Position numbers and translations under genes: made by a program. DNA of 64,000 nucleotides from Lachnospiraceae bacterium 28-4 (GTDB lineage Bacteria > Bacillota > Clostridia > Lachnospirales > Lachnospiraceae). The notes below the pieces were generated by a model that saw only the letters and a list, made by a program, of their open reading frames with translations, did not search any database and was not told where the DNA came from. The stretch covers positions 310,001-374,000 of the forward strand of contig KE159599.1 in NCBI GenBank assembly GCA_000403275.2, in the 5' to 3' direction. Positions 1 through 64,000 of this stretch are shown here, piece after piece (position 1 is the first letter of the stretch; the number at the start of each line of letters is the position of its first letter).

Positions 1-114
1 AGCAATACTCCCATGTACCGGACTCCTACCATGGGGCCTGTCAATGTCACCGTTTTTGACGCGGCTGAAACAGCCGCCATTGCGGAACAGGCGAAGGAAG
101 CGAAGAAGAAATAA
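1..114 (+). CDS. 3' end of an unrecognised protein (partial)
   Basis: An open frame enters from the left edge and ends at TAA 112-114, leaving the last 37 residues. They include a segment reading MYRTPTMGPVNVTVFD and end in an Ala/Glu/Lys-rich helix with three lysines at the C terminus. I do not recognise the family from this piece. Codon use looks coding (GCC, GAA and AAG codons) and a stem-loop follows at 123-147. The start and most of the gene lie outside the window. Confidence 0.6.
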   Translation, partial: SNTPMYRTPTMGPVNVTVFDAAETAAIAEQAKEAKKK

Positions 115-122
115 TGAAAAAA

Positions 123-147
123 GCAGGGAAAGGCCGGCTATCCCTGC
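123..147 (-). terminator. stem-loop, T-tract on the minus strand
   Basis: Perfect 7-bp stem (GCAGGGA 123-129 with TCCCTGC 141-147). On the plus strand it is preceded by six A, so a rho-independent terminator shape exists for minus-strand transcription; the plus side has only a weak T run. It may stop readthrough from the RNase H / PH-domain operon. Confidence 0.4.
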
Positions 148-205
148 AAATTCCTGTTATTTATACCGTATCTTCCGGTATATTTCCCTAAAAACAGGAA
201 ATACT

Positions 206-613
206 ATGCCTATGAAAAAATTAGTGCATAACTTCATCCATTGCGGTATTCTCGGCTGGTGCCTGGAGATTTCCTTTACCGCCCTGAACTCCTTCCGCCG
301 GAGGGAATTCACCCTAAACGGAAACACCTCCGTCTGGATGTTTCCCATATATGGCATGGCCGCCTTTCTGGCCCCCGTGTGCCGCATCGTCAGGAAGCGC
401 GGTTTCCTCGTGCGCGGTTTCCTGTATGCGCTTCTCATTTTCGCCGGAGAATTCATCACCGGTTCCCTTTTAATGCGCCGCGAACTCTGCCCCTGGAATT
501 ACGAACGTTCCAAATGGAATATTAAAAAAGTCGTCCGCCTGGACTACCTGCCCTGCTGGATCTTTGCCGGGCTTCTTTTTGAGCGCCTGATGAAAGAAAC
601 CGATGAAAACTGA
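206..613 (+). CDS. short PF06541 (CmpB-type) membrane protein
   Basis: About 135 residues. The start ATG 206 is preceded by an AGGA-type ribosome site; the reading frame is open upstream but has no better start. The segments GWCLEISFT, WMFPIYG, GEFITGSL, PWNY and LDYLPCWIFAGLLFE match the PF06541 family (putative ABC-transporter type IV, CmpB), which are small four-helix membrane proteins of unproven function. A longer relative lies at 5074-5994. Pairing with a transporter cannot be seen here, since neighbouring genes are unrelated. The family call is good; any transport role is only the family's label. Confidence 0.85.
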   Translation: MPMKKLVHNFIHCGILGWCLEISFTALNSFRRREFTLNGNTSVWMFPIYGMAAFLAPVCRIVRKRGFLVRGFLYALLIFAGEFITGSLLMRRELCPWNYERSKWNIKKVVRLDYLPCWIFAGLLFERLMKETDEN

Positions 614-651
614 CCGCCCGCTCATCTTAGAGCCTATTTGAACTTTCAACC

Positions 652-1017
652 CTAATCCATCTCGTCTATTCCTTCGGAACCGATGTCCAGCGTATTCAAT
701 GTCCTTCTCTTCCTTCTCGCCTCTTCCGATTCTTTCAATATATAATCCTTAATTTCTTTTGCATTTTTAATTCGTTCCAGCAGCAAGCGCGGATGGGTCG
801 TATCGCCGGTATAACATACTACCGTTCCAAGCCCGAAGATTCTTTCTATCAAAGAAGCCTGGAGTTCCACATCCTGAATCTTATACATATAGCAGTTATT
901 TTCACAGGTTTTCAGAAAGCCGCTGTTGATCACAACATCGTCCTCCCTTATCGTATACTTTGTAAATGTCCATGGCAAACCGAAAAACAGCAGCCGTTTT
1001 CTTTCCCTATATTCCAT
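652..1017 (-). CDS. PH-domain (bPH2/DUF304-type) protein
   Basis: 121 residues, read from ATG 1017 behind an AAAGGAGAG site, 18 bp after the RNase H gene, so the two probably share a transcript. The core VVINSGFLKTCENNCYMYKIQDVELQASLIERIFGLGTV follows the pattern of bacterial PH domains of the YdbS/DUF304 type: a strand, a charged turn and a hydrophobic helix. There are no clear membrane helices, unlike YdbS itself. The C-terminal quarter is charged and helical. The family assignment rests on pattern only and the function is unknown. Confidence 0.75.
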   Translation of the reverse strand: MEYRERKRLLFFGLPWTFTKYTIREDDVVINSGFLKTCENNCYMYKIQDVELQASLIERIFGLGTVVCYTGDTTHPRLLLERIKNAKEIKDYILKESEEARRKRRTLNTLDIGSEGIDEMD

Positions 1018-1035
1018 CGTTTTCTCTCCTTTTCC

Positions 1036-1704
1036 TTATTCTGGCTCCGCATTATACCTGCTTATTTTAGGAATTCCGTTTCCGTGGATAATCGCCGATT
1101 TTGCAAGCTCATCCGCCATATCATTATACCTGTTATTGGAATGGGCTGCAATCTTTAAAAAGGAAATGCGTATGGAGCGCTTCCAATCGTTCATTGCCGC
1201 CGCATATTTCTGCGCCAGTTCATTTTTCGCTTTCCATATTCCCTGCACCCATTTTTCAATTCCTTCATAATCATAACGCAGTTCCACTTCCGAATATCCG
1301 TTGATCATCGCCCATTTTACCGCATACATCGCGCCAAGCATTTCCCCTGCCACATTGCGTATCGCCAGCGATTCCGGATTATTCCCGTTTCCTGATTCCT
1401 TTACAATGTCGCCGGAAGGCAGAAGCAGAATGCACCCAAAAGAATATTTTTTCAGCTTATCGTCATAGCTCCCATCCACATAAGCTATAACCTTTTCAGG
1501 CCCCTGCTCAAAATTCTCTTCCGCAGCCGCCTCTTCCTTCCCTCCATCCGTTCCTCCCAGATAGTTCCGCGCTTCTTCCCTGGTGGAAAAGCTCTTATAT
1601 TCCGCGCTCCCATATCCCGACACAACGGCCTGGCATTCCTGCCAGCTTTCAAATATTCCCGTCCGCAGCCCTTTTCTGACCGCATAATATTTCTTTTTCG
1701 CCAT
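1036..1704 (-). CDS. ribonuclease H family protein with N-terminal viroplasmin domain
   Basis: 222 residues from ATG 1704, chosen over an upstream in-frame start because AGGAGG lies just before it and because MAKKKYYAVRKG is the usual beginning of the viroplasmin-type RNA:DNA-hybrid binding domain (residues 1-50, with GIFESWQECQ and the Tyr/Phe-rich turn). A low-complexity Glu/Ala linker follows, then an RNase H fold. Acidic catalytic positions are visible: Asp in YVDGSYD, Glu in AGEMLGAMYA, Asp in LRYDYEG and Asp in RYNDMADELA. It should cleave RNA in RNA:DNA hybrids. First gene of a likely two-gene operon with the PH-domain gene. Confidence 0.92.
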   Translation of the reverse strand: MAKKKYYAVRKGLRTGIFESWQECQAVVSGYGSAEYKSFSTREEARNYLGGTDGGKEEAAAEENFEQGPEKVIAYVDGSYDDKLKKYSFGCILLLPSGDIVKESGNGNNPESLAIRNVAGEMLGAMYAVKWAMINGYSEVELRYDYEGIEKWVQGIWKAKNELAQKYAAAMNDWKRSIRISFLKIAAHSNNRYNDMADELAKSAIIHGNGIPKISRYNAEPE

Positions 1705-1838
1705 CCGAGCCTCCTGATTTTCTGATCCATTCTGTCTACCCAGTATACTATCTCGCCGCCAGGATTTCAAGCACAGGAAAAAGCCCGGAACACGGGAATC
1801 CATTTTTGCAAATTTTTTAAGGGAATTCCCATTTCGAG

Positions 1839-1867
1839 TTGAAAGCGTTCCTTCGTTATGTTATCAT
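1839..1867 (+). promoter_or_regulatory. sigma-A promoter of the nitroreductase gene
   Basis: TTGAAA (1839-1844) and TATCAT (1862-1867) with a 17-bp spacer, about 60 bp before the nitroreductase start. Confidence 0.6.
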
Positions 1868-1929
1868 AAGGCAGGAAAGATTTTATGAAAAACGTTTGAT
1901 AAGCAAAACCAATTTAAAGGAGGTAACGA

Positions 1930-2469
1930 ATGACAGCAAAAGAATGTATCAAAGGACGCAGGAGCATCCGTAAATTCACTGACCAGCCGATCGACCATTC
2001 CCTGCTTGAAGAGATCATCGAAACGGCATCTTATTCTCCCAGCTGGAAAAATACACAGATCGCGCGTTATATCGCCGTCGAAGGAGAATTGAAAGATAAG
2101 ATTGCTGACGAATGTACTTCCGCATTTCCCAATAACGGCTCTATTATCAAAGGCGCGCCGATGTTAATTGTCATCGCTGCCATCAAAAACAGATGCGGCT
2201 ATGAAAGGGATGGTTCTTTTACTACAAGAAGAGGTGATTCCTGGCAGATGTTCGACGCCGGCATCGCATCCCAGTCTTTTTGCCTCGCTGCTTACGAGCA
2301 TGGCATCGGAAGCGTAATCGAAGGTATTTTTGATGATGAAAAAGTAGGTGAACTTTTGAATCTTCCCGAAGACCGGGAGGTTGTCGCACTGATTCCGATC
2401 GGTTATCCGGCAGAGGAACCCGCAGCGCCCCGGCGTAAATCCGTGGAAGATCTGTTATCTTATACATAG
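1930..2469 (+). CDS. nitroreductase family flavoprotein
   Basis: 179 residues, ATG 1930 behind AAAGGAGGT at ideal spacing. The start MTAKECIKGRRSIRKFTDQPI is the family's FMN-phosphate binding Arg-Arg-Ser motif; SPSWKNTQ is the active-site loop after the first helix and VVALIPIGYPAEEP the C-terminal flavin strand. These enzymes reduce nitro groups, quinones or flavins with NAD(P)H in the cytoplasm. The length is typical of the short single-domain group. It has its own promoter and a stem-loop follows, so it is probably monocistronic. The substrate cannot be read from sequence. Confidence 0.9.
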   Translation: MTAKECIKGRRSIRKFTDQPIDHSLLEEIIETASYSPSWKNTQIARYIAVEGELKDKIADECTSAFPNNGSIIKGAPMLIVIAAIKNRCGYERDGSFTTRRGDSWQMFDAGIASQSFCLAAYEHGIGSVIEGIFDDEKVGELLNLPEDREVVALIPIGYPAEEPAAPRRKSVEDLLSYT

Positions 2470-2486
2470 AAATAAAAACATCCGTA

Positions 2487-2521
2487 AATCGGAGAGAACA
2501 CCGTTTCTCTTCGATTTTGTT
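2487..2521 (+). terminator. stem-loop before pyrB (terminator or attenuator)
   Basis: 12-bp stem with one G-U pair (2487-2498 with 2505-2516), six-base loop, then TTTTGT. It lies after the nitroreductase stop and 24 bp before pyrB, so it may terminate the first gene or attenuate pyrBI. Confidence 0.6.
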
Positions 2522-2544
2522 ACGATCAGAAAGGAATAGTTATC

Positions 2545-3459
2545 ATGAGACATTTAATGAGTCCCCTTGATTTCACCGTCGAAGAATTGGACCAGCTTTT
2601 CGACCTTGCCAATGATATCGAAAACAATATGCAAAAATATGCAAAAATGTGCGAAGGCAAGAAGCTTGCCACTTGTTTTTACGAACCCAGTACCCGAACA
2701 AGACTCAGTTTTGAAGCAGCCATGCTGAATCTGGGCGGCAGCGTCATCGGTTTTTCTGACGCTTCCTCCTCCTCGGCTTCCAAAGGCGAAAGCGTATCCG
2801 ACACCATCCGGGTCATTTCCTGTTTTGCGGATATATGCGCCATGCGCCATCATAAAGAAGGCGCTCCCATGGTGGCGGCGGAAAAATCTTCCATTCCTGT
2901 CATTAATGCCGGAGACGGCGGCCATCAGCATCCTACCCAGACATTGACGGATCTGCTCACCATCCGTTCTTTAAAAGGCTCCCTTGGTAATTTTACCATC
3001 GGCCTTTGCGGGGATTTGAAATTCGGAAGAACCGTCCACTCGCTGATCAATGCGCTCGTGCGTTACCCTAACGTACATTTTATCTTTATCTCCCCCCAGG
3101 AATTACGGGTTCCCGACTATATTACGGAAATGCTGAGAGAAAAAAATATTTCTTACGAGGAAGTAATCCGGCTGGAGGAAATCATGCCGCGCCTGGACTT
3201 CCTCTACATGACGAGAGTACAAAAAGAGCGGTTCTTCAACGAAGAAGATTATGTCCGCCTGAAAGATTTTTATATTTTAAACAAAGAAAAAATGGCGCTT
3301 GCCAAGCAGGACATGCTGGTTCTCCATCCGCTTCCCCGCGTCAACGAGATTTCCGTGGAAGTGGACGACGATCCGAGAGCCGCTTATTTTAAACAAGTGC
3401 AGTACGGCGTGTACGTCCGTATGGCCCTGATTCTGACTTTGCTCGAATATACGAAGTAA
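2545..3459 (+). CDS. pyrB: aspartate carbamoyltransferase catalytic subunit
   Basis: 304 residues, ATG 2545 behind AAAGGAATAG. It joins carbamoyl phosphate to aspartate in the committed step of pyrimidine synthesis. The carbamoyl-phosphate loop STRTR is at residues 49-53, HPTQTLTDL carries the HPxQ motif, and HPLPRVNEI is the C-terminal aspartate-binding loop. The length equals the usual catalytic chain. PyrI follows 92 bp downstream, so the product should form the allosteric class B holoenzyme. A stem-loop precedes the start and may attenuate expression; no PyrR-type antiterminator is evident. Confidence 0.98.
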
Positions 3460-3471
3460 AAACGGCATACA

Positions 3472-3501
3472 CTTCTGCAAGAGTCCGTCTTCGTGCAGAA
3501 G
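3472..3501 (+). other. stem-loop in the pyrB-pyrI gap
   Basis: Perfect 8-bp stem (CTTCTGCA 3472-3479 with TGCAGAAG 3494-3501) without a T-tract. It could stabilise the pyrB message or set the pyrB:pyrI ratio; this is inference. Confidence 0.45.
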
Positions 3502-3551
3502 CCAGCAGCCCCGCAGGAATCAAAAACCGCTAAAGGAGGTATACTGATACC

Positions 3552-3983
3552 ATGTTAAATGTAGGAAAAATCGAAGAAGGTTTCGTTTTAGATCATATCG
3601 CCGCGGGCAAAAGCCTGTCCATCTATCATCATCTTCAGTTGGATAAGCTGGATTGTACCGTTGCCATTATCAAAAATGCCAGAAGCAATAAAATGGGAAA
3701 AAAAGATATTCTGAAAGTAGAATGCGATATCAACACTTTAGACCTTGACGTCCTTGCTTTTATCGACCATAATATTACGGTAAACGTCATAAAGGACGGA
3801 AAGATCGTGGACAAAAAAGAACTCGCGCTTCCCAAAGAGATCCGAAATATCATCAAATGCAAAAACCCGAGATGCATTACCTCTATCGAACAGGAACTGC
3901 CGCACATATTCATTCTCTCCGATGAGCAAAAGGAAATCTACCGCTGCAAATACTGTGAAGAGAAATGCGGCAAACGGTTATAA
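3552..3983 (+). CDS. pyrI: aspartate carbamoyltransferase regulatory subunit
   Basis: 143 residues, ATG 3552 behind a strong AAAGGAGG (spacing about 12). The N-terminal allosteric domain contains the nucleotide-binding lysine/His region (GFVLDHIAAGKSLSIYHHL). The C-terminal zinc domain has four cysteines at 103, 108, 132 and 135, which match the zinc site that docks the regulatory chain to PyrB. Length and Cys spacing are slightly shorter than E. coli PyrI but standard. Together with pyrB this predicts feedback control by nucleotides. Confidence 0.97.
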   Translation: MLNVGKIEEGFVLDHIAAGKSLSIYHHLQLDKLDCTVAIIKNARSNKMGKKDILKVECDINTLDLDVLAFIDHNITVNVIKDGKIVDKKELALPKEIRNIIKCKNPRCITSIEQELPHIFILSDEQKEIYRCKYCEEKCGKRL

Positions 3984-4020
3984 GGGAGGCGCAGCAGATA
4001 ACCGCATCAACCGATCGCAG

Positions 4021-4063
4021 CAAACTATTGCAGCAAACTATTGCAGCAAACTATTGCAGCAAA
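4021..4063. repeat. 13-bp tandem repeat, three copies plus a degenerate fourth
   Basis: CAAACTATTGCAG occurs three times head to tail (4021-4059) and is followed by a decayed copy CAAACCACTG. It fills much of the 147-bp gap between pyrI and the PHP gene. No protein or stem is encoded in it; replication slippage is the simplest origin. Confidence 0.9.
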
Positions 4064-4130
4064 CCACTGTAACGGATAACCGCCGGCAATTTTCCGGCCG
4101 CCATCTATCCACAAAGAAAGAAGGTATCAC

Positions 4131-4982
4131 TTGAAACTGGATATGCACTGCCATACGAAGGAAGGCTCTTTAGACGGCAAAATCACACTTTATGAAACCA
4201 TTCTCGCTTTGCGCGAAAAAGGATATCAGGGTATGCTTATTACCGATCATAATTCTTACAAGGCATATCGTCATTACCAAAAAAATATTCAGAATACGGA
4301 TAAAGCCTTCCAGGACTTCGTCGTCCTGAAAGGCATCGAATATGACACTATTGACGCGGGACATATTATCGTCATTATGCCTACGGGAGTTAAACTGCCC
4401 ATTTTAGAACTTCGCGGGCTTCCTGTAGGCCTGTTGATCGACATCGTCCATCATTTCGGCGGAGTCCTCGGTCCTGCGCACCCCTGCGGAGAAAAATATT
4501 TAAGCCTTATGAATACCAGGCGGGGAAAGAAATCACGGGATCTGATCTCCCGCTTTGATTTTATCGAGACCTATAACGCCTGTGAAGAACCGGAATCCAA
4601 CCGTGCGGCCTCCGAACTGGCCAAACGTTTTCATAAGCCGGAGGTAGGCGGCAGCGATTCCCACAAAGAACTTTGCGCCGGCATGGGCTACACTCTGATA
4701 GACGCCGAAATCAAAAACGAAACCGACCTGATCCATGCCCTCCGTTCCGACACCGCCATCTCTTCCGGCGGAGAACGGTATATGTTTACTACGAAGCAAA
4801 GGATCGGGAAGATCAATAACGTTCTCGTTTATTCCTTCTGGGTTTATAACAAATTCCTGGCCTTATATAAGGGACATAAGCGCAAGACGTTGCTGCATCT
4901 GACCGCGAATTCCCATATGAATCATATGAACCATATGGACCATATGCAGCATATAGATCATATGCATCAAAAAGGGGCCTGA
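4131..4982 (+). CDS. PHP-domain metal-dependent phosphoesterase with His/Met tail
   Basis: 283 residues from TTG 4131, 6 bp after AAGAAGG; the first strand KLDMHCHT would be cut if the later ATG (4143) were used. Metal-ligand motifs of the PHP fold are present: HCH at residues 6-8, LITDHNS, GPAHPCG and GGSDSHKE. Relatives hydrolyse 3',5'-bisnucleotides or histidinol phosphate; the substrate here is not clear. The last 28 residues form a tail with repeated HM pairs (HMNHMNHMDHMQH), likely metal binding and not part of the family core. The stop codon lies inside the terminator at 4969-5004. Confidence 0.9.
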   Translation: MKLDMHCHTKEGSLDGKITLYETILALREKGYQGMLITDHNSYKAYRHYQKNIQNTDKAFQDFVVLKGIEYDTIDAGHIIVIMPTGVKLPILELRGLPVGLLIDIVHHFGGVLGPAHPCGEKYLSLMNTRRGKKSRDLISRFDFIETYNACEEPESNRAASELAKRFHKPEVGGSDSHKELCAGMGYTLIDAEIKNETDLIHALRSDTAISSGGERYMFTTKQRIGKINNVLVYSFWVYNKFLALYKGHKRKTLLHLTANSHMNHMNHMDHMQHIDHMHQKGA

Positions 4983-5004
4983 TCAAATTGACACGCCCCT
5001 TTTT
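4969..5004 (+). terminator. rho-independent terminator overlapping the PHP stop codon
   Basis: AAAAAGGGGC (4969-4978) pairs with GCCCCTTTTT (4995-5004); 16-base loop. The stop codon of the PHP gene is inside the loop. The T run serves the plus strand and the A run could serve the convergent gene as well. Confidence 0.85.
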
Positions 5005-5073
5005 CCTGTTTCCCGTTCAAATTCCATATTCATTTTTATTGCATTAAGCTGGCTGGGAACAGGCCTTCCCTTC

Positions 5074-5994
5074 TTACCGCTTGTCCACCATATCTTTTAA
5101 CTCCTGAAGCGCATCCTTAAAACGCTTTGATACCATCGTCGGATTTCCCTTGATCATCTGGCGCTTATAAAAGTCCTTCAATGTTCCAAACTGCATCCTG
5201 CTTTCCACATATATTCTGTATTTCATGCGCAGTTCCTGAATCTCCTCTTTTATATTATCAGGATATAAAGAACTCTGTATTTTTTCCTTCAGGCCGCCTA
5301 AACGCTCTTCTATCCCGGCAGCCAGTTCGTCCATCCTTGCGCTGCGCTCTTGTTTTCTCTCATTGTATTCCCGCACCTTCGTTTCCCATTCCTCGTTGGA
5401 AACTGCGATGATCACATCCAAACGTTTCTGTACACGTTCCAGTTCTTCCCGGGCTGCCTCCATTTTAACAAGAATATCCCGCAGATCGATGGCTGTCTTG
5501 AATGACAGGGTAAAGTCCGCCACGATATATACGGTCAATACAAAGGTGACGACGGAAAGAATGCTCTCTGGTATGGCCAATACCAGCTGCCCCACCGGCT
5601 TATGCACCACTCTCGTCATCAATATAGTCAATCCGCCCCATGCCAGCGTAGAACTCAAACAAATATAACCCTGAAAATGGAACTTCTGATTGGAATAATC
5701 CCAATACCTCACCTTAAACAAGGCTTCCATCACCACTCCCGTCACATATTCCAGCGCTGTCGCTCCGATACATCCTGCAAAATAAGTCAGTACCAGATTA
5801 TGCTGGAACGGCATGGATACGATCAGCATCATGATCGCCCCGCTTCCGTACAAAGGGAGAAACGGCCCCCGCATAAACCCACGGTTTACCGGATGCCTGT
5901 TCTTCAAAGACACATAGGCCGATTCAAAGCACCATCCAAAAAAGCAGTAAAAATAAAAGAAAAACAACCACTGTGCCATGGTATACGAATACAT
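5074..5994 (-). CDS. PF06541 (CmpB-type) membrane protein with C-terminal coiled coil
   Basis: 306 residues. The first about 170 contain four to five membrane helices with the family signatures FFGWCFESAYVS, NRGFMRGPFLPLYG, GATALEYVTGVVMEALF, YWDYS and GYICLSSTLAWG. The remaining 130 residues are charged and helical (EAAREELERVQKRLDV, MDELAAGIEERLGGLKEKI) and should form a cytoplasmic coiled coil ending in FKDALQELKDMVDKR. It is the long version of the gene at 206-613. The YlmH gene lies 24 bp upstream on the same strand. The annotation putative ABC-transporter permease is a family label without experiment behind it. Confidence 0.9.
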   Translation of the reverse strand: MYSYTMAQWLFFFYFYCFFGWCFESAYVSLKNRHPVNRGFMRGPFLPLYGSGAIMMLIVSMPFQHNLVLTYFAGCIGATALEYVTGVVMEALFKVRYWDYSNQKFHFQGYICLSSTLAWGGLTILMTRVVHKPVGQLVLAIPESILSVVTFVLTVYIVADFTLSFKTAIDLRDILVKMEAAREELERVQKRLDVIIAVSNEEWETKVREYNERKQERSARMDELAAGIEERLGGLKEKIQSSLYPDNIKEEIQELRMKYRIYVESRMQFGTLKDFYKRQMIKGNPTMVSKRFKDALQELKDMVDKR

Positions 5995-6018
5995 ATCTTT
6001 CCTCCTTCGTCTTCCGCC

Positions 6019-6789
6019 TCACCGGTATATGCCCGCCGACACGCTCCACTTTCCTTTTTTCGTCTCATGAGCCGCCCCGTAGTACACAAATCTTCCAAAT
6101 CCCCGGACGGAAACAATATCCCCGCTCTTCATCGCATAGCTGTTGTTCTCATTCAGTCTGCCGTTTACATATATCTTTTTTCCCCGGAAAAGTTCCAGGC
6201 TTTGATTCCTGGATAAATTATAAATCTTTGCCACCACCCCGTCCGCCCGCTCCGAGGCCACCGTAAAATGCATTTCCTCCGGCTCTTTTGCAGGCAGCTC
6301 CTTTCCGGCATCCGCCATGCCGCATGTTACGTTGGTATGCCTTACCTTATGAAGATTCTCTATGAGATAAGGCGCTATTTTCTCCGTACAAAACAGCCAG
6401 GCCGACTTTCCTTCTACAAAAATATCCCCCAGGTTGCTCCTGTCTATGCCAAGGTTCATCAAGGCTCCCAGAATATCCCTGTGGGCCAGCGCTTCCGCAA
6501 ACTTTTCCGACAAAGGCTTTACCGCCAGGCAGACGATGGGGAAATCCTCCTCATAACCAAGGCTCCCGGGGCTGCCGAACCGAAGCATCTGCCGCTCGCA
6601 GCCCTCCCGCCCGCCGGACAATGCATAATCCTTTCCCTTCTCCTCCATGGGCATTCCGTAAAAAATATCCTGTTCCGCCATGCTTAAAAAACCGGTATAA
6701 GTATAAATATTATGTTCATAAGACTTTCTTGAGAGCTCCGCCAGCCGCTTTTTCAGCTGGAGCAGCTCTCTTTCGCTTTCTGCCGCCAT
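6019..6789 (-). CDS. ylmH: YlmH-type RNA-binding protein with S4 domain
   Basis: 256 residues. The N-terminal part (FLSMAEQDIFYG, LGALMNLGIDRSNLGDIFVEG) matches the YlmH family, and the C-terminal about 75 residues hold an S4 RNA-binding domain (DGVVAKIYNLSRNQSLELFRGKKIYVNGR...MKSGDIVSVRGFGRF). In Bacillus it lies in the division-gene cluster downstream of ftsZ and is linked to ribosome quality control; here it stands apart from division genes, 24 bp ahead of the CmpB-type gene. Cytoplasmic. The function of this copy is inferred from the family. Confidence 0.93.
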   Translation of the reverse strand: MAAESERELLQLKKRLAELSRKSYEHNIYTYTGFLSMAEQDIFYGMPMEEKGKDYALSGGREGCERQMLRFGSPGSLGYEEDFPIVCLAVKPLSEKFAEALAHRDILGALMNLGIDRSNLGDIFVEGKSAWLFCTEKIAPYLIENLHKVRHTNVTCGMADAGKELPAKEPEEMHFTVASERADGVVAKIYNLSRNQSLELFRGKKIYVNGRLNENNSYAMKSGDIVSVRGFGRFVYYGAAHETKKGKWSVSAGIYR

Positions 6790-6844
6790 ATTCCTTTTCC
6801 CTTCGGGATCATTTCATATCCCTCAATAGTTCCATCTCCTGTTC

Positions 6845-7780
6845 CTATAAGAAACTAATGATTTCCTCTTCCGGCGCTTCCGCATTCTCTACGTTGAGCG
6901 CTTCCAATATGGGGCCTTCTCCCCCGTAATCCGCAAAATATTCTTTTCTGACAAGAGCCGTCACCCTTACCCACTGCTTCTCCTCCAGATCTTCCGCCCC
7001 TTCGTAAGCACAGGCAAATCCAAGAAAGGCCATATCATCCGCGCAGCAGGTCATCGCCATCCTTCCCGGAACAAAATACCCTTTGGGAAAGCTTCCGGGT
7101 TTTAATACCATTCCCGTAAACTGTACTTTCTTCCCGATATATCTCTCCAGATGATCCAGAGAGTCCAGATACCATATGCCATAAGCCTGATTATCCAGCT
7201 CCAGCAATTCATCGCCAAGGTCATAGGGAAGATCATCCTCCATGATCTCATTGACCTCTCCGTCGGAATTTTCAAACACAATATCTGCCTTCTGGTTGAT
7301 CGCCTTAATATTTCTCTTATAACTGTTCAGATCTTCAATACCGTCACAGCGGTTAAAAATAATAAGCTCTGATTTCCGCACCATCTCTGCCAGAAAAGTT
7401 TTCATGTTATTGTAATACATGGGAAACGTGGAAGCATCGATGGTCGTCACTTGCTGCTCTACCGTCCAATGCCAGGGCAGTTTCATATTTTTATAGTTCC
7501 ACATGCCGTTATACTCTATGATAATGCGCTCCGGCTTGTGTTTTTTTTCCAGTTCAATCAGATGGGAAGGAGTGAAATCCTCTTCATCCTCTATCAACTC
7601 CAGCTCCGTCCTGCTGCTCCTTAAAAGAAAATCATCGTATTCGATCTCCCCCTCTTCGCAAAGAATGAGCAGCGTCTTTCCTTTTATGTGAAAATAAGGC
7701 TGTCCCAATGTATAGGAAATAAACTCCGTTTTACCGCTTTCCAAAAATCCGTTAATTATATAAACCGATTTCATTCGCAA
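6845..7780 (-). CDS. G3E (CobW-like) GTPase fused to a DUF1980-like C-terminal domain
   Basis: 311 residues, ATG 7780 behind GGAGG. The P-loop GFLESGKTEF is at residues 10-19 and FNRCDG is a NKxD-like guanine motif. The GCxCC metal motif of its neighbour is missing. The C-terminal 100 residues (VQFTGMVLKP...YFVPGRMAMTCCADDMAFLGFACAY) resemble the end of TIGR03943/DUF1980 proteins, which usually are separate and sit beside permeases. It follows the His-rich GTPase by 18 bp on the same strand, so the pair is probably co-expressed and acts in metal, likely zinc, allocation. The fusion is inferred by eye. Confidence 0.82.
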   Translation of the reverse strand: MRMKSVYIINGFLESGKTEFISYTLGQPYFHIKGKTLLILCEEGEIEYDDFLLRSSRTELELIEDEEDFTPSHLIELEKKHKPERIIIEYNGMWNYKNMKLPWHWTVEQQVTTIDASTFPMYYNNMKTFLAEMVRKSELIIFNRCDGIEDLNSYKRNIKAINQKADIVFENSDGEVNEIMEDDLPYDLGDELLELDNQAYGIWYLDSLDHLERYIGKKVQFTGMVLKPGSFPKGYFVPGRMAMTCCADDMAFLGFACAYEGAEDLEEKQWVRVTALVRKEYFADYGGEGPILEALNVENAEAPEEEIISFL

Positions 7781-7798
7781 ACCTCCGCAATCCCTTCA

Positions 7799-8962
7799 CT
7801 AACGGGAAAATAGTTTTTTCAGGTTATCTTCCGCCAGTTTGGAACCGATCACGCAGATCCTGCCTGTCACGTCCGGCCGCCCTTCCCGGATATCACACTC
7901 GCCCGGCACATAATCGAAATAAACCCATGTCCCGTTGCCGGCAGAAACCATCCCTTTTGCACGGAGTACCAAACCGTATTCGTCCTCATGTTCCAGTTCC
8001 GCCAGCAGTCTGCCGATCTCCTCTGCCGTATAAGCCGCCGGTGTCTCCATACCCCAGCTCATGAATACCTCATCCGCGTGATGTCCATGATGGTGATGGC
8101 CGTCTTGATGATGGTGGTGGTCATGGCAGCATTCTTCATGATGATCGTCATGGTCATGCATGTGGTCGTGGCAGCATTCTTCATGATGATGATCGTCATG
8201 GTCATGCACGTGGCCGTGGCAGCATTCCCCCTCATGATGGCCGTGGTTGCCATGGTCATCATGGTCATGACAACCGCAGGTACAGTCCGGCCCATGATCA
8301 TGATGATGGCAGTCTTCCTGTTCATGCTTTCTGCGGACTTCCTCCATCAATTCCGCTTCCAGATCCTTCGCCCCTTCGATCGTCTCCAGAATATCCTTTC
8401 CATCCAGTTCTTCCCAGGGGGTGGTAACAATCGTTGCCCTGGGGTTATGCTCCCTGATCATTTCCACACAGACAGCGAGTTTTTCCGGGCTGATCTTTCC
8501 TGTTCTGCTTAGGATCACCGTCCCCGCATGTTCGATCTGATTGATAAAAAACTCCCCGAAATTTTTCATATACATTTTGCATTTCGCAGCATCCACTACC
8601 GCTACCGCACTGTTAAGCCTTACTTCCGTCTCCGATACCACATCCTGAACCGCCTTCATTACATCCGAAAGCTTTCCTACCCCCGAAGGCTCGATCAATA
8701 TTCTTTCCGGTTCATAAGTATCCAGCACTTCTTTCAGAGACGCTCCGAAATCCCCTACCAGCGAACAACAGATACAGCCGGAATTCATTTCCTTGATTTC
8801 GATACCCGCCTCCTTCAAAAATCCTCCGTCAATGCCAATTTCCCCAAATTCATTTTCTATCAGCACTACTTTTGTATCAGCGAAAGCCTCTTTTAACAGC
8901 TTCTTTATCAATGTTGTCTTTCCAGCCCCTAAAAAGCCGGATACGATATCAATTTTTGCCAT
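7799..8962 (-). CDS. CobW/ZNG1-type GTPase with long His/Cys-rich metal-binding segment
   Basis: 387 residues. The Walker A motif GFLGAGKTT is at 9-17, and the COG0523 metal motif CICC at 63-66. Residues about 212-296 are an insertion with repeated CCHDH and HDHDDHH units, dozens of His and many Cys, placed just before the C-terminal domain (AYTAEEIGRLLAELEHE...WVYFDYVPGECDI). Such proteins are GTP-driven metallochaperones, mostly for zinc, and the His segment probably stores or senses metal. A good promoter lies at 9002-9030. No Zur-like dyad was recognised. It leads an operon with the second GTPase at 6845-7780. Confidence 0.93.
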   Translation of the reverse strand: MAKIDIVSGFLGAGKTTLIKKLLKEAFADTKVVLIENEFGEIGIDGGFLKEAGIEIKEMNSGCICCSLVGDFGASLKEVLDTYEPERILIEPSGVGKLSDVMKAVQDVVSETEVRLNSAVAVVDAAKCKMYMKNFGEFFINQIEHAGTVILSRTGKISPEKLAVCVEMIREHNPRATIVTTPWEELDGKDILETIEGAKDLEAELMEEVRRKHEQEDCHHHDHGPDCTCGCHDHDDHGNHGHHEGECCHGHVHDHDDHHHEECCHDHMHDHDDHHEECCHDHHHHQDGHHHHGHHADEVFMSWGMETPAAYTAEEIGRLLAELEHEDEYGLVLRAKGMVSAGNGTWVYFDYVPGECDIREGRPDVTGRICVIGSKLAEDNLKKLFSR

Positions 8963-9001
8963 TGCTCTGTCCGCTCCTTTCCAAACTCTTTGCTCCTATG
9001 T

Positions 9002-9030
9002 ATTTTGCGCTTGTTTTCCATTAATGTCAA
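9002..9030 (-). promoter_or_regulatory. sigma-A promoter of the GTPase pair
   Basis: On the minus strand TTGACA (9030-9025), 17-bp spacer, CAAAAT (9007-9002), about 40 bp before the start at 8962. Confidence 0.65.
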
Positions 9031-9106
9031 GACTTTGCGAAAACCAGCCGCGGAAATCAATCCAAACTCCCGACAATTAACGGAAGAAAACGATAAATAC
9101 CAGTGG

Positions 9107-9895
9107 CTAAAACAGGGGAATGGTATCTTCCAATTTCATATACCAGCTGTATCCTGTAAAAATCAAAGTTTTCTTTTCCTTATGAAAAATCGGCGCAAGA
9201 GACTTTTCAAACCATTTTTTCACTTCTTCCGACTCCCTGCCCCCTCCTTCGATCTTAGCATTTACATTGGACTGCAGCATCATAAACCGGACAAAGGAAC
9301 TGCTGTCAAATTCATACTCCATTTCATACCGCTCCTGCCCAAGCATGGAAAAACCATACTGTCTTACATCCTCCGCCGTCCATACATACTCGTTTCGGAA
9401 AGGCCGAGGAAATTCCTTCAAATAATCATCCCGCCACCATCCGGTATAGGCCGCATTCCCTTTCATTCGATCAGAAATACCGAAATCATAGATGAGTACA
9501 TAACCATTTTTGCACATAATTTTCCTGAGGTTCCGTAAAAAATCCTCCATCGCCACCCACTGTATCACACCAGCCGCCGACACAATATCATAGCCCCCAT
9601 CCGAAGCCGGAATTTCTTCCGCTTTACTTACGATAAAGTCGTATCCTTCTTCATCTCCGTACATTTCCCTGGCAGCTCTTATCATTTCATCTGAAATATC
9701 CGCTCCCGTTACATGATTGCAAATCATCTTCAAAGCTCTCGATGACAATCCGGCCCCGCACCCGGCATCCAGTCCCTTATCGAACCTCCGATCCGTCACT
9801 TTCCTTTGAAATCCCTCTATCACCTGTTTATGCAGAAAAGGCCTGTCTTTGTAGCCCTGTGCAATCCTTTGAAAGTTAAAATCATTCTGATCCAT
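9107..9895 (-). CDS. class I SAM-dependent methyltransferase
   Basis: 262 residues when started at ATG 9895, which has a GAGGGGG site 7 bp before it; an ATG five codons upstream lacks one. Motif I LDAGCGAGLSSRAL, the acidic GADISDEM after strand 2, and VSAAGVIQWVAMEDFLRNLRK identify a Rossmann methyltransferase of the methyltransferase-11/25 type. The C-terminal third is larger and aromatic. The substrate is unknown; biotin-synthesis BioC-like proteins and small-molecule methylases share this layout. It stands alone between the GTPase promoter and the ABC module. Confidence 0.85.
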   Translation of the reverse strand: MDQNDFNFQRIAQGYKDRPFLHKQVIEGFQRKVTDRRFDKGLDAGCGAGLSSRALKMICNHVTGADISDEMIRAAREMYGDEEGYDFIVSKAEEIPASDGGYDIVSAAGVIQWVAMEDFLRNLRKIMCKNGYVLIYDFGISDRMKGNAAYTGWWRDDYLKEFPRPFRNEYVWTAEDVRQYGFSMLGQERYEMEYEFDSSSFVRFMMLQSNVNAKIEGGGRESEEVKKWFEKSLAPIFHKEKKTLIFTGYSWYMKLEDTIPLF

Positions 9896-9975
9896 CTTCC
9901 GCCCCCTCATATCATCAGTTTTTCCACACTAACTAAAATGGTACAACATCAATTTGCTATTTTGCCACTGAGCTA

Positions 9976-10608
9976 TCAAACTATATCCCGATTTTGATAT
10001 ACCGCTACTGCAATTCGGTATGAGATGAAAAAACAAACACCAGAAATTACAAGAACGATATTAAAAGCCAACAGGATATTGTTTTTTACAGGAATAAAAA
10101 GATTTGTGAGAAGCACAAGCCCAACAATAATACCTGTCGATGCCATAAAAGACATCATAAAGACAATCTGGGATTTTTCCGGGTCAAACAAATAGGCACA
10201 TGGCAAGCTAATGCCGCCCGCCAGTAAAGTAGCACTCATACCGATAGCAGCATATAAGCACAAAGAATGAACTGTTATATCTGCTCCCGCTAACATAAGC
10301 ACAATACATGGAATAAGTGCTGTAATTAGACCGGCTACCGCAAGCAAGATATAAAAGATAAATTTCTCGCTGATAATCTGATTTCTTGATACGGGCATGG
10401 TAATCACATTTTTATTCCATTTTGAGCCTGCGTCACTTGTGATACTGATAAAAACCGCTGTGGTGGAAGCTACCGGGGCTAAAATCAGAAGCGCGCTTGT
10501 TTCCAGTAAAAAAGACAATCCAAAACCTAAAACACTTAAGCTGACGATAGTTACAAGGATATTGCTCTTTGCAATATAGAAGTCTTTTAGTAAAACGCCT
10601 TTCATCAT
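9976..10608 (-). CDS. ABC-2 type membrane subunit
   Basis: 210 residues with six predicted membrane helices (LVTIVSLSVLGFGLSFLL, LLILAPVASTTAVFISI, FYILLAVAGLITALIPCIVLML and others). The loop MPVSRNQIISEKF is typical of ABC-2 permeases in GntR-linked modules of the YtrA type. It overlaps the upstream ATPase gene by 4 bp, so translation is coupled. The three-gene module is visibly more A+T-rich than its flanks, which suggests it arrived as a unit. The substrate is unknown; such modules often respond to cell-wall-active compounds. Confidence 0.87.
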   Translation of the reverse strand: MMKGVLLKDFYIAKSNILVTIVSLSVLGFGLSFLLETSALLILAPVASTTAVFISITSDAGSKWNKNVITMPVSRNQIISEKFIFYILLAVAGLITALIPCIVLMLAGADITVHSLCLYAAIGMSATLLAGGISLPCAYLFDPEKSQIVFMMSFMASTGIIVGLVLLTNLFIPVKNNILLAFNIVLVISGVCFFISYRIAVAVYQNRDIV

Positions 10609-11462
10609 CTTTCCCCCTTTACATAGAGAAGCATAATTTCATCAATCGTAGCTGGTACAATCAATGCTTTCGGATATTTTTTCTGCATTTTATCCCGCTC
10701 AGAAACTAAAATCTGCCATTCGTAATCCATTTTTCTGTATGTGATAATATCCGATTTATCCAATGCGTCAAATTGTGCCGCTCCGCATTTTATCACGCCA
10801 TATTGTTCAATCAGTTCATCTTTCGGTTTGGAAAAAACAACTTTTCCCTCATGGATAAAAACAATGTAATCGGCAATTTTTTCTAAATCGCTGGTAATGT
10901 GGGAAGATACCAGTATGGAGTGTTCTTCGTCCTGCACAAAGTCCAAAAGCATATCCAGAATATCGTCCCGAATAACAGGGTCAAGCCCGCTGGTTGCTTC
11001 GTCCAAAATCAGCAGCTTAGAATGGTGTGAAAGGGCTACAGAAATAGCCAACTTCATTTTCATTCCCTTGGAAAGCTGTTTAATCTGCTTATCAAGGGGC
11101 AAAGAAAATTGTTTCAGCAGCCGAAAATAGGCTTGCTCGTCCCATGAGCCATAGATATTTTTCATTATCTGGTTGATTTTCTTGGGAGAAAGAATTTCCG
11201 GGTAGTTGCTTCCGTCAAATACTACTCCAGTCTGTTCTTTTGTTTCATTGTCCAGTTCATCTTTTCCAAATACCGAAACATAACCGTCTTCTTTTTGGAT
11301 AATCCCCAAAGCTGCATTTATTGTTGTGCTTTTCCCTGCGCCATTTTCTCCAATCAGTCCGACAATAGAACCACTTGGAACGCTAAAGGAAACATTGTCC
11401 AAAACAAAATCTTTATATGTTTTGGTAAGACCTGAAATAATCAAAGCATTGTTCATTGTCAA
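10605..11462 (-). CDS. ABC transporter ATP-binding protein (YtrB/BcrA-like)
   Basis: 285 residues. The Walker A GENGAGKSTT is at 38-47, signature LSKGMKMKLAIS (a weakened LSGGQ), Walker B LLILDEATSGLD, and the H-loop SSHI. The C-terminal 70 residues after the nucleotide domain (DALDKSDIITYRKMDYEWQILV) form the small accessory domain usual in this export group. It starts 4 bp inside the GntR gene and ends 4 bp inside the permease gene, so the three are one transcript controlled by the GntR protein. Confidence 0.93.
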   Translation of the reverse strand: MTMNNALIISGLTKTYKDFVLDNVSFSVPSGSIVGLIGENGAGKSTTINAALGIIQKEDGYVSVFGKDELDNETKEQTGVVFDGSNYPEILSPKKINQIMKNIYGSWDEQAYFRLLKQFSLPLDKQIKQLSKGMKMKLAISVALSHHSKLLILDEATSGLDPVIRDDILDMLLDFVQDEEHSILVSSHITSDLEKIADYIVFIHEGKVVFSKPKDELIEQYGVIKCGAAQFDALDKSDIITYRKMDYEWQILVSERDKMQKKYPKALIVPATIDEIMLLYVKGER

Positions 11463-11833
11463 TCCTCCTCATACAATAGTGTCAACAAATTGAGTAATTT
11501 ATTAAGTGGTATTCCACTTGTGCGGGCTATCTCAATAGCCTCATTAAATCGTTCCTCTATTTTTTTCTGCTGTTCTTCAAGATAAAAATCTTGATTTTGC
11601 ACTGATACATAGCAACCTTTTCCGGCTGTCGTTTCTATAAAACCGTCTGTTTGAAGAAGGTCGTATGCCTTTTGTACCGTCAAAACACTAATCTGCAATG
11701 ATTTTGCAAGAGAACGGATAGAGGGAAGCGCTTCTCCGGCTTTCAGTTCGCCATTCATAATCTGCGATTTAATTTGTGTTGAAATTTGCTCATACAGAGG
11801 GCGACTTGTTTTGTTGCTCACGACAATTTCCAA
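11459..11833 (-). CDS. GntR-family (YtrA subfamily) transcriptional regulator
   Basis: 124 residues starting at TTG 11833, after AAAGGCGGT. The winged helix (PLYEQISTQIKSQIMNGELKAGEALPSIRSLAKSLQISVLTVQKAYDLLQTDGFIETTAGKGCYV) fills residues 13-80. The short helical C terminus is characteristic of the YtrA group, which lacks a ligand domain and normally represses its own ABC transporter operon. The strong promoter at 11880-11908 is directly upstream. First gene of the module. Confidence 0.92.
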   Translation of the reverse strand: MEIVVSNKTSRPLYEQISTQIKSQIMNGELKAGEALPSIRSLAKSLQISVLTVQKAYDLLQTDGFIETTAGKGCYVSVQNQDFYLEEQQKKIEERFNEAIEIARTSGIPLNKLLNLLTLLYEED

Positions 11834-11879
11834 AGTCCCACCGCCTTTCTGTCTCTAACTGTATTGTTTATGCAAGCAC

Positions 11880-11908
11880 AGTATAATGCAGTACATAGCG
11901 GCTGTCAA
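11880..11908 (-). promoter_or_regulatory. promoter of the GntR-ABC operon
   Basis: TTGACA (11908-11903), 17-bp spacer, TATACT (11885-11880) on the minus strand. The downstream leader holds CAGTA repeats that could be the repressor site. Confidence 0.75.
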
Positions 11909-11924
11909 GAGAGGAATATAAAAA

Positions 11925-11954
11925 AGCAGGCAAACGATTTGTGTTTGTCCTGCT
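11925..11954 (-). terminator. terminator of the MerR-type gene
   Basis: AGCAGGCAAAC (11925-11935) pairs with GTTTG-CCTGCT (11943-11954, one bulged T); on the minus strand it is followed by TTTTTTAT. It separates the MerR gene from the GntR promoter. Confidence 0.8.
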
Positions 11955-12032
11955 CTTTACTGTTTATAAAATTCAGAATAGTGGGGCCGCTGTCTATCAA
12001 ATTCTTGTGTGTTACTTTACGGCACATGAGCA

Positions 12033-12761
12033 TTATCCGCCGCAATATATACGAATCGCTTCCCTTGCAAACTCAGCGGTACCGTCACCGCCAGCCCGGT
12101 CAATATTCTGTTTCATGCGTTCATCGGATACATACATCTCTCCGAGCCCGCTTAATATCTCATCGGTACAATGATAAAAATTCTCCGTAATAAAATCCTG
12201 CAACGCCTTTACCCTCTCCTGCACCTCCTCTTCTGAGGGCTGTCTGCCCCGGAACGCGCCGAGTTCTGCAAATAAGGTCCTCATCTCTTCCCTTGCTGCT
12301 TGGCAGTCCTCGCCGCCCTTTTCCTTTCTTCTCTCTTCAAATTCCTTATATGCATCGGCAGTCCCCCATCGTTCTCTGACTTCCTCCGCATACTGTTCCA
12401 CTTCCTCATTCCAAAACGCATCAAAATTCATCTTTTCCACTCCTTTTTCCTGAATCTCGCGGGCAAAAGCAATAAGCCCTCCGATATGTTCCCTTTGCAG
12501 TTCCAGCAATCGGATCTGTTGCGCAAGCGCCTCTTTCCGGTCAAAATCCGGGCTTTCCATAATCTTTTTAATTTCTTTCAATGGAAAACGCAGTTCGCGG
12601 AACATTAAAATGATCTGCAAACGCCCCAGAGCCGCGTCATCATAGAGCCGATATCCCGCTTCCGTCACCTCTGCCGGCTTTAAAAGACCGATTGCATCAT
12701 AGTGATGCAGGGTGCGGACGCTTACTCCTGTGAATCTGCTTACTTCATGCACTGTTTTCAT
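12033..12761 (-). CDS. MerR-family regulator with TipAS-type effector domain
   Basis: 242 residues from ATG 12761 (MKTVHEVSRFTGVSVRTLHHYDAIGLL). An upstream ATG at 12800 is in frame but lies in the -10 box of the promoter, so it cannot be transcribed as a start. Residues 1-70 are the winged helix, followed by a coiled-coil dimer helix (EIKKIMESPDFDRKEALAQQIRLLELQREHIGGLI). The C-terminal 110 residues (FWNEEVEQYAEEVRERWG...YHCTDEILSGLGEMYVSDERM) are the TipAS fold that binds thiopeptide-like drugs in relatives. It should activate its own 19-bp-spacer promoter. No drug-resistance gene lies beside it. Confidence 0.92.
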   Translation of the reverse strand: MKTVHEVSRFTGVSVRTLHHYDAIGLLKPAEVTEAGYRLYDDAALGRLQIILMFRELRFPLKEIKKIMESPDFDRKEALAQQIRLLELQREHIGGLIAFAREIQEKGVEKMNFDAFWNEEVEQYAEEVRERWGTADAYKEFEERRKEKGGEDCQAAREEMRTLFAELGAFRGRQPSEEEVQERVKALQDFITENFYHCTDEILSGLGEMYVSDERMKQNIDRAGGDGTAEFAREAIRIYCGG

Positions 12762-12798
12762 TTTTTTCAATTTCTTCTTGTTTCTCCTTTCTTTCGCC

Positions 12799-12829
12799 AT
12801 AATACACTATAACGCAACGTAAGAGTCAA
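12799..12829 (-). promoter_or_regulatory. MerR-type promoter with 19-bp spacer and dyad
   Basis: TTGACT (12829-12824) and TATTAT (12804-12799) are 19 bp apart. The spacer holds an imperfect dyad around ACG-TTG-CGT, the standard arrangement for DNA-twisting MerR activators. The -10 box overlaps an in-frame ATG, which rules that ATG out as the start. Confidence 0.85.
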
Positions 12830-12997
12830 TAGGATACAATCAAATTTTATAAAATATAGAAAAAGAACTTGAAAATTCCCATTCGACGATGTTATTCACA
12901 TGCCATTTGTGGTATGCTCTTTTTAGCAAACGGATTTCTTTATTTGGAAAGTATCCGTCATGCCATCAAAAACTCATGGCCGGAAAGGAACATTCTT

Positions 12998-14254
12998 ATG
13001 ATACCAAATACGATAAAACTTTATGATAACGATGCATACCAAACCAGTTTCAATGCCTCCGTCCTCTCCTGCGAACGGCGGGACAAACCGCTGAGCAAGC
13101 CCCAAAGCCAGCCAAATGACGGGGCAAAAGAGGACTGCGGAAAGCCTCTCTATGATATTATCCTGGATCAGACCCTGTTCTTTCCCGAAGAGGGCGGGCA
13201 AAATGCTGACGGCGGCACCTTAAATTCCCATCCCGTACTCGACGTACAAATCAAAGACGGGATCATCCGACATACAACGGATATTCCATTTTCCCCCGGA
13301 AGCCAGGTAGAAGGACAAATCCACTGGCAGCCCCGCTATTCCAATATGCAGCAGCATTCCGGGGAACACATTATATCAGGACTGGTTCACGCCCGTTTCG
13401 GTTATGATAACGTCGGTTTCCATCTCGGCATAAAAAATGTCACTCTTGATTTTAACGGCATTCTGACCCCGGAACAACTCGAACAGATCGAAAGCCTTGC
13501 CAACGAAGCAATCTGGAAAAATATTGATATTAGCGCCGCCTATCTTCCCAGTAAACAGCTGGATACTCTGGAATACCGGAGCAAAATAGCATTGGCCGGC
13601 CCGGTGCGCATCGTAACGATCCCTGGATACGATATTTGCGCCTGTTGTGCCCCCCATGTCAGGCAAACCGGTGAGATCGGCATCATCAAAATCACCGATG
13701 CCATCAAATACAAAGGCGGCATGCGCATCAGCATTCAATGCGGCGACCGCGCATTGGAAGATTACCGCATGAAGCAGCAACAGTTAAGCGCCGTCTCCGT
13801 CCTCCTATCCTCCAAACTGGAAACGTCTTCAGACGCTGTTGGCCGGCTGAAAGATGAAAATTTCGCGCTCAAAGGCCAGATCATGGCTCTACAGACTGTT
13901 TTGATGGAACAAAAAGCGAACGCCGTTCCGGCGGACGCCGCCAACCTGTTGCTTTTCGAACCCCAGATGGAATCCGGCGTACATAAAAAATATGTGAACC
14001 TTCTGACGGCAAAATGCCCCGGTATCTGCGCCGTCTTTGCCGGAAGCGATACGGAAGGCTACCGCTATATGATCGCCTCTTCCTGCCAGGATGTCCGTCC
14101 GCTCAATGATCGGCTGAAAAAAGAGCTTTCCGCCAAAGGCGGCGGCAGCAAAGAAATGGTACAAGGCTCCTGTTCTGCTTCCAGGGCGCAATTATATTCC
14201 CTGTTTGACGGCTGCAACATGTCTTTCTACCGCACGGATCAGTTTGTTCGATAG
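12998..14254 (+). CDS. alanyl-tRNA editing protein, long AlaX form with DHHA1-like end
   Basis: 418 residues from ATG 12998 (AAAGGAA 7 bp before; the frame is open further upstream but without family similarity). It hydrolyses Ser- or Gly-tRNA(Ala). FFPEEGGQ at 61-68, zinc ligands HSGEH at 120-124 and CCAPH at 216-220 are the editing-site motifs of AlaRS/AlaX. The C-terminal 120 residues include a helix pair and SAKGGGSKEMVQG, the GGG motif of DHHA1 domains, as in AlaX-L. Monocistronic, plus strand, followed by a group of small hairpins. Confidence 0.94.
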   Translation: MIPNTIKLYDNDAYQTSFNASVLSCERRDKPLSKPQSQPNDGAKEDCGKPLYDIILDQTLFFPEEGGQNADGGTLNSHPVLDVQIKDGIIRHTTDIPFSPGSQVEGQIHWQPRYSNMQQHSGEHIISGLVHARFGYDNVGFHLGIKNVTLDFNGILTPEQLEQIESLANEAIWKNIDISAAYLPSKQLDTLEYRSKIALAGPVRIVTIPGYDICACCAPHVRQTGEIGIIKITDAIKYKGGMRISIQCGDRALEDYRMKQQQLSAVSVLLSSKLETSSDAVGRLKDENFALKGQIMALQTVLMEQKANAVPADAANLLLFEPQMESGVHKKYVNLLTAKCPGICAVFAGSDTEGYRYMIASSCQDVRPLNDRLKKELSAKGGGSKEMVQGSCSASRAQLYSLFDGCNMSFYRTDQFVR

Positions 14255-14272
14255 GTACCGCAAGCTTATAGC

Positions 14273-14338
14273 CACGCGGGGCGTGTGCAGCAAAGCTGCT
14301 AATTTCCTTACGCATCCCTGCGCATCGCACCCCGGTGC
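14273..14338. repeat. cluster of three small G+C-rich hairpins
   Basis: CACGC-GCGTG (14273-14285), GCAGC-GCTGC (14287-14299) and GCACC-GGTGC (14327-14338) lie in a row between the AlaX gene and the next terminator. It resembles a REP-like palindromic unit; no ORF is present. Confidence 0.6.
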
Positions 14339-14344
14339 ATAAAA

Positions 14345-14374
14345 AAGAGGATTGCTTTATTCCGCAATCCTCTT
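14345..14374 (-). terminator. terminator containing the hemerythrin stop codon
   Basis: AAGAGGATTGC (14345-14355) pairs perfectly with GCAATCCTCTT (14364-14374). On the minus strand T6 follows. The stop codon of the hemerythrin gene is in the loop and its last codons form one arm. Confidence 0.85.
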
Positions 14375-14746
14375 ATCCGTTTCCATAATATGTTCTACCA
14401 GCCAGTCAGTCACGAACTTTAACAAATCCTTAATCGCTTCCTCCTGGTTCTCATCAATAACATCCAGATCCATCTCGCTCAGTTTGCGCCTGAAATTATC
14501 ATGCTGGACTTTTTGCGTAAACATCCGTTTATACTGAATGCTTTCCATATAAGCTTCCTCGTTGGAAAGATGCATTTCCGCATAATCCTTCAGCCGCTGA
14601 ACAAGCGCCGCTATATTATCGTATTTATCCGGCACAAACTCATTGATGCATAACTCATATATTTCATCCGCTATTTCAAACAACACCTTGTGTTCGTTAT
14701 CAATAGCCTCGATCCCCACCAGATATTCATCTTTTAATTCGTACAT
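14357..14746 (-). CDS. bacteriohemerythrin-like protein lacking one His ligand
   Basis: 129 residues, ATG 14746 behind AAAGGCGG. The four-helix fold and most di-iron ligands are present: His19 (IDNEHK), His59 and Glu63 (HLSNEE), His82 (QHDNF), His119 and Asp124 (EHIMETD). The position four residues before His82, normally the first His of HxxxH, is Gln78. Hemerythrins bind O2 reversibly or sense it; loss of a terminal His would change or weaken iron binding. Monocistronic with a terminator built into its 3' end. Confidence 0.9.
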   Translation of the reverse strand: MYELKDEYLVGIEAIDNEHKVLFEIADEIYELCINEFVPDKYDNIAALVQRLKDYAEMHLSNEEAYMESIQYKRMFTQKVQHDNFRRKLSEMDLDVIDENQEEAIKDLLKFVTDWLVEHIMETDKRIAE

Positions 14747-14848
14747 ATAAAACCGCCTTTCTTATCACTATGCTTATACATTTCTATCATAACACAGATG
14801 GCGCCAAAAATGAATATCTTATTTTACATGATTACTTGAATTGCCCCT

Positions 14849-16456
14849 CTACTCCACCCGTACTACCACATTATTTTCGATCTCCTTATCGCTTCCCGTT
14901 ATGACCTCCTCTTCCTTTGCCACCGCCCCGTTCTCCAGGGCCGCATAACTTTCGTTCATGTCCATGACTTTTACATACCGTATTTCCACATACCGCTCTC
15001 TTCCCAATATTCCTTCTCTTTCCCCTGCCAAAAAAATATAGTAGCGCTGCCCCATTCCTTCTTTATGCAAAGCTTCTATAGGAATGCAGCAATCGTAGCT
15101 TTCCGAAACTTCCCGTTTCATCAATGTGCCGCTCATGCCAAGGGTTCCTTTTCCCTCGGGCAGATAAACGACTGCCCGGTAAGAACCGGAAGCATCCTCC
15201 TCCAGATAATTGATCTCCAGTTCGTTTTTTCCCTCCGGGGTATCCAGCGTCACCGGATCTCCCTGGTTCACGTATTTTTTCTGCTCTCTGGCGATCAGCG
15301 TTTCAAACTGGTAAGGCACTTCTTTATCCGCACACACTATCGCCGCTCCGTCTACGGTTCTCTCCCCTACCGTCACATTTACTTTTGTCACCGTTCCGCT
15401 TCTGTCGCTGACTACCTTGCCGTCGGCCTTATAAATTTCCCGGTACTTTTCAATCTCCCTTTTCAGGCTTTCCAACTCCATCCGGGCAATCTCCAAAGCG
15501 CTGTCCGCCCGATCCGGCGTATTCGCGTCTTCCAGATTCCTGTCCGCATCGCGCAGACTGTCCGCATTGCCGGTCAACGCATCTTCTTTTCCATATCCGG
15601 CGCTCTGCACATTCTTCTGCAAAGCCTCCTTTTCGTTTTCCCAGGCTTTCTTTGCGCTGTCCTCCCCGGTAAAATCCGGTTGTTGTTTCGGATTGGCCTT
15701 ATAATTCTCATAATTGCTTTGGGAAGCCGCCAGCCGGTCTTTCGCCTCCTTTAACTCCGCTTCCGCTTTCTGTATCTCCGCTTCGTTTCCCTGCCCCTTC
15801 ATCTCCTCCAAATACTTTTCCTTTTCCGATACGCTGATCTGGTTGCCGGATACGGTAGCCTCCATCCGCTTTCCCTGTTCCAGCCAGTCATTGTATGCCG
15901 CATAAGCCTTTTGTTTCTCCTCTTCTGAGGTCACAGGCGGCCCCGACCGGTTAAAACTATCCAGCTTTCCTTCCGCCTGCCTCAACTCCTCCTCCGCCCG
16001 TTCCAGCGCTGTTCCCGCTTTATTTCCCGCCGTCTCCCGGTCTTCTTCGGCCCGCCGTATTCCCTTCTGTCGCTCCATCTCATCCAGCGCCCGGTTCTCT
16101 TTCAAATCCTCTATCTGATACTCCATTTTTGCCGCTTCCAGCTTCTTCGCCTCTATCAATTCCTCCAGATCTTCCTTGTCCAGCCAGAACAACTCGCTCC
16201 CCTCTTCCACCTCGTCGCCCACGCGCACGCATATTTTCCGCACACGCAGCCCCGGCATGGTATGCACTGCCATATCGCTCCCCTGCTTTACGATCCCGTC
16301 CGCTTCCACCACATGTTCTATCCGCTTCTTTTCCGCCAATACCGTTGTTACCCGGGGAAGCTGCGAAGCATATATACTTTTGGAAATCAGAGTACACATC
16401 CACATAACGGCTAAAAAAATCAAAAAACCAGCCGCTATTTTCTCTTTTCTCTTCAT
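14849..16456 (-). CDS. HlyD/RND-type membrane-fusion (adaptor) protein
   Basis: 535 residues. One N-terminal membrane anchor (IAAGFLIFLAVMWMCTLI), a first lipoyl-like half (GIVKQGSDMAVHTMPGLRVRKICVRVGDEVEEGSELFWLD), a very long Glu/Lys/Ala coiled coil (about residues 95-345), the second lipoyl half (DGKVVSDRSGTVTKVNVTVGERT) and beta-barrel segments. In Gram-positives such proteins bridge an ABC exporter to the wall. Here it follows a sugar-type permease pair by 18 bp and no export ATPase is nearby, an uncommon pairing. Probably the last gene of the operon beginning at 24088. Confidence 0.9.
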   Translation of the reverse strand: MKRKEKIAAGFLIFLAVMWMCTLISKSIYASQLPRVTTVLAEKKRIEHVVEADGIVKQGSDMAVHTMPGLRVRKICVRVGDEVEEGSELFWLDKEDLEELIEAKKLEAAKMEYQIEDLKENRALDEMERQKGIRRAEEDRETAGNKAGTALERAEEELRQAEGKLDSFNRSGPPVTSEEEKQKAYAAYNDWLEQGKRMEATVSGNQISVSEKEKYLEEMKGQGNEAEIQKAEAELKEAKDRLAASQSNYENYKANPKQQPDFTGEDSAKKAWENEKEALQKNVQSAGYGKEDALTGNADSLRDADRNLEDANTPDRADSALEIARMELESLKREIEKYREIYKADGKVVSDRSGTVTKVNVTVGERTVDGAAIVCADKEVPYQFETLIAREQKKYVNQGDPVTLDTPEGKNELEINYLEEDASGSYRAVVYLPEGKGTLGMSGTLMKREVSESYDCCIPIEALHKEGMGQRYYIFLAGEREGILGRERYVEIRYVKVMDMNESYAALENGAVAKEEEVITGSDKEIENNVVVRVE

Positions 16457-16474
16457 TTCTTTCCTTCTCCTTTT

Positions 16475-17350
16475 CTACCCCTTTAATCCCGCGTAAACAA
16501 TTCCCTGCTCCAGATATTCCTGCCCCATCAGAAACACAAAAACAGGCGGTATCAGAGTGATCAGCGACGCGGCAAACGCATATCCCGCCTGTTGCCAGGA
16601 TATCTCCGGCAGATACAGCGACAAAGGCCATAGCTCTTTGCTCTCCAGAAAGGCAAGGGGCTGCTCCATCAAATTCCAATACTCCAGAAACCCCAGCGTC
16701 ATAGCGGAAAGAATTCCTCCTCTTCCCAGGGGAAGCCCTATCCTGAAAAAGACGCAGACCTCCCCCGCCCCGTCTATCCTCGCCGATTCCAGCATGGCCG
16801 CCGGTATCTGTTTAAAACCCCCGTAACAAATAAAAACCGGAAACGTGGAAAATACGGCGGGGCCTATCACCGCCCACTGGGTGTTCATCAAGTGCAGACC
16901 GTCCAGAACCAGGTAATTCGACAGCATCATTACCTGGAACGGCAAAAGCATCAGAACTACATAAACCGTAAAAAGAGCTTTGCCCATGGGAAAGCGGTAT
17001 ACCGCAAAAGCCCATGCTGCCGGCACCCCTATCAAAAGCTGTCCGGCCAGGATGCATCCCGTCATTTTTACGGAATTCCAGAACAGCACGAAAAACTGCG
17101 GTGTTTCAAACAGCATCTTTCTGTAATTCTCAAAAGTGGGATAATCCGGCATCAAACTCCACCGGATATAATTCCCCATGCCCGTAAATACAGGACTCAA
17201 TCCTTCCCTCAGTTCATCCCTGGCCATAAACCCTCCTGTCAAAATCAGCAGGATAGGAATGCAGACTAGAAATACCGGAAAAAACAAAACCGCCTCCAGC
17301 AGCATTTTTCTGATACCTGTCCGGACTCTCCTCATTTTTTTCTTATTCAT
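16475..17350 (-). CDS. carbohydrate ABC transporter permease, MalG/ABC-type
   Basis: 291 residues with six membrane helices. The EAA loop is ESARIDGAGEVCVFFRIGLPLGRGGILSAMTL, where MalG-type permeases contact the ATPase. The start MNKKKMRRVRTGIRKMLLEAVLF has the usual basic N terminus. Partner of the permease at 17405-18253; the gap of 54 bp holds no promoter that I can see. The first helix and the periplasmic loop are longer than average. Substrate type is a family inference (oligosaccharides). Confidence 0.92.
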   Translation of the reverse strand: MNKKKMRRVRTGIRKMLLEAVLFFPVFLVCIPILLILTGGFMARDELREGLSPVFTGMGNYIRWSLMPDYPTFENYRKMLFETPQFFVLFWNSVKMTGCILAGQLLIGVPAAWAFAVYRFPMGKALFTVYVVLMLLPFQVMMLSNYLVLDGLHLMNTQWAVIGPAVFSTFPVFICYGGFKQIPAAMLESARIDGAGEVCVFFRIGLPLGRGGILSAMTLGFLEYWNLMEQPLAFLESKELWPLSLYLPEISWQQAGYAFAASLITLIPPVFVFLMGQEYLEQGIVYAGLKG

Positions 17351-17404
17351 TTTCCTTCCAATCCCTTCTGCCGCCCTGCCCGCACTTTTACGTTTCCCCA
17401 GGCG

Positions 17405-18253
17405 CTACGCCTCTCTGTCCCACAAACCTTGCAGCAACAAAATAAATACGAGGAAAAACATAGTGCATACTACCGCTGCCGCCGCCATTTTATCCAAATC
17501 CAGATTGACAAACCAATTATTAAATAAGTGTTGCAACATATAAATGCTGTCATGGGGATAAGCCCCCGCCACCAAATAAGCCTCTCTGTATATCTTAAAA
17601 GAATTTAAAAAGGAAATGACCACAATAATATACAAACTTCCCTTTAAGTTAGGAAGCAGCACATACCAAAACCTTTGCATCTTTCCCGCGCCGTCCACTC
17701 TGGCCGCCTCCATCATATCCCCGTTTACTCCCATGATCCCCGCCAGCCACAGCACAATGGTATAGCCCAGATTCTTCCATATATAGGTTCCCGCCAGCAC
17801 ATAAAATGCAGCGCCGCTTCCTATGTAATCCACGCCTCCCCCAATGCCGAACTGTTCCAGATACTTATTCAGGAATCCTTTTTCATAAAAGACCATCTTC
17901 CATACAACCGCCACCGCCGCCGTCGGCATGGCCAGCGGAAACAAATAAAGGGATTTTACTGCCTGCATATGCCGGATGCTTCCCATGGCCAAAGCTATGG
18001 CCAGGCCAAGCGCCACCATCAGCGGAATGCAGACAAGGGTAAATTTTAACGTATTCTTTACCGCCAGTAAAAAAGCGCTGTTGGTAAATACAATCTTATA
18101 ATTCTTCACCCCCGCCGCCTCCTTCGTGACCGCCGTCATAAAAGACCTTCTGACCACATCGCCAAACGGAAGGATCACAAAAAGCAGCACCCCAAGCAGA
18201 CTGGGAACCAAAAAAACAGCACCCGCCCATTTCCTCCCTATCTTTCTCTTCAT
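17405..18253 (-). CDS. sugar ABC transporter permease, MalF/UgpA-type
   Basis: 282 residues, six membrane helices, EAA loop EAARVDGAGKMQRFWYVLLPNLKGSLYIIVVIS. The N terminus KWAGAVFLVPSLLGVLLFVILPFGDVVRRSF is standard for MalF/UgpA permeases. It starts 17 bp after the large solute-binding lipoprotein and pairs with the MalG-type gene. No ATP-binding subunit is encoded within this operon, so a shared MsmX-like ATPase elsewhere in the genome is expected. Confidence 0.92.
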   Translation of the reverse strand: MKRKIGRKWAGAVFLVPSLLGVLLFVILPFGDVVRRSFMTAVTKEAAGVKNYKIVFTNSAFLLAVKNTLKFTLVCIPLMVALGLAIALAMGSIRHMQAVKSLYLFPLAMPTAAVAVVWKMVFYEKGFLNKYLEQFGIGGGVDYIGSGAAFYVLAGTYIWKNLGYTIVLWLAGIMGVNGDMMEAARVDGAGKMQRFWYVLLPNLKGSLYIIVVISFLNSFKIYREAYLVAGAYPHDSIYMLQHLFNNWFVNLDLDKMAAAAVVCTMFFLVFILLLQGLWDREA

Positions 18254-18269
18254 CTTCCTGTTTTCCCTT

Positions 18270-20834
18270 CTATTCGGACATATAAATCTCCGTCTTCCCC
18301 ATCACTTCTTCCACGGCCGCAGCAATATCCATCTCTCCCCTCAGCACTTTCTTTCCTGCTTCGCATACCGCGCCCTCCAGAACGGAATCCCTGACATACG
18401 GTGTGTTCCCTTCTTCCGCTATTTTCATCAAAAGGCCAATCTCTTCCTCCGAGGCCGGATAAATATCCAGTCCTATATAGTTGCTTCCATCCAGGTTCTC
18501 AACGCCCATGGATCCATAACTCCCGCCATCTTCCGTAGCGTTTGTGAGAAACCGTTCCCTGCATTTCTCCCTGTTCACCGGTATCCCTCTCCAGCCGTCA
18601 TCTTCCAGCATTTCCATCAACAGTTCCACCGCAATATCCTGATGGGCAGAAGTCCGGCTGATTCCCATAATACTGTCAGGCACAAAGACTCCTTTCGCCT
18701 GTCCGCTATAGGGTACGAAACCTCCGTCCGTTTTGCCTTTTATCTTAAAGCAGGAAATCATCTCGTCAAAACCAAAGCTATCGCTTATCACGCCAGGAAC
18801 AAATTCCTGGTCCCCCACCAGGTAATTAAGCATTTTGCCGCCCATAGAGCGCTGGTACTCCTGTATTTCCTCTTCCGTAATGCCTGATGCCCGCATATCC
18901 TCCAGCCACTCTTCATACGCTTCCCTGGCTTCCTCTCTTAATCCTTCGTTTTCCGCCGCCCATATCCTTTTTGCCAGCGTATAAAACTCCGTCAGTGCTT
19001 CCCCATCTATCTTCCCGTCTTCCGTCTTCCAGGCCGGCGCACAGACAGGCAGAAGCGCATTCAGCATTTCTTCCTCTCCTCTCGCTCCGAAAATCATGCC
19101 ATCCGGATTCTTTTCCCTGTATGCCTCCGCCATTTCAGCAATCGCTTCCAAATCCGTCATTTTCTCTATGTCTTCCTGTTTCCCCGCCAACAAGGCAATT
19201 TGAAACTGGGCGGGTACTCCATAGATGCCCTCCGGCGTCCAAAAGGAACGAATAATATTCGTAAAATAACGATCCTCTCCCATTCCTTCCAAATAAGGAG
19301 TCAGATCTGCAAGCACTCCCTTTTCCACATAAGAATCCATCGGCATATCATCCAAAATAAAAATATCCGGTCCTTTCCCCGCCGCAATTTCTGTATTCAG
19401 TTTCTTCAATGCATCATCCCTTGTTGCAGACAGATTCTTATCCATTCCTATCTCATATCGTATATAAACTTCCGGATGGCCGGCCTGATAAGAAGAGATC
19501 ACCGTCCGCAGCTGCTCATTTTCCATCAGACTGTATGCCCTAAGCTGTACCTCCGGCACGGCGGCCAGATTCGGATCATAAGTATACTTCGCGATCTCCC
19601 CGCTGGAAAACAAAATTAAAAAGACATCATTTTCCAGCAAAACGCCGCCCGCCAGCCCATAAGACGGATTGCCCAGGGAAGTAAGCGCGCCGTCCACCAC
19701 CTGTTCTATTAAGTTGCCGCCGATTACATGCCGATAAATTCCTTTTTCAAAAACAAGGTACAAAATCCCTTCCTCACCGGGCAGAATCAGAAGAGGATTG
19801 ATTCCTGTTGTATGATATTCGAGGCTGTCCCCCTGTTCTTTCATAAAATCATCCAGAACCGGATCCTCTACAAGCTCTCCGGAAGACAAATCCAGAATCG
19901 TCACTCCCCTTCCGTCCGCCATCATCAGTTTATCGTCTTTTGCCACCATATACTGGACCCATTGGGGGAGTTCTATCCATTCCTTGCAAGAGCCGCTTTC
20001 CCTGTCGATCTCATATACTTTTCCGCCCAGGGCAGACCCGAACAGCCTTCCGTCATCGGAAAAAACGAAGCGGTTTACATATTCCTCATTTTGATAAGGA
20101 ATTTCTATTTCCTGAAAGGAACCATCCGGCGCTATCAGCCTGTAACGAGGATGAGTGGAAAAATCCATCGTCGTCATGTCGATTCCTTCCTCTTCCCCGG
20201 CAGCTGGATCTTCTCCGCCCTCAGCCGCAGGATCTTCTCCGCTATCCGCGCCATCTCCCTCCGCTTCCCCAGCGGCCGGATCCTCTTCGTTCTCTTCCCC
20301 AGCGGCCGAATCATCTTCGTTCTCTTCCCCAGCAGCCGGATCCTCTTCGTTCTCTTCCCCAGCGGTCGAATCGTCTCCGCCCTCAGCCGCATCTTTTGCC
20401 TCATAAATAACCGCCGTATAACCATCCTTCGCCACAGCGATATCCAGCAGCCAGTTGGATGCATTCAGCTCCGCATACCATGCCAGTTCTTCTTTCTCCC
20501 AGGTAGCCCCATTGTCCCTGGATACCCATTTCCCGCTTCTTTTTGACAGGAGCACCAGGCTCCCGTCATCCATTTGTACCAGTTTGCTTTCCACGTTCAA
20601 TTCTTCTTTCAAAGAATCGTCCATCTGCTCCAGATAACGTCCCATCACTTTTTCCTGGTTTGTCTCTCCTGCGCTTTTGTCCCCATCGTTGACCGTCAAC
20701 GGCGTTTCCGTCCTATCGTTTCCCGACGGGGCATCATCTGCCCGTCCACAGCCGGCGACGCCAAGCGTTCCCGCTATCATGGCAAGAGCCAGCAGCCACG
20801 CCGCTCCTCTGCCCGATTTTCTTTTCCTTATCAT
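18270..20834 (-). CDS. very large solute-binding lipoprotein with Asp-box propeller-like N-terminal region
   Basis: 854 residues, twice the usual size of a solute-binding protein; ATG 20834 behind AAGGAG. Signal peptide with lipobox VAGC. Residues about 60-430 contain WVSRDNGATWEKE, an Asp-box, and strands such as RLFGSALGGKVYEIDRESGS that suggest a sialidase/BNR-like propeller. The C-terminal half is a normal extracellular sugar-binding fold (SYQAGHPEVYIRYEIG, GPDIFILDDMPMDSYVEKGVLADLTPYL). An acidic linker has three 10-residue repeats (EENEEDPAAG type). Paralogue at 21668-24088. It should bind the substrate for the permease pair downstream. Confidence 0.88.
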   Translation of the reverse strand: MIRKRKSGRGAAWLLALAMIAGTLGVAGCGRADDAPSGNDRTETPLTVNDGDKSAGETNQEKVMGRYLEQMDDSLKEELNVESKLVQMDDGSLVLLSKRSGKWVSRDNGATWEKEELAWYAELNASNWLLDIAVAKDGYTAVIYEAKDAAEGGDDSTAGEENEEDPAAGEENEDDSAAGEENEEDPAAGEAEGDGADSGEDPAAEGGEDPAAGEEEGIDMTTMDFSTHPRYRLIAPDGSFQEIEIPYQNEEYVNRFVFSDDGRLFGSALGGKVYEIDRESGSCKEWIELPQWVQYMVAKDDKLMMADGRGVTILDLSSGELVEDPVLDDFMKEQGDSLEYHTTGINPLLILPGEEGILYLVFEKGIYRHVIGGNLIEQVVDGALTSLGNPSYGLAGGVLLENDVFLILFSSGEIAKYTYDPNLAAVPEVQLRAYSLMENEQLRTVISSYQAGHPEVYIRYEIGMDKNLSATRDDALKKLNTEIAAGKGPDIFILDDMPMDSYVEKGVLADLTPYLEGMGEDRYFTNIIRSFWTPEGIYGVPAQFQIALLAGKQEDIEKMTDLEAIAEMAEAYREKNPDGMIFGARGEEEMLNALLPVCAPAWKTEDGKIDGEALTEFYTLAKRIWAAENEGLREEAREAYEEWLEDMRASGITEEEIQEYQRSMGGKMLNYLVGDQEFVPGVISDSFGFDEMISCFKIKGKTDGGFVPYSGQAKGVFVPDSIMGISRTSAHQDIAVELLMEMLEDDGWRGIPVNREKCRERFLTNATEDGGSYGSMGVENLDGSNYIGLDIYPASEEEIGLLMKIAEEGNTPYVRDSVLEGAVCEAGKKVLRGEMDIAAAVEEVMGKTEIYMSE
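20275..20364. repeat. 30-bp in-frame tandem repeat, three copies
   Basis: Three contiguous 30-bp units (20275, 20305, 20335) encode the 10-residue acidic repeat in the linker of the lipoprotein at 18270-20834. The units differ at a few bases and flanking copies decay. Confidence 0.92.
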
Positions 20835-20916
20835 ATTTCCGCTCCTTCCAAACTATTGACCAGTTTTGTCAATGAAACATGCTTGCCGCGTTTTCTAATA
20901 CGTTTCCTGATAGCAC

Positions 20917-21546
20917 TTATTTCGATATAAATATACTAATTTTGTCCGCCAGGAAGATTTCCCCCTCCCAGCTTCCCGTTATTTCCAACAACGAATCCAT
21001 CTCCAATTCCCCGCTGCTTCCTTCTCTTTTCGTACTCGTAATTCCTCCGTCTGTCGTTGTAGACACGATAAATTCCGTATCATCGCTATATTTTACCGTT
21101 ACCAACGCATCTTCCCCTTCATATCCGGTAGATGCCATCACCATAATATCCCCTCCGCCGTCCTCCAGCGTTCCGGTCATCGCCTGTTCTATCGCAAAGC
21201 TGCCCGCTTCCAGTTTTCTTATATTTCCATGTATTGTTTGTATTCCTTCTCCCGTCGGATCATCCCATACAATAGAATCCTCCGGAGCCGTTTCGCCTTC
21301 CTCCGTTTCCTGCCCATTCTCCGTTGAAATATTTTCCTGTGCCGGAACATCTCCCTGTGCCGCATCCTCTTCCTGATCCGGCATATTTTCTTCCTGGGAA
21401 ACCTCTTCCTGCACCGAAATATTTTCTATCGCATTCAGCGTTTCAGCATCCCCATCATTTCCTGCTTTTCCATCTCCGCAGCCACACATCAATATGGCTG
21501 CGGCAGCCGCTATTAACATACTCTTGTTTCTGAATTTTTTTATCAT
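20917..21546 (-). CDS. small acidic lipoprotein, unknown family
   Basis: 209 residues. A signal peptide (MLIAAAAAILMCGCGDG) with a lipobox-like Cys, an acidic low-complexity stretch (EEVSQEENMPDQEEDAAQ, about 45-90), and a beta-rich C-terminal domain (IHGNIRKLEAGSFAIEQAMTG, EDALVTVKYSDDTEFIVSTT, LLEITGSWEGEIFLADKISIF) that alternates like an OB-like or DUF5666-type fold. I cannot name the family. It lies between the two giant solute-binding lipoproteins and is preceded by a pseudoknot-capable leader at 21561-21629 close to its ribosome site. Confidence 0.75.
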   Translation of the reverse strand: MIKKFRNKSMLIAAAAAILMCGCGDGKAGNDGDAETLNAIENISVQEEVSQEENMPDQEEDAAQGDVPAQENISTENGQETEEGETAPEDSIVWDDPTGEGIQTIHGNIRKLEAGSFAIEQAMTGTLEDGGGDIMVMASTGYEGEDALVTVKYSDDTEFIVSTTTDGGITSTKREGSSGELEMDSLLEITGSWEGEIFLADKISIFISK

Positions 21547-21560
21547 CTTTTACTCCATTT

Positions 21561-21629
21561 CTGCTCGGCTTTATTGCGCAAAGCCAGCCTGGCTTTCAAG
21601 TTTGTGGATGCCGAGCAGACACAAACTTG
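21561..21629 (-). ncRNA. pseudoknot-capable leader upstream of the small lipoprotein
   Basis: In minus-strand RNA, CAAGTTTGTG (21629-21620) pairs with CACAAACTTG (21606-21597). The loop of that hairpin holds CTGCTCGGC (21618-21610), which can pair with GCCGAGCAG (21569-21561), 15 bases before the start codon and next to the GGAG ribosome site. A third hairpin (AAAGCCA/TGGCTTT, 21580-21596) sits between. The 10-bp and 9-bp stems are perfect, so the geometry is an H-type pseudoknot. It could be a cis-regulatory RNA or a dispersed palindromic unit. Confidence 0.5.
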
Positions 21630-21667
21630 GGATTGAAAGTTTTCAGTTTTCACACCCTTCCCGTCTC

Positions 21668-24088
21668 TTATTCGGACATATAAATTGCCGTTTTTTGAAT
21701 AACCTCTTCCGCTCCGCCCGAAGCGCTCATTTCCCCGGCCAGGACTTTTTCCCCTGTTTCACAAACCGCATTTTCCAGCAGGGAATTCTTTACATATGGT
21801 GTTTTCCCTGCCTCCACTATTTTCATCATCTGTTCTATCTCCGCTTCGGAAGCCGGATAAATATCGATATAATAATACAATTCCTTTTCCTCTCCCTTGC
21901 TTCCGCCCATTGATGCATAGCTGCTGCCATCCCCCGTCGCATTTTGATGGAATTTTTCCACCCATTTTTCCTTATTGACTGGCATACCCAGCCATCCGTC
22001 ATCATCCAGCATTTTTTCCAGCAGTTCCAGAGCCGTCTCCTGATAAGGGGAAGCTGCATTGATCCCCAGCAGGTTTCTCGGCATAAATACTTCTTTTGCC
22101 TGTCCGTTATAAGCCGCAAAACTATAGTCTTCCTTCCCTGGAAACTTAAAGCAGGAAATCAATACATCGAAATTGTAGGAATCGCTTATCATACCGGCTG
22201 CAAACTCCTTTTCCTCCGTGATCAACCCTGTCTCCGATAGTTGGATCTGATATTCTCTTTTCGCTTCTTCCGATACGCCAGCCATCTGCCTCTCTTTCTC
22301 CCATATTTCATACTCCCTCTTTTGTTCCTCGCTCATTCTGGCTTCTTCCACATCCCACATTCTTTTTGCCGACTCATAAAATTCCGTCAGCAATTCCTTA
22401 TCTATTTTTCCATCCCCGTTCATCCATGCGGGCAGACAGACCGGAAGCAGCACATTTAACAGCTCGCTCTCGTTTTTCACCCCGAGAATAATTCCTTCTT
22501 CTTTCTTTGTATCATACTCTTCCACGATCCCGGCAATGGCTTCCAAATCGGTCATTCTTTCTATATCCGACTGTCTGCCCGCAGCAATACCCATATAAAA
22601 CTGCGACGGCACTGCATAAGTACCCTCCGCCGTATGGAAAGCATTGACTACATTGGTAAAATATCGATCTCCTGTCTTTGTCCCCAGCCAGGAAGTCAAA
22701 TCCATCAGTACTCCTTTTTCCACATAGGAATCCATCGGCATATCATCCAAAATCAAAATATCCGGTCCCTTTCCCGCGGCGATCTCCGTATTCAGCTTCT
22801 TTAGCGCATCATCTCTTGTTACAGGCGAATTCTCCTCCATTCCGATCTCATACCGGATATAAATTTCCGGATGCTCCGACTGAAAAGCGCTGATCACCTT
22901 TTTCATCTGCGGATTATCTTTCAAACTATATGCCTTTAACTGTATTTCCGGCGTGGACGGCATATTCGGATCATAGGTATATCTCATAAGTCTGCCATCC
23001 GAAAGCAGCAAGAGAAATACATCGTTTTCCAAAAGTATGCCATCCAATATCCCATACGACGGATCGCTGAAAGAAGTGATCGTTCCGTCCACCACCTGTT
23101 CTATCACATTCCCTTCCATCACATGCCGGTAAACCCCCTTTTCACAGGCGAGATACAAGATTCCGTTTTCTCCGGGTATAAGCAGAAGAGGTACGACGCC
23201 CTCCACATCACTGCTGATATGGGCTCCCAGCTGTTCATGCAAAAAATCGTTCATCACCTGATCCGTTATCGTTTCCCCCGTCGCCAGATCAAGAATGGTT
23301 ATGCCGTCACTATTCAAAAACATGAGCCTGTTATCTTTTTCTACCATATACTGCGCCCATTCGGACAACTCTGCAAATTCCTTTATCGTTCCGTTTTCTT
23401 TGTCCACCTCGTATACTTTGCCGTCATAGGCGCTTCCGAAAAGTCTTCCGTCTTCAGAAAAAGCAAAGCAGTTCACATATTCGGAATCCTTGAAGGAAAA
23501 TTCCAGTTTTTGAAAAGTTCCGTCCGCAGAAGCGATCCCATATTTGGGCAAAAAACTGCCGCCGATTTCTTCCTCTTCATCGCCGTTTTCCGCATCGTTC
23601 CCTCCTCCGGAATATATAATGGCAATATCGCCATTCTTCGCAACCGCCGTATCCATGACCCAGCATTTGGCTGCCATCAACTCCTCATGCCATGCCATTT
23701 TTTCCCGTTCCCATGTCGCTCCGTCATCTTTGGATACCCATTTTCCATTGTTTCCCGACATAATTACGAGACTTCCGTCTTCCATTTGTGCGATATCTCC
23801 CCCGCTTCCCACTTCTCCTTTCAAAGTCTCATCCACGCTTTCCAGATAACGTCCCATTACTTTTTCCTTCTCTCCCGCTCCGTCCAAACTATCTGCGGAA
23901 TTCTCTTCTCCATAAGCATCATTTCCAACTGACGCCTCTTCGGTCGGCCCTCTTCCGCCTTCCGAACCGCTGCCGCTGCCGCCCTTCCCTTCCGTCGTTC
24001 CGCAGCCAGTTATCCCAACTGCTCCAATGGCCATGGCGGCCACAAGCAGCCACGCAAATATTCCCTTCATCCCTCTTTTCTTTTTCAT
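21668..24088 (-). CDS. very large solute-binding lipoprotein with Asp-box N-terminal region (paralogue)
   Basis: 806 residues from ATG 24088 (MKKKRGMKGIFAWLLV, AAAGGG 8 bp before); an ATG 13 codons upstream lacks a site. Lipobox ITGC. Like its paralogue it has an Asp-box (WVSKDDGATWERE) within a propeller-like region to about residue 380, then a complete sugar-binding fold (FQSEHPEIYIRYEIG, GPDILILDDMPMDSYVEKGVLMDLTSWL). Large stretches are identical to the second copy, so they arose by duplication. First gene of the operon; its promoter carries the two-component operator at 24166-24200. Confidence 0.88.
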   Translation of the reverse strand: MKKKRGMKGIFAWLLVAAMAIGAVGITGCGTTEGKGGSGSGSEGGRGPTEEASVGNDAYGEENSADSLDGAGEKEKVMGRYLESVDETLKGEVGSGGDIAQMEDGSLVIMSGNNGKWVSKDDGATWEREKMAWHEELMAAKCWVMDTAVAKNGDIAIIYSGGGNDAENGDEEEEIGGSFLPKYGIASADGTFQKLEFSFKDSEYVNCFAFSEDGRLFGSAYDGKVYEVDKENGTIKEFAELSEWAQYMVEKDNRLMFLNSDGITILDLATGETITDQVMNDFLHEQLGAHISSDVEGVVPLLLIPGENGILYLACEKGVYRHVMEGNVIEQVVDGTITSFSDPSYGILDGILLENDVFLLLLSDGRLMRYTYDPNMPSTPEIQLKAYSLKDNPQMKKVISAFQSEHPEIYIRYEIGMEENSPVTRDDALKKLNTEIAAGKGPDILILDDMPMDSYVEKGVLMDLTSWLGTKTGDRYFTNVVNAFHTAEGTYAVPSQFYMGIAAGRQSDIERMTDLEAIAGIVEEYDTKKEEGIILGVKNESELLNVLLPVCLPAWMNGDGKIDKELLTEFYESAKRMWDVEEARMSEEQKREYEIWEKERQMAGVSEEAKREYQIQLSETGLITEEKEFAAGMISDSYNFDVLISCFKFPGKEDYSFAAYNGQAKEVFMPRNLLGINAASPYQETALELLEKMLDDDGWLGMPVNKEKWVEKFHQNATGDGSSYASMGGSKGEEKELYYYIDIYPASEAEIEQMMKIVEAGKTPYVKNSLLENAVCETGEKVLAGEMSASGGAEEVIQKTAIYMSE

Positions 24089-24165
24089 AGTGATACCCTT
24101 TCCAAACATATTTTTTATCCTTCCCAAAACAGATACAGTGTTTGCAGTCCCCTTTTCTTTCTGCC

Positions 24166-24200
24166 ATCTTACCAGGCCAATCTCTAAAAAATCTCTAAAA
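24166..24200 (-). promoter_or_regulatory. promoter with two 11-bp direct repeats, shared with the two-component system
   Basis: On the minus strand TTTTAGAGATT occurs twice without gap (24200-24190 and 24189-24179), followed by 7 bp and the -10 box TAAGAT (24171-24166). There is no normal -35; the repeats replace it, as in OmpR/PhoB-type activated promoters. The same repeats and spacing occur at 28145-28179. Confidence 0.8.
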
Positions 24201-24211
24201 CTAAAAAAAGA

Positions 24212-24243
24212 AAGCCGGAAACCTGTTTTCCGGTTTCCGGCTT
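24212..24243 (-). terminator. terminator of the Fn3-like secreted protein gene
   Basis: AAGCCGGAAACC (24212-24223) pairs perfectly with GGTTTCCGGCTT (24232-24243); on the minus strand TTTCTTTTTTT follows. Confidence 0.88.
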
Positions 24244-24328
24244 GTCCACGATCTATATTTTTTCTATTTACCCTCTGTTATTTTTTGATACCGCTCTCCC
24301 CTTCTTTTATGAACCAATCTTTATTCAT

Positions 24329-25756
24329 TTATTCCGCATCTTTATAAATCAGCGCATAAGCATAAAATTTATCAGTACTGAAGGTTATGGTATCGGGATC
24401 CTTATCTTTATCATCAAAGATAAATGGGATACCGTCTTGCGAAACGCAAATCATTTTAAATTCCCGGTTTTGTTTCCGTAAGGTTTCCGGTACAACCAGC
24501 GATATTGTAACCTTCTCTTCCGTTGCATATTTTTCCTTGCTGCCAAGAGGATAAATATTATATGTTCTTGCTATAGTATAATTCCCAGCTGCATTTTCAA
24601 ATACCTCAAAACATTGTTTCCCCTGCATCGCATTTTGGATATTCACATCAAACAGTTGATCATTTTTTGTTGTATATTCTACTTTTTCTTTACCATAGCA
24701 CAAATAACGGGTTTTTTCCTCCTCCGTAGTTGGCGTCCAGGCAACCTCTACAGGTTCTTCACTGGCAGAATAGGTATTCGGAACATAGTTGCCAGAATCA
24801 TCAGAAGCATTATTTTCATTACCGAAATTACCGGAGCCGGTATAATAATACTCTTCCGTTACTGCATAATCGCTATGCGTATATAAATTTATATTGTCAC
24901 TATAAACTTTAATACGAACTTTATAGGTTTTTCCGGGTTCCATGACACTTGAAAAATCCTCTTCAGGAATGTCATAGTTCGTTCCACTAACCATTGTCCA
25001 TGATTGAAAATCATCATTGCTTATATTTACTAAATATCCGGATGAATGATCAACAAAATTCCATCTGACTGTTCCCGGATTATCCAAATCCCATTTTATC
25101 TCCGGTGATTCTATTTTTTGTTCGGGTTTCACATAATGAAATACATCACTATAATCGGACAAAACTCCCTTGCTCTCATCAAACATATCGCTATTATCTG
25201 ATAATACATGTATTCTAAACATATAATCACCGGATTCCTCAATAGAATAGGAAATATCCGTATTACAGATCACATTATAAAAACCTTCTGCATCATGTGC
25301 AAATTCACGCTTCCCATCTTTGTATATATACGCGCAAACTTTAGTATCTGGCGAATTGTTCTTATTGAAAGAAAAACTCCCTGGTTTATCCGGGTTCCAT
25401 TTTAAATCCGTAGGCTTGTTTGGTTTTGTGTCAGATACCATATCCGCATTAACCGTTGATGATTCCGCACTTATTGGCTCCTCTTGTAATTGGGAATCAT
25501 TTTCCGACTCTGTTTCCGTTATATTCTTGATCTCCGAATCGACTTCCGTTTGTGATAACGTTTCATCATCAGTATCCGCATCTTTTTGCATTTCTTGCGG
25601 ATTACTGTTTAAATTCTCCTCCTTTTCTTCGTCGGCATCAAACGCCTCGGAAGTATTTGTTTGCTCCGGTTTTAATTCAGACGCATTCGCTTGGATACTT
25701 AAATAATTTGAAATCAAAAATCCCGCAATCAATACAGCCAATAATTGTTTCCTCAT
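24329..25756 (-). CDS. secreted protein with fibronectin-like repeats, unknown function
   Basis: 475 residues. A signal peptide ends near QANASELK; a Ser/Glu/Asp-rich stretch follows (residues 30-125). Then two related units begin with KPTDLKWNPDKPGSFSFN and SPEIKWDLDNPGTVRWNF and contain YLVNISNDD and YKVRIKVYSDN, the strand pattern of fibronectin type III-like domains in Clostridial surface proteins. The last 130 residues repeat a distinct beta domain. No sorting motif or anchor is visible, so it is probably released. It is the leftward gene of an A+T-rich island and is ended by its own terminator. Confidence 0.75.
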   Translation of the reverse strand: MRKQLLAVLIAGFLISNYLSIQANASELKPEQTNTSEAFDADEEKEENLNSNPQEMQKDADTDDETLSQTEVDSEIKNITETESENDSQLQEEPISAESSTVNADMVSDTKPNKPTDLKWNPDKPGSFSFNKNNSPDTKVCAYIYKDGKREFAHDAEGFYNVICNTDISYSIEESGDYMFRIHVLSDNSDMFDESKGVLSDYSDVFHYVKPEQKIESPEIKWDLDNPGTVRWNFVDHSSGYLVNISNDDFQSWTMVSGTNYDIPEEDFSSVMEPGKTYKVRIKVYSDNINLYTHSDYAVTEEYYYTGSGNFGNENNASDDSGNYVPNTYSASEEPVEVAWTPTTEEEKTRYLCYGKEKVEYTTKNDQLFDVNIQNAMQGKQCFEVFENAAGNYTIARTYNIYPLGSKEKYATEEKVTISLVVPETLRKQNREFKMICVSQDGIPFIFDDKDKDPDTITFSTDKFYAYALIYKDAE

Positions 25757-25806
25757 TTGTCATTTCTCCTCTCCTATCCCTTTAATATAAAAAATTTTAA
25801 CACATT

Positions 25807-26097
25807 TTATAAGTAATTAAAACACTGTATTTTGTTGTTTTTACACAAGTATAAAAAATTCTTGGCTATGAACTTTATTTTCGTAGCAAGGTTCGGTAGT
25901 TGGGCTTTTGACCCCAGCATCATGTCATATAATTTAGAAATTTTCAATAAAACTTCTAAATTAGGAATAGTCGTTCCATTTTCCCATTTTGACACTGCCT
26001 ACCTTGATATTCCTAATTCTTTTGCTAAATCATCTTGTGTATAGTTGTTGCTTTTACGCAAAAACTGTAAGTATTTCGATATAATATTCATATTCAT
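25807..26097 (-). pseudogene. XRE-family regulator broken by one in-frame stop codon
   Basis: ATG 26097 opens MNMNIISKYLQFLRKSNNYTQDDLAKELGISR, then TAG at 25998-25996 (codon 34), then AVSKWENGTTIPNLEVLLKISKLYDMMLG in the same frame. The normal text at this point is ISRQAVSKWE, so a CAG (Gln) became TAG in the recognition helix. No frameshift exists. A readthrough product would be a standard helix-turn-helix with about 35 extra residues. An 11-bp inverted repeat lies in its promoter. Suppression or a sequencing error are alternatives. Confidence 0.88.
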
Positions 26098-26110
26098 AAA
26101 AATCACCCTT

Positions 26111-26142
26111 CTTATTGCCATTATAAGGTATATGGCAATAAG
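26111..26142. promoter_or_regulatory. 11-bp inverted-repeat operator of the XRE gene
   Basis: CTTATTGCCAT (26111-26121) and ATGGCAATAAG (26132-26142) form a perfect dyad around a TATAAT on the minus strand, 14 bp from the XRE start. A likely autoregulatory site for the now interrupted repressor. Confidence 0.7.
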
Positions 26143-26201
26143 AATAAAGAACTTGACAAGTGCTAAAAAGCAAATAATTATACAAAATATTGATTTTTTT
26201 A

Positions 26202-26230
26202 TTGACAATTACCAAATATTGAAGTACGCT
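26202..26230 (+). promoter_or_regulatory. promoter of the small-protein operon
   Basis: TTGACA (26202-26207), 17-bp spacer, TACGCT (26225-26230). It points right toward the genes at 26299-28016 and is divergent to the XRE gene. Confidence 0.65.
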
Positions 26231-26298
26231 TGAAAAATACACAAAGTAGTCATTATTATTGCTAATAAGCAATCAAAAAGGGGAAGGAGGGGATTCCA

Positions 26299-26361
26299 AT
26301 GCAGGGACAAATGGAATCACTGGCACATGAATTGATATACCGTTTTTCATACAGGACATGA
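26299..26361 (+). CDS. possible 20-residue leader peptide
   Basis: ATG 26299 is preceded by GGGGAAGGAGGGG, one of the strongest ribosome sites in the window, and opens a 20-codon frame (MQGQMESLAHEL...) to TGA 26359. It is the first frame of the small-protein operon, 18 bp before the next gene. It could be a real small peptide, a leader controlling translation downstream, or a remnant of a lost gene. No similarity recognised. Confidence 0.4.
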   Translation: MQGQMESLAHELIYRFSYRT

Positions 26362-26379
26362 GATAGGAGGAATTCATTC

Positions 26380-26661
26380 ATGATCATAAAAACCTGGATT
26401 ATTCTGGCAGTTATTTCAGCTTTCATACAGATTGTCTTAGCAGTAAAGAAAATGCCTCATTGGGTAGGCATGCTTTTGCCGGCCGCTTTTTTGGCCTTTG
26501 CCATTTATGCATGGGCGGATCTGTTTTGGGTCGGCATCCCGGTCGGCAAATTGCTTGCCTTTATGATTCCCCCCATTTTCCTTGCTTGCCTGTTTGAAAT
26601 GGTTTATTGGAGAACACGATGGAAAGAGAGGCAGAAGGAATATGAAAAATATAAAAAATAA
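26380..26661 (+). CDS. small membrane protein, unknown
   Basis: 93 residues, ATG 26380 behind AGGAGGAATTC. Three hydrophobic segments (WIILAVISAFIQIVLAV, HWVGMLLPAAFLAFAIYAWADLF, LLAFMIPPIFLACLFEMVYW) and a basic/acidic tail (RTRWKERQKEYEKYKK) predict an integral membrane protein with its tail in the cytoplasm. The hydrophobic layout resembles the protein at 26996-27280 (LPAAFLAFAIY against VPALYLVFAIPY), so they may be paralogues. It overlaps the next gene by 20 bp. Function unknown. Confidence 0.75.
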   Translation: MIIKTWIILAVISAFIQIVLAVKKMPHWVGMLLPAAFLAFAIYAWADLFWVGIPVGKLLAFMIPPIFLACLFEMVYWRTRWKERQKEYEKYKK

Positions 26662-26983
26662 AAGAGTTTATGTCTTGCTCTTAGCGGCCGTTATTTGTAT
26701 CCTGACCATAGGAACAACCTGTTTGGCCGCCGAAACAAATGTAACGCCCCGAAGCTACCGGGAGGATCTTCTTGTATCTTATAAGGAGTACTGGTATACG
26801 GATGGTGCGGGAGTAGAAAGCCATGTAAGATATGGGGAACAATACAGATCATTTACATTTTTAAACGGATACCGGCCATTGAGACAAACCATAACGCAAC
26901 TTCCATTAGATGCAGACGATTTGCCTCACGCTGTCACCATACATCGACATCAGCAGGTTCAGATTCAATACGAATTCTATTAA
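26642..26983 (+). CDS. small secreted protein, unknown
   Basis: 113 residues when started at ATG 26642, just behind AGAAGGAAT and inside the end of the previous gene; a frame start 20 codons upstream lacks a signal peptide. The N terminus KNKRVYVLLLAAVICILTIGTTCLAAET is a clear signal peptide with an Ala-x-Ala-like cut site near residue 30. The mature part of about 84 residues is Tyr/His-rich (YKEYWYTDG, VTIHRHQQVQIQYEFY). Translation is coupled to the membrane protein upstream. No family recognised. Confidence 0.72.
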   Translation: MKNIKNKRVYVLLLAAVICILTIGTTCLAAETNVTPRSYREDLLVSYKEYWYTDGAGVESHVRYGEQYRSFTFLNGYRPLRQTITQLPLDADDLPHAVTIHRHQQVQIQYEFY

Positions 26984-26995
26984 CAGGGAGAAACC

Positions 26996-27280
26996 ATGAT
27001 TTATAATGAATTAAAATTATTATTGATAATAACTATTATACTAACCATTATCCAAATATGGCTTTCCAAGAAAGAATGCTGGTGGAAAGGATTATTTGTC
27101 CCTGCTTTATACTTGGTTTTTGCCATTCCATATGTATGCACCAAGCTTTTACCCACTAGCAGCATTCGCCTGAGACCTGACTACTATCATACAGCCACCT
27201 ATATTTTCCCTGGTATCTGGTTTTTCATGATCTATTTTACCTTTTATTACTACAAACAATATAAGAAAGAAATAAAATAA
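26996..27280 (+). CDS. small membrane protein, unknown
   Basis: 94 residues, ATG 26996 behind CAGGGAG. Three hydrophobic stretches (LKLLLIITIILTIIQIWLS, WWKGLFVPALYLVFAIPYVC, YIFPGIWFFMIYFTFYYY) and a Lys-rich end. Layout parallels the 93-residue protein two genes upstream. It abuts the next gene (stop TAA then ATG). Function unknown; could be an immunity-like or anchoring partner of the secreted proteins, which is only a guess from context. Confidence 0.7.
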   Translation: MIYNELKLLLIITIILTIIQIWLSKKECWWKGLFVPALYLVFAIPYVCTKLLPTSSIRLRPDYYHTATYIFPGIWFFMIYFTFYYYKQYKKEIK

Positions 27281-27517
27281 ATGATGTTAAAAAAAAATTG
27301 TAGAAAAAATATTATTATTATAAGCTTTTTATGTGGAGTGATAGTTCGTTGCCTATTAGTCATTTTGAAAGGACGCTTCCCATTCTTCTCTCTCTCAACA
27401 GGATTTCCAGAGTATATGCTAAGACGCATACCATACGGAATTTCAAGCTGTATACTATATGGGATTTTAGGATCTTTGGTTGGCACAGCATTCTATTTTA
27501 TAAGGAGGAAAATATAA
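27281..27517 (+). CDS. small membrane protein, unknown
   Basis: 78 residues. It begins directly at the stop of the previous gene with no spacer, so translation is coupled; no independent ribosome site is seen. Two hydrophobic segments (IIIISFLCGVIVRCLLVIL and CILYGILGSLVGTAFYFI) separated by a short loop (KGRFPFFSLSTGFPEYMLRRIPYG) and basic ends. No family recognised. Part of the island operon. Confidence 0.65.
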   Translation: MMLKKNCRKNIIIISFLCGVIVRCLLVILKGRFPFFSLSTGFPEYMLRRIPYGISSCILYGILGSLVGTAFYFIRRKI

Positions 27518-27518
27518 T

Positions 27519-28016
27519 ATGCGTAAGTTTAAAAAAAGTTATTCTCTATTAATTGTTCCAATTATAGCTATATTATTTACAATTCCTACATATGCATCTG
27601 AACAGACACTGACATTTACTGTCGCTCCAGCAGAAGATTTACCCTCTGCAGATGCACAAGCAATTCAGATGACCGCAGACATTCCAATGCCTACTATCAA
27701 CAGTGATGGAACATTTACTTTTGAAACATCCGGCGGAGTCGGAGAAACCTTGGTTTCCTCCACTTTCAAATTCTCTGGTACAACATCCAAAATCACTCTT
27801 GGCGCTTATAGCACAAAAGCAAAATCTTACACTGTTTATTTAGAAAAAAAGAGTGGATTAATCTGGACAACCGTTAAAACAGTTACATATTATACCGGCG
27901 GGGACTATGAATATACCTTTACCAATTTAGATACATCAGCAACATATCGATTACGTTTTTTCAGTCCCGATGGCAAAGTCATAGGCACAGGTTCCATTAG
28001 TAATTACGCAGGTTAA
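27519..28016 (+). CDS. secreted beta-rich protein, unknown
   Basis: 165 residues, ATG 27519 one base after the previous stop, behind AAGGAGG. Signal peptide to PTYASEQ (about residue 28). The mature protein alternates strands with many Thr/Ser (TFETSGGVGETLVSSTFKFSG, YTVYLEKKSGLIWTTVKTVTYYTGG, YEYTFTNLDTSATYRLRFFSPDGKVIG), like a single jelly-roll or Ig-like domain. No anchor. Last gene of the operon and followed by a strong terminator. Confidence 0.75.
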   Translation: MRKFKKSYSLLIVPIIAILFTIPTYASEQTLTFTVAPAEDLPSADAQAIQMTADIPMPTINSDGTFTFETSGGVGETLVSSTFKFSGTTSKITLGAYSTKAKSYTVYLEKKSGLIWTTVKTVTYYTGGDYEYTFTNLDTSATYRLRFFSPDGKVIGTGSISNYAG

Positions 28017-28031
28017 TAAACAAAATACAAT

Positions 28032-28074
28032 AATAAGGCTGGGAACCTGTTTTTCAATTCCCGGCCTTATTAAT
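28032..28074 (+). terminator. terminator of the small-protein operon
   Basis: 14-bp stem with one G-U pair (28032-28045 with 28058-28071), 12-base loop, then AATTTT. Confidence 0.88.
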
Positions 28075-28144
28075 TTTCCCCTATCTGTTTCGCTCTGCCT
28101 TTAGTTGCTTCATTTCTTAAAAGTATATCCCCCACTCCTCCAAC

Positions 28145-28179
28145 TTTTAGAGATTTTTTAGAGATTTACTTGCTACAAT
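28145..28179 (+). promoter_or_regulatory. promoter with two 11-bp direct repeats before the two-component genes
   Basis: TTTTAGAGATT twice without gap (28145-28155 and 28156-28166), then 7 bp, then TACAAT (28174-28179). The arrangement is identical to 24166-24200 on the other strand. It suggests the response regulator activates its own genes and the lipoprotein operon. Confidence 0.8.
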
Positions 28180-28237
28180 AAAACCCGTATAATAAACAGG
28201 AAGCTGCTACATGCTATTTCCGAAAGGAGAAATTTTT

Positions 28238-28927
28238 ATGCGCGTGCTGTTAGTGGAAGACGATCCAAAACTAAACCATTCCCTAAAATACCAGTTGGAA
28301 AAAGAAAATTTTATTGTGGATTCCTGCTCCGATGGAGAGGAAGCGCTTTTTTATATTGACCAGAATATCCATGACGTTATTTTGCTGGACCGGATGCTCC
28401 CGCTTCTGGAGGGAACCGAAATCCTCACCTCAATGCGCCGGAAAAACAACAGCACTCCCGTCATTCTGATCACTGCCCTGGGAACTTTAAATGACAAAAT
28501 CACAGGTCTTGACCTAGGGGCCGACGATTATCTCGTCAAACCCTTTGATTTCGAAGAACTGCTGGCCCGCATCCGATGCGTCACGCGGCGCTCTCCCATG
28601 ATCCAGGGCGATGACATCCTCTCCCTTGGCGACCTGACGCTGCATATCGGAGAAAGCCGCCTGACCGGTCCCGCTGCCTCCTGTTCCCTGTCGAAAAAAG
28701 AAAATGAACTTTTTCAATCTTTTTTTCGCAATTCCGGTCAAATTCTCACCAGGGAACAATTACTCGCCCGGGTCTGGGGGTTGGATGCGGAAATTGAAGA
28801 CGGCAACCTGGACAACTATATCCATTTTCTCCGCCGCCGTCTAAACACCGTTGGAAGCACCGTAACCCTGCGTACCGTCAGAGGCGTCGGATACCGCATG
28901 CTTGTATCCCCATCAACCGCCAAATGA
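28238..28927 (+). CDS. OmpR-family response regulator
   Basis: 229 residues from ATG 28238 (AAAGGAG before it; an ATG nine codons upstream has no site). The receiver domain has acidic pocket Glu7-Asp8-Asp9 and phosphoacceptor Asp51 in VILLDRMLPL, with Thr and Lys of LITAL and LVKPF. The C-terminal winged helix ends in NLDNYIHFLRRRLN and VRGVGYRM. Directly followed by the kinase. The duplicated 11-bp repeats in its own promoter and in the transport operon promoter are the predicted binding site. Confidence 0.96.
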   Translation: MRVLLVEDDPKLNHSLKYQLEKENFIVDSCSDGEEALFYIDQNIHDVILLDRMLPLLEGTEILTSMRRKNNSTPVILITALGTLNDKITGLDLGADDYLVKPFDFEELLARIRCVTRRSPMIQGDDILSLGDLTLHIGESRLTGPAASCSLSKKENELFQSFFRNSGQILTREQLLARVWGLDAEIEDGNLDNYIHFLRRRLNTVGSTVTLRTVRGVGYRMLVSPSTAK

Positions 28928-28967
28928 CATCTGCGTAAGCAGACATATCCGTTCAGAAAGGTATCCT

Positions 28968-30272
28968 ATGTTCCGCAAAGTACACTATCTCCTTACACTT
29001 TTATGCGCCGGAACCACCGCCGCCATATTGCTTGTTATGTCCTTCATATATCTTTATGTTTCTGAAACTGGGCTGAAACAGAGCCAGTTTCTTTCTTTTC
29101 AGCACGCTATGGATAATTTCGTCAATAACTTCAAACAACAAAATGTAGTTACCCATGAATGGCTTTCCCGCATGGAAACCAATAACTCCTATTTTATACG
29201 AATCATGGACAACGGAGTTCCACTGCTCTTTAACCAAAGAAAACTCGACCAGAACCGTCTGAACATTGAAGAGGAAGCACTGGATTGCTTTTCCTCCTCC
29301 TTTTCCGTCGAAACTGCAGATCCCTCCATGGAAGAAACCGACTCCCATTTGGAGTTCCCATTTACGGCATCCACAGGAGAAAACTACTATGCCTGTGTGG
29401 CCCGGATCATCCGTGAAAAACAAAATACGGAGATTCTTGTCCTGTATCCCTTGCGGGATCTGAACGCCAAAATCAAAAACCAGCGCATTCATTTTGCCCT
29501 GATCGATCTGGCGGCCGTTTTTCTGCTTACTCTCTTCTCCTTCTTTTTTACTAGAAAACTGCTCGCTCCCATTGAGCGGAACCGGAAGGAGCAAATACAG
29601 TTCGTGGCGGCGGCATCCCACGAACTTCGCACGCCCCTGGCTGTCATCCTTTCTTCCGTCTCCGCCATGAAAAAAGCTTCTCCCGAAGAAAAAGAGAACT
29701 TCCTTTCCACCATAGATTCCGAAGGCAAGCGGATGTCGCGCCTGATCGACGATATGCTTCTTCTTTCCCAGGCGGATGCCCACGCATTCCCCATTCGTTT
29801 GCAGCCGGTGGAATGCGATACCTTGCTTTTAAATTCTTTCGAAACCTTCGAACCGATGGCAAAAGAAAAAAATATTTCTTTCACGGTCTCCCTGCCCCGC
29901 ACGGCTTTGCCGCCCTGCCTTTCCGACGGAGAACGCTTAAGCCAGGTAATCGCCATACTCCTGCACAATGCTATCAGCTATACGCCCTCCGGCGGAAGCA
30001 TTTCCCTGACCCTATCGTCAAATAGCACGAAAAAACCGGAAGCCCTTACCCTGTCCATTGCGGATAACGGCATCGGCATCCCCGATGAAGAAAAAGATAA
30101 AATATTCCAGCGTTTCTACCGCTCTGACCGATCCCGCAGCGTCAAAAATCACTTCGGCCTCGGTCTGCCCATCGCCAGCGAGATCATCCGCTCTTTGGAC
30201 GGAACGATACGCGTCGTGGATACGCCGGGCGGCGGCAGCACCTTCCTCGTCCGTCTGCCTTTCCGCTCCTGA
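28968..30272 (+). CDS. sensor histidine kinase
   Basis: 434 residues from ATG 28968 (AAAGG before it). Two membrane helices (LLTLLCAGTTAAILLVMSFIYLYV and ALIDLAAVFLLTLFSFFF) flank an extracellular segment of about 155 residues without a recognised domain. The phosphoacceptor is His218 in AAASHELRTPLAV, followed by the N box (VIAILLHNAISYT), G1 (SIADNGIGIP), F and G2 (HFGLGLPIASEIIRSLDG). It acts with the regulator 40 bp upstream. The sensed signal may be a ligand of the transport operon or envelope stress; neither is shown. Confidence 0.95.
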   Translation: MFRKVHYLLTLLCAGTTAAILLVMSFIYLYVSETGLKQSQFLSFQHAMDNFVNNFKQQNVVTHEWLSRMETNNSYFIRIMDNGVPLLFNQRKLDQNRLNIEEEALDCFSSSFSVETADPSMEETDSHLEFPFTASTGENYYACVARIIREKQNTEILVLYPLRDLNAKIKNQRIHFALIDLAAVFLLTLFSFFFTRKLLAPIERNRKEQIQFVAAASHELRTPLAVILSSVSAMKKASPEEKENFLSTIDSEGKRMSRLIDDMLLLSQADAHAFPIRLQPVECDTLLLNSFETFEPMAKEKNISFTVSLPRTALPPCLSDGERLSQVIAILLHNAISYTPSGGSISLTLSSNSTKKPEALTLSIADNGIGIPDEEKDKIFQRFYRSDRSRSVKNHFGLGLPIASEIIRSLDGTIRVVDTPGGGSTFLVRLPFRS

Positions 30273-30273
30273 T

Positions 30274-30627
30274 TTACCCCTTTCTCATAATTTTATCCAG
30301 CGGTTTTCCTTTGGCAAGTTCATCCACCAGCTTATCGAGATAGCGAATCTCACGCATCAGCGGTTCCTCAATCGTTTCCACCCTCACGCCGCAGACCACG
30401 CCTTTTATCATTTTCCTGTTCTCATTCATTTCAGGTGCCTTCCGAAAAAAATCCCCATAGCTGATTTCTTCCTCCAGTGCTCTCTCCAGTTCCTCCTGGC
30501 TATATCCTGTCAGCCATTGGATGACCTCATCCACTTCCTCTTTCGTCCGCCCCTTTTTTACAGCCTTATTCACAAGAAGCGGATATATCTTCGAAAGCCT
30601 CATTTCGTACACCTTATTGTTGTCCAT
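30274..30627 (-). CDS. DUF2200 family protein
   Basis: 117 residues from ATG 30627, chosen because AAGGAGG lies right before it while the ATG six codons upstream has none. The text [43 protein letters not shown] and the middle block [28 protein letters not shown] are characteristic of DUF2200 proteins, small soluble proteins of unknown role. It converges on the kinase gene with 1 bp between the stops. Confidence 0.9.
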
Positions 30628-30689
30628 CGTTTCCTCCTTTTCCATGGCCTCACTTCACTGATCCGGTTTGGAAACTTATTTTCTCTCAT

Positions 30690-31469
30690 CTATCCAAGCG
30701 CCACGTCCAACGCCATCATGATAACGAATCCGATGGCAAATCCAATAGTTCCCATATTCGAATGCTCGCCTTCTGCCGATTCCGGTATCAGCTCTTCCAC
30801 CACCACATAAAGCATGGCTCCTGCCGCAAAAGCCAGGGTATAGGGAATAAAAGGGTCGATCAGGCCGGCCAGCAGCAGAGTCACCCCGGCCGCCAGCGGT
30901 TCCACGATTCCCGACAGCGTCCCCAGCACAAAAGCCTTTCCCTTTCCGACTTCCTCTTTCAACGGAAGTGATATGATCGCTCCTTCCGGGAAATTCTGTA
31001 TGGCGATCCCCACCGATAAAGCGATAGCCCCGGCCATAGTGATCGGGCTGCCCCCAGCCATTGCCCCAGCCAAAACAATTCCCACGGACGCCCCCTCCGG
31101 TATATTATGGATCGTCACTGCCAATATCAGCATCGTCGATTTCTTCCAATTACTCTTAATTCCCTCTTGCTCTTCGCTGTTCAAATGCAAATGGGGTACC
31201 GCCCGGTCTAAAACAAGCAGAAAAACAATCCCAAGCAAAAACCCTGCCGCCGCAGGAACAAACGCGAACTTCCCCATAGGTTCCGACAAATCCATTGCCG
31301 GAATCAACAGCGACCAGACCGATGCCGCCACCATTACTCCCGAGGCAAATCCCAGCATCGTTTTACGCATGACTGCATTCATTTCCCCTTTTAATAGGAA
31401 AACACAGGCCGCCCCCAGCGTTGTCCCTAAAAACGGAATACTGATCCCGATAAGTATACTGCTATTCAC
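30690..31469 (-). CDS. ZIP-family divalent metal transporter
   Basis: 259 residues, eight membrane helices. Helix IV has AVTIHNIPEGASVGIVLAG and helix V has IQNFPEGAIISLPL, the HNxPEG and NxPEG metal-site motifs of the ZupT/GufA branch. The His-containing loop VPHLHLNSEEQEG may collect metal. It should import zinc, iron or manganese across the cytoplasmic membrane. No metal regulator site was identified; the nearest genes are unrelated. Confidence 0.94.
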   Translation of the reverse strand: MNSSILIGISIPFLGTTLGAACVFLLKGEMNAVMRKTMLGFASGVMVAASVWSLLIPAMDLSEPMGKFAFVPAAAGFLLGIVFLLVLDRAVPHLHLNSEEQEGIKSNWKKSTMLILAVTIHNIPEGASVGIVLAGAMAGGSPITMAGAIALSVGIAIQNFPEGAIISLPLKEEVGKGKAFVLGTLSGIVEPLAAGVTLLLAGLIDPFIPYTLAFAAGAMLYVVVEELIPESAEGEHSNMGTIGFAIGFVIMMALDVALG

Positions 31470-31499
31470 GCTAATCTCCTCCTCTTCCGATTTCTTTTT

Positions 31500-32528
31500 T
31501 CAGTCTGAAATCCTTTCTCTATCCCAAAGTTTCTCCCCCGATCGAAGTTTCTTCTTCAACTCATATCCAAGCTCCGTCTGCTCTACCATAAACTTATGCT
31601 TCGGCAGATATCTTTCCCAATATGCCAAAACGTCCTCTATATACTTCTTCCATTCCGTATTATAGTAAAAGCGAATCTCCTCTTCCTTTGTCATTGCTTT
31701 TCTTTTATAAAATACGGGGCAAATTACACATTGCAGTTTTCCCCTTCTGTCGCTTACCATAGATCCATCCTTTTGTACATAGACCTCCAGAACAGATACA
31801 TAGTCCTCCGGCAGTTCTTCCCCGGCCCGGATCATCCGCTGCATCTCCGCTCCCGGATCGATCAGGCTGCCATAATATTCCCCGAATCCATAAAGCAGCC
31901 CCGCCCCCAGTTTCCGGTTCCTCTCCTTCCATTCCTCCAGCATCATTCCGGCTTCTTCATACACTTTTCCTGATAATTCCGGCAGACTTTCCTCCTCAAT
32001 GATTTCCTGGGAAAATATCCCAATCTCGGACGGCATAGCATCTCCTGTCGCCTGTTTCACGCCCTTTCCCATTCGGATATCTACCTCATTGTCATGGAGG
32101 CACAAAAGCATACGGTGCGCATCCCTCATCCCCGCCTCCAGGCGGCATATCTTCTTTCCCTGCCTGTCGTACAGCACATAATCCAGCCCACATGACGGGC
32201 TGGCGACCGCTTTTGCAAAACCGATATCTTCTGTCTCAAACCGCTTTATTTTTCCAAACATATTGCAATAATACAGGCCATTCCTGGTTACCGCAAGCTG
32301 CCGGTTCTTCGCCTCCAGGCAAACCAGCAGCCCAAGCAGGAAAGTCAGCAGGATCACCGCATACATCCATAACACTATTGGGGAAACATGATATATCATT
32401 TCCAAAATCAGAAAGAAAATGCCCATACCTATGATTACAATTCCTATCCCGTATGCTGCTTTATGCTGCCGGACCGTAAATTTCCGATCCGCCTCCTCCG
32501 GCAAGTTATTTGCTTTTTCCACAGCCAT
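31500..32528 (-). CDS. membrane-anchored protein of unknown family
   Basis: 342 residues from ATG 32528; a TTG two codons upstream is closer to the GGAGAG site and is a real alternative. Two membrane helices (AAYGIGIVIIGMGIFFLILEMIYHV, IVLWMYAVILLTFLLGLLVCL) are followed by a PH-like strand run (NRQLAVTRNGLYYCNMFGKIKRFETEDIGFAKAV) and a charged C-terminal half with WKKYIEDVLAYWERYLP and a Lys-rich tail. The N-terminal half looks like DUF6560-type proteins, but I am not sure. RNase P RNA lies directly upstream. Function unknown. Confidence 0.75.
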   Translation of the reverse strand: MAVEKANNLPEEADRKFTVRQHKAAYGIGIVIIGMGIFFLILEMIYHVSPIVLWMYAVILLTFLLGLLVCLEAKNRQLAVTRNGLYYCNMFGKIKRFETEDIGFAKAVASPSCGLDYVLYDRQGKKICRLEAGMRDAHRMLLCLHDNEVDIRMGKGVKQATGDAMPSEIGIFSQEIIEEESLPELSGKVYEEAGMMLEEWKERNRKLGAGLLYGFGEYYGSLIDPGAEMQRMIRAGEELPEDYVSVLEVYVQKDGSMVSDRRGKLQCVICPVFYKRKAMTKEEEIRFYYNTEWKKYIEDVLAYWERYLPKHKFMVEQTELGYELKKKLRSGEKLWDRERISD

Positions 32529-32630
32529 ACCCAATTCGCCTCTCTCCTATGATTCAAAAATCCCTCCGTCTCCGGAGAGATTTTTCTAATCCTAAAATTT
32601 TTTTCGTTTATGGCAAAATTTATAAAAACA

Positions 32631-33054
32631 AGGTACTAAGCAGAACGATAAGCCGGGTTATGTCGTGAATGATCATCTATCTAGAATTACCGTTGCCGGC
32701 AATTTCAAGCGACCTACCTGAAAGCAGGCCGGGCAAGCCTGTCGCTTTCTGTTTGGTCTTGCTTCGGATGGGGTTTACATGGCTCTGCCTGTTACCAGAC
32801 AAACGGTAGTCTCTTACACTGCCTTTCCACCCTTACCGACGCACCATGCCAAATGGCCTGGTGCGTCAAAGAATCCGTTGCCGGATTCTTTCCGGGGAAG
32901 AGTACATGCTCCTCCCCGGGGCGGTTTATTTCTGTTGCACTAGCCTTGGAGTCGCCTCCACCGGACGTTATCCGGCATCCTGCCCTGCGAAGCCCGGACT
33001 TTCCTCACCCGCATCTTGCGATGCGGCCGCGATCATTTATTCTACTTAGTACCT
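32631..33054 (-). ncRNA. rnpB: RNase P RNA
   Basis: About 424 nt, minus strand. The ends form stem P1 (AGGTACTAAG at 33053-33044 pairs with CTTAGTACCT at 32640-32631). GAGGAAAGTCCGGGCT, the universally conserved 5' core, is the reverse complement of 32991-33006, and ACATAACCCGGCTTATCG, the conserved 3' core, is the reverse complement of 32646-32663. Together with CGGTGGAGGCGACTCC these identify it. It is the catalytic RNA of tRNA 5' processing. Open frames inside it are accidental. Ends are accurate to a few bases. Confidence 0.97.
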
Positions 33055-33062
33055 GTTGTTTT

Positions 33063-33093
33063 TTATCCCGCTTGAAAATTTTCATTTTCAAGC
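33063..33093 (-). promoter_or_regulatory. rnpB promoter embedded in a 10-bp hairpin
   Basis: TTGAAA (33091-33086), 17-bp spacer and GGATAA (33068-33063) on the minus strand give a start near the RNA 5' end. The -35 and spacer lie in a perfect hairpin GCTTGAAAAT/ATTTTCAAGC (33070-33093), which may terminate the upstream kinase transcript. Confidence 0.6.
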
Positions 33094-33095
33094 TC

Positions 33096-34751
33096 TTATA
33101 CATTGAAACAGCTTCCTCCTACAAACTCTCTGCAAATGGAATTTTTCGGAAGGTTGTCGCTGCTGACGCCGATAAAATATTCCAAAAACTTTAAAAGCCT
33201 TTTCGCTTCATAATATTCCGGCTCCCCTTTCCCTATCCCAAACAGCAGGGGTTCCGCATATTGTTTCAGCACCGCCAGCTCATAGATCAGTACAGAATTG
33301 AACATGGCGTCCGCGCTCTCCTGGAACGGGAAAATATATTCTTCTTCCCCTTTTCTCACGGAAGCCCACATTTCGATCGTCCGTTTTGCCGACGTCCCAC
33401 GCGTCCGCGCGTCCCTTACCATACGGCGCAGAAGCCTCCCGTCGGTAGTCGGAATCCGGTTATGGTCATCGATATTAATGCTCGTAAGGGCGCTGATATA
33501 GATTTTATATTTGCTTTCATTGGGAAGCGCATAGGACATGGCATCATTCAATCCATGGATGCCCTCGATTACGAGAACGTCTTCCGGCCCCAATGTCTTA
33601 TAATCGCCCTTGTACTCCCTCTTGCCGGTTTTAAAATTAAAGCTGGGAAGTTCCACGGTTTTTCCCGACAGCAGGTCGAGCATATCTTTGTTAAATTGTT
33701 TTACGTCGATCGCTTCCAGGCATTCAAAGTTATAGTCCCCGTTTTCGTCCCTGGGCGTATCCTCCCTGTTTACAAAATAATTGTCCAGCGCGATCGGATG
33801 GGGCGACAGCCCATAAGTGCGCAGCTGTATCGACAGTCTGTGGGAAAATGTAGTTTTTCCCGAAGAAGAGGGGCCTGCGATCATAACAAATTTTACCCCT
33901 TTCCGTTCCACAATCTCCCGTGCGATCTCACCGATCCGCCTCTCCTGAAGCGCCTCCTGCACGAGAATCAGATCATTGATATTCCCCTTGCAGATCTGAT
34001 CATTCAGATCCCCCACCGTCCCTACATTGACCATATTTCCCCAATCGTCGGACTGTTTGAGCGTTTGAAACAATTTTTTCCTCGGTTCCATCGAAGGCAG
34101 TTTTTCCGGCGATTTAGGATCCGGAAGCAAAAGCATCAAACCATCCTCATAAGCAAATACCTGGAAATATTTCACATATCCCGTACTCGGCAGCATATAG
34201 CCGTAATAATAATCATAATATCCGTCCAGACAGTACACATTTACATAAGAACTTCTTCTATATCGGAACAGCTTTTCTTTCTCTTTCATATTCTGGCTGC
34301 GGAAGATCTCCACCGCGTCGTTCAAAGGATAAGATTTTTTCACATAAGGCAGGTCAGCCTCCACCAACTCCCGCATCCGCCCGTTTAATCTGTCAATAAA
34401 CTCCTGATCCAGCCTTACCTTTCCTTTTACGCTGCAATAATACCCGGAACCGATGGCAAACTCCACCTTTACCTTTTCCAAACTACCCTCTTCCGCCACA
34501 TCCTGCATCGCTCTGATCATCAGCATGATCGCCGTCCTTACATAAGATTTGTGTCCCACGGCATCGCTGATCGTAAAAAAGGAAACCTCACAGTCCTTTT
34601 TCACCTTTTTAAACAATTCCCGTATCTTCCCATTAACCGTAACCAGCGCGATCCTGTTATTATATTTCTCCTGATATTCCCTGACGATCGTTTCATACGT
34701 CGTACCCTCTTCGTACTGCCTTCTCTCACCGTCGATCGTTACCGTTACCAT
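33096..34751 (-). CDS. uridine kinase-like nucleoside kinase with TGS-like N-terminal region
   Basis: 551 residues from ATG 34751 (AGGAGG 6 bp before; an earlier in-frame start lacks it). The first 60 residues (MVTVTIDGERRQYEEGTTYETIVREY) look like a TGS/ubiquitin fold as at the start of threonyl-tRNA synthetase; a middle region is related to the tRNA-synthetase editing-like domain. The P-loop MIAGPSSSGKTTF is near residue 290, followed by LDNYFVNREDTPRDENGDYNFECLEAID, the uridine-kinase substrate motif. This fused type is common in Clostridia and called nucleoside kinase. Substrate not determined. Confidence 0.93.
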   Translation of the reverse strand: MVTVTIDGERRQYEEGTTYETIVREYQEKYNNRIALVTVNGKIRELFKKVKKDCEVSFFTISDAVGHKSYVRTAIMLMIRAMQDVAEEGSLEKVKVEFAIGSGYYCSVKGKVRLDQEFIDRLNGRMRELVEADLPYVKKSYPLNDAVEIFRSQNMKEKEKLFRYRRSSYVNVYCLDGYYDYYYGYMLPSTGYVKYFQVFAYEDGLMLLLPDPKSPEKLPSMEPRKKLFQTLKQSDDWGNMVNVGTVGDLNDQICKGNINDLILVQEALQERRIGEIAREIVERKGVKFVMIAGPSSSGKTTFSHRLSIQLRTYGLSPHPIALDNYFVNREDTPRDENGDYNFECLEAIDVKQFNKDMLDLLSGKTVELPSFNFKTGKREYKGDYKTLGPEDVLVIEGIHGLNDAMSYALPNESKYKIYISALTSINIDDHNRIPTTDGRLLRRMVRDARTRGTSAKRTIEMWASVRKGEEEYIFPFQESADAMFNSVLIYELAVLKQYAEPLLFGIGKGEPEYYEAKRLLKFLEYFIGVSSDNLPKNSICREFVGGSCFNV

Positions 34752-34809
34752 ACGCCGCCTCCTGTTCCGAATGCTTTCCACCTGCACGCTCCGGCAGACT
34801 TCAAACCTT

Positions 34810-35412
34810 CTATTCACTCATACCCTTTACAAATTCATTCTCAAATTCTGCTTCTGTATATGTAAAAACTCTTTGAAAATACAACTGTTCAAACCTTTCC
34901 AGGCCAAACCTGATAAAATGCCCCTTCCCTTTCCGGTGAAAATATTTGCCAATCTTCACCCTTGATGCGGACTCCTGTAATCCTCCCTCTTCCCTTTCTT
35001 CTTTTGCTTCATCATTTTTTGTTTCATTATAAACCAGTATAAACTCGGCATGATCCCTGCAAAAAGAAATGCTTTCCCCTGTAATATCACAAAAAATCAA
35101 TAAACTTTCATAGATTTTCTGGTAAACGTTATATTTTTGTTTGTCATTTATTTTTCCGTTTTTAAATTCAATAAAACTAACGCTTCCTTCTCTCCCTATA
35201 TAAAGCGCATCGCTGGAACAAGGCAGGAATTTCGGCTTGGGTTCCAGGCTTCTGACATATGCCTTCTTCACTCTGTCAAAATGAATCACCGAAACCTCCG
35301 CATCTGTCATATATTGCTTTACCGTATTTTCATCGTCCAGCGAAGTTTTCTTAAGCGTAGAAATATTATTGCGGAATATCTCTATTTCATCATACCGTAT
35401 TTCCATTCCCAT
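34810..35412 (-). CDS. PD-(D/E)XK-like protein paired with an ABC-type ATPase
   Basis: 200 residues from ATG 35412 (or ATG 35406). The frame starts inside the last codons of the ATPase gene, a 23-bp overlap, so the two proteins are translated together. Residues Asp68 (SSDALYIG), Glu82 and Lys84 (SFIEFKNGK) give the D-x13-ExK pattern of restriction-like nucleases in a strand-loop-strand, with a helix after it (QKYNVYQKIYESLLIFC). This is a motif reading, not a family match. The rest is Lys/Glu-rich with an Arg/Phe-rich C terminus. A nuclease effector controlled by the ATPase is the best guess; no similarity to DUF4435 or HNH partners was seen. Confidence 0.75.
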   Translation of the reverse strand: MGMEIRYDEIEIFRNNISTLKKTSLDDENTVKQYMTDAEVSVIHFDRVKKAYVRSLEPKPKFLPCSSDALYIGREGSVSFIEFKNGKINDKQKYNVYQKIYESLLIFCDITGESISFCRDHAEFILVYNETKNDEAKEEREEGGLQESASRVKIGKYFHRKGKGHFIRFGLERFEQLYFQRVFTYTEAEFENEFVKGMSE

Positions 35413-36667
35413 ACCCCATATTTTCCAAGTCCTGCAATGGCCTCGCCAATTTTGCGTAAATACGTTCTACCTCGTTTGTGACATCCTCCATTCCCACTCT
35501 GCCATCTTTTTCTTCTGCCAAATAATATCTGCACTTATCCCCGATTCCATACTTATTCGTATAAACTTCAATGGCATTCAAAAAATACGGGCTATGCGTA
35601 TTCAGCAAAACATGAACGCCGAATTCAATCTGCAGCAATACAATAATTTCCGCAAATTTCAACTGCCACTCAGGATGCAAATGAATCTCCGGCTCATCGA
35701 GAATCACAATTCCATTCTCATCAATGCTCCCATTCTGCAAAAGCTGTTTTAATATCACGAAATTTTTCATGCCTGTGGATAAATTGGTCATCTTCAGATT
35801 CCCCTGCAACCCTTCTGCCCGATAGGCATAATTGCCATAAGGCTCTATCACAATTTCTCCATCACAGACTCCCTGCATAACATTCAAAATATTCTGCATC
35901 TTCTTCTGAACCGTCAGTTCTTCCAATATATTCTCCAGCCCGCCCTTACCTCTCACCAATTTCCTCTGTAAATCGCTCCGATGATCCAATGTATTAAATA
36001 CACTGGAATTATTGTCATACAAATTATCAACTACAAACGGATCATCTATATAAATAATCTCCTTTATCAAGCTGATAAAATGCCGTATCTCTATTTCCCC
36101 ATCCGCCAACACCTGAAAATCAACGGCATCATCCCTTATTTTAATTGAAATATGGCTTTCTTCCTCTGGAAAATTCAAATGCCCTATCTTCTTCCCAAAT
36201 TCTGCCCCCAAGCTTTTTTTAAGAATAAGCTTAATCAGCTCCTCATCTTCCATATATAAGTATTCATTGATCTTTTTCGCTTTTACCTCTAAATCCTCCC
36301 CATGCCCTTTGTTCAAAGGGTGGGAAAACAATTCCTTGTGATAAGCCTCTAATTTTTCTACAATCTTATCTTCATTTCCCCTATATGCATCTGGTTCATC
36401 AAGCATTTCATAAGTTGCATCAAAAACCAAAGTTTTCAAAGAATGCCCTAATGGAACAATAGCCCCTTTTTTAAATACATTATAAATTGCATCCGCCCTT
36501 TCCTCCCTGATGTGTTTCTCCACCTTATAAAACGCCTTAAATACGCTGAAAAGCATCTTCCCCACAGTACTCTTTCCCGTACTATTCTCGCCCGCAATCA
36601 CCGTAACCCCATCCAATTCAATCCGCGCCCGTCCAATTTTCCCCACATTTTCCAGCTCAATCCTCAT
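35390..36667 (-). CDS. ABC/SMC-type AAA ATPase of a two-gene module
   Basis: 425 residues from ATG 36667 (GGAGG 5 bp before; upstream in-frame ATGs are too close to their own sites). Walker A GENSTGKST at 26-34, a long helical insertion (about residues 60-270), signature LSTGMKNFVILKQLL, Walker B GIVILDEPEIHLHPEWQ and H-loop NTHSPYF. It is close to the AAA_15/AAA_21 type found in OLD, RecF, PtuA and AriA, without a Toprim or HNH domain of its own. The second gene overlaps its end. Region is more A+T-rich than the flanking housekeeping genes, which fits acquisition. Confidence 0.88.
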   Translation of the reverse strand: MRIELENVGKIGRARIELDGVTVIAGENSTGKSTVGKMLFSVFKAFYKVEKHIREERADAIYNVFKKGAIVPLGHSLKTLVFDATYEMLDEPDAYRGNEDKIVEKLEAYHKELFSHPLNKGHGEDLEVKAKKINEYLYMEDEELIKLILKKSLGAEFGKKIGHLNFPEEESHISIKIRDDAVDFQVLADGEIEIRHFISLIKEIIYIDDPFVVDNLYDNNSSVFNTLDHRSDLQRKLVRGKGGLENILEELTVQKKMQNILNVMQGVCDGEIVIEPYGNYAYRAEGLQGNLKMTNLSTGMKNFVILKQLLQNGSIDENGIVILDEPEIHLHPEWQLKFAEIIVLLQIEFGVHVLLNTHSPYFLNAIEVYTNKYGIGDKCRYYLAEEKDGRVGMEDVTNEVERIYAKLARPLQDLENMGYGNGNTV

Positions 36668-36757
36668 CCAATCCTCCATAACCTCCTTATACCACAAAGA
36701 ATTTATGTCATAAGGAATTTATGCCATAATAACCACCTTCCAACACCTAAAACTATC

Positions 36758-36892
36758 CACGGGAAGAATGCCCCTCTGGGCATTCTTCCGTGTGAAGAGC
36801 GGTTCGCAACGCAAATTTGCGTTGCGAACCCTAGAAGTTCTTGGCGAAACAGCCACTGCTGTGAGCCTTAGAACTTCTCTTCACACTAATAA
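36758..36892. repeat. cloverleaf-like nested palindromic element
   Basis: Four paired units: a hairpin at 36758-36792 (GAATGCCC/GGGCATTC core); an outer stem GTGTGAAGAG (36790-36799) with CTCTTCACAC (36877-36886); inside it a perfect 30-nt palindrome (36801-36830) and a hairpin AGAAGTTCT/AGAACTTCT (36833-36841 with 36870-36878) that carries a further ACAGC/GCTGT stem. It fills the gap between the ATPase start and the Nif3-like stop codon. No open frame. Could be a folded RNA, a terminator or a REP-type mobile unit. Confidence 0.75.
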
Positions 36893-37696
36893 CCAGAACG
36901 GATTCCCCTCCCTGGCCGCAAATACCGCGATCTGCGGGAATTCTCTCTCGATATATTCTATCATATAAGGCACAAATATCTTCTCCAGCCCATAATGCCC
37001 CGCATCGATGATCGCCAGTCCCTGGGCCACCGCGTCCAATCCTTCATGATGGTCGATGTCTCCGGTAATCAGCACTTCCGCCCCGGCCTCCACTGCAGGA
37101 CGTATCATGGATTTGCCCGATCCCGGCGATACAGCGGCGCATTCCACCGCCATATCCCTTTCCCCATATACCTTCACGCTCTCCAAATGAAATACATCCT
37201 TTACATAAGAGGCGCATTCTTCCAATGTCATGACCTGGGGCAGCTTCCCGTATCTGCCGATTCCCTCTTTGGCGATCTCATCCTCGTAAGTAATGCTCAA
37301 CACCTGTCGCTCTTTCAGCCGGATCTCATCCGCTGCCGCGTCCGCCATTCCCATAACATCAAAATTTGTATGCATCGCATAATAGCTGATATCGTTTCCT
37401 ATCAGCTTCACCAGACGCCTTCCGACAAAGTCATCCGTATTGATCTTTTTCATGGAAGAAAAAATAAGCGGATGATGGGTGAGGAGCATATCGGCTCCTT
37501 TTCTCACAGCCTCTTCCACGACCCCATCCGTAGCATCCAAAGCGATGCATATTTTCCCCACTTCCTTATCCCGGCGTCCTGCCAGCAATCCCACATTATC
37601 CCAATTTTCTGCGAACACCGGGGCGCATAACTGTTCCAGGCTTTTTATCACTGTGCCGCATTCCACACTTTTTTTACTTTCCATACGAATGCCCAT
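36881..37696 (-). CDS. Nif3-like dinuclear metal center protein
   Basis: 271 residues, with ATG 37684 as an alternative start four codons in. Metal-binding motifs of the Nif3/YqfO family are present: LLTHHPLIFSS in the first half and TGDIDHHEGLDAVAQGLAIIDAGHYGLEK in the second. Hexameric ring proteins with a GTP-cyclohydrolase-like fold; no settled function. The gene follows trmK by 13 bp and is the last of the replication/transcription operon; its stop codon lies in the outer stem of the palindromic element. Confidence 0.93.
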   Translation of the reverse strand: MGIRMESKKSVECGTVIKSLEQLCAPVFAENWDNVGLLAGRRDKEVGKICIALDATDGVVEEAVRKGADMLLTHHPLIFSSMKKINTDDFVGRRLVKLIGNDISYYAMHTNFDVMGMADAAADEIRLKERQVLSITYEDEIAKEGIGRYGKLPQVMTLEECASYVKDVFHLESVKVYGERDMAVECAAVSPGSGKSMIRPAVEAGAEVLITGDIDHHEGLDAVAQGLAIIDAGHYGLEKIFVPYMIEYIEREFPQIAVFAAREGNPFWLLV

Positions 37697-37709
37697 GCCT
37701 TTCCACTAT

Positions 37710-38507
37710 TTACCGGTAACAGGAAAGCGCCGCCTCGACTCCCCGTATCCTGTCTGCGATCTCTTCCTGCCGTCCTTCCGTTTCCCTGCCGTTTTCGCGG
37801 AGATTTTCCATGATCTGCATACAAAGACTGTATTCCCTCCGCAGGTAATCCTCCAGTACGGGATCTTTCTTTTTCAACAACACCGGCCCATATTTATCTT
37901 CTATTTTCCGCCATCCGGCGTCTTCCGGTTCTCCGCCCTGCTCCGGCTCCGCGCTGTCCGCCTCTTCCCGCCGTCCGCCGTCCTTTTTTTCCCAATCCTC
38001 TTGCACGGAAAATACCGGCAGCGCCTTTATGACCGGATAATATTTCCCTTCTTCCAAAACCATCTTTTCATCCGCGACAGCATATCCTTCTTTCCGCAGA
38101 TATTCTCTTACCGTCGCTATTTCCGACTGCGGCTGCAGGATGACCTCCCTCATTTGCCGGATCTTTTCCTTCCCCTCTTCCATGATCCGTTTGATCAGTC
38201 TGCCTCCCATGCCCCCACAGATCAATGTATCCGCCTCGCCTGTGCCGAGGGCCGCCACTCCGTCGGACAGCCTGGTTTCTATGTAGTCCGACAAGCCAAA
38301 CTCTCCCACATGTTCCCCGGCTGCCCGCAGCGGCCCTTCGTTGACATCCATCGCAATCACTCTGGCGCTGATTCCCTTTTGGATCAAATAAATAGATACA
38401 AAACCATGATCGCACCCTACGTCGCATACCATATTGCCTTCCGTTACCATTCCTGCTACTGCCAGCAGCCTTTTGGAAAGTTTTACGGCCTTATGTCCTT
38501 CTCCCAT
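37710..38507 (-). CDS. trmK: tRNA (adenine(22)-N(1))-methyltransferase
   Basis: 265 residues. SAM motif I VCDVGCDHGFVSIYLIQKG, motif II VIAMDVNEGPLRAAGEH, and CGGMGGRLIKRIMEEGKEK identify TrmK, which methylates A22 of tRNAs. Compared with B. subtilis TrmK there is an extra Glu/Gly-rich insertion before the last helical segment (KKDGGRREEADSAEPEQGGEPED). It overlaps the sigma-factor stop by one base, and the order rpoD-trmK-nif3 is common in Clostridia. Confidence 0.94.
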   Translation of the reverse strand: MGEGHKAVKLSKRLLAVAGMVTEGNMVCDVGCDHGFVSIYLIQKGISARVIAMDVNEGPLRAAGEHVGEFGLSDYIETRLSDGVAALGTGEADTLICGGMGGRLIKRIMEEGKEKIRQMREVILQPQSEIATVREYLRKEGYAVADEKMVLEEGKYYPVIKALPVFSVQEDWEKKDGGRREEADSAEPEQGGEPEDAGWRKIEDKYGPVLLKKKDPVLEDYLRREYSLCMQIMENLRENGRETEGRQEEIADRIRGVEAALSCYR

Positions 38508-39619
38508 CAGTCCAGATAATCCTTTAATTTCCGGCTTCTGCTTGGATGGCGGAGCTTGCGCAGCGCCTTCGCCTCAATCTGGCGGATGCGCTCGCGGGTT
38601 ACGTTGAATTCTTTTCCCACTTCTTCCAAAGTCCTCGCGCGCCCGTCATCCAGGCCAAAGCGAAGCCTGAGTACCTTCTGCTCCCGTTCTGTCAATGTTC
38701 CCAGCACCTCTACCAACTGCTCTTTTAGCAAGGTAAAAGCGGCCGCATCTGCCGGCACCGGTACATTATCGTCCTGTATAAAATCTCCAAGATGGCTGTC
38801 CTCTTCTTCGCCGATCGGCGTCTCCAGGGAAACCGGCTCCTGGGAAATCTTTAATATTTCCCGCACTCTGTCCACAGGCATATTCATCTCTTCCGCAATT
38901 TCCTCCGGGGTAGGTTCTCTCCCAAGCTCCTGAAGAAGCTGTCTGCTGACACGGATCAATTTATTAATCGTCTCCACCATATGCACCGGAATACGGATCG
39001 TCCTCGCCTGATCCGCAATCGCCCTCGTAATCGCCTGGCGGATCCACCAAGTCGCATAGGTGGAAAACTTATAGCCCTTCCGGTAATCGAATTTTTCCAC
39101 GGCTTTAATAAGGCCAAGGTTCCCCTCCTGAATCAAATCGAGGAAAAGCATACCTCTGCCCACATATCTTTTCGCGATGCTGACAACAAGACGCAGATTG
39201 GCTTCCGCAAGGCGCTTTTTCGCATCTTCGTCTCCCATCTCCATCTTTTTCGCCAGTTCGATTTCTTCCTCCGCGCTGAGGAGGGGAACCTTTCCGATCT
39301 CTTTCAGATACATTCTGACCGGATCTTCGATGCTGATGCCGTCCGGCACGGACAAGTCGATGTTCTCCACATCCACCTCATCCTCTTCCGTCAGGATGAT
39401 TTCCTCGTCATCCACATCGTCCTCCTCCGTGATACGGAGTACATCCACGTTATTCTGTTCTAATGTTTCCAATATCCTGTCAAACTGTTCCTCTTCCAGC
39501 GTCATGTCTGTGAAGAAGTCGCTGATCTCCTGATATTCCAAAACATTCTTCTTCTTTTTCGCAGCGTTCAGAAGCTCTTTCAACCGCTCCTCAAACTTTG
39601 CTTGTGTGTTTTCATCCAT
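38507..39619 (-). CDS. rpoD: primary RNA polymerase sigma factor
   Basis: 370 residues, behind GGAAGGATGG. Region 1.1 is short and acidic ([18 protein letters not shown]). Regions 1.2-2.4 include [53 protein letters not shown] and 4.2 ends in [30 protein letters not shown]. Size and layout are those of Clostridial SigA. It recognises the TTGACA/TATAAT promoters seen in this window. Placed behind dnaG as in the classic macromolecular synthesis operon. Confidence 0.98.
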
Positions 39620-39657
39620 TTTTTGGTTCCATCCTTCCTCATGTAGTCATAGTATTA

Positions 39658-41436
39658 TCATTCATCCAGAGAAATATGCGTTTTGCTAAGTTCTTCCAGC
39701 GCTTTTTTTCCTGCAATTACCTTATTCAGAGCATCCATGTCTGCTCCCATTCTCCCGGAATAATATTCATAGCTGTTTCTCTTTACCGTATATATAATAT
39801 CGTGGAGAGCTTTTTCCCGCTCTTTTTTTGTTTCCAGCTCCTCCAGCTTCGCATTAAAAAGGGCCGCTACTTCGCGTTGTTCCTCCTCATCTTCAAACAT
39901 GCTGACCAGCGCCGCCGGACTGAACTCTCCTTTTGAAAGCCCCTCAAACAGCTTGTCCGCCACCTTTCGGTACAGTTCATCCGTAAAATCCCCGGCATTG
40001 ATATATTTCTTTATCTTAGGATATATCCCCGGTTCGTCCGTTATCCATGTGATCAGCAGCCGCTGGGCCTTTTTCCGGTTTTCCTCCGGCGTGTTTTTCT
40101 TCTCCGCCAGCCCCGATTTCGGGCGTATGACAGGACTCGCCAGCCCGGTCTGCGCCGCATAAGACGCCACCAGCTTTCGCAGGTTTTCAAAGCCTATGTG
40201 ATACTTATCAGCCACCGCCTCAAGATAATTTTCACGCTCCACCTCTTCCGAAAATCCGCAAAGCTTTTTGGCGATCTCCCGGTGGAACCTTGTCTTGGAC
40301 TCCGGGTCTTTCAGATCATACTCCCGTTCCAGCATCCGCAGTTCGAAGAAAAAGCTGTTTTCAGCGCCCTCTATCCTCTTCACGAACTCCTCCGCCCCCA
40401 GATTCTTCACAAATTCATCCGGGTCTTTATAGGGTTCCATATTAATGACTTTTCCGCTCAACCCCGCTTCTTTCAATATACCGATCGCCCGCAGGGCGGC
40501 ATTTGTTCCCGCCCCGTCGCTGTCATAGGCAAGCAGCACTTCTTTTACATATCTTTTGATCAGATTCGCCTGTCCTATAGTAAATGCCGTTCCAAGCGAC
40601 GCCGCCGCCTGTGTAAATCCCGCCTGGTGCATGGCAATCACATCCATATATCCTTCGCAGAGGATGATATGGCTCTGCCTTGACGTCCTTGCAAAATTTA
40701 AGCCGTACAAATTGCGGCTTTTATCAAAAATCATCGTTTCCGGAGAATTCAGGTATTTGGGCTTGCCGTCGCCCATCACCCGCCCCCCGAAGCCAATAAC
40801 GCGATGATTGATATCCTGAATGGGAAATATAACCCTGTTCCAGAACTTGTCATGAAGCCCGTATTTTTCGTCGAATACCGCCACTCCCGCTTCCTGTATC
40901 AGATCGTCCCCGTATCCTTTGGAACGAAGATATTGCACCAAATCGCTGCTGGACACCGCCGCATAGCCGAGGCCGAACTTTTTCATCGTCTCTTCGCCAA
41001 GCCCCCGGTCCGCCAAATAACGGTATCCCTTCTCCCCCCGGCCGGACCGGAGCTGGTAATAGAAATACCTGGCGGCTTCTTTATTGATTTCCAACAGCCT
41101 GTTTTTACGGCTCTCTTTCTTTTTCACTTCCTCGGAATACTCGATCTCAGGCAGATTCACCCCCGCCCTGTCCGCCAGCAGCTTCACCGCCTCCCGAAAC
41201 GTATAATTTTCATATTCCATAATAAACGTAAAAACATTCCCGCCGGCCCCGCAGCCAAAGCAATAATACATCTGCTTGCCGCCAGAAACCGAAAAAGACG
41301 GCGATTTTTCATTATGGAAAGGACACAATCCAAAATGATTCGCCCCTTTCTTCTGCAGCCTGACATAACCGGAAATCACATCCACAATATCATTTTTCAT
41401 CCGTACTTCTTCTACAATCTCATCCGGATAATACAT
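39658..41436 (-). CDS. dnaG: DNA primase
   Basis: 592 residues from ATG 41436 (GAGGGGG 6 bp before), six codons shorter than the longest frame. The zinc-binding domain CPFHNEKSPSFSVSGGKQMYYCFGCG has the CHC2-type C/H/C/C ligands near residue 40. The catalytic Toprim core has EGYMDVIAMHQAG and LAYDSDGAGTNAALR. The C-terminal helicase-binding region is diverged as usual (LITWITDEPG onward). It makes RNA primers for replication. Lies between dgt and rpoD; a 38-bp gap to rpoD has no clear terminator. Confidence 0.97.
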   Translation of the reverse strand: MYYPDEIVEEVRMKNDIVDVISGYVRLQKKGANHFGLCPFHNEKSPSFSVSGGKQMYYCFGCGAGGNVFTFIMEYENYTFREAVKLLADRAGVNLPEIEYSEEVKKKESRKNRLLEINKEAARYFYYQLRSGRGEKGYRYLADRGLGEETMKKFGLGYAAVSSSDLVQYLRSKGYGDDLIQEAGVAVFDEKYGLHDKFWNRVIFPIQDINHRVIGFGGRVMGDGKPKYLNSPETMIFDKSRNLYGLNFARTSRQSHIILCEGYMDVIAMHQAGFTQAAASLGTAFTIGQANLIKRYVKEVLLAYDSDGAGTNAALRAIGILKEAGLSGKVINMEPYKDPDEFVKNLGAEEFVKRIEGAENSFFFELRMLEREYDLKDPESKTRFHREIAKKLCGFSEEVERENYLEAVADKYHIGFENLRKLVASYAAQTGLASPVIRPKSGLAEKKNTPEENRKKAQRLLITWITDEPGIYPKIKKYINAGDFTDELYRKVADKLFEGLSKGEFSPAALVSMFEDEEEQREVAALFNAKLEELETKKEREKALHDIIYTVKRNSYEYYSGRMGADMDALNKVIAGKKALEELSKTHISLDE

Positions 41437-41460
41437 CCCATCCCCCTCTGTCATTTTCTC

Positions 41461-42474
41461 CTAATAGTGCCAAGACTTCGGTATAAACAATTCTTCATAT
41501 TGTGCAATGGCAAATCTGTCCGTCATGGCACCGACATAATCGCACACAATAATCTCCGGCGCCTCTCCGAATTTATCCATTCTTTCTTTCAAATGTTCCG
41601 GCAGTTTCCCCAAATGCCCGAAATAATATTCATAAAGCGATTTCATCAGCGTCTCCGCCTTCTCCTCTTCCTTTTTCGCCGCCTTATTCTGATATACCCG
41701 TTCAAACATAAAACTTCTCAGCTTCCGCATCGCCCCTTCCACTTCAGGAGACATGCGAATCTCGTTCTTTTCATAACTGTAAGTCACCAGATCATGAATA
41801 AAATGATCCAGCCTTTCCCCCGTGGTAAAGCCAATCACTTCCGCGATCTCTTTCGGCACATCGGATTCTTTTAAAATTCCGCCCCGCACGGCATCGTCCA
41901 TATCGTGATGGATATAGGCGATCTTATCCGAATAACGCACAATCTTTCCCTCCAAGGTAGAAGGCGTTCCCTTTGTCTGATGATTCCGTATTCCGTCCCT
42001 GGCCTCCTGTGTCAGATTCAGCCCCTGCCCGTTTTTTTCCAGCACATCCACCGTCCGCACGCTTTGTTCGCTGTGGCAGAATCCATAAGGGCATACTTCG
42101 TTTAACGCCCTTTCCCCTGCATGGCCGAACGGCGTATGGCCCAGATCATGTCCAAGGGCGATCGCCTCCACCAGATCTTCGTTCAACCTGAGCGCCTTTG
42201 CAATCGTTCTGGCATTCTGGGAAACTTCCAATGTATGCGTCAGCCTCGTCCGATAATGGTCGCCCTCAGGAGTCAGGAAAACCTGCGTCTTGTCCTTCAA
42301 TCTGCGAAACGACTTGCTATGTAATATCCTGTCCCGATCCCTTTGATAAACCGGACGGATATCGCATTGTTCTTCCTCCCTGGACCGTCCTCTGGAATTC
42401 ATGCTCAAAGAAGCATACGGACTCAGATACTTCTTCTCCCACTGTTCCAGCTTTTCACGAATCAACATTCCCAA
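41461..42474 (-). CDS. dgt: deoxyguanosinetriphosphate triphosphohydrolase-like protein
   Basis: 337 residues from TTG 42474, which is 7 bp after AAGGAGG; ATG 42468 two codons later is possible but at 13 bp. HD-domain residues are seen in TRLTHTLEVSQNARTIA, GHDLGHTPFGHAGE and YSDKIAYIHHDMDDA. Such enzymes hydrolyse dNTPs to deoxynucleosides and triphosphate. It is the first gene of the dgt-dnaG-rpoD-trmK-nif3 unit. Its size fits the short type without the extra DNA-binding segment of E. coli Dgt. Confidence 0.93.
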   Translation of the reverse strand: MGMLIREKLEQWEKKYLSPYASLSMNSRGRSREEEQCDIRPVYQRDRDRILHSKSFRRLKDKTQVFLTPEGDHYRTRLTHTLEVSQNARTIAKALRLNEDLVEAIALGHDLGHTPFGHAGERALNEVCPYGFCHSEQSVRTVDVLEKNGQGLNLTQEARDGIRNHQTKGTPSTLEGKIVRYSDKIAYIHHDMDDAVRGGILKESDVPKEIAEVIGFTTGERLDHFIHDLVTYSYEKNEIRMSPEVEGAMRKLRSFMFERVYQNKAAKKEEEKAETLMKSLYEYYFGHLGKLPEHLKERMDKFGEAPEIIVCDYVGAMTDRFAIAQYEELFIPKSWHY

Positions 42475-42582
42475 AGCCGAACCTCCTTCCTTACATTTAC
42501 AATATTCGGCGTTCAGTCGGAAAATCCTTTTTTTATTTCAAAGTTCTTAAATTTCCGGCCATTTTAAACTCTTTTTCCTTTT

Positions 42583-43479
42583 CTAACGGCATATATTATA
42601 AATAAACTCGGCATTTTTATCCATCGCTTCATAAGCCGTCTTAAACGGCGACATCTGGAATACATGCCACATTCCCTCAAAAATATCCATCCTTACCGGC
42701 ACGTTCGCCTTGATCATCTTTTTATGAAGCATGATGGAGTCCTCTAAAAGCACCTCATTGCTCCCCACCTGGATATATGTGGAAGGAAAATCCACAAAAT
42801 TCCCGAAGATGGGAGAGATGAGAGGATTCTCCAATTCCTGCCCTTCCGCATAGTTATGAACCATTTGACCAATATATTCCGCGTCCAGCACCGGATCCAC
42901 TTCCTTCTTTGTCTGATAAGACTTCCCTGACGCCGTGAGATCGGTCCACGGCGACATTAACAGAAGTCCTCTCGGCAGCAGCCTGTTTTCGCTCTTTAAT
43001 TTATGCACAAGAGCCAGCGCCAGATTTCCTCCCGCCGAATCTCCCGCCACCATGACGTCCCTCGCTCCATAACCAAGCAGCATCAAATAATTCCATGCCT
43101 TCATCGCATCCTCCAAAGCAGCCGGATACGGATGCTCCGGTGCAAGACGATAATCAAAGCAAAGCACATCCATGGAAGTAGACATCGCCAGTTTTGTTGT
43201 CAGCGTCCTCGCATATAGACTGCTTCCCGTAGAATATCCTCCCCCATGGCAGTAAAGAATCACATATTTTTTCATATGCGCTCTGTTCACCGAGATCCAT
43301 TCCGCATAGATATCCTCAATCACCATTTCACGAACCAGCATATCCCGGCTGTTCCCAAGAAGCGCCCCGAAATGATCCTGTGATTGCCTGTGTTTCTCAA
43401 TATCCGTATTCTCCACAACGCTGTGCACCCTTTTTATCAGATTCATCAAATTCATATTTCTTTTTTCCGTCATCGCCAT
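42583..43479 (-). CDS. alpha/beta hydrolase of the HSL (hormone-sensitive lipase) family
   Basis: 298 residues. The oxyanion motif HGGG is at 78-81 and the nucleophile elbow GDSAG at 146-150 with Ser148; Asp in SPIFGNF-VDFPSTYIQVG and His in GMWHVFQM complete the triad. It should hydrolyse short-chain esters in the cytoplasm. The start is behind GGACGGAG. Its promoter region is the left part of the inverted repeat at 43524-43930, opposite to the acyltransferase-like gene. Confidence 0.93.
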   Translation of the reverse strand: MAMTEKRNMNLMNLIKRVHSVVENTDIEKHRQSQDHFGALLGNSRDMLVREMVIEDIYAEWISVNRAHMKKYVILYCHGGGYSTGSSLYARTLTTKLAMSTSMDVLCFDYRLAPEHPYPAALEDAMKAWNYLMLLGYGARDVMVAGDSAGGNLALALVHKLKSENRLLPRGLLLMSPWTDLTASGKSYQTKKEVDPVLDAEYIGQMVHNYAEGQELENPLISPIFGNFVDFPSTYIQVGSNEVLLEDSIMLHKKMIKANVPVRMDIFEGMWHVFQMSPFKTAYEAMDKNAEFIYNICR

Positions 43480-43523
43480 AAGAACAACTCCGTCCTTTCC
43501 GTATCTGTAAACTGTTTTCCGCA

Positions 43524-43930
43524 GAAATCAATTTTGAAAGACTGGGGCGGAGCAGAAAGGGAAGACGGAGCGGCAGGAGCGGGAAGGCGGGGGAAGGGCG
43601 GCGAAAAGGCGGCGGAAACCGGGCGGCAGGAGTTTCGTCTGCGACTCCGGAAAATGGATTTTCTAAATATTCCGGGTAAATTATAGCACTGGGACGCAAC
43701 CGCCCGCTATTCGCCATCCGGGCTCATTGCGGGCTTTTGGTGACATCCATGTCACCAAATTGCTGATTGTTGAACGGAATATTAAGAAAATCTCACTTTC
43801 CTGCGCGAAGCAGAGGCGAAACTCTTGCCGCCCGGTTTCCGCCGCCTTTTCGCCGCCCTTCCCCCGCCTTCCCGCTCCTGCCGCTCCGCCTTCCCTTTCT
43901 GCCCCGCCCCAGTCTTTCAAAATTGATTTC
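43524..43930. repeat. about 150-bp inverted repeat with G+C-rich arms
   Basis: The left arm (43524-43674) and right arm (43775-43930) are reverse complements. The outer 115 bp differ at only three or four positions; the inner part is more diverged but keeps GATTTTCT and AATATTCCG. The spacer of 100 bp has the palindrome GGTGACAT-CC-ATGTCACC and GCCCGC/GCGGGC. No convincing gene lies in it, although each arm can be read through. It occupies the divergent promoter region between the esterase and the acyltransferase-like gene. Confidence 0.9.
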
Positions 43931-43950
43931 CGTAGTTATTTATCCAATTT

Positions 43951-43980
43951 TACCACATAATCCGTAAATTGTGGTATACT
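43951..43980 (+). promoter_or_regulatory. dyad overlapping the -10 box of the acyltransferase-like gene
   Basis: TACCACA (43951-43957) and TGTGGTA (43970-43976) are perfect inverted repeats; TATACT (43975-43980) begins in the right half. No good -35 exists 17 bp upstream, so a regulator bound to the dyad could control the gene. Confidence 0.5.
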
Positions 43981-44033
43981 CTAAAATAAAAAGAGTTGGC
44001 CTGGCGGTCAATTTTTCGAAAAGAGGATTTTCT

Positions 44034-45320
44034 ATGGCGATCAGCAAAAAAGGATCGAAAAAAATTTGGTATAAACTGGACTTGTCGGCCATCGTTTACC
44101 CCACGTTGCAGCGTAAGGATTTTTCTTCCGTTTACCGGCTCTCCGTCGTGCTGAAGGAAACTATAGACCCGGATGTCCTGCAAAAAGCGGTGGATATCGC
44201 CCTGCGGCGCTTTCCTACTTATAAGGTAGCTATACGTAAGGGGCTTTTCTGGCGCTATTTGGAAAGCAACGAGCGGCCAGGACCCTTTGTACAGCCCGAT
44301 ATTAAAAATCCTTGCATGCCCATGCCTTTCAAGGCGAATAACCGCTACCTCATCCGTATTTATTACCACGAATGCCGGATCGCGCTGGAAGCCCACCACA
44401 GTCTGGGAGACGGCTCCGGCGGTATGTATGTGCTGCAGACGATTACCGCCGTATACTTAAGGCTGCTTGGGCATTCCATCTCCACAGGGGGGTTCGTACT
44501 CGATGTGGACAGCCCTCCCGACCCGGAAGAATTGGAAGACGCTTATATGCGTTATGCCAATGCCCAGGTTCGCCCGCCCCGTCCCGGGGAAAAAGCTTAC
44601 CGGGTCAGAGGGACCAAGGAACCTTTTTATACTCTGAATATTATCGACGGCATCATGTCTGTCAAACAGGTGATGGCAGTAGCCGCAAAATATAATGCTA
44701 CTATCACGGAATACCTGAACTCCGTTTTGCTCTACGCCCTCCTGCAAAAGCAGTCCCACGACTGGCATCCGAAGCTGCGGCCTGTGAAAATAGCCATGCC
44801 CGTCAACTTGAGGCGCTTTTTTCCGTCAAAGACGCTGCGCAATTTTATTACTATGGTATATCCCTCCATTGATCCCAGGCTTGGGGAATATACTTTTGAT
44901 GAAATCGTTATCCATGTGCGGAATTATATGCGATATTATATTAACGAAAAATTCCTCCGGGGCGACATCACTACGAATGCCTCCACCCAGAGAAATCCTT
45001 TGATACGCGTTGTCCCGCTTTTTATCAAGGATTACACCGTCCGCCTTTTTTATACGAAAGTACAGGACCGGAACTCCTCTGCGGGGCTGACGAACATGGG
45101 CGCCCTCAAGACGCCGGAAGATATGAAGCCTTACATCGACCGGTTTGACATCTATATGGGGCAGCCCTTTTCCTCCAGAACAAACTGCGCCATCGCCAGC
45201 TTTGAGGATACTCTTACCATCAACTTTGCCAGCAGCATTATAGAGGCGGACGTGGAACGGTATTTCTTCCGCAAACTGGTGCAGGACGGCATCCATGTAA
45301 AAATAGAAAGCAACCGATAG
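44034..45320 (+). CDS. acyltransferase-like protein with HHxxxDG motif
   Basis: 428 residues from ATG 44034 (AGAGGA 7 bp before); the frame is open upstream but without an initiation site. HHSLGDG at 121-127 is the catalytic motif of condensation/acyltransferase-fold enzymes (WS/DGAT, alcohol acetyltransferases, NRPS condensation domains). VYPTLQRKDFSSVYRLSVVLKETID and the C-terminal SSRTNCAIASFEDTLTINFAS follow the double-lobed fold. The substrate is unknown. The esterase (divergent) and the zinc-ribbon protein (downstream) are recurrent neighbours of this type in my recollection of Clostridia. Confidence 0.85.
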   Translation: MAISKKGSKKIWYKLDLSAIVYPTLQRKDFSSVYRLSVVLKETIDPDVLQKAVDIALRRFPTYKVAIRKGLFWRYLESNERPGPFVQPDIKNPCMPMPFKANNRYLIRIYYHECRIALEAHHSLGDGSGGMYVLQTITAVYLRLLGHSISTGGFVLDVDSPPDPEELEDAYMRYANAQVRPPRPGEKAYRVRGTKEPFYTLNIIDGIMSVKQVMAVAAKYNATITEYLNSVLLYALLQKQSHDWHPKLRPVKIAMPVNLRRFFPSKTLRNFITMVYPSIDPRLGEYTFDEIVIHVRNYMRYYINEKFLRGDITTNASTQRNPLIRVVPLFIKDYTVRLFYTKVQDRNSSAGLTNMGALKTPEDMKPYIDRFDIYMGQPFSSRTNCAIASFEDTLTINFASSIIEADVERYFFRKLVQDGIHVKIESNR

Positions 45321-45360
45321 TCAGCGCCCTCCCGGGCGCCAGAAAGGAACGGTGAATCGA

Positions 45361-46065
45361 ATGTCATATTGTGTAAACTGCGGGGTAGAACTGGATTCTT
45401 CTTTGCCATCCTGCCCCCTCTGTAATACCCCTGTCATCCATCCGGGACAGCTGCGCCAGGTTTCCTCCGCTTCCCCTTATCCCCTGGAACGGGGGCAGGT
45501 CGAAACGGTGAAAAGAAAAGACCTCGGCATCCTCTTAACCATCGTATTATCGGCCACTTCCATTGGCTGCGCGCTATTAAACCTGTTTGTTTTCAATAAC
45601 CGCTTGTGGTCGCTGCTGATTATCGGTATCTGCATTATATTGTTTGTGCTGTCCATACCGGCAGTGATCTATACGAAACAGCCTATTTACCTGTCGCTCC
45701 TTCTGGACGGCATCGCAATCGGCGCCTATCTGTATATGATCACTTATCTGACCGCATCCGACCGATGGTTCTGGCAGCTCGCCGTGCCCATTATAGCCTT
45801 GGCAACTCTGCTTGTGGAGATCCTCGCTCTCTGCATTCGGAAACTGCCGGTTTCCATCATTGCCACGGCGCTTTATATTTTCGCGGAAGCAGCCGTTCTC
45901 TGCGTCGGCATTGAGTTGTTCATCGATCATTACTTCGACAAACCCCTCTCTCCGTCCTGGTCCGCCATTGTCCTTACTGTCTGTGGTATTATCGTCATTG
46001 CGCTTATTACCCTGCTCTCCAAGAGAAGGCTCCGGGATGCCGTGAGGCGCAGGCTTCATTTTTAA
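45361..46065 (+). CDS. zinc-ribbon membrane protein (DUF6320-like)
   Basis: 234 residues from ATG 45361 (AAAGGAA 11 bp before; a GTG three codons upstream is too close). MSYCVNCGVELDSSLPSCPLCNTPV has a CxxC-x13-CxxC zinc ribbon. Six membrane helices follow (ILLTIVLSATSIGCALLNLFVF, LLIIGICIILFVLSIPAVI and others). The layout fits DUF6320 proteins of unknown role. Likely cotranscribed with the acyltransferase-like gene 40 bp upstream; a terminator follows at 46071. Confidence 0.88.
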   Translation: MSYCVNCGVELDSSLPSCPLCNTPVIHPGQLRQVSSASPYPLERGQVETVKRKDLGILLTIVLSATSIGCALLNLFVFNNRLWSLLIIGICIILFVLSIPAVIYTKQPIYLSLLLDGIAIGAYLYMITYLTASDRWFWQLAVPIIALATLLVEILALCIRKLPVSIIATALYIFAEAAVLCVGIELFIDHYFDKPLSPSWSAIVLTVCGIIVIALITLLSKRRLRDAVRRRLHF

Positions 46066-46070
46066 ATTGA

Positions 46071-46100
46071 AAAAGAGCTGGCCTGGGAGCCAACTCTTTT
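46071..46100 (+). terminator. terminator of the acyltransferase/zinc-ribbon operon
   Basis: AAAAGAG-TGGC (46071-46082) pairs with GCCA-CTCTTTT (46089-46100), one internal mismatch, then TTATT. Confidence 0.85.
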
Positions 46101-46112
46101 TATTCCATAAAC

Positions 46113-46131
46113 TATACTTTTGAAAAGTATA
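46113..46131. repeat. 19-nt palindrome TATACTTTT-G-AAAAGTATA
   Basis: Perfect 9-bp arms around one G, in the convergent gap. A similar palindrome occurs at 57761-57777 inside the dpaA coding region, and a half copy near 54391-54405. Confidence 0.6.
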
Positions 46132-46153
46132 CTCAAAGCGTGACAATGTTTAA

Positions 46154-46819
46154 TTATTTCCCATGCTTTTTCTCCGCATCCTCGATACTGCTGTACCCGT
46201 AAAACTTTGTTTCATTCTCGATAATCTGCTTTTCCAGATTCATTCCCTGTTTGTATGCTTCCCGCATCTGTTTCAAAATCAGTTCCACCGTCCGGTCCGA
46301 ATAAGTCAGCAGTTCGCCGCGCAGATAACTTTCCGTAGAAGAGCCGTTGCTGACCGAATCTTCCTCCGTCGTCATTACCCTCCCCTGCGCCCGCAGATTC
46401 GGATAATGCTCCGCCATATATTTGTCCCATTCCATATGGATTTTAATAATCTCCTCCGCCATCCGCTTCTTTTCCGGGCTTACCTCCGGCAAATGTTCCT
46501 TTACTTTTTCAAACTCTTCCGGATACGTCACTTCCATCATTCTTGCATACTTCTCGAACAGCAGGTTCCTCCCCTCCGCATACGCCCGGCGGATATCTTC
46601 CACGTAACTTTCCAGGATCTCGTCTTCGTATACCATCCACTGGCTCATCCGCATGCGGAAAAATGTATCGGGATCTTCCTGGCAGGAAGCCCTGCCTCCC
46701 GTATTATAAACATGCTGGAACATGTCCCACTCCGCTTGTACGATATCGAATATCATCTGCTCCTTTTCTGTCACACATGCCTCTGCCGCTGTCATTGTCT
46801 CCTCTGTTCTCTTCTCCAT
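46154..46819 (-). CDS. DUF4125 family protein
   Basis: 221 residues from ATG 46819 ([21 protein letters not shown]); ATG 46840 is an alternative. The middle [50 protein letters not shown] is diagnostic for DUF4125, with a Cys and many aromatic and acidic residues. A helical protein without membrane segments. No known function. Converges on the zinc-ribbon gene with the 46071 terminator between. Confidence 0.85.
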
Positions 46820-46899
46820 CCCAACATCACACCTTTCCATTATTTTTTTGAATAGAACAAAATTGCGGCGTAATACCACGTCGCAATTTTGCACTGTAA

Positions 46900-47727
46900 T
46901 TATACCGTAACATCAATGCTGCCGCCCGTCGCCTCTACCGGCGCTTCCGGCATGGATGCGGCCATCTCCACTCCCGCGAGTTCCAAAGAAACCCCGCTTC
47001 CGTTACCGCTGGCGCTGTTGCCGCTCCCGCCGGCCCCGGATGCGTTTTCCCGTCTTTCCTTTTCCAGCTGGTAAAAAAGAGCTTTCAAATACTTCATATC
47101 GGCTTCCATGATCTCTTTGAGTTCTTTCGACCTGTGTTTTTTCTTCAGAAGCTTCAAATCCTCGGGATCCATATCTTCCTGTACGCCCGTCGCCACTTCC
47201 TCCAGCTCTCCCATCTGCTCCATCCGGTCTATCTCTTCCAGCGTTGCCTCCAGTTCTTCCATAAGCCTTTCGATCTCTTCGCTGTCCAGTTTCGTATTCT
47301 CCGCATTTTCCATTCCCGGCATTTCAGTTCCGGCCTCTTCGCTCTCTTCCTCCATCTCCGCTTCGCAGGAGCCGCCTTTCTTTAATCTCTCTTCCTCCTG
47401 CAAATGCTTCATTCTTTTTTTCGCCACCATGGCAATCTGTTCTGCATGCGCAATCGCTCTCTCTACTTCTTTTTCGCTATAATCGCCGCTCTTAAGCTTT
47501 CTGTAAAGAGTGCCCACCTTTTGAAAAGCCCTCACCATTACCACGCGCGCGCCCACGGACGTAGCCGTTCTCATAAGCTGCCCCGATATTTCCCTGTAAT
47601 TATAATTCAGTTTCTTCTTCTTTTTATTTTTTGACCCCGTCCTGTTTACCCTCGCCACTACAGTTCCGTCTGCTTTTTTTATGGCGATCGAATTATCCTT
47701 CGGACTGCCGACTCCCGTAACCCCCAT
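46900..47727 (-). CDS. coiled-coil protein of unknown family
   Basis: 275 residues starting [31 protein letters not shown], followed by a Lys-rich stretch, then two helical blocks ([32 protein letters not shown] and [32 protein letters not shown]) and long Glu-rich coiled coils. The end is Gly/Ser-rich with [14 protein letters not shown] and a beta tail ([11 protein letters not shown]...). No membrane helix and no recognised domain. Similar proteins occur in Clostridia as hypothetical. Its start has a GAGGATG site. Probably monocistronic; an A+T-rich tract (47777-47818) precedes it. Confidence 0.8.
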
Positions 47728-47802
47728 ACTATCATCCTCCTTGATAATGCATGTTCTGGTCTGCCTGTTCCTTCTATAATAATTATATATTATATATATT
47801 AT

Positions 47803-50349
47803 TTATATATTTATATCGGTGCTTTTTACCCAAAAGTGAATAGCAATCCAGGGAATAACGGCTCCTGCCAGCAGCAAAATCGGAAAAATACCGCAAAACG
47901 GAAGCAAGGTATACCGATAACTGAAAAACCATAACGCAGAAAATAATTGGCGGATGACGGAAAAAGCCAAAACCGTTCCTGTAAGAAAAGCCGCGATTCC
48001 TGCCAAAACCGTATAAAGCAGTCCTTCCATAATAAGCATTTTCCGAAGCTGCCCGCCTGTCATACCAATGGAACACAATACGGCAAACTCCCGCCGTCTT
48101 GCAATGATGCTGGTGAGTATGGAATTGATAAAGTTCAGAATGCCGATCAGTCCCATGATAAAGCTAAGCACGCCTCCGACCAGCAATACCATATTTCTAA
48201 TTCCCTGGAACTCCGTCACCCTCTTACCCTTTGAAGTATAGCTCATTTCCGGCGCTTCTTTTTCCGTATAATTTTTTAAGAACGCCTCCATCCCCGCCTC
48301 TCCTTCCGGGCTTACATTGCATACGTAATTCATAACCGCAGGATGTGACACCATCTCTTTATATGTTTCTGCCGGAAGATAAAAATTATAATTAAAACCT
48401 ATACCACAGGAATTCGTATAAGTTTCTACCTTCACCTTCGCCATCACTTCAAATTCATAGTCTGTCAGCCGGTTTTCACTGCGCACATCGGATTCTCCCC
48501 TATAGTTGTGCAGAACTGCCTTATCCCCGATGGAATAGTGGGAAGCTTCCGGCAATGGTCTTCCGCTATCGTCACATGGCAGGCCCTCCAAAATATAACG
48601 GCCCGTTTTCAGCTTTTCCACATCGATCTCACCTTCCACAACCTCCAGTTTTTCCAAGGGGAAATCCTCCATCCCATAAACGGCGCACTGCATCGTTCCA
48701 TCCTCGGACGTTGTCTCCGGGTATATATTCCTGCCTCCTTCCACCGGATCTACCGAAAAAAACTCCACATCCCTAATATTGGCGTACATTCTTCCCCCTT
48801 CTTCAAACCCCTCCTGCTCCATCATGGCCTCTATCATACTTTCCGGTACTGCCGTATCCCTTCCCGAATACTGGTAATTAAAATAAGCGGCATGCGCTGC
48901 CAGAAAATCGGTTTTTACAAACCTGGCGAGAAATTTATCCATGTCAAAGCCAATGCTGAAAGTATAAACTCCGTGAAGCAGCACAATACTTAACGACATG
49001 GAGAGCAATACGAGAAATGTCCGTTTTTTATCCCGCCAAAAATTAGCCGCCGCCATAGAAAACAGCACGTTTCCACGTCTTTTTCTCCCGCTTCCCCTTC
49101 CGCCTTCCATTCCTTCCGTATAACGCACCGCCTCCACCGGCGACACTCTCGCGGCTATCCTGCCCGGCCTTGTCGTGCTAATCGTTACCGTAATCAGCGA
49201 AAAAAGAGCGCTCCCTGCAAAAATCACCGGATTCGCCGATATTTCCGTGCGGAATCCTTTCCCGCCCACTACCATAGCTTCCATGACTACCGGCACCAAC
49301 CCGCATCCTATGACATATCCGACAGCAAGCCCCAAAGGAATACCCACGCACGACAGCACGAGCGCCTGCCGGCGGATAATCTGCCTGATCTGTCTTCCGG
49401 TCGTTCCAATCGTTTTTAATAAACCATAAAACCTGATATCCTTTACCACCGAAATCCGAAAAATATTATAAATGATCAGATAACCGGTAAATATAATGAG
49501 AAGAAGGGCGATAACGGCTCCCGCCGCCGTAACGGGATCGCTGCCAAAACTGCCGGAAATATAAGACCAGTTCACATTGCTTTCTATATAATTTTCCGCA
49601 TTTTCATCCATGGAAAAACCGCTTCCCACGATCACCCGCTCCATCTTCTTTTCCAGCCCCCAGGCGTTGCGGAACATAATATAGCTGTTGATCAGCCCCG
49701 TCGTTTTCCAGTTCTCACCGGCGTCATAGTTTTTACAAAGCTCATCTATATGTGCTTCCACATAAGCCCTGGAAGTGATCAGCAAGGATACGTTAAATAC
49801 CGGATCCGCTTCCCACCATCCCGAAAGCACGAAATCCCTTTTTACCTCTTTTCCATGGACAATAAGTTCCAAAGTAACCGGAGAGCCTACCGCCTTCTCA
49901 ATACCGAGCATTTGTATCGTCCTGGTATCCATCATAATTTCATTTTCCGCCTCCGGCTTATGGCCCTCCACCGGTTCGCAAAATCCCAGTTGGATACCGG
50001 TATCATCCATATAATAAAATTCTCCATGGCGTTTCAGAAGTTCCTCGTTCTCCACGCTGTCGCTCAAAATACGATTATAAGAAATTTTTTCGATGAGTTC
50101 ATGGCCTTTGACTCTTTCATACTCCTCATCCGTAATATATTTTAATACTCCCATCCCGTCGCCGCCCGCCTGACGCATCGTCTGGCGCTGGAGGTTTTCC
50201 ATCATGCCGCTCCCTATTGTAAATACCGTCGTAAATAAAATCGAGGTTAATGCGATCGCCATAACCGCAATCGTATTTCTCGCTTTATTGGACCAAAAAC
50301 TTTTATCGCCTATCCGCCGGATCGCTTTTTTACTATTTACCCGAAACAT
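47803..50349 (-). CDS. FtsX-type ABC transporter permease (MacB/BceB-like)
   Basis: 848 residues, with two FtsX-type membrane blocks. The first has a helix at residues 29-47 ([19 protein letters not shown]), a large extracellular domain and [23 protein letters not shown]; the second repeats it ([28 protein letters not shown] and [21 protein letters not shown]). It lies 6 bp after the ATPase gene. Such permeases move peptides or lipoproteins or signal antibiotic stress to a paired two-component system; that system lies directly upstream. Substrate unknown. Confidence 0.93.
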
Positions 50350-50355
50350 ATGGAT

Positions 50356-51060
50356 CTATTGCCTCCTTTCCTTATTTGCTACAAGTTTTCCATCCTCAAT
50401 ACGCACGATCCGGTCCGCCATCTGGGCAATCTCTTCGTTATGCGTAATCATTACGATTGTCTGCCTGAATTTATCGCTGGTCACTTTTAAAAATCCCATC
50501 ACATCCTGGCTGGTTTTGCTGTCCAGATTGCCGGTGGGTTCATCCGCCAGTATAATAGCCGGTTTGGAAAGCAGCGCCCGGGCAATGGCCACCCTCTGCT
50601 GCTGCCCTCCGGAAAGCTGGTTCGGCAAATTATGGATCTTCTCCTCCAACCCAAGCGTTTTTATAATCCGGTCCATATATTCCCCGTCCGGCCTTTGCCC
50701 ATCCAGTTCCACGGGCAAAGCAATGTTTTCATATACATTCAGCACAGGAACCAAGTTGTAGCTCTGAAAAATAAATCCTATCTTTCTGCGCCGGAAAATA
50801 GTCAGTTCGTCATCCATCAGGGAAAAGATATCTTTCCCAGCCACTTCCACCCTGCCCTCCGTCGGTCTGTCCAATCCTCCCATCATGTGCAGAAGCGTAG
50901 ACTTGCCGCTGCCGGAAGTCCCCACGACCGCCACGAATTCTCCATTTTCCACCGAAAGATCCACTCCGTCCAGCGCCTTTACCAGCGGAGCCTTTTCCGG
51001 CCCTTTTTGATTCATATTTCCATAATATTTTTTTAAACCTTCTGTTTTTAAAATTTCCAT
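50356..51060 (-). CDS. ABC transporter ATP-binding protein (MacB/LolD type)
   Basis: 234 residues. Walker [24 protein letters not shown], signature [15 protein letters not shown], Walker [15 protein letters not shown]-loop ITHN. The sequence up to residue 25 ([23 protein letters not shown]) is typical for the FtsX-partner type. The promoter upstream has three 11-bp direct repeats of the adjacent response regulator. ATPase for the permease at 47803-50349. Confidence 0.96.
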
Positions 51061-51108
51061 TTGCGGATACCTCCTATTCCGTCCATTGGCCTATGTCCTC
51101 ACATACAC

Positions 51109-51149
51109 AATATAACCGATAAATCTTTCCAGAATCTTTCCGCAATCTT
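51109..51149 (-). promoter_or_regulatory. ABC operon promoter with three 11-bp spaced direct repeats
   Basis: On the minus strand AAGATT occurs at 51149-51144, 51138-51133 and 51127-51122, exactly 11 bp apart; then 7 bp and -10 box TATATT (51114-51109). The distance to the -10 is the same as at the other two-component operator (24166, 28145), but the repeat sequence differs. Predicted site of the regulator at 52070-52717. Confidence 0.75.
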
Positions 51150-51170
51150 ACGGTATTGAAAGAATCTCCA

Positions 51171-52070
51171 TCATATCCTTCCCAAAAAAACAGAAAATAC
51201 CGATCCCTTCCCCGGCCTGGAAGCCACCTTAACATAACCGCCCTCCCGGCCCAATATCTCGCGAACCAGATAAAGCCCGATTCCCACGCCGCTTTCCCCG
51301 CTGACCGCAGGAGAACGATAAAAACGCGCGAATATTTTCGCCGTTTCCTCCTCTTCCATCCCGATCCCCGTATCTTCGATATCGATGCGCGCAAACATTT
51401 CATATTCTTTCACCGATATTGCAACGCTTCCTCCTGCCGGCGTATATTTGATGGCATTATCCACAATATTAGACAACGCCTCCAGCGTCCATTTCAGGTC
51501 AAAAAAGGCGGTCAGTTCCGGCACTTCCCCTACGGACAAGGAGATTCCCTTTTGCTCCGCTGCCGCCGCATAATCCAGTCCTGCGATCAATTTTCTTATC
51601 TTATTCTTTTCCGGCCTTACTTCCAGCATGCCGCTCTCCAGGCGGGAAAGCTTCACCAGCGACTGGATCAAAAAATTTAATTTATTGACTTGTTCCTCGA
51701 TCTGAAAAGCAATGCTCTGCGCGTTTCCATCCAGGCTCCCGTTTTCCTCCAGCAGCTGCGTATAAAGCATCATATTGGCGATCGGAGTCTTTGTCTGGTG
51801 GGAAATATCGCTTACCAGGGCTTTTATCTTTTCCCTCTCCTCCTCCATCCGCCGCCTGGAAGTCTGGCCGGAGACCAGATATTGATACATTTTGGACTCC
51901 AAACGGGATAAACGGCCTTCATCGAAGGCCGTCTCCACAAAAATACCATCTCTTGCCGCTTCTACCATGCGCTCTACGCTGTTCCACATCCGATTTGATT
52001 TCATATAAAGAAAAACCAGCGCTGCCGCAAGCAGGACAAGCGCCGCCATTAAAAAAATACAAAGCTCCAT
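51171..52070 (-). CDS. sensor histidine kinase
   Basis: 299 residues from ATG 52070, whose A-T-G overlaps the regulator's TGA by one base. A short sensor: one clear membrane helix (LMAALVLLAAALVFLYM) at the start, no extracellular domain of size. His91 in ISHQTKTPIANM is the phosphoacceptor. N box (LSNIVDNAIKYT), G1 (DIEDTGIGM), G2 (GVGIGLYLVREI). The small sensor fits kinases that read their signal through a partner permease (Bce type). Pairs with the regulator upstream and the ABC transporter downstream. Confidence 0.95.
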   Translation of the reverse strand: MELCIFLMAALVLLAAALVFLYMKSNRMWNSVERMVEAARDGIFVETAFDEGRLSRLESKMYQYLVSGQTSRRRMEEEREKIKALVSDISHQTKTPIANMMLYTQLLEENGSLDGNAQSIAFQIEEQVNKLNFLIQSLVKLSRLESGMLEVRPEKNKIRKLIAGLDYAAAAEQKGISLSVGEVPELTAFFDLKWTLEALSNIVDNAIKYTPAGGSVAISVKEYEMFARIDIEDTGIGMEEEETAKIFARFYRSPAVSGESGVGIGLYLVREILGREGGYVKVASRPGKGSVFSVFLGRI

Positions 52071-52717
52071 CAATTTCTCTCCCACATATAGCCAATTCCG
52101 TATATCGTCTTCACGGGCGCGCCCGGCAGTTTGGAACGAAGACGGTTCATCGTAACCGACAACGCATTTTCTTCCACGAATTCGGCTCCGTCGGACCAAA
52201 TACGGTCGATCAGCATGTCCCTGGAAACGATATTCCCGCAGTTGGAAACGAGAATTTTTAACAATTTCTGTTCTGTTTTGCTCAGTTCCACGGCATTTCC
52301 TTCCACGGTAAATACCATGGACTCAAAATCGAAAAAGAAGCCGTCCTGTCGGAAGCCTCCCGCCCTCTCCTGCTTCCTGCGGAAAACTGCGTTGACCCTG
52401 GCCCGCAATACCATTAGGGAAAAAGGTTTTGTTATATAATCGTCCGCCCCTGTTTCCAATCCGGTTACGATATCGGTCTCCATGTCATTTGCCGTCAGAA
52501 AAATAATTGCCACTCCGCTTTCCTTCCGTACCTCTTTGCAATAGTCCAGGCCGCTTCCATCGGGAAGATTGATATCCAAAATAATCAGATCAACGCTCCC
52601 GTTAAACAGGCTTCGCGCCTGGGCGATGCTATAAGCCTGAAGGCACTCCTCGCCTCCCAGGGACAGGGCGATACCGTTATTCAAAGCGCGGTCATCCTCT
52701 ACGATAAGAATTTTCAT
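52070..52717 (-). CDS. OmpR-family response regulator
   Basis: 215 residues from ATG 52717 (MKILIVEDD). Receiver with Asp8/Asp9 and phosphoacceptor Asp48 (LIILDINLPDGSG), conserved Thr and Lys (FLTAND, ITKPFS). The winged helix (ELSKTEQKLLKILVSNCGNIVSRDMLID...LRSKLPGAPVKTIYGIGYMWE) is normal. It lies 7 bp after the lipoprotein-like gene and overlaps the kinase. Its likely targets are the three 11-bp repeats before the ABC genes. Confidence 0.96.
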   Translation of the reverse strand: MKILIVEDDRALNNGIALSLGGEECLQAYSIAQARSLFNGSVDLIILDINLPDGSGLDYCKEVRKESGVAIIFLTANDMETDIVTGLETGADDYITKPFSLMVLRARVNAVFRRKQERAGGFRQDGFFFDFESMVFTVEGNAVELSKTEQKLLKILVSNCGNIVSRDMLIDRIWSDGAEFVEENALSVTMNRLRSKLPGAPVKTIYGIGYMWERN

Positions 52718-52724
52718 TTCTTCT

Positions 52725-54251
52725 TTATTCCTCTCCGATCTGAAACACATAATCCGTATGATAAGTCCTCACGAACAATTTTCCATCTTTATAAACAATA
52801 TAATTCGCCATTGAAGCCAGCGGCGTCTGCCCGATCCGCCTTCCCGTCTTGCTGTCTATCTGGTAAAGATAATCATCCTCCGCCGTAAAACCATAGCCGC
52901 ACAGGATTACATCCCCCACGATCTCAAAGTTCAATGAATTACATGTTAAAGGCTCTGTTTTCCATAACACGCGATAATCATCCAGGCTGACGGCAGTCAT
53001 ATATGCCGTATGGGGCGAACTTTCCGCATAAGTATAGTGGAAGGTGGACAGATATAAAATCCCCTCCCTGACCGCCGCGCCATGTATCTCCTGACCGATA
53101 AATGCCATTTCTTCCGGCCGGAAATCATCCGCATACCTGTAATCCGAAAAATCCAGCGTCACCTCCGTCTCTCCGTTCTTTATAATATCGATCATCACGC
53201 GGTCATCATGGACAAAGCATTCATATCCTTCTTCGTTCAGATCCGGCAGCACCAGCCCGTTTTTGGCAAACCATTGTTCCTCGTCCGTGATTTCATTTTT
53301 CGTCTGCTCTAAAACAACTAATTCCAAAGGCGCCGTTTCCGTCTCCCCCGAAGCCTCTATATAGTAATCCCAGGATGGATTGGCTACCCGTACCGTTCCG
53401 GGCTTGTCCTGATCCGGCCCTGTCTCATCCGCCGGCTCTGCCCAGCTGTGATAGACATCCAGGACTCCGTAATATTTATTTACCGTTCCTCCGTCTTTCA
53501 TATATTTTCCCACATCTTCCGGTCCATACCGAAGAAGAAAATAATCCATATCGTGCAGAATATGATAAATATTTTCCATATACAGCACGTCATGTGTTTC
53601 TTTCGCAAGCCTCATATTTTCAATCAGGCTGTCAAAATCCCCCTTTAACAGCCCGCTTTCCAGACTATCCCTCATTTCTTCCATCAGAGCAATAAAATCA
53701 TCTCCGTCAAGCCGGTTATAAGCCTTTACCTCAGCTCCATACTTCTCCTCGAACTCCCGTCTGCCCGCTTCGTCCGTTCCGTCATATCTCACTCCATCCT
53801 CGAAAGCCCAACCGATCTGGATCTCTCCTTTTTCGTCCACATAATTCCAATACAAACTCTCGGGATCGGCCAGCCTGCCAAAAAAATCGTCGTAAAAATA
53901 AGCCTGCTCCATCCATATATTCGCAACCTTAATATTTTCCGTCAGACGATTTACTGCTTCCTCCGACATCCCTTCCAGAACTGCCGCCCTCATAGCCAGT
54001 ACTTCTTCCTTACTCGGCTTTGCGCTTTTCTCCCGGCCTTCCATGTTTTCCTCCTCCGGGTTCGGAACGGAACCGTTTTCCGCCGCATCCATTACCGTCT
54101 CTTTGTCTGTTTCCCGGATTTCCACAGCTGATACCCGCTCCGGCCCCGTTTCTTCCATATCCGCCGTTTTCCCCTTTCCTGCCAAGGCCAATCCAATCCC
54201 CACCGCCAAAGCCGCGATGATACATCCCATAGCTATCATCCATCGTTTCAT
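52725..54251 (-). CDS. membrane-anchored protein with propeller-like C-terminal part
   Basis: 508 residues, ATG 54251 behind GGAGG. N-terminal anchor (WMIAMGCIIAALAVGIGLALAG), then an acidic linker and a helical/mixed central region. The last 200 residues (AFIGQEIHGAAVREGILYLSTFHYTY, VSLDDYRVLWKTEPL, LYQIDSKTGRRIGQTPLASMANYIVYKDGKLFVRTY) alternate like PQQ/WD-type propeller blades. It probably acts outside the cell as an input to the two-component system, but this is inferred from its place as first gene of that operon. Family not named. Confidence 0.78.
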   Translation of the reverse strand: MKRWMIAMGCIIAALAVGIGLALAGKGKTADMEETGPERVSAVEIRETDKETVMDAAENGSVPNPEEENMEGREKSAKPSKEEVLAMRAAVLEGMSEEAVNRLTENIKVANIWMEQAYFYDDFFGRLADPESLYWNYVDEKGEIQIGWAFEDGVRYDGTDEAGRREFEEKYGAEVKAYNRLDGDDFIALMEEMRDSLESGLLKGDFDSLIENMRLAKETHDVLYMENIYHILHDMDYFLLRYGPEDVGKYMKDGGTVNKYYGVLDVYHSWAEPADETGPDQDKPGTVRVANPSWDYYIEASGETETAPLELVVLEQTKNEITDEEQWFAKNGLVLPDLNEEGYECFVHDDRVMIDIIKNGETEVTLDFSDYRYADDFRPEEMAFIGQEIHGAAVREGILYLSTFHYTYAESSPHTAYMTAVSLDDYRVLWKTEPLTCNSLNFEIVGDVILCGYGFTAEDDYLYQIDSKTGRRIGQTPLASMANYIVYKDGKLFVRTYHTDYVFQIGEE

Positions 54252-54448
54252 ACCCTGCCTCCTCTTCTGCCGCTATCCATAATCTTTCTTTATTCATTAT
54301 CCTTTAGTTATATATTTTTGTAGTCTGCTTTGGGGTTTATCCTTTGCAGTATCCCAATATCTTCTCCGCAATATTACTACACCTCTTCTCAAAAGTATAC
54401 CACCCCGAACCTAAAAACTCTACCACAATCTCCGGTCTTCCCTCTCCT

Positions 54449-56299
54449 CTACACCAGCTTTATCTTATAATGTTCCATCCAATAATTCACCTGCAAAAGA
54501 TATGCCAAGAGCTGCGGCCCCGCCATCAGCTGCCCGTAAAAAGGCCTTGCATAATCGGAAGGCTGCTCCATAAACTTTTTCACTTTTTCCGCATCCACCA
54601 ATGCCCGAACCGGCGCATTGGCGTCGTCCAGCACTTCCAGCATACGGCTTCGCACCAGCCTTTCATAAGCCGGGTCATAGGTCTTCGGATAAGGGCTTTT
54701 TTTCCTGTACAATATTTCCTCCGGCAGATACTCTTTCCCAGCGGCCCGCAGCAGCGCCTTTACCACGCCGCCCCGGTACTTCATATTCCAAGGCACGTTC
54801 CAGGCATACTCGATAATTCTATGGTCAGCAAACGGCACTCTGGCCTCCAGCCCCACATGCATGCTGGTGCGATCCATCCGGTCCAGCAAAGTCTGCATAA
54901 ACCAGCGCAGATTCAAATAGGAAATTTCTCTCCGCCTTTTTTCTTCCGCCCCTTCTCCTCCCAGAACCGGCGTTTCTTCCACCGTTCTGCGGTAAGCCTC
55001 CCATGCATACTCCTGGAGCGGCAGTTCCCGCAGCACATCATCCCTTAACAGCATCGTTCTTGGCCGGAAATCCATGGACCAGGGGAAAATATCCGCTTCC
55101 AGGCATTCCTTTTTATGAAACCAGGGATACCCTCCGAAAATTTCATCCGCGCATTCCCCGGTCAGCGTCACCTTATGGCATGCCGCCACTTTCCTGCAAA
55201 AATACAACATGGACGACTCCACATCCGCCATGCAGGGCAAATCCCTGGCTTTTACCGCCTCGAACAGATCATCATACAATTCCTCATTCCGGCACTCCAG
55301 GTAATGATGCCTTGTCGCCGCATAATCTTTTACCTTATCCACCCAGGGCCGGTCCTGGGACGGCTGAAAAGCGTTGGCCTGAAAATTGACATCATTATCT
55401 TTAAAATCAAAAGAATACGTATCCAGCACTTTTCCCTTTTTGCGCAATTCCCTGCTGCAGATCGCCGTCACCAGGCTGCTGTCCACGCCGCCCGACAAAA
55501 AAGTGCAGACCGGTACATCCGACAACATCTGTATTCTTACCGCATCCTCCAGAAGATACTGCATCTTTTCCACCGTATCCTCCCAAGAGTCCTCATGAAT
55601 CCTGCTTTCCAGCTTCCAATAACAATGCTCCCGGCAGCCTTCCGCCCCGCATTCCAGAAAATGCCCCGGCAATACTTCAAAGATTCCCCGGAACACCCCT
55701 TTTCCATATGTTTTTGCGGGGCCAAGCCCTAATACTTCGCACAATCCCTCTTTATCCACCTCAGGCTCTTCCCCCGGAAAGCAGAAAATTCCTTTTATTT
55801 CGGAAGAAAAAATGAGCGTATCTCCGCTTTTTTTATAAAAACAGGGCTTCACCCCCGCCCTGTCTCTGAACAGAAACAGTTTTCCCAGCCTCCCGTCCCA
55901 AATACCGAAGGCAAAGATCCCGTTTAACTTCTTTACAAAATCTGCCCCATGGCGCATGTACCCCGCCAGAATAACCTCCGTATCGCTGTTGGTCAAAAAT
56001 TTCTCTCCTGCCTCCTCCAGCTCCTTTTTCAGCACGCCCATATTGTAGATTTCCCCATTATAGACGATCGCCCATACATTCTCTCCTTCCCGTCTTATCA
56101 TCGGCTGCTGGCCGGACAGCAGATCAATAATGGAAAGCCTTACATGAGCCAGTCCGCACCGTTCTCCCAAAAATATCCCATCCTCATCCGGCCCCCTGTG
56201 CTTCTGCTCCCTGTTCATTTGCTTCAATACGGAAACCCATTTTTCCTCTCCGTCCTTATAATTTTCCTTCCCGTTAAAAAATCCAGCGATTCCACACAT
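54449..56299 (-). CDS. asnB: asparagine synthetase (glutamine-hydrolysing)
   Basis: 616 residues from ATG 56299 (GGAGGAG before it). The start MCGIAGFF exposes Cys2 as the glutaminase nucleophile, so a longer frame would be wrong. KHRGPDEDG and WAIVYNGEIYN are glutaminase motifs, and FLSGGVDSSLVTAICS, near residue 265, is the ATP-pyrophosphatase loop of the synthetase domain. It makes asparagine from aspartate, glutamine and ATP. No terminator or riboswitch evident. Followed at distance by the propeller-like gene. Confidence 0.96.
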   Translation of the reverse strand: MCGIAGFFNGKENYKDGEEKWVSVLKQMNREQKHRGPDEDGIFLGERCGLAHVRLSIIDLLSGQQPMIRREGENVWAIVYNGEIYNMGVLKKELEEAGEKFLTNSDTEVILAGYMRHGADFVKKLNGIFAFGIWDGRLGKLFLFRDRAGVKPCFYKKSGDTLIFSSEIKGIFCFPGEEPEVDKEGLCEVLGLGPAKTYGKGVFRGIFEVLPGHFLECGAEGCREHCYWKLESRIHEDSWEDTVEKMQYLLEDAVRIQMLSDVPVCTFLSGGVDSSLVTAICSRELRKKGKVLDTYSFDFKDNDVNFQANAFQPSQDRPWVDKVKDYAATRHHYLECRNEELYDDLFEAVKARDLPCMADVESSMLYFCRKVAACHKVTLTGECADEIFGGYPWFHKKECLEADIFPWSMDFRPRTMLLRDDVLRELPLQEYAWEAYRRTVEETPVLGGEGAEEKRRREISYLNLRWFMQTLLDRMDRTSMHVGLEARVPFADHRIIEYAWNVPWNMKYRGGVVKALLRAAGKEYLPEEILYRKKSPYPKTYDPAYERLVRSRMLEVLDDANAPVRALVDAEKVKKFMEQPSDYARPFYGQLMAGPQLLAYLLQVNYWMEHYKIKLV

Positions 56300-56340
56300 A
56301 AGACTCCTCCAAACCAAAATTTTTTCCAGACTGCCAAAGA

Positions 56341-56919
56341 CTACGCCAGCAAAGGCTGTATCTGTTTTCCATCCAGCGCCATTTCCAACGTAGGGATGAT
56401 CTTCCCGCTATGCGCCACAAGGGAATTCGGTTTTTTTACCGCATCATCCTGCCCGAAAGGAACAAAATACACATTTTTTGTATTTAATAATGTGCCGATA
56501 TTTTTCATATTCATTCCCAATCCATCGTTCGTGGAAATAAAAATAACGAGAGGCTTCCCGTTTCTGAGATGCGCTTTTGCCGCCATCAATACCGCCGTAT
56601 CCGTAATCCCGTTCGCCAGCTTTGCCGCCGTATTCCCCGTACAGGGAATAATTGCCAGAAGATCCAGATATCCTTTCGGCCCGATAGGCTCCGCCTCCTC
56701 GATACACAGGATCGGCTTCCGCCCCGCGATCTCCTCCGCCTTCTTCATAAAATCTGCCGGCTTGCCGAACCTGCTCTCAATCCCTTTTGCCGCATCCGAA
56801 AAAACAGGATAAATCTCCGCCCCTGTTTCTTTTAAATGTTCCAGTTCATGAAAAACTTTATCAAAAGTACAAAAGGAACCGCAAAAAGCAATTCCTATTT
56901 TTTTCCCTTTCAATTCCAT
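56341..56919 (-). CDS. dpaB: dipicolinate synthase subunit B
   Basis: 192 residues. It begins MELKGKKIGIAFCGSFCTFDKVF and belongs to the SpoVFB/flavoprotein (HFCD) fold; IIPCTGNTAAKLANGITDTAVLMAAKAHLRNGKPLVIF is the phosphate/flavin loop region. It acts with DpaA to make dipicolinic acid, which fills the spore core. It lies 18 bp after dpaA on the same strand. Presence of this pair is the strongest sign that the organism forms spores. Confidence 0.95.
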   Translation of the reverse strand: MELKGKKIGIAFCGSFCTFDKVFHELEHLKETGAEIYPVFSDAAKGIESRFGKPADFMKKAEEIAGRKPILCIEEAEPIGPKGYLDLLAIIPCTGNTAAKLANGITDTAVLMAAKAHLRNGKPLVIFISTNDGLGMNMKNIGTLLNTKNVYFVPFGQDDAVKKPNSLVAHSGKIIPTLEMALDGKQIQPLLA

Positions 56920-56937
56920 ATGATTCTATACCTTCCT

Positions 56938-57840
56938 TTATAATTTTCCAATCACATATTCGGAGAGACGCTTTGCCGATACCTCTCCGGCATACTTCCC
57001 GGGCAGCCCCAGACAATGCAGAGCGTTCAGCTGCCGTTCCTCCGCCTCCTGATAGTCCAGCCCACCCCTTCCTGAAGCAATATCTATAATAAGGGCGTCT
57101 TTTTCCACCTTCTTTAAGATCTCCCCCTCCAGCACAAGCGCCGGTATCGTATTGTAAATATACTCAAATCCGTTAATTTTCCCCTCCAATTCCTTTAACG
57201 GCAGCACATCCATGCCGAAGGCTTCCGCCGTCGCCAATTCCACCGCATTGTTGCCGCACACGGTCACATGTGCGGATAACCCTTTTAATTTTTCGCTCAA
57301 TACTTTTCCGCATCTTCCATAACCGAGTACCAATGTCCTGCTATGATGTATATTGGTCTGTTTATGGAGCATAGCCTCTAAGATTGCTCCCTCCGCAGTT
57401 GCAACCGCATTGAAAACAGCAATGCTTTCGTCTTTCATAAAATCGTAACAGGCAATTCCTCTCTCACCGCATTCCTGGCGAAAAGCCTCCGGTATGATCC
57501 CTCCGAATATTTTATGGTATTTTCTGATATGACGGGACAGTTCCTTCAAATTCACACTTCCTTTTTTCTCCATCGGAATCCCGCCTATTATAACCGGCGC
57601 CGATTCCACCGCCTGTTTCAAAGAATCCGCATACCCGTCCGCTTTTATATCCATATCAGTTCTATGGCAGATTTTATAACCAATGACACGATAACCCCTT
57701 TGCATAAAAAAGGGTATCATACATGCCGTGCGCTTATCCCCTCCAACCACTGCAATATCATACTTTTCAAAAGTATGCCTTTTGCATAAAGGATCCATTT
57801 TTTCACAACTATCCTTTTGAGGCCAAACATTTCCTTCCAT
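56938..57840 (-). CDS. dpaA: dipicolinate synthase subunit A
   Basis: 300 residues from ATG 57840 (GGAGGGAAAT before it); a longer frame adds 35 residues with no family similarity. The N-terminal YDIAVVGGDKRTACMI is the first half of SpoVFA, and LVLGYGRCGKVLSEKL the NAD(P)-binding fold, followed by IYNTIPALVLEGEILKKVEKDALIIDIASGRGG. It oxidises dihydrodipicolinate. The mother-cell promoter (sigma-K type) was not located. Confidence 0.95.
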   Translation of the reverse strand: MEGNVWPQKDSCEKMDPLCKRHTFEKYDIAVVGGDKRTACMIPFFMQRGYRVIGYKICHRTDMDIKADGYADSLKQAVESAPVIIGGIPMEKKGSVNLKELSRHIRKYHKIFGGIIPEAFRQECGERGIACYDFMKDESIAVFNAVATAEGAILEAMLHKQTNIHHSRTLVLGYGRCGKVLSEKLKGLSAHVTVCGNNAVELATAEAFGMDVLPLKELEGKINGFEYIYNTIPALVLEGEILKKVEKDALIIDIASGRGGLDYQEAEERQLNALHCLGLPGKYAGEVSAKRLSEYVIGKL

Positions 57841-57960
57841 ATTTCCCTCCGCGATACATCCTGTCTCCGGCAACGACACCCTTAAATTATTACTATGTCT
57901 TTCTTCCCTCTTCGTGCCTGTCAAAAAGGACCATAATTGACGCATCAGACATGCATACCG

Positions 57961-57994
57961 AAAAGACCGGCATGGTTTCCCATACCGGCCTTTT
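57961..57994 (-). terminator. terminator of the phosphofructokinase gene
   Basis: 15-bp stem with two mismatches (57961-57975 with 57980-57994) and a 4-base loop; T-rich on both strands. Confidence 0.8.
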
Positions 57995-58022
57995 CTTATT
58001 TCTTTATTTTCTTATTTTCAAA

Positions 58023-59252
58023 CTATTTCCTTACTAAATGTCTCGGCAGTCCGTTCACAAAAAGCGGCTGCAGCTCGCCCATAATCAACGGTCTCGCATA
58101 TTTCTCATATCCTTCGTTCAGTCCGCATCCATCTTCCGTAATCCATTCGGCGGGAACCGGTCTTTCCACGTTGGCAATCGCATGAATATCATATGCGCTC
58201 GTTCCGCACTGATACGGATCATCCCCATTCCTGTCAAGGGTGATCATCATGCCGGTCTTGCCTTCTTCTGCCGCCATAACCGCATCGAAACCAACCTGGA
58301 ATGCCTCGTTGATATCCGTCAGGGAAGCGAGGTGGGTTGCCGCACGCTGTAAAGTGGAGAACTCCACGGCACGGGTCTTAAGCCCTGTCTCTGCTGCTAC
58401 GAGGGAAGCCAGATAAGCCGCAGTGCCGGACAGCTGCTTATGTCCGAATGCATCTACTTTCTTATCCGCATCTGCCAATTCGCATACAAAACGCCCGTCC
58501 GCCAGGGATACGCCTTCCGATACGGCGATCACTACGGAATGCTTCGTTTCCGCCAGATGTTTTACTTTTTCCATAAATTTATCCACATCAAAAGTTACTT
58601 CCGGTAAATAGATAGCGTCCACACCGCTGCAATCCTCGCCCTTTGCCAGAGCTGCAGCCGCAGTCAGCCATCCCGCGTGGCGTCCCATAATCTCCACAAG
58701 GCAGACCGTAGGTTTTTCCACGCCAAAAGATTCATTGTCACGGATAATTTCTTTCAGGCTTGCCGCAATATATTTTGCTGCGGAACCATATCCGGGGCAA
58801 TGATCCGTGATCGGAAGGTCATTATCGATCGTCTTAGGAACTCCCATAAATCTCTGGGGCTTGTTGTGAGCCGCCGCATAATCGGACAGCATCTTCACCG
58901 TATCCATGGAATCGTTGCCGCCCGCATAGAACAAGCATTCAATATCATGTTTCTCCATGATCTCAAATACTTTTTCATACACTTCCTCATGTCCTTCGAT
59001 CTTAGGCATTTTAAAACGGCAGGAACCCAAAAATGCGGAAGGCGTTCTCTTCAGCAATTCAATACCCGTTTCATCCGCCAGATATTCATCCAGATCGCAC
59101 AGATTGTCCTGTAAAAATCCCTGAATACCGTGTACCATTCCGTATACTTTTTTTACACCCAGCTTTTTAGCCGCCGCATATACTCCGGCTACGGATGAAT
59201 TAATAACAGCCGTAGGTCCGCCAGACTGCCCAACAACAATATTTCCTTTCAT
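58023..59252 (-). CDS. pfp: 6-phosphofructokinase, PPi-type active site
   Basis: 409 residues from ATG 59252 (AAAGGAG before it), 25 codons shorter than the open frame. GQSGGPTAVIN (8-18) is the nucleotide/PPi loop. The active site reads GGNDS at 111-115 and PKTIDND at 139-145. Asp114 and Lys140 correspond to residues that distinguish PPi-dependent from ATP-dependent enzymes, which have Gly at both places. Asn113 instead of the usual Asp is a noteworthy change. It phosphorylates fructose-6-phosphate in glycolysis, probably with pyrophosphate. Confidence 0.9.
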   Translation of the reverse strand: MKGNIVVGQSGGPTAVINSSVAGVYAAAKKLGVKKVYGMVHGIQGFLQDNLCDLDEYLADETGIELLKRTPSAFLGSCRFKMPKIEGHEEVYEKVFEIMEKHDIECLFYAGGNDSMDTVKMLSDYAAAHNKPQRFMGVPKTIDNDLPITDHCPGYGSAAKYIAASLKEIIRDNESFGVEKPTVCLVEIMGRHAGWLTAAAALAKGEDCSGVDAIYLPEVTFDVDKFMEKVKHLAETKHSVVIAVSEGVSLADGRFVCELADADKKVDAFGHKQLSGTAAYLASLVAAETGLKTRAVEFSTLQRAATHLASLTDINEAFQVGFDAVMAAEEGKTGMMITLDRNGDDPYQCGTSAYDIHAIANVERPVPAEWITEDGCGLNEGYEKYARPLIMGELQPLFVNGLPRHLVRK

Positions 59253-59429
59253 CGTTATCTCTCCTTTTATTTTTCGTCTCTTTATTTTGACCGCGCTTCT
59301 TACCGCGCGGCTAATCAGCACACACAATTATAGCAGATTCATAGTCCAAGCACAAGTTCTTTTGTAGCTTCTTCCATGGGATTTTCTTTTATGAGAATAA
59401 ATTGGAACTGCATAAAACCCATAATAAGT

Positions 59430-59932
<503 letters not shown>

Positions 59933-60155
59933 AATATGTACCTCTTTTCTTTGCAGAATGATTATATCTTATTAGCCACTACCGTTACAACTTTACTTTA
60001 TCACAACAATCACAACACAGCCCTTTCATCGCCACTAAGTTTAATGATATATGTCTTAGGTCCTGCCATAGTCGCCACCGCCGTTTCTTTTTTCTATAAC
60101 ACAGAATGGCATTATATGGAATAATTATTTAGTTAAATATATATCGGTCAGTACA
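59933..60155. other. gap between the IS3 fragment and the DUF6034 gene
   Basis: A+T-rich, no supported gene. A 26-codon plus-strand frame ending at 60124 (hydrophobic, MIYVLGPAIVATAVSFF) could be a remnant of a membrane protein. A 16-nt palindrome AGTACACTAGTGTACT is at 60150-60165, across the stop of the next gene. Confidence 0.5.
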
Positions 60156-61676
60156 CTAGTGTACTTCTCCAATCACACTTCCGTCATAAGCATTGATCAC
60201 ATAGGAAAGATTCTGCAGGGGATTTCCCCCAAGACTTTCTTGGACAGTAAAAATCCACGCCGGAACCAACCATGCATGTTCCGGCTCCTGATAGGCTGTG
60301 GTATAAGTATACTGCAGCTTCGCGTTTACCACATCATATTCCAGCAAAGTAGTATCGTTGGCGGACTGCCCTTTTCCGGAATACCAATAAAAGATCTGAT
60401 CCGTCAGCTTTGCCTGTATTTTTTCAAAGGGCAGAAGCTTTGTATTTTCCGTCACTGTACGGACTTCCTCCGCTATCCCATCCCATTTAAAATACTTAAC
60501 TCCTTCCTCTGTGATCAGAATGGAGATTGTTTCTATCTGGAACGGCGGCACATAGCTGTCCACTGTTCCTTCCGCAGCCATACCCTCGGAAACTGAGGTA
60601 AGCCCCTCTACGCTTCTTGAAAAAGAATACAGGTATCCCGGCAATCCCTTATCCAGATCCCCCTGCCACAAGGCATCACTGCCAAGGCCCAGACCATTTT
60701 TCTCCGAACATGCGCCCTTCGGGAACCACACAGTGCGGTCGGAATCTACAATACCCATGTCATCGATACCGAGATCCTCTAAAATTTGTTCCGCCTGTTC
60801 CTTTCCATCTTCCTCTGTGAAGGTGATCTTATCCATGCACTCTCGGTACGCATCTGCCAGCTCATGAAATTTCTCTGTATAGCCGTTGGTATCCATGCCG
60901 AAGCTGCTGTAATACTCGCTCTGCATTTCCTCATTCTCTATCGTTTCTTCCTCTATAAAATTAGAGCCCTCCATCCAGAGAAAGCTGCTGTCATTGTCAA
61001 TTTTCTGATTATACCGCTCCGCTTTTATATGTGCTGCCCTGTCCTCTCCCAAATCCACAGCAAAGTAATCTTCTGTATCTGTGTTTTCCGGTTCAGCACC
61101 CATCCAGCTCCGCGCCGCCTTCACGCCGGGATCCTCTGATTCTTTATGAAATCCTATCTCCGCCTTTTCCGGGGCAGACGTCTCGTCCGGCGCAAGCTCC
61201 ATCCCCTCCCTGGTTGCATTTTGGATACTTGCAATCGATGTGGAATACGCTGATTGCGCGTAGCTTCCTTCCTTGTTGGAAATCCTGTCTAATACCGCCT
61301 GATACACATCCTTTGTCACCATCTGTGACCTATATAATTCCTCACCGTTCGCAAAATAATCAATCAATCCCTTCAGCTCTTCCTGCGTCAGCTCATGGCT
61401 TTTCATCTCTATAACCGGAAGATTGCCGATGCTTTGTTCTCCCAGCTTAAGATCTGCTTGGATAATCACACGGTCGTTGCTTTTCTTCTCTTCAAACTCC
61501 CAATGCGCCGGAACGTCCGTCTCTCTCTTTTCTCCCTCCTTAAGAGGTTCACAGACAACTGCCTCACTGATCCCGTCCGCTTTGCTGACTACCGCGCTCT
61601 CCTCGGGCGTTTCCTGACAGCCGGAAAGCATTATACACAATGCACCTGCCATTATTGCCAAAATATAGTTTCTCAT
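60156..61676 (-). CDS. DUF6034-like lipoprotein
   Basis: 506 residues. Signal peptide with lipobox LSGC (residue 20). A long acidic, mixed alpha/beta protein (HELTQEELKGLIDYFANGEELYRSQMVTKDVYQAVLDRI; PVPAWIFTVQESLGGNP; YVINAYDGSVIGEVH at the end, a PepSY-like finish). The DUF6034 assignment is from memory of similar proteins. The ATPase gene of the ABC system lies 20 bp upstream, so it is probably the extracellular partner or immunity-type protein of that transporter. Confidence 0.75.
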   Translation of the reverse strand: MRNYILAIMAGALCIMLSGCQETPEESAVVSKADGISEAVVCEPLKEGEKRETDVPAHWEFEEKKSNDRVIIQADLKLGEQSIGNLPVIEMKSHELTQEELKGLIDYFANGEELYRSQMVTKDVYQAVLDRISNKEGSYAQSAYSTSIASIQNATREGMELAPDETSAPEKAEIGFHKESEDPGVKAARSWMGAEPENTDTEDYFAVDLGEDRAAHIKAERYNQKIDNDSSFLWMEGSNFIEEETIENEEMQSEYYSSFGMDTNGYTEKFHELADAYRECMDKITFTEEDGKEQAEQILEDLGIDDMGIVDSDRTVWFPKGACSEKNGLGLGSDALWQGDLDKGLPGYLYSFSRSVEGLTSVSEGMAAEGTVDSYVPPFQIETISILITEEGVKYFKWDGIAEEVRTVTENTKLLPFEKIQAKLTDQIFYWYSGKGQSANDTTLLEYDVVNAKLQYTYTTAYQEPEHAWLVPAWIFTVQESLGGNPLQNLSYVINAYDGSVIGEVH

Positions 61677-61695
61677 TTTTTCCTCCGTATCATTT

Positions 61696-62349
61696 TTATT
61701 TAATCTGTGTCAGGATGCCTGCATCCATCTCACAGATCGTATCACAGAGCCATTCGATCTCCAGCATGTTATGCGCTGCGACAAGAACAGTCTTTCCCCG
61801 CTCCTTTAGTCCCCGTAAAAGTTCGCAGACCTCTCCGGCCCCCTGCTTGTCCAAACCATTAAAGGGCTCGTCCAATATCAAAAGCTCCGGATCTTCCATA
61901 ATCGCCTGCGCGATACCAAGACGTTCCCTCATTCCAAGAGAATACTGTCCCACCTTCTTTTTGGACAGAGGATCAAGCCCCAGAGCCCGCATCGCCGCCC
62001 TCACATCGTCATCGGAAATACAATGCTTCAGAGATGCCAGTCTTTTCAAGTTCGCAAAACCGCTGAGGCCCAAAAGGAAACCGGGATTTTCAATGATAAT
62101 CCCTACGGAATCCGGAAAATCCACCTCCTTTCCGATCTGCTTTCCCCCTACGAGGACTGTGCCGCTCTCAGGTCGTAAAAATCCGCAAATGCATTTAAAC
62201 ATTACAGTTTTTCCTGAGCCGTTAAAGCCCATGATCCCATGGATCTTCCCTTTTTCAAAATCATGGTTAATATCCTTCAGTACTTTTTCTTTTTGAAAGG
62301 ATTTTGTCAGTCCCTTCAGTCTGATTGCATATTCCATTTTGTCCTCCAT
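61696..62349 (-). CDS. ABC transporter ATP-binding protein
   Basis: 217 residues. Walker A GFNGSGKTVMF (Val in place of Thr), signature YSLGMRERLGIAQAI, Walker B LLILDEPFNGLDK, H-loop VAAHN. The short length and LSLGMR-type signature fit exporters of the bacitracin/lantibiotic immunity group (BcrA/LanF-like). It starts one base after the permease stop and drives the two membrane subunits upstream. Substrate unknown. Confidence 0.94.
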   Translation of the reverse strand: MEDKMEYAIRLKGLTKSFQKEKVLKDINHDFEKGKIHGIMGFNGSGKTVMFKCICGFLRPESGTVLVGGKQIGKEVDFPDSVGIIIENPGFLLGLSGFANLKRLASLKHCISDDDVRAAMRALGLDPLSKKKVGQYSLGMRERLGIAQAIMEDPELLILDEPFNGLDKQGAGEVCELLRGLKERGKTVLVAAHNMLEIEWLCDTICEMDAGILTQIK

Positions 62350-63243
62350 TTATTCGTTCATCTGCGTAAAAGAGAAACTATAACCTCGGATCCGGACGGC
62401 TGACAAGATGATCAGTGCTGTGATCAATACCACAAATATGGACATGCTCGCCCCAATCCCCGGCAGGTAATCATAGCCAAAGCTGTGCATGGGGAAGGTA
62501 GCGTGGTTCAGCGGAGATAGCCAGCCGCAGAGTACGTTCGCCCTGTATGCCTGATTCCCTGTAAAATGAAACAACTCCCGGAGAATATTCGGATTCAGCA
62601 GCAGCCCATACAGACTGACTGCAAAAGCACCGATCACCCCTGCCATATTTCTTGCAGTTAGATTTAAAAACAACATGAGAACCGCAATAAAAAGAGTATA
62701 CAAAAGTACAAGTCCAAATACGATAGCCGCGCAGCCGTAAGGAGTGGAGCTTTCCATTGTTTTTATCGAAACAGGAACGGTTATACTCTCCCCACCGCCA
62801 TAGCCCAGCATCGCCGCTGTCTCGCTCCACACATTCCCCGTAAAGGAAAAGGGAGCTCCCATGATTCCAAGCATCACTGCCAAAAAGATATTATAGATCA
62901 CGGTTGCCAGAATCACATAGATAATCTGACCCGCAAGCCATACCTTTCGTTTTGTACGTACAAGCCAATACGGAGTTGCCTGACTGATAAACGGCATGTC
63001 CGCAAAGAGCAGAATCAAAAGCAGAGAGGAAAGCATAACAGAGGACGCGTCCCCATATGTCCAGATAAACGGCTCGAATACTTGAAGGATTGTTTCATAT
63101 TTTATCGCATGGGAAATAATCTGATCCGATAGCATCAGACATAATACAGCCGCCAGAATGAAGGTCATCCAGATCCTCGGATTTTTTCCCCATCCGGAAA
63201 AATTCTGGCATGCAATACGAAAAGCCTGTTTAATATCACGCAT
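62350..63243 (-). CDS. ABC transporter membrane subunit
   Basis: 297 residues with six membrane helices (WMTFILAAVLCLMLSDQII, LLLILLFADMPFISQ, IIYVILATVIYNIFLAVMLGIMG, AAIVFGLVLLYTLFIAVLMLFL, and so on). Its start overlaps the end of the neighbouring subunit by 8 bp. No recognised signature; by gene order it is one half of a heterodimeric permease. Confidence 0.85.
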   Translation of the reverse strand: MRDIKQAFRIACQNFSGWGKNPRIWMTFILAAVLCLMLSDQIISHAIKYETILQVFEPFIWTYGDASSVMLSSLLLILLFADMPFISQATPYWLVRTKRKVWLAGQIIYVILATVIYNIFLAVMLGIMGAPFSFTGNVWSETAAMLGYGGGESITVPVSIKTMESSTPYGCAAIVFGLVLLYTLFIAVLMLFLNLTARNMAGVIGAFAVSLYGLLLNPNILRELFHFTGNQAYRANVLCGWLSPLNHATFPMHSFGYDYLPGIGASMSIFVVLITALIILSAVRIRGYSFSFTQMNE

Positions 63244-63991
63244 ACCGCAACCTTCTTTCTATTGCGCACATAAAGATAAGTGCTGCCAAAAAAGTGCCAA
63301 CCGCTAATATAGCGATACAGAAAATATCATTGTAATAAATAGACGCTGCCCAATAGCGGGGGTTCATAAAGAATGCTTTTTGATAGTAACGCTCCTGAAA
63401 TACGGTCAGGACATAATAAAGAATAAAAGGAACGGCATAAGACATATAGCGGTTTTTGGTTATGACCGCCGCCAAACCGCCAACCAGCGCCCAAAAAGCG
63501 CCGTTTAAAAACAGCCGCAGAAAACTTACGGCCGTTCTACCCGCAAGCACAGCTATAACATAGTTTCCATCGAACAAAGAGGGATACTGCCCGAACCTTA
63601 GTATACAGATCACAAGAAGGAACACCATGGCAAAAAAGGCCGTCAAGCCGCCGGAGGCCAGAAGCCCTGCCGCTTTTCCTATGAGATACTGTTTTCTGCC
63701 TGAACGGATATAACTGAACAGGAAAAAACGGCTGTGCAGCTCCGCCTCCGTGTTTTCTCCGCCTGCAAAAGCAACGGCAATGGGAACGAACAAAAGCATA
63801 TTAACGCTGTTCATACAATAAGAGTATGCCACGAACCAGCCCGGTCCCTCCGCAGAGCCACCTGCATTTATGATCTTCTGTAGCATCTCATGCTCAGATA
63901 TCAGGGCAGCTGAAGCGATTAGCAGGATCCCCAAAATAAAACGAACGCTTCGGATATTGTTTTTTATATCCGTTGCCAACACATGCCTCAT
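63236..63991 (-). CDS. ABC transporter membrane subunit
   Basis: 251 residues starting at ATG 63991, only 9 bp from the window edge, so the ribosome site and promoter are partly outside. Six helices (VRFILGILLIASAALISE, SVNMLLFVPIAVAFAGGE, and a loop HSRFFLFSYIRSGRKQYLIGK before the next helices). It partners the subunit at 62350-63243. First gene of the operon as far as visible. Confidence 0.82.
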   Translation of the reverse strand: MRHVLATDIKNNIRSVRFILGILLIASAALISEHEMLQKIINAGGSAEGPGWFVAYSYCMNSVNMLLFVPIAVAFAGGENTEAELHSRFFLFSYIRSGRKQYLIGKAAGLLASGGLTAFFAMVFLLVICILRFGQYPSLFDGNYVIAVLAGRTAVSFLRLFLNGAFWALVGGLAAVITKNRYMSYAVPFILYYVLTVFQERYYQKAFFMNPRYWAASIYYNDIFCIAILAVGTFLAALIFMCAIERRLRYA

Positions 63992-64000
63992 ACGCTTTTT

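Follow-up and report, generated by a model that had tools for sequence, protein, structure and literature searches.

A probable antiphage module of an OLD-type ABC ATPase and a putative PD-(D/E)XK nuclease inserted in a housekeeping gene block of Lachnospiraceae bacterium 28-4

What role two overlapping, A+T-rich genes play inside a housekeeping block is the question raised by one locus in the window, the 64,000-nucleotide stretch of DNA analysed here. The initial annotation proposed an undescribed abortive or nucleolytic defence pair composed of an ABC/SMC-type ATPase and a 200-residue protein with a PD-(D/E)XK-like motif. The pair is read here, with a probability of about 0.75, as an antiphage module of two genes, acquired horizontally and of the abortive-infection type, consisting of an OLD-type ABC ATPase and a PD-(D/E)XK nuclease. 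The features of the locus are listed in Table 1.

Table 1. Features of the ATPase-nuclease locus (window coordinates).
Feature	Position	Strand	Basis or conservation
Insert between Nif3-like gene and likely kinase start (ATG at 34751)	34752-36880	minus	Site empty in 13/15 genomes
ABC/OLD-type ATPase gene, putative sensor and regulator	35390-36667	minus	ORF, 425 aa from ATG
PD-(D/E)XK-type nuclease gene, putative effector	34810-35412	minus	ORF, 200 aa
Overlap of ATPase and nuclease genes	35390-35412	minus	23 bp, from ORF coordinates
Walker A, residues 26-34 (GENSTGKST)	36566-36592	minus	Sequence; K32 in 61/61
Helical insert, residues 41-160	36188-36547	minus	Fastest-changing ATPase part, candidate trigger sensor
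ABC signature-like LSTGMK, residues 296-301	35765-35782	minus	G299 and K301 in 61/61
Walker B and DEPE, residues 321-327	35687-35707	minus	D324, E325, P326, E327 in 61/61
H-loop His358	35594-35596	minus	61/61; 33 residues past E325
Asp46 of nuclease (helix 1)	35275-35277	minus	62/62
Asp68 of nuclease (S-x-D-A-L)	35209-35211	minus	62/62; Ala in further relative L021
Glu82-x-Lys84 of nuclease	35161-35169	minus	E82 62/62, K84 60/62
Lys99 of nuclease (K-x3-S, helix after ExK strand)	35116-35118	minus	62/62

Both open reading frames and their overlap are present on the minus strand as first described. The ATPase would have 435 residues if translation started at a TTG instead of the ATG, and the overlap likely couples translation of the two genes. 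The relatives likewise have short overlaps or gaps between the ATPase and nuclease genes, as seen at a glance and left uncounted. On either side of the pair lie a kinase-like and a Nif3-like gene, beyond which genes for a methyltransferase, RpoD and DnaG are found (gene names by eye from the translations), in agreement with the earlier placement between a kinase and the Nif3-like end of the rpoD block. The higher A+T content also holds: the G+C fraction of the pair is 0.388 versus 0.465 for the window, and 5.3% of equal-length segments are as low, mostly in a second A+T-rich stretch at 24-28 kb.

The description of the pair as an insertion is borne out by the genus. The kinase-Nif3 site carries the pair in 2 of 15 genus genomes and lacks it in the other 13, in which the gap between the two genes measures 23-227 bp. 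Matches were found in 4 of 16 genus genomes and not in the other 12, in 14 of 397 genomes of the family (window genome included; one, G020, was not borne out), in 9 of 398 species genomes of the phylum (window genome included) and in 14 of 392 genomes of a further sample. Comparison of genomes G000 and G009 gave dN/dS values of ~0.16 for the ATPase, ~0.08 for the nuclease, and 0.03 and 0.02 for the flanking genes, with similar dS. Both genes are under purifying selection. Because dS of the pair is as in the flanks, the pair has resided at its site since before G000 and G009 split, and insertion after the split was rejected. No loss of the pair at this site is visible since before that split, an observation counted against the defence reading. 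The empty sites and patchy distribution support the view that the pair is an accessory cassette inserted at this site and not part of the core genome.

The ATPase contains all the motifs first assigned to it, namely Walker A, LSTGMK, Walker B with DEPE (residues 324-327) and NTHSPYF (residues 356-362). An alignment of 60 relatives and the window sequence (A6) was compared with one of 61 nuclease relatives and the window sequence (A3); both were hand-chosen, with near-copies, fragments and doubtful starts excluded. G26, K32, D324, E325 and H358 occur in all 61 aligned ATPases, window included. As aligned, motif conservation in the ATPase and the nuclease is far above chance. The Pfam families AAA_21 (8.4e-17) and AAA_15 (6.6e-16) match the ATPase, both above cut-off, and PHROG 14430 matches residues 1-416 (4.9e-42). 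The AlphaFold model (pLDDT 91.8) has PtuA as its top Foldseek match (5.8e-10), followed by Rad50, SMC and OLD proteins. With Walker A, signature, Walker B and H-loop all present, the ATPase belongs to the ABC, OLD-like group. Residues 41-160 form an insert, with helices within residues 49-157 of the model, that shows 53-70% amino acid identity between G000 and G009 versus 78% for the whole ATPase. This insert is a candidate trigger sensor.

The small protein contains the Asp68-x13-Glu82-x-Lys84 arrangement of the initial annotation, with 13 residues between D68 and E82, and its alignment carries the D...(E/D)xK motif of the PD-(D/E)XK superfamily. K84 is replaced by Arg in 2 of 62 sequences (window included), and Lys99 aligns with a conserved Lys of three HEC-02B proteins. 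D68 and K84 are both lost in the relative L021, where both reading frames are still open. The small protein matched nothing in Pfam at E <= 10 or in PADLOC at E <= 1 and gave only chance matches in NCBIfam; the A3 profile likewise gave only chance matches among PDB sequences. The proposed nuclease-like fold is held up in part: the motif and the predicted alpha-beta topology (pLDDT 91.2; helix 45-55, strands 69-72 and 78-84, helix 90-111, strand 122-128) agree with it, and the structure search is only suggestive, with no Foldseek match in PDB or BFVD at E <= 0.001. We take 44 of the 50 best PDB structure matches to be PD-(D/E)XK proteins, many of them repeat entries of few proteins; the weak fold matches include NucS, EcoO109I and HamAB. 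Motif and model together support a predicted PD-(D/E)XK-type nuclease.

The two genes travel together. Among the best 80 of at least 220 confirmed ATPase relatives, 78 loci have a whole or partial nuclease gene directly downstream, so the ATPase and nuclease are regarded as one unit. The loci selected by the nuclease have an adjoining ATPase in 15 of 16 cases and in 13 of the 14 loci fetched for further nuclease matches (G712, G623:C220, G734, G788 and G986 left out). The co-occurrence anticipated for the pair is therefore present. The 80 loci include near-copies (L126/L127, L106/L109). The two collections overlap (L059/G009, L060/G005, L074/L157, L089/L152, L119/L158 and L135/L145), so their counts are not additive. 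The ATPase and nuclease distances are correlated (r = 0.689 over the 53 sequences common to both alignments, kinship uncorrected), and none of 2000 permutations gave a value as high. In a few copies the ATPase is kept and the nuclease is missing, split or partial; L071 and L072 are ATPase-only copies, and at L155 the nuclease survives as a truncated remnant and the retrieved sequence contains no ATPase. At L033, a weak match with an internal stop, neither gene is present.

Relatives occur in ten phyla, an archaeal bin included, and their tree requires 12 changes of phylum label versus a minimum of 9. The pair was found in four of six loci on viral contigs. A CI/Cro-type repressor lies close to the pair in L194 (with an integrase), in L195 (with an ImmA-like peptidase and a serine recombinase) and in L197, and the pair is upstream of a terminase in L196. 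In MT835532, a MobL relaxase is located just upstream of the pair and TraG further on. Relatives thus sit near temperate-phage lysogeny genes and in a conjugative element. More distant relatives are carried on plasmids (eight plasmid records with an ATPase match, two examined). The small protein alone gave seven pattern matches in the viral scan, none of which was confirmed, and none in the plasmid search. Homologues are patchy, paired and carried by phages and other mobile elements, and the alternative that they are core single genes finds no footing.

At least 6 of the 80 loci have clear PADLOC defence genes (E <= 1e-15) next to the pair. These include genes for a SIR2 protein (L067), a fused PARIS (L076), a downstream AbiLi with an upstream type I specificity subunit (L091), a true HEC-02A (3.7e-124, adjoining the pair in L105), a type IIG restriction enzyme (L097) and an RdrB-like protein (L134); L096 and L100 have borderline defence neighbours only. 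Of 148 nearest-neighbour reading frames, 106 were scanned first, with 25 of 94 families listed, which makes the count of loci a minimum, and the remaining 42 included the L097 and L134 genes, which were found by scanning 10 proteins picked by eye, some already among the 106. Most immediate neighbours are housekeeping-like (by eye, and by Pfam among the matches listed, 25 of 145 families), which makes the defence-island argument weak. Any one neighbour gene is shared by at most 6 of the 80 loci, so no fixed modification gene accompanies the pair. The two-gene insert is clean, is found in many unrelated sites and has no recurring integrase gene beside it.

Under the antiphage reading, the ATPase would dimerise over ATP and carry the nuclease. 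It would sense an infection cue, probably through the fast-changing helical insert, and would then license or release the nuclease. The nuclease would cleave DNA or RNA (tRNA or rRNA, for instance) in the infected cell, and phage production would be stopped by abortive infection. We infer the defence activity, the dimer and complex, the trigger, the substrate and the order of these events. A restriction-like action is an unlikely competitor: the ATPase would load the nuclease on foreign DNA, at ends or stalled forks or where it is unmodified, phage DNA would be degraded directly and the cell would survive. The Rad50/SMC heads matched by the ATPase model besides PtuA, and the weak fold resemblance of the small protein to NucS, EcoO109I and HamAB, agree with such an action, whereas the lack of a fixed modification gene argues against it, as does WonAB, the nearest characterised analogue, which keeps DNA intact and stops translation (PMC12137116).

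The overlapping two-gene order, mobile carriage and solitary insertion between other genes would also suit a toxin-antitoxin pair, in which the ATPase holds a nuclease toxin and the pair is kept mainly by post-segregational killing. ATPase-only copies exist, as that scheme allows, but a large ATPase with catalytic motifs in 61 of 61 sequences exceeds the need of an antitoxin, its insert evolves fastest as a sensor would, and simple sequestration was ruled out for WonAB (PMC12137116); addiction is therefore improbable. An ABC/Rad50-type ATPase with a nuclease recalls a host repair or recombination pair of the RecF/SbcCD type with a cellular role. The patchy counts in genus, family, phylum and further sample, together with phage and plasmid carriage, make such a role very improbable, and a core repair gene was rejected on distribution. 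Equally improbable is a homing-like selfish cassette that would spread through cleavage of empty sites by its nuclease. The clean inserts, present in many unrelated places without a recurring integrase, fit it, but homing needs one target and the sites are mutually unrelated, the pair has occupied its position in the window since before G000 and G009 split, and an ATPase sensor would be superfluous.

The antiphage reading would mean that a newly recognised class of ATPase sensors with nuclease effectors reaches gut anaerobes. The analysis aligns the catalytic residues, points to an insert as the candidate sensor and identifies sites that are naturally empty, and with these in hand direct testing of function is possible. 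No PADLOC-DB 2.0 model, searched individually, fits the nuclease, so surveys based on that database may miss the pair in ~2-4% of the sampled phylum and family genomes (9/398 and 14/397).

Several known systems resemble the pair, and none of HEC-02, PARIS and Septu is an exact match. HEC-02, the PADLOC label nearest to the pair, is a candidate system from a 2024 preprint by Payne et al. It likewise combines an ATPase with a small protein containing D, ExK and K. Profile comparison gave 99% probability over 213 columns for the ATPases and 55% for the nucleases, with catalytic residues in register (only three HEC-02 sequences), and 13 of the 62 nuclease sequences match PDLC04229, a HEC-02B model, at E <= 0.1, with 8.4e-7 as the best value. 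The HEC-02A models are 337-338 long. The name was rejected, since the window ATPase scores 6.6e-25 versus 8e-128 (in the genuine HEC-02 pair L142) and 3.7e-124 for true members; HEC-02B membership was rejected as well, since the small protein of the window has no match at E <= 1 and that of L142 scores 3.9e-67. Judged by these profiles, HEC-02 is built on the same plan and is remotely related to the pair. Septu shares the ATPase likeness, PtuA being the best structural match, and its PtuB is an HNH nuclease. The Septu name was rejected because none of the 62 nuclease sequences matches an HNH family at E <= 0.1 and the conserved residues are D, ExK and K. PARIS is also an ABC ATPase controlling a nuclease, and the AriA model matches the ATPase at 1.6e-18. 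AriB is a TOPRIM nuclease (PMC11455837), and the PARIS name was rejected since the 62 sequences gave no DUF4435, TOPRIM or AriB match at E <= 0.1. The small protein is therefore unlike the PARIS and Septu partners, as the initial annotation had judged by eye.

The word undescribed does not stand, because ATPase-nuclease systems of the WonAB type have been published. WonAB, from the WASA-1 prophage (Nat Microbiol 2025), consists of an OLD-type ABC ATPase and a PD-(D/E)XK nuclease, both genes and both active sites of which are needed, as published experiments show; it arrests translation, leaves DNA intact and is reported mainly from Gram-negatives (PMC12137116). In WonAB, which is prophage-borne, as in the pair, a two-gene operon encodes first an OLD-type ABC ATPase and then a small PD-(D/E)XK nuclease, a likeness drawn from the published description. 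By that description, the E300-H333 spacing of WonA (33) equals that of E325-H358 here, if E300 is the Walker B Glu and H333 the H-loop His; K34-E300 spans 266 residues versus 278-309 in nearly all ATPases of this analysis scored at E <= 1e-30; and one catalytic Lys tested in WonAB is K71, whereas the ExK Lys here is K84. PD-T4-4 is named there as a WonAB relative. The PD-T4-4_A model matches the ATPase at 1.4e-24, and the 62 nuclease sequences match 22 PADLOC families at E <= 0.1, none of them labelled PD-T4-4, though PADLOC may lack a model of the PD-T4-4 nuclease. The same paper cites an "OLD-ABC ATPase + novel REase" operon, identified in silico by Krishnan et al. (2020), with Anaerovibrio as the printed example. 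By description, this operon has the same gene order and kind as the pair, and the two may be one family. Anaerovibrio belongs to the Selenomonadaceae, as do L121 and L135, in both of which the pair is present. The pair is thus a member of a known ATPase-nuclease kind, without a clear PADLOC entry. Within that kind it could, somewhat speculatively, typify an unnamed defence branch of its own that spans ten phyla, is common in gut Bacillota, travels as a lone cassette between core genes and near phage lysogeny genes, and differs from WonAB, PARIS, Septu and HEC-02 in the trigger recognised by its variable ATPase insert and in the substrate of its nuclease.

The ATPase gene and the putative nuclease gene, whose ORFs share 23 bp in the window, are read as an abortive-infection module with a probability of about 0.75. 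The ATPase would act as a sensor controlling the PD-(D/E)XK nuclease, and action of the nuclease would lead to abortive infection. All of the motifs named in the initial annotation were found in the two ORFs. The G+C content of the pair is 0.388, whereas the window averages 0.465; 5.3% of windows of equal length are as low as the pair. The spacer between the Nif3-like and ATPase genes contains a hairpin-rich dispersed repeat with 20 matches in its own genome, a count that includes this site and an inverted fragment of the site, and 25, 49 and 36 matches in the compared genomes G009, G015 and G013, respectively. At the G013 locus, which is empty of the pair, a related copy is visible by eye. 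A second stretch that is more A+T-rich (G+C 0.35-0.38 across 24 to 28 kb) encodes a protein of 475 aa that looks secreted and several small ORFs resembling membrane or secreted proteins, followed by a two-component system.

Features of the window and of compared loci (L numbers)
Feature	Location	Strand	Note
ATPase gene, 425 aa	window 35390-36667	-	ORF
Small protein (putative nuclease) gene, 200 aa	window 34810-35412	-	ORF
Spacer repeat	window 36690-36884		
Second A+T-rich stretch	window 23900-28700		
Nuclease frame, substituted	L021:9812-10390		genus genome G007
Pair separating core genes glyQ and glyS	L080:7082-11945		Leptotrichia genome
True HEC-02A gene alongside pair	L105:3038-6290		Butyrivibrio bin
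Type IIG restriction enzyme-methyltransferase gene, then pair	L097:4070-9837		Helicobacter anseris; 1477 bits
SIR2 protein	L067		neighbour
Fused PARIS	L076		neighbour
AbiLi and type I specificity subunit	L091		neighbours
RdrB-like protein	L134		neighbour

The ATPase matches Pfam AAA_21 and AAA_15. Among 138 PADLOC families matched, the best are HEC-02A (6.6e-25) and PD-T4-4_A (1.4e-24), followed by NsnB, PDC-M47A, AriA (1.6e-18) and PtuA (5.9e-17); this spread is typical of an ATPase related to, yet outside, all matched families. Its PHROGs match is family 14430, which has no annotation, and the match (4.9e-42) spans almost the entire protein. The AlphaFold model (pLDDT 91.8) is closest in the PDB to PtuA of Septu (5.8e-10), and Rad50, SMC heads, retron effector ATPases and OLD were also retrieved. 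The catalytic residues are kept in 61 of 61 aligned ATPases. Residues 41-160 form a helical insert in which identity between the window genome and G009 falls to 53-70%, and this fast-changing insert is a natural candidate for the sensor. Three compact relatives (L146, L147 and L148; ATPase 318-322 aa, nuclease 186-205 aa) apparently lack much of it.

For the small protein, neither Pfam (E <= 10) nor PADLOC (E <= 1) gave a match, and the hits from NCBIfam (to a dioxygenase at E 0.0013, well short of that family's cut-off) and PHROGs (E 0.011) are at chance level. Residues D46, D68, E82 and K99 are invariant in 62 aligned nucleases, position 84 has 60 Lys and two Arg, position 66 holds Ser in 58 sequences and Thr in the other four, and residue 103 is Ser in 60. 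The AlphaFold model (mean pLDDT 91.2) contains a helix (45-55), two strands (69-72 and 78-84), a helix (90-111) and a strand (122-128), D68 lying at the beginning of one strand, E82-x-K84 in the strand after it and K99 in the helix that follows; this predicted order is as expected for a PD-(D/E)XK core. Since Foldseek retrieved nothing from the PDB at E <= 0.001, the nuclease call rests on motif and topology. Forty-four of the top 50 PDB entries, many being repeats, are PD-(D/E)XK proteins, including cap-snatching endonucleases, HamA, EcoO109I, NucS, Card1, Avs3 and Exo5, and the structure search lends weak support to the nuclease identity. The PD-(D/E)XK-like structure proposed at first sight is supported by the conserved motif and predicted topology. 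In genus genome G007, the nuclease frame is open with D68 replaced by Ala and K84 by Gln; this nuclease is likely dead and retained next to an open ATPase frame.

The small protein was matched in four of 16 genomes of the genus and in 14 of 397 of the family; among the latter, the match in G020 was not borne out. Profile searches gave carriers in 14/392 order genomes and 9/398 phylum genomes, some matches being partial. Co-occurrence, suggested as a check in the initial annotation, held in nearly all loci. The ATPase lies directly upstream in 15 of 16 loci gathered via the small protein (one a phage-labelled record), and both genes occur in 13 of 14 loci fetched from the order and phylum searches, the fourteenth being a remnant. 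In an independent ATPase-profile scan, from which the best 80 of 220 relatives were retained, the nuclease gene is directly downstream in 78 of 80 loci, counting split or partly recovered nucleases (L074, L093, L119, L133; L073 and L077 at 146-147 aa); in L071 and L072 the ATPase is intact and the next genes are unrelated. Pairwise distances of ATPase and nuclease are correlated over 53 loci (r 0.689; 0/2000 permutations as high), a result that shared descent alone could yield. A split or partial nuclease lies beside an intact ATPase in L074/L157, L093, L133 and L119/L158, and in L150 a split ATPase lies beside an intact nuclease; assembly errors in bins may account for such cases.

In the window genome (G000) and in G009 the pair lies between the kinase gene and the Nif3-like gene; in the other 13 genomes showing both of these genes the site is empty, with a gap of 23-227 bp. 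Between G000 and G009, dS is 0.64-0.81 in each of the four genes, which gives the pair roughly the age of its flanks at this site. The dN/dS values are approximately 0.02 (kinase), 0.03 (Nif3), 0.08 (nuclease) and 0.16 (ATPase), and selection therefore maintains both genes of the pair. A tree of 61 ATPases carries labels of ten phyla with 12 label changes against a minimum of 9, although metagenome bins may mislead.

The ATPase profile picked out six loci on viral contigs, and the pair is present in four of them. It lies near an HTH repressor and phage integrase (L194), between a repressor with an ImmA-like peptidase and a serine recombinase (L195), one ORF from a downstream terminase large subunit (L196), or beside a CI-type repressor (L197, nuclease split in two ORFs). 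Lysogeny regions are a usual location of genes protecting a prophage's host. In MT835532, labelled bacteriophage, a MobL relaxase gene immediately precedes the pair and a TraG-type coupling protein is encoded further along, so the record looks like a conjugative element. Both plasmid records inspected among the eight matched (one Klebsiella, one Acinetobacter) encode more distant ATPases with downstream partners, and both partners match the nuclease profile. At least six loci have a defence gene beside the pair, a lower bound because the neighbour lists were capped and the candidates partly chosen by eye, and no neighbour family occurs in more than six of 80 loci. The classical defence-island argument is weak because most neighbours are housekeeping-like; mobile-element context carries more weight.

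The linking of OLD-ABC ATPases to nucleases, the partners being of TOPRIM or HNH type, is described as a pervasive theme (PMC12839542), and PARIS is described as keeping its nuclease on a ring of ATPases until a trigger arrives (PMC11455837, PMC12409349). HEC denotes Hma-embedded candidates, some of which, such as HEC-06, are proven active (PMC12988326; also PMC11411939); HEC-02 is a PADLOC label. HEC-02 loci (L142-L144) encode an ATPase of 340-357 aa and a partner of 167-185 aa with D, ExK and K. The ATPase profiles align at 99% probability over 213 columns and the nuclease profiles at 55% with catalytic residues in register. PADLOC models score the L142 pair at 8e-128 and 3.9e-67 and the window pair at 6.6e-25 and nothing. 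This gap rules out HEC-02 as a name and makes it a remote sibling; in L105 a true HEC-02A gene adjoins the pair, so the two are distinct neighbours. The label PD-T4-4 is absent from the 22 PADLOC families touched by the 62 nucleases.

WonAB is described (PMC12137116) as a prophage-borne OLD-type ABC ATPase and PD-(D/E)XK nuclease, both required; mutants of either are inactive. It acts by abortive infection with translation arrested and DNA intact, and overproduced nuclease is toxic only when the ATPase is there as well. Its relatives are given as PD-T4-4 and an operon identified in silico, 'OLD-ABC ATPase + novel REase'. The initial proposal of an undescribed system is therefore not supported, WonAB already representing the kind. 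The pair belongs to this general kind, OLD-type ABC ATPase plus nuclease, and so far carries no label of its own within it, WonAB and the 'novel REase' operon being compared by description. By printed residue numbers, with residue identities assumed, WonA is somewhat shorter before Walker B (266 versus 278-309 in nearly all ATPases here), whereas the E-to-H spacing, if the residues are read correctly, is 33 in both.
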